Source: an uncultured Burkholderiaceae bacterium
GTDB lineage: Bacteria; Pseudomonadota; Gammaproteobacteria; Burkholderiales; Burkholderiaceae
Length of the DNA stretch: 6,559 bases
NCBI GenBank assembly: GCA_937871985.1
Contig: CALMPB010000113.1
Location: 1 to 6,559, forward strand
Direction of reading: 5' to 3'
This document shows positions 1 through 6,559 of the stretch, one piece after another; position 1 is the stretch's first letter, and every line of letters starts with the position of its first letter. The notes beneath the pieces are model-generated. The model ran no database searches. It saw nothing but the letters and a program-made list of their open reading frames with translations, and was not told where the DNA came from. The position numbers and the translations under genes were made by a program.

Positions 1-1
1 C

Positions 2-82
2 GCCCGCGAATTGGCACCGGACAGCGCCGCCGCACGCGAAATCACTGCATTGGTGGATGAACTATTGCGGTGGTCGCCATGA
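2..82 (+). CDS. parA: C-terminal end of a ParA-type partition ATPase (5' truncated)
   Basis: Only the last 26 codons are inside the window; the frame opens at base 2 and ends at TGA 80-82. The visible tail reads ARELAPDSAAAREITALVDE and continues LLRWSP. An 'ELAPDS...AREI..LVDEL' ending is typical of the C-terminal helix of ParA/MinD-like ATPases in mobile elements. No Walker motif is available because the N-terminal part lies upstream. The stop overlaps the next start codon (ATGA at 79-82), so it is translationally coupled to the small gene that follows. The ParA assignment rests on this short tail plus the gene order known for Tn4371-like ICEs (parA, small gene, DUF2840, traF, relaxase), so it is mostly inference from context. 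Confidence 0.6.
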   Translation, partial: ARELAPDSAAAREITALVDELLRWSP

Positions 83-354
83 GCAGCGACAGCAACTCAC
101 CGAACGGCAAACGCACGGGCAAGCGCATCACCATCGGTGCGCGTCCGCCCACGAATCCGCACGCCGAGGCGTGGATTCGTCAGGGCGATACCGCCGACCT
201 CCAGAAAGGCGACCTCTACACGGCCCGCCTGACCATCGACATCACACCCGCCTTGCGGGCGCGCATCAAGGTCTCGGCCTTCACGCAAGGCATGACTGTG
301 GCCGACTTGCTGCGCGCACTGCTGGAGCGCGAGTTCCCGGAGAACACACCATGA
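79..354 (+). CDS. Small ribbon-helix-helix protein of the partition operon
   Basis: A 91-residue protein with a basic, low-complexity N-terminus (GKRTGKRITIGARPP) and a C-terminal half that fits a ribbon-helix-helix fold: strand YTARLTIDI near residues 48-56, helix TPALRARIKVSAFTQG near 57-72, then helix TVADLLRALLEREF near 74-87. Such folds bind DNA as dimers, and lying directly behind parA it probably acts as the DNA-binding partner (a ParB or ParG-like role) or as operon repressor; this is inferred. ATG 79 was chosen because it forms an ATGA overlap with the parA stop. An in-frame GTG at 70 would add three residues (MVA) and has no better ribosome site. The stop at 352-354 overlaps the next start. 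Confidence 0.8.
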   Translation: MSSDSNSPNGKRTGKRITIGARPPTNPHAEAWIRQGDTADLQKGDLYTARLTIDITPALRARIKVSAFTQGMTVADLLRALLEREFPENTP

Positions 355-896
355 CTGCAAACCATCAAGTGCAGCCGGTAGCAGAAACGGCTGCACTCAT
401 ACAACCGCCACATAGACTCGCCGGCCAGGCCGACAGCGTGCCACTGATTCGCGTCTCGCTGGCCTTCATTGACCGGCGTTTCAACCTCTACCTGCGCTTT
501 GGCGAACCGGCACGCACGCTCCAGCTCGATCGCTGGCGGCGCTGCGCAATGTTCCTGCCCGCGTCCGTGTTCTGTCGTGTGCGTTGGCAGGCCAACGACT
601 ACGGCACCACGCGCTGGCAGCTCATGGTAATGCAGGCTTGCACGCCACTGGACACGGTGCAGCGCATCCCCGGCGTACAGCCCGGCGCGCGCCTGCTGCT
701 GCATGTCGAGGGCGACCAAAAGGTGCGCGCCGTGCTGGAAAAAATCGACGCTATCGAAGCGTTGGGTATCGCCGCTATCGACGTGTCGACCGCGTACTGG
801 CGCACGTTGGGCAACCGTCTGGCAGCGCGCCTTTCGCTGCCGAATTACAGCGCCGAGCGGCACATCGCCTGGCTGGCTGGGAGGGGATTGCAATGA
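351..896 (+). CDS. DUF2840 family protein
   Basis: A 181-residue soluble protein that I recognise as DUF2840, a family found almost only between parA-like genes and traF-like peptidases in ICEs and related islands. The family-like core runs from about residue 30 (PLIRVSLAFIDRRFNLYLRF) through WQANDYGTTRWQL, IPGVQPGARLLLHVEGD, and KIDAIEALGIAAIDVS to YWRTLGNRL. No catalytic motif, signal peptide or membrane segment is evident, and its biochemical role is unknown. ATG 351 has a GGAG Shine-Dalgarno at 339-342 with 8-base spacing and overlaps the preceding stop (ATGA). The frame is open back to base 57, but that extension overlaps the upstream gene in another frame and is not family-like. Its stop overlaps the traF start. 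Confidence 0.88.
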   Translation: MTANHQVQPVAETAALIQPPHRLAGQADSVPLIRVSLAFIDRRFNLYLRFGEPARTLQLDRWRRCAMFLPASVFCRVRWQANDYGTTRWQLMVMQACTPLDTVQRIPGVQPGARLLLHVEGDQKVRAVLEKIDAIEALGIAAIDVSTAYWRTLGNRLAARLSLPNYSAERHIAWLAGRGLQ

Positions 897-1441
897 CAGC
901 CGAACCTCGCTCGCGTCCGCGCATTCGCATCGTGCTGGCCGTCCTGTCCGCCTGCGGCCTCGCTGCGTTGGCCTGGGCGTCCTTCGTGCAGCCTGCGGCG
1001 CACGTCATCTACAACCGCTCTGACAGTGTTCCGGTCGGCTGGTATCGCATTGAGCGGGCCGACTCGCCGCCACGTCCTTTGTCCGTGGGCAACATCGTGC
1101 TGACCCGACTTCCGGCAGACGCAGCCGCACTGGCTGCACAGCGCGGCTACCTGTCGTTGCACATCCCACTGCTCAAACGTGTGGGCGCGGTCGCGCCACA
1201 ACACGTCTGCATCGTGGACGCTCAGGTGCACATCGACGGCGTGCCGGCGGTTGCCGTGCAGCCTGCCGACCGCATGGGCCGTTCCTTGCCATCCTGGCCG
1301 CAGTGTCGACCGCTGGCCGATGGCGAACTGTTCCTGTTGAGTGCGACCAATCCGGCGTCGTTCGACAGCCGTTACTTCGGGCCGATCCAGACATCCGCCG
1401 TGATCGGCACAGCGCATCCCATCTACTTGGAGAAGCAGTGA
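893..1441 (+). CDS. traF: TraF-like S26 signal peptidase of conjugative transfer
   Basis: A 182-residue S26 family serine peptidase. One N-terminal membrane segment (about residues 11-36, IRIVLAVLSACGLAALAWAS) anchors it in the inner membrane with the catalytic domain in the periplasm. The Ser box is NRSDSVPVGWY at 41-51, with Ser45 the predicted nucleophile; the Lys base is in LLKRVGA, Lys95; the C-terminal box is FDSRYFGPI around 157-165. In RP4, TraF matures and cyclises the TrbC pilin, and the same role in mating-pair formation is inferred here. Cys106 and Cys138 could form a disulfide. ATG 893 has a GAGGGG ribosome site at 881-886 and an ATGA overlap with DUF2840. A longer in-frame extension upstream overlaps that gene and is rejected. 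Confidence 0.9.
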   Translation: MTAEPRSRPRIRIVLAVLSACGLAALAWASFVQPAAHVIYNRSDSVPVGWYRIERADSPPRPLSVGNIVLTRLPADAAALAAQRGYLSLHIPLLKRVGAVAPQHVCIVDAQVHIDGVPAVAVQPADRMGRSLPSWPQCRPLADGELFLLSATNPASFDSRYFGPIQTSAVIGTAHPIYLEKQ

Positions 1442-2010
1442 TGACCTTGCTTGACTTCCTGCCTCGCTGGCACGTTGACCTTTGTCTTCCATGCAGCACA
1501 CTCGTCGCGCTACTGCTTGTTGTTGTCGTGCTATCAGGCGTGCCGATGGGCATGTGTTCGCCGTGTCGCCATGCGTGCAGTGCGAGCGCATCCGCGCTGC
1601 ACTTCGCACGGCATCCTCTGTGGCTTTTGCGCTGCATGGTTTTGCACGCCGCTGCGCATGTCCATGCGCACTTCGGCGTGCATTCCCCTGTGCAGATTGC
1701 TTGCCACGAACGCACCATGCCTGCGGCATGGCAGGCGTTCGTCGGTCGGCAGACTGCGCTCTGCGCAGCGCCGCCGGGGCATCGCATTCCCGTGCCGTTA
1801 GGCCAGGAAAAGATGCAGGGCAAGATAAAAGGTCGCGGCACGTTGTTGCGCGAAAAAGCAGTCTGCACGTGGGGGCGGCGCGGCACGCGCTGGTTGCGGC
1901 ACCGTGCCGCGTGGATCGCCAAGGCCTTGTCGGCATTGAGCCAAGCGCGTGCCTCGCACGCTTGGCTGCGACAGCCTTGGATGGGGATAGCGCATGAACC
2001 GCAACGATGA
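1441..2010 (+). CDS. Doubtful ORF between traF and the relaxase gene
   Basis: A 189-codon open frame whose ATG overlaps the traF stop (TGATG) and lies 8 bases after GGAG at 1429-1432, so initiation is plausible. It would encode one hydrophobic segment near residues 18-37 (CSTLVALLLVVVVLSGVPMG), then a His-, Cys-, Arg- and Trp-rich tail with no family I recognise. Evidence against it: it runs through a chain of large DNA hairpins, the other two plus frames are also open across 1482-1801, its composition is unlike normal proteins, and it overlaps the relaxase gene by 17 bases. A rival frame, 1482-1997 (171 codons, Cys/Arg/Ala-rich), ends in an ATGA overlap with the relaxase start, the junction style of this operon, but it has no clear ribosome site. 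A short membrane peptide or no gene at all are both possible. Confidence 0.25.
   Translation: MTLLDFLPRWHVDLCLPCSTLVALLLVVVVLSGVPMGMCSPCRHACSASASALHFARHPLWLLRCMVLHAAAHVHAHFGVHSPVQIACHERTMPAAWQAFVGRQTALCAAPPGHRIPVPLGQEKMQGKIKGRGTLLREKAVCTWGRRGTRWLRHRAAWIAKALSALSQARASHAWLRQPWMGIAHEPQR
1574..1610. repeat. Hairpin A
   Basis: Outer stem CGTGC (1574-1578) with GCACG (1606-1610); internal loop A1579 opposite TTC (1603-1605); inner stem GTGC (1580-1583) with GCAC (1599-1602), G1584 bulged, then AGCGC (1585-1589) with GCGCT (1594-1598); apical loop ATCC. The outer stem can be lengthened with ATGC 1571-1574 and GCAT 1611-1614 if one G is bulged. Confidence 0.6.
1643..1682. repeat. Hairpin B
   Basis: Outer stem TGCACGCCG (1643-1651) pairs perfectly with CGGCGTGCA (1674-1682); internal loop C1652 opposite CTT (1671-1673); inner stem TGCGCATG (1653-1660) pairs perfectly with CATGCGCA (1663-1670) around a two-base centre TC. 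Seventeen base pairs within 40 bases makes it the strongest dyad in the window and able to form a cruciform or a stable single-strand hairpin. Confidence 0.75.
1706..1742. repeat. Hairpin C
   Basis: Outer stem ACGAACGC (1706-1713) pairs perfectly with GCGTTCGT (1735-1742); internal loop A1714 opposite CAG (1732-1734); inner stem CCATGCC (1715-1721) pairs perfectly with GGCATGG (1725-1731); loop TGC. Fifteen base pairs in 37 bases. Its stems differ in sequence from hairpin B while keeping the same 1/3 internal loop. Confidence 0.75.
1747..1773. repeat. Hairpin D (mirror orientation)
   Basis: Inner stem CTGCGC (1754-1759) pairs with GCGCAG (1763-1768) around TCT; a short outer stem CGGC (1747-1750) pairs with GCCG (1770-1773). 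The internal loop is AGA on the left opposite C1769 on the right, the reverse of hairpins A to C. It is weaker because the outer stem has only four pairs. Confidence 0.45.
1791..1911 (-). other. Candidate origin of transfer core: CGCGGCACG repeats around a TATCTTGC site
   Basis: The 9-mer CGCGGCACG occurs at 1834-1842 and 1879-1887, inverted at 1903-1911, and as a 7-base inverted match CGTGCCG at 1791-1797. GCGGCAC (1896-1902) and GTGCCGC (1904-1910) also make a tight palindrome. Between the first two inverted copies, the minus strand carries TATCTTGC (complement of 1820-1827), about 10 bases past a CGTGCCGCG arm. Relaxases related to RP4 TraI cut in a (T)ATCCTG/C core beside an inverted repeat; this site differs by one C-to-T change. 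With the relaxase gene starting only about 80 bases downstream, an oriT is a reasonable but unproven reading. The strand given is the one with the candidate nick. Confidence 0.35.
1939..1967. repeat. Hairpin just before the relaxase start
   Basis: AGCCAAG (1939-1945) pairs with CTTGGCT (1961-1967), a CG bulge lies on the left, then CGTGC (1948-1952) pairs with GCACG (1956-1960) around CTC. Twelve pairs in 29 bases. No T-run follows, so it is not a standard terminator. It ends 26 bases before the relaxase ATG and could be a relaxase-binding dyad, an autoregulatory site or an RNA structure affecting translation. Confidence 0.6.
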
Positions 2011-3940
2011 TGACCGTTTTCGCATCCGCCCAGGGGCGCCCAAGCAGCGCGGCGACGCCTTCATCAGCCAGGTGCTGCGCCAGACGAGCAAGGCCGGAGT
2101 CAAGGCCGCCAAGGCGAGCCATCGACCCGGTGCCCGGCTGGGGCGCGGACACGTCGCAGCCCGCTTTACCGGTACATCGCTGACCGCTGGTTCCCGGCGC
2201 GTGACCATCAAGACCCGGCTGGTCAATCTCGCCAAGGCCGGGCCGCGTTCGACGGCTACGCACCTGCGCTACATCGAGCGCGAAGGTGTGGGGCGCGATG
2301 GCGAACCGGGCAACGCCTATGGCCCGGCGACTGATGATGCCGACTTGGCTGCCTTTGAGAAACGAGGCCGCGAGGACAGGCACCAATTCCGCCTCATCGT
2401 CTCGCCCGAAGAGGCCGAACAGCTCGACGATCTGCGCACCTACACCCGCCACCTGATGGCCCGCATGGAAGCCGATCTGGGCACGCGGCTGGAGTGGGTA
2501 GCGGTCGATCATTGGAATACTGACAACCCGCATACGCACGTCGTTCTGCGCGGCAAAGATGATGGTGGCCGTGACCTCATCATTTCCCGCGACTACATCA
2601 GCCAGGGGATGCGCGAGCGGGCCTCGGAACTGGCGACTGAATGGCTGGGGCCGCGTACCGAACTGGAGATCCAGCGTGGCATGCAACGCGAAGTCGATCA
2701 GGAGCGATGGACGGGGTTAGACCGCACCTTGCAGCGCGAGGCCGTGGATGGAGTGGTGCGCACCGCACGGCTGGAGGCGGAACCCCGACTGCAACACCAG
2801 CGGCTGCTGCTGGTGGGACGCCTGCAACGCTTACAGCGTATGGGGCTGGCGAGCGAAATGCAGACCGGCGTCTGGGCTGTCCATGCCGATGCCGAACCCA
2901 CGCTGCGGGCGATGGGCGAACGCGGCGACATCATCCGCACCATGCAGCGGGCCATGAGCGGCAAGCAGCGCGATCTGGCCGTGTTTCAGCCCGGCGAGGA
3001 TGGCCGCACCCTTGTCGGTCGCGTGGCTGGCAAGGGGCTGACCGACGAGCTGTACGACAAGAGTTACTTGATTGTCGATGGCACCGATGGCAAGGCGCAC
3101 TATGTCGTGCTACCGCCCAGGACGGAACTGGAGCAGTACCCGACTGGTGCGGTGGTGGAGATCAAGGGATCGGCCGCCGCCCGTGCGGCGGACAAGACCA
3201 TTACAGCGATGGCCGCCGATGGCATCTACCGCACCGACCATCATCTGGCGGTTGCCAAAGCCCAGCCGCACCCTGACCGCGATCCCAGTGAAGTAGTCGA
3301 AGCCCATGTCCGCCGACTGGAAGCCCTGCGCCGTGCTGGCCTTGTGGAACGGCTGGCCGAAGGCGTCTGGAAGGTGCTAGACGACTTGCCCGAGCGGGGT
3401 CGCCAGTACGACACACAGCGCCTGGGCGGCGTGGCCGTGGAGCTGAAATCACACATGCCCATTGAGCGGCAGGCCCGCGTGATCGGCGCGACCTGGCTGG
3501 ACCAGCAGTTGATCGGCGGCGGCAAGGGCTTGGGAGATATGGGCTTTGGCCGCGAGGTCAAGAACGCATTGCAACAGCGCGCCGACTTCCTGGGCGAACA
3601 GGGATTGGCCGAGCGGCGCGGGCAGCGTGTGATCCTGGCGCGCAATTTATTGGCGACACTACGCAACCGCGAGCTGGTGAAGACCGCGCAAGACATTGCC
3701 GCCGACACCGGGCTGGAACATCGGCTGGTGGCCGACGGGCAGCGCGTGGCTGGTATCTACCGGCGCAGCGTTATGCTCGCCAGCGGGCGCTACGCCATGC
3801 TCGATGACGGCATGGGGTTCAGCCTGGTGCCGTGGAAGCCAGTGATCGAACAGCGGCTGGGGCAGCAGGTCGCTGCGACAATGCGCGGGGGTGGGGTGTC
3901 GTGGGAAATAGGGAGGCAGCGCGGGCCTTCGGCCGGCTAA
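1994..3940 (+). CDS. rlxS: Conjugative relaxase, VirD2-like with DUF3363 region
   Basis: A 648-residue protein that would nick the element at oriT, stay bound to the 5' end and pilot the strand into the recipient. The N-terminal nuclease domain spans roughly residues 68-220: THLRYIEREGV with Tyr93 the candidate nucleophile, DRHQFRLIVSPEEAEQL (His130), and the metal-binding cluster DHWNTDNPHTHVVLRG with His173, His180 and His182. The rest, about 250-640, is the DUF3363-type region seen in relaxases of Tn4371-like ICEs, ending VPWKPVIEQRLGQQ and VSWEIGRQRGPSAG. The length fits the family and no lesion is visible. The start ATG 1994 has GGGGA at 1983-1987 with about 7-base spacing. Hairpins and repeats directly upstream may be its target. 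The symbol follows Tn4371-family usage and is by analogy. Confidence 0.9.
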   Translation: MNRNDDDRFRIRPGAPKQRGDAFISQVLRQTSKAGVKAAKASHRPGARLGRGHVAARFTGTSLTAGSRRVTIKTRLVNLAKAGPRSTATHLRYIEREGVGRDGEPGNAYGPATDDADLAAFEKRGREDRHQFRLIVSPEEAEQLDDLRTYTRHLMARMEADLGTRLEWVAVDHWNTDNPHTHVVLRGKDDGGRDLIISRDYISQGMRERASELATEWLGPRTELEIQRGMQREVDQERWTGLDRTLQREAVDGVVRTARLEAEPRLQHQRLLLVGRLQRLQRMGLASEMQTGVWAVHADAEPTLRAMGERGDIIRTMQRAMSGKQRDLAVFQPGEDGRTLVGRVAGKGLTDELYDKSYLIVDGTDGKAHYVVLPPRTELEQYPTGAVVEIKGSAAARAADKTITAMAADGIYRTDHHLAVAKAQPHPDRDPSEVVEAHVRRLEALRRAGLVERLAEGVWKVLDDLPERGRQYDTQRLGGVAVELKSHMPIERQARVIGATWLDQQLIGGGKGLGDMGFGREVKNALQQRADFLGEQGLAERRGQRVILARNLLATLRNRELVKTAQDIAADTGLEHRLVADGQRVAGIYRRSVMLASGRYAMLDDGMGFSLVPWKPVIEQRLGQQVAATMRGGGVSWEIGRQRGPSAG

Positions 3941-3944
3941 CAGA

Positions 3945-3976
3945 CCATCAATGCTGCTGGCAGTGCGTATTGATGG
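3945..3976. repeat. Inverted repeat just after the relaxase gene
   Basis: CCATCAAT (3945-3952) pairs perfectly with ATTGATGG (3969-3976) over a 16-base loop, starting 4 bases past the relaxase stop. No T-run follows, so a factor-independent terminator is unlikely. It might assist termination, mRNA stability, or mark the junction where cargo entered. Confidence 0.4.
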
Positions 3977-4062
3977 CCTCAACGTTATAGCTGATTACTT
4001 CTTGCGACACGCCGAGGCACTCATGCTTTTCAAATCGCTTTCCGATATCAAAGAAGCCTCCC

Positions 4063-4092
4063 TTGACAGTGCTCCAAAGCCTCACGTATATT
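4063..4092 (+). promoter_or_regulatory. Sigma70-type promoter of the cargo operon
   Basis: A perfect -35 hexamer TTGACA (4063-4068) and a -10 TATATT (4087-4092) are separated by 18 bases. Transcription would begin near 4099-4100 and leave a leader of nearly 90 bases before the GlcG-like start at 4187. The -10 overlaps the left arm of the palindrome at 4089-4116, which points to a repressed promoter. Confidence 0.7.
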
Positions 4093-4116
4093 TATGGAGC
4101 GATTGATCCATAAATA
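4089..4116. promoter_or_regulatory. Palindromic operator over the -10 and start of the cargo promoter
   Basis: TATTTATGGA (4089-4098) and TCCATAAATA (4107-4116) are perfect inverted 10-base arms separated by 8 bases. The dyad overlaps the -10 box and the likely start point, the usual place for a repressor of the TetR, MarR or HxlR kind. No regulator gene is in the window, so the family is not assignable; it may be encoded elsewhere in the element or chromosome. Confidence 0.65.
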
Positions 4117-4186
4117 AAAAATATTGAAGGTGCTGTGTTTTTTGACGGCAGCGGATCTCTTTTTCCTAAATATCTGGAGCATAGAA

Positions 4187-4597
4187 ATGAGTTTTCCTCT
4201 CGAAGTCGCTGAAGCCGTCGCGGCAGCTGCTAAAGCCACAACCAACGCCGAAGGCTTTCCAGCGGTGTGTATCAGCATCGTCGATGCTGCTGCTCATCCG
4301 GTTCTATTTGTTCGCATGGACGGAGCAATTCTGGGTGCCATTGATGTGGCCACTCGCAAGGCCCGTACTGCCGCTCTGTTTCAGAAAGACAGCGCTGAGC
4401 TGGGCAAAATCGCGCAACCGGGTGCTATCTGTTACTCCCTGGAACACACCAACGGCGGCTTGATCAGCTTTGGCGGTGGAGTCGTATTGCGCGACAAAAA
4501 CGGAGATCTGATCGGAGCAGTTGGTATTTCCGGTGCCAGCGTCGAGGAAGACGAAATCATTGCTCACGCCGCTGCACGAGTAGCCTCATACGCTTAG
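4187..4597 (+). CDS. GlcG/HbpS-like (DUF336) protein
   Basis: A 136-residue protein of the GlcG/HbpS (DUF336) family. Family signatures are ISIVDAAAHPVLFVRMDGA at about 28-46, followed by ATRKARTAALF, then SFGGGVVLRD and IGAVGISGASVEEDE near the C-terminus. Some members bind haem (HbpS) and others accompany glycolate or aromatic catabolism genes; which applies here cannot be told. No signal peptide is seen, so it is probably cytoplasmic. ATG 4187 has a GGAG site at 4176-4179 with 7-base spacing and gives the expected N-terminus MSFPLEVAEAV. An upstream in-frame TTG at 4124 would add 21 unrelated hydrophobic residues and is not favoured. It is the first gene of the cargo operon, with the MFS gene 9 bases after its stop. 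Confidence 0.85.
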   Translation: MSFPLEVAEAVAAAAKATTNAEGFPAVCISIVDAAAHPVLFVRMDGAILGAIDVATRKARTAALFQKDSAELGKIAQPGAICYSLEHTNGGLISFGGGVVLRDKNGDLIGAVGISGASVEEDEIIAHAAARVASYA

Positions 4598-4606
4598 GAG
4601 TTCATT

Positions 4607-5788
4607 ATGCCGTACGCCCTGCTTGCGCTGGCCATCTCCACATTCGCCATTGGTACGACTGAGTTTGTGATTGTTGGTCTGATTCCTGAAATGTCCCGAG
4701 ATCTGAACGTCTCGGTCCCCACCGCAGGCCTTCTGGTCAGCCTTTATGCATTGTCTATCACTGTGGGAGGTCCGACCTTCTCTGCGCTCGCCGGGCGTTT
4801 TTCCCGCCGTGGGCTAATCATAGGCTTGATGGTCATTTTCACTCTGAGCAATCTTGCCGCCGCGTTCGCTCCCGGCTACGGAACACTGCTTGCAGCGCGG
4901 ATCGTCATGGGGGTAGCCCATGGCGTGTTCTTCGGTGTGGGGGCTGCCGTCGCCATGTCGCTTGTTGACAGATCAAAGGGTGCAAGTGCTGTCGCTGTGA
5001 TGATGGGCGGACTCACCATCGCCATGGTCGTTGGTGTTCCATTGGGTTCGTGGGTTGGTCAAGCCTTCGGTTGGCGCACGCCATTCCTGGCAGTCACAGC
5101 GCTCGGGATAATCAGCTTGATCGGACTGTTCCTGTTTCTGCCCAAGCATATTCCCCATACCCCACAAAGTGGATTCCTGTCGCAGCTTGCGTTGCTCGGC
5201 AATCCTCGACTGAGCCGCTTGTATCTGATTACCGCACTCAGTTTCGGCGGTACTTTTGTGGTCTTCACCTTCCTGTCACCACTTATGACCGAGGTCACCG
5301 GGGTCAACGAGTCAACGGTCAGTTGGGCGTTGATGTTGTTCGGCGGTGCCACCGTAGTCGGTAACTTCATCGGCGGGAAGCTGGCGGATGCACTGGGCTC
5401 CAAACAAGCACTGAGCATCATGCTGGTCGGGCTGATCCTCAGCCTTCTGGCACTCCCGCTGACGGTGTATCATCTGTTTCCCATGCTCATCAACATCACG
5501 CTGTGGGGCATCTTCGCCTTCGCCATTTCGCCCATCATGCAATCGGCGGTGGTTGCCCTGGCCCAGGTAGAAGCTCCGAACGCCATCGATACCGCTTCCG
5601 TGTTCAACATCGCCGCGTTCAATCTGGGAATAGCAAGCTGTTCCTTCATCGGCGCCAAGCTGGTCGCTGGTCCTGGACTGCTCGCCACCCCATGGGCCGC
5701 TGTGGCATTCGCAGTACTGGCATTGATCATCACCACATTGTTCATGCAGGGCAAAGTCAAAAACACACTGGCGGAGGGTGCAGTATGA
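4607..5788 (+). CDS. MFS transporter of the DHA1 drug/metabolite exporter type
   Basis: A 393-residue inner-membrane protein with about 12 hydrophobic segments. The first helix carries GTTEFVIVGLIPEM (16-29), the typical opening of DHA1 exporters such as YdhP/AraJ-like proteins, with Glu19 in the membrane. The loop 2-3 motif A is AGRFSRRGL (62-70), motif B is ARIVMGVAHGVFFG with Arg98, and motif C, a mark of antiporters, is GVPLGSWVG (143-151). Proton-driven export of a small molecule is therefore likely; the substrate is unknown. AGGAG at 4596-4600 lies 6 bases before the ATG. The stop overlaps the next start by ATGA, implying coupled translation with the FrnE-like oxidoreductase and a joint role in handling the same compound. 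Confidence 0.9.
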   Translation: MPYALLALAISTFAIGTTEFVIVGLIPEMSRDLNVSVPTAGLLVSLYALSITVGGPTFSALAGRFSRRGLIIGLMVIFTLSNLAAAFAPGYGTLLAARIVMGVAHGVFFGVGAAVAMSLVDRSKGASAVAVMMGGLTIAMVVGVPLGSWVGQAFGWRTPFLAVTALGIISLIGLFLFLPKHIPHTPQSGFLSQLALLGNPRLSRLYLITALSFGGTFVVFTFLSPLMTEVTGVNESTVSWALMLFGGATVVGNFIGGKLADALGSKQALSIMLVGLILSLLALPLTVYHLFPMLINITLWGIFAFAISPIMQSAVVALAQVEAPNAIDTASVFNIAAFNLGIASCSFIGAKLVAGPGLLATPWAAVAFAVLALIITTLFMQGKVKNTLAEGAV

Positions 5789-6438
5789 GCAAGTCGGTAA
5801 AGATTGAATTCGTGTCCGATATTTCTTGCACGTGGTGCGCTATCGGAATCAAGAGTCTGGAAGCCGCTATCGCAGCCGTAGGTCCAGAGATCGAAGTCGA
5901 CGTGCACTTTCAGCCCTTCGAGCTGAATCCCGACATGCCGGCAGGCGGACAAAACCTGACCGAGCACATCGGTCAGAAATACGGTTCATCACCAGCCTCC
6001 TGGGCGACGTCGCGCGAAAGCATCCGTCAACGGGGAGACGCCGTGGGATTCACGTTCAACCTGAGCGAGGACAGCCGAATCTACAACACCTTCGACGCTC
6101 ACCGGCTGCTGCATTGGGCGCGGTTGGAAGGCAAGCAAGTCGAACTTAAGCGCGCATTGATGACTGCCCATTTCAGCGAAGGCCAGGACCCTGGAGATCC
6201 AGGGGTTTTAATCAGGGCGGCTGTTACGGCAGGTCTGAATGCAGAGACAGCCCGCTCCATCCTGGGTTCAGACGCCTATATCGAAGAAGTTCGTCGTTTG
6301 GAAAAACGTTGGATGCAAGAAGGCGTCAGGGTCGTACCCACTTTAGTACTGAACGGTGCCCAAAGGGTCGAAGGCAGCCTGCCAGCTAAAAGCTACGAAC
6401 AGTTGATCCGCGAGGCAGCGGCGTCAACAACGGTGTAA
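5785..6438 (+). CDS. FrnE/DsbA-like thioredoxin-fold oxidoreductase
   Basis: A 217-residue protein of the DsbA family, FrnE-like branch (related to 2-hydroxychromene-2-carboxylate isomerases). After the first strand (VKIEFVSDIS) comes the active site Cys15-Thr-Trp-Cys18, then the large alpha-helical insertion (about 55-175, including FDAHRLLHWARLEGKQ and MTAHFSEGQDPGDP), and the cis-proline loop VRVVPTLVLNG with Pro185. FrnE proteins more often have CPWC, so Thr16 is a variant. No signal peptide is present, so it acts in the cytoplasm, as a thiol-disulfide enzyme or a thiol-dependent isomerase. FrnE relatives occur in polyketide clusters and in stress responses. ATG 5785 overlaps the MFS stop; GGAGG at 5773-5777 is a good ribosome site. 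Confidence 0.9.
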   Translation: MSKSVKIEFVSDISCTWCAIGIKSLEAAIAAVGPEIEVDVHFQPFELNPDMPAGGQNLTEHIGQKYGSSPASWATSRESIRQRGDAVGFTFNLSEDSRIYNTFDAHRLLHWARLEGKQVELKRALMTAHFSEGQDPGDPGVLIRAAVTAGLNAETARSILGSDAYIEEVRRLEKRWMQEGVRVVPTLVLNGAQRVEGSLPAKSYEQLIREAAASTTV

Positions 6439-6456
6439 GGCAATAACGCTCCACTC

Positions 6457-6484
6457 CCCGTCCCGACCATCCTGCCGGGACGGG
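6457..6484. repeat. GC-rich hairpin between the FrnE-like and SDR genes
   Basis: CCCGTCCCG (6457-6465) pairs perfectly with CGGGACGGG (6476-6484) across a 10-base loop. Only ATCTAT follows, not a T-run, so it is at most a weak terminator or a processing/stability element that could lower expression of the downstream gene relative to the three upstream ones. Confidence 0.5.
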
Positions 6485-6522
6485 ATCTATCCCAAGATAC
6501 AGAAAAAGAGAGGTAGGACAGC

Positions 6523-6559
6523 ATGATATTCGATAACAAGGTTGCTCTGGTTACAGGGG
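6523..6559 (+). CDS. Start of a short-chain dehydrogenase/reductase (3' truncated)
   Basis: Twelve codons are visible, MIFDNKVALVTG, the classic opening of an SDR: first strand KVALVTG leading into the TGxxxGxG dinucleotide-binding loop, the rest of which is beyond the window. AGAGAGG/TAGGA upstream (6507-6518) supplies the ribosome site. It lies 84 bases after the FrnE-like gene and is probably read with it, past the 6457-6484 hairpin. An NAD(P)H-dependent redox step on the compound handled by the operon is a reasonable inference. Confidence 0.75.
   Translation, partial: MIFDNKVALVTG

Follow-up and report, generated by a model that had tools for sequence, protein, structure and literature searches.

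The window, by which we mean the whole stretch of 6,559 nucleotides analysed here, represents the core of an ICE of the Tn4371 family. Its genes follow the order probable RHH gene, DUF2840 gene, gene for a traF-like S26 signal peptidase, open reading frame (ORF), gene for a DUF3363/RlxS-type relaxase, and then cargo genes (Table 1). The TraF_Ti match of the peptidase gene (3e-26, 92 bits) lies under that model's own cut-off of 100.25, and the relax_RlxS match of the relaxase gene (1.3e-200, 668 bits) is likewise below its cut-off of 850. The ORF shares 1 base with the traF stop and extends 17 bases into the relaxase gene. Three annotated relatives show the order repA, parA, ParB or a hypothetical gene, DUF2840, S26, a hypothetical gene in two of the three, and relaxase. 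The cargo past the relaxase (4187-6438) comprises genes for an HbpS-like protein, an MFS transporter and a DsbA-like protein, a layout that agrees with the description of variable cargo after the relaxase (PMC2789088). A C-terminal DUF3363 fragment, corresponding to residues 427-644 and 43-44% identical, was found in plasmid records H47-H75, which are mostly enterobacterial plasmids. We take this fragment to be, perhaps, a relaxase relic travelling with captured resistance cargo.

Table 1. Features of the window on which the analysis bears. z values are for codon shuffles of 52 sequences, plus/minus strand.
Feature	Position	Strand	z	Remark
Probable RHH gene	79-354			RHH_10, 25.6 bits, below the cut-off of 27
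traF-like S26 signal peptidase gene	893-1441	+		Upstream neighbour; Pfam Peptidase_S26, 2e-27
ORF	1441-2010	+		189 aa from ATG at 1441, over the whole oriT interval
CGTGCTATCAGGCGTG motif	1527-1542	+		Same pattern upstream of the relaxase in relatives
HP1 (dyad 1)	1574-1610	.	-2.03/-1.57	Conserved, compensatory changes; 12 nt extra inside in some relatives
HP2 (dyad 2)	1643-1682	.		1/3 loop; intact in this window only, among the sequences examined
HP3 (dyad 3)	1706-1742	.	-1.72/-2.32	Strongest covariation; 1/3 loop in the window, variable in relatives
HP4 (dyad 4, full)	1743-1776	.	-1.96/-1.71	Pairing kept, covariation slight; 1747-1773, as first described, is the inner part
oriT core	1819-1841	-	+0.50/+0.82	GGCAAGATAAAAGG... 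on the plus strand; TTTTATCTTG followed by CC on the minus strand; equivalent of the essential positions 261-318 (PMC11448139)
REPT1 equivalent	1832-1851	.	-0.69/-1.06	Inverted repeat beside the core, weak in the window; hairpin -7.7 kcal/mol
REPT2 equivalent	1878-1912	.	-2.44/-2.45	10-bp outer stem
Relaxase gene (traI/rlxS-like, DUF3363)	1994-3940	+		Pfam DUF3363, 3.9e-150

The interval that holds the dyads sits between traF and the relaxase gene, in the window as in its relatives, which is where the oriT of the Tn4371 family lies. This oriT is already known from ICEKKS102Tn4677: a study published in 2024, in which it is stated that no oriT had been identified in the family earlier, cloned the 463-bp traF-traI region and showed it to be oriT (PMC11448139). 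According to that study, the essential part spans positions 261-318 and holds the inverted repeat REPT1 along with a conserved 20-bp sequence that includes CAAAAGG; nic most likely lies inside the 20 bp, and transfer is enhanced by REPT2. For REPT1 and REPT2 what seems to matter is the presence of an inverted repeat, not its particular sequence, and transfer was not lost when the traF side was deleted as far as position 261. The study also names two LysR motifs and a REPT3 (PMC11448139).

The window has the equivalent core at 1819-1832 (GGCAAGATAAAAGG), reading TAAAAGG, one base off CAAAAGG. The core pattern is present in 114 of 115 distinct intervals from relatives and the window, as GACAAAAGG in 31, GATAAAAGG in 73 and other variants in 10, and 100 of the 114 have it 176 nt ahead of the relaxase start. 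Five relatives whose interval is 460 nt long and whose core has CAAAAGG served for the mapping onto the ICEKKS102Tn4677 oriT. The core falls inside positions 261-318 in all five, and in three of them these positions end exactly with the REPT1 palindrome; HP1, HP3 and HP4 lie at positions 74-243 in four of the five, the fifth being outside the alignment. REPT1 is a clear palindrome in relatives (L100, for example), and alifold of 1816-1862 gave no consensus stem. The REPT2 inverted repeat is found on the traI side of the core. The core and the two repeats map to 1819-1912, outside the coordinates given in the earlier note on this DNA, from which the oriT core (1819-1851), REPT2 and the ORF were all absent. 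One of its guesses, that the dyads belong to an oriT accessory region of a Tn4371-like ICE, is supported by PMC11448139 together with the mapping of the core in relatives. As a separate observation, GGCAAGATAAAAGG occurs unchanged upstream of the relaxase gene in the Mesorhizobium plasmid pMLb (L143:2251-2500), the relaxase of which is 40.3% identical.

On the minus strand, TATCTTGC matches the MOBP nick consensus (C/T)ATCCTG(C/T) (PMC3772185) at 7 of 8 bases, with one mismatch (ATCTTG). From this likeness we infer that the nick is probably placed on the minus strand, opposite the 1820/1821 junction.

Near the traF edge of the interval lies a copy of the motif CGTGCTATCAGGCGTG. The strict pattern recurs inside the traF-relaxase interval in 10 of 65 loci with enough upstream DNA, and others have a near match there. 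Further copies, mostly 23-24 bp apart, are located 2.3-3.1 kb upstream of the relaxase start, three in 44 and two in 10 of the 65 loci. Judged by the gene order of one relative (L145), this array should fall in the repA-parA gap, and it may represent a partition-type site or an iteron, of which one more copy would stand at the border of the oriT region.

Folding and conservation of the dyads

The earlier note described four neighbouring dyads with a common layout, in which an internal loop with one base on the left and three on the right separates an outer from an inner stem, mirrored as 3/1 in the fourth. All four dyads are present at the positions given, and the layout holds for part of them. 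HP2 and HP3 fold with the 1/3 loop, and HP4 can be drawn as 3/1, as in the centroid structure of the minus strand folded as DNA, the plus-strand minimum being slightly different. HP1 instead folds as three 5-bp stems separated by a 0/2 and a 1/0 bulge. The 203 nt from 1571 to 1773 are much more stable than dinucleotide shuffles, both as plus-strand RNA (z -4.80) and as minus-strand DNA (z -5.43), with 0 of 200 shuffles equally stable in either case. There are six strong local hairpins in 1441-1993, compared with 3.65 +/- 1.31 in shuffles, a count reached by 7 of 100 shuffles; the number of hairpins by itself is weak evidence.

Two known classes of element were rejected. Sites of the attC type, which the earlier note had mentioned, carry boxes of the GTTRRRY type; the window has nine such boxes (7.92 expected), none of them on either strand of 1571-1773 (the nearest is at 1797-1803), and an attC or integron site was rejected on this basis. 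Rfam covariance models gave no match at gathering score across the whole window. A possible fifth hairpin, CCGGGC...GCCCGG at 1775-1806, is seen in many relatives; it corresponds to a profile peak near 1795 with z -1.44, yet z was about 0 when that stretch was tested directly.

Relatives were collected by a relaxase-start scan, of which the best 80 of 237 confirmed loci were used, and by two family-wide genome searches, in which 53 of 268 genomes and 61 of 398 gave matches. According to the database records, nearly all are beta- and gammaproteobacteria, comprising genome contigs and plasmids, some from clinical sources; a near-match search of E. coli genomes gave no match. The resulting 143 sequences (142 loci and the window) yielded 138 intervals from S26 stop to relaxase start, 115 of them distinct, after five sequences had been dropped in which a neighbour gene was not located. 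Removal of seven intervals with in-frame stops left 108, of which 88 are 380-600 nt long, with 54 representatives. L001 and L003 were excluded from the codon alignments on account of a shift in their frame. The tree tests, which use 1560-1866, were then made with 86 sequences, and alignment A1 and the codon shuffles of single hairpins with 52 representatives. For HP1, 47 of 51 rows were taken into alignment A2 and 33 of these 47 into A3; the other 14 have a tip insertion, a truncation or diverged sequence. A G-test over all columns was swamped by an alignment artefact, misaligned frames beyond the core, and yielded no clean per-pair E-values.

Shuffles that keep the protein and the codon usage (54 sequences) reveal local minima of folding energy at HP1, HP3, HP4 and REPT2, while the core is unstructured (Table 1). 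Of the 52 sequences used for single hairpins, only 7 have any letters in the region of HP2. The mean codon-shuffle z is -0.50 for the ORF, -0.34 for S26 and -0.17 for the relaxase, the neighbouring genes thus being mildly negative too.

Pairing is retained while the stem sequences change. In HP3 and the outer stem of HP4 (A1, 52 sequences) 90.9% of the cells are paired, and 48 cells are changed on both sides, compared with 13.4 in shuffles (reached in 0 of 500) and 3-9 in slid controls. The corresponding values for HP1 (A3, 33 sequences) are 90.5% paired and 23 both-sided cells versus 7.8 (0 of 500); the number of pair types in HP1 shows no excess over shuffles (242 of 500), and the number of pairs with a both-sided change is not clearly above them (41 of 500). 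Against a null of 200 simulations on the tree of the 86 relaxases, the paired share is higher than in any simulation for HP1 (0.911 vs 0.699, null maximum 0.808), HP3 (0.949 vs 0.760, maximum 0.884) and HP4 (0.849 vs 0.680, maximum 0.824). Because one and the same change is repeated among related sequences, the number of both-sided cells does not by itself exceed this null (HP1, 60 vs 40.4 +/- 17.8; HP3, 54 vs 31.1 +/- 15.1; HP4, 4 vs 8.6). Double changes on the same branch of the relaxase tree keep the pair in 35 of 43 cases for HP1, 28 of 32 for HP3 and 2 of 8 for HP4, where 100 simulations gave at most 9, 7 and 3 pair-keeping double changes, respectively. Slid pairs, which would be subject to the same recombination, keep no more than 6 at HP1 and 10 at HP3. 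With the region's own tree, the numbers kept are 18 of 27, 13 of 19 and 4 of 10, and slid pairs of HP1 and HP3 keep at most 4. HP1 and HP3 are therefore true conserved structures, in which paired changes clearly exceed both the tree-based and the slid controls, and their covariation refutes a chance origin of these two dyads. HP4 stays paired and its covariation is weak.

The loop layout is not conserved. A lone 1/3 loop is present in 10 of 86 relatives of HP3 (counted over the eight commonest layouts), and the commonest layout of HP1 is a 1x1 loop plus a 1/0 bulge (27 of 84), which rules out the 1/3 loop as a family signature and does not support the conserved architecture that the earlier note had proposed. 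The covariation for which it had suggested a test is found in dyads 1 and 3, to a slight extent only in dyad 4, and in the company of loops that are not invariant. Dyad 2 is excluded as a conserved member of the family, being intact only in the window among the sequences examined; in L003, which aligns across the whole interval at 85%, 10 of its 16 pairs are kept and 6 broken, with none compensated. Decay of the stems in a frame that is kept with a synonymous bias, the outcome that would speak against selection on structure, describes dyad 2 at most.

A model of the HP3-HP4 unit, with the window among its training sequences, was used to search 47 of 148 sources and found one copy in each of 26; within these 47 sources the unit was absent from 19 relatives with short intervals (259-343 nt), from L050 and from the Mesorhizobium plasmid L143. 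The commonest indel in 50 pairs of relatives is 12 nt long (22 of 50 indels). In HP1, in HP3 and in the first part of the ORF, but not in HP4, the sequences fall into length classes that differ by 12 nt. Taken together, HP1 and HP3 (by covariation) and HP4 (by retained pairing and codon shuffles) are shown to be inverted repeats at fixed places with changing sequences, like REPT2, which lies beyond the nic core.

An open frame across the interval

The homologous frame is found in 79 of the best 80 loci. Joined to the S26 stop, it is free of stops in 108 of the 115 intervals, and over 75 less redundant intervals it contains 6 stops, whereas the two alternative frames contain 128 and 120. It starts at an ATGA overlapping the S26 stop in 103 of 115. 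In most relatives the frame also closes with an ATGA, which there overlaps the start of the relaxase gene. Division of the interval length by 3 leaves 1 in 106 of 115, the window being among the exceptions. In the window, L001, L002, L003 and L006 the ORF runs 16-19 nt past the relaxase start because they have one base fewer near 1890 than many relatives, and the last third of the window ORF is shifted accordingly.

Before the core, pN/pS of the ORF is 0.76 (0.68-0.84; 36 disjoint pairs), compared with 0.35 for S26 and 0.19 for the relaxase, and it overlaps the value of the +1 frame (0.85, 0.77-0.94), the remaining frame having 0.93 (0.83-1.04). After the core it is 0.90 (0.77-1.04) and the +1 frame is lower (0.78). 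A wider pooled comparison pointed in the same direction. In the same 36 pairs pS is 0.144 for the ORF, 0.264 for S26 and 0.304 for the relaxase, so that silent changes are about half as frequent in the ORF. The frame is stop-free, the amino acids are weakly constrained and pS is low; therefore the frame is kept open while much of the constraint acts on nucleotides. The suggestion of the earlier note that selection acts on a folded nucleic acid is confirmed by the covariation of dyads 1 and 3 and by structure beyond codon shuffles in dyads 1, 3 and 4. Its addition 'rather than on a protein' is not fully supported, since the interval retains an open frame throughout.

The possibility that the ORF encodes a real small protein, the hairpins being a by-product of GC-rich codons, is in our view very unlikely, despite the conservation of the frame. 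The ORF of the window has no Pfam or NCBIfam match, whereas 1291 database proteins match the ORF of L145 at E <= 0.001, hypothetical or uncharacterized where named among the best 120 of the 1291. It is annotated as a hypothetical protein in L145 and L146, and no gene is listed at this place in L144 and L147, for which the gene table is incomplete. The structure in excess of shuffles that preserve protein and codon usage and the pN/pS values, close to or above those of the +1 frame, rule out an ordinary protein gene as the sole cause.

Possible roles of the hairpins and comparison with known systems

We hypothesize that the chain of dyads is the leading-side half of an extended Tn4371-family ICE oriT, with accessory inverted repeats that act as folded DNA, and we give this reading an even chance. 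The relaxase would nick the minus strand between TTTTATCTTG and CC; the minus strand would therefore be transferred, with the hairpins in its first ~250 nt. The hairpins would thus lie on the leading side of nic, in the traF-side part that was dispensable in the plasmid assay (PMC11448139). Because the region up to position 261 can be deleted and the hairpins map to positions 74-243, neither nicking nor the transfer of a small plasmid that has a replicon of its own is likely to depend on them. Several candidate roles would escape such an assay, namely second-strand synthesis of the ICE, fine-tuning of the relaxosome and operon control of relaxase synthesis. Since the equivalent part of ICEKKS102Tn4677 was not needed to mobilise the plasmid, the folded DNA would most likely act after or around nicking, as a single-strand origin or priming site for the second strand or in the architecture of the relaxosome. 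The open frame may best be explained if ribosomes on the traF-ORF-traI mRNA have to pass through oriT in order to get to the start of the relaxase gene.

The folding strand was sought from G.T and A.C changes, strand energies and strand-specific codon shuffles, with no consistent answer. One-sided changes to G.T and A.C number 39:41 in HP1, 39:23 in HP3 and 7:8 in HP4, and the strand with the more extreme codon-shuffle z flips from hairpin to hairpin. Because these signals disagree, they fit single-stranded DNA, mRNA and a cruciform alike. The excess of G.T changes at HP3 is what would be expected if the hairpins worked in the traF-ORF-traI mRNA, for example in translational or transcriptional control of relaxase synthesis, with the open frame allowing ribosomes to melt them. 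The stop/start overlaps on both sides of the open frame in most relatives and the weak constraint on amino acids compared with both neighbours agree with an mRNA role, and so does the dispensability in PMC11448139, as a cloned oriT plasmid has no need of such control. HP1 and HP4, however, have no G.T excess, HP3 itself is more extreme on the minus strand, and 1441-1993 contains no promoter-like site and a single terminator-like site (1619-1636; 0.8 expected), and we consider a role in the mRNA rather doubtful.

The lack of a consistent strand bias would also suit operator-like palindromes recognised in double-stranded form by dimeric accessory proteins, such as the RHH protein, a ParB-like protein or TraR, and both a probable RHH gene and a repeated motif (1527-1542) are at hand. 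We think this unlikely, as the stem sequences diverge while pairing stays, some relatives have 12 nt extra inside HP1 or HP3, and in PMC11448139 the inverted repeat of REPT1 and REPT2 seems to matter rather than its sequence. That the dyads as a group arose by chance in GC-rich DNA can hardly be credited: the hairpin count reached by shuffles and the lack of conservation of dyad 2 fit this view, but the fact that dyads 1 and 3 covary and are conserved in position does not.

Returning to an oriT with folded accessory repeats, we tentatively speculate that the whole oriT, including the nic core, is translated. It would lie inside a bridging frame selected for freedom from stops and hardly for amino acids, while the covarying DNA hairpins of the leading half would serve the incoming single strand, as a Gram-negative ICE analogue of sso1. 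If this were true, one stretch of DNA would answer to the ribosome, the relaxase and second-strand synthesis together. A frame over oriT with little amino-acid constraint looks like a frame for passage, not product, and the presence of conserved structures in a part called dispensable by one deletion assay (PMC11448139) raises the question of what the first DNA through the channel must fold for. In the main text of the open-licence literature we found no description of conserved traF-side hairpins or of a translated oriT in the Tn4371 family.

The closest known system is the oriT of ICEKKS102Tn4677 (PMC11448139), which likewise lies between traF and traI and has a core with (C/T)AAAAGG, CAAAAGG there and TAAAAGG in the window, alongside the inverted repeats REPT1 and REPT2. 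That study treats the interval as intergenic, whereas we report here covariation, an open frame and conserved hairpins on the traF side. In ICEMlSymR7A, traF, the gene msi107 and oriT precede the related relaxase gene rlxS (PMC11963761). The Mesorhizobium plasmid pMLb has the same core upstream of its relaxase gene but differs in that DUF736 and transglycosylase genes stand between S26 and relaxase, and the HP3-HP4 model finds nothing there. The MOBP oriT of the RP4/VirD2 type (PMC3772185) has an inverted repeat 5' of the nick motif, as REPT1 and REPT2 are 5' of the core on the minus strand; the window differs by the one mismatch in its nick motif and by additional hairpins that would lie 3' of nic. 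Like the dyads, sso1 of ICEBs1 (PMC4595007) has three predicted stem-loops near an ICE relaxase gene; its host belongs to another phylum, and the window hairpins are putative priming sites at most. The Frpo single-stranded DNA promoters of F (PMC9849209) are also stem-loops in leading-region DNA. In contrast to these, a linear scan of 1441-1993, which covers hexamers other than those rebuilt by folding, found no sigma-70 promoter-like hexamers, and transcription from the window hairpins on the presumed transferred strand would head towards nic, away from the leading genes.
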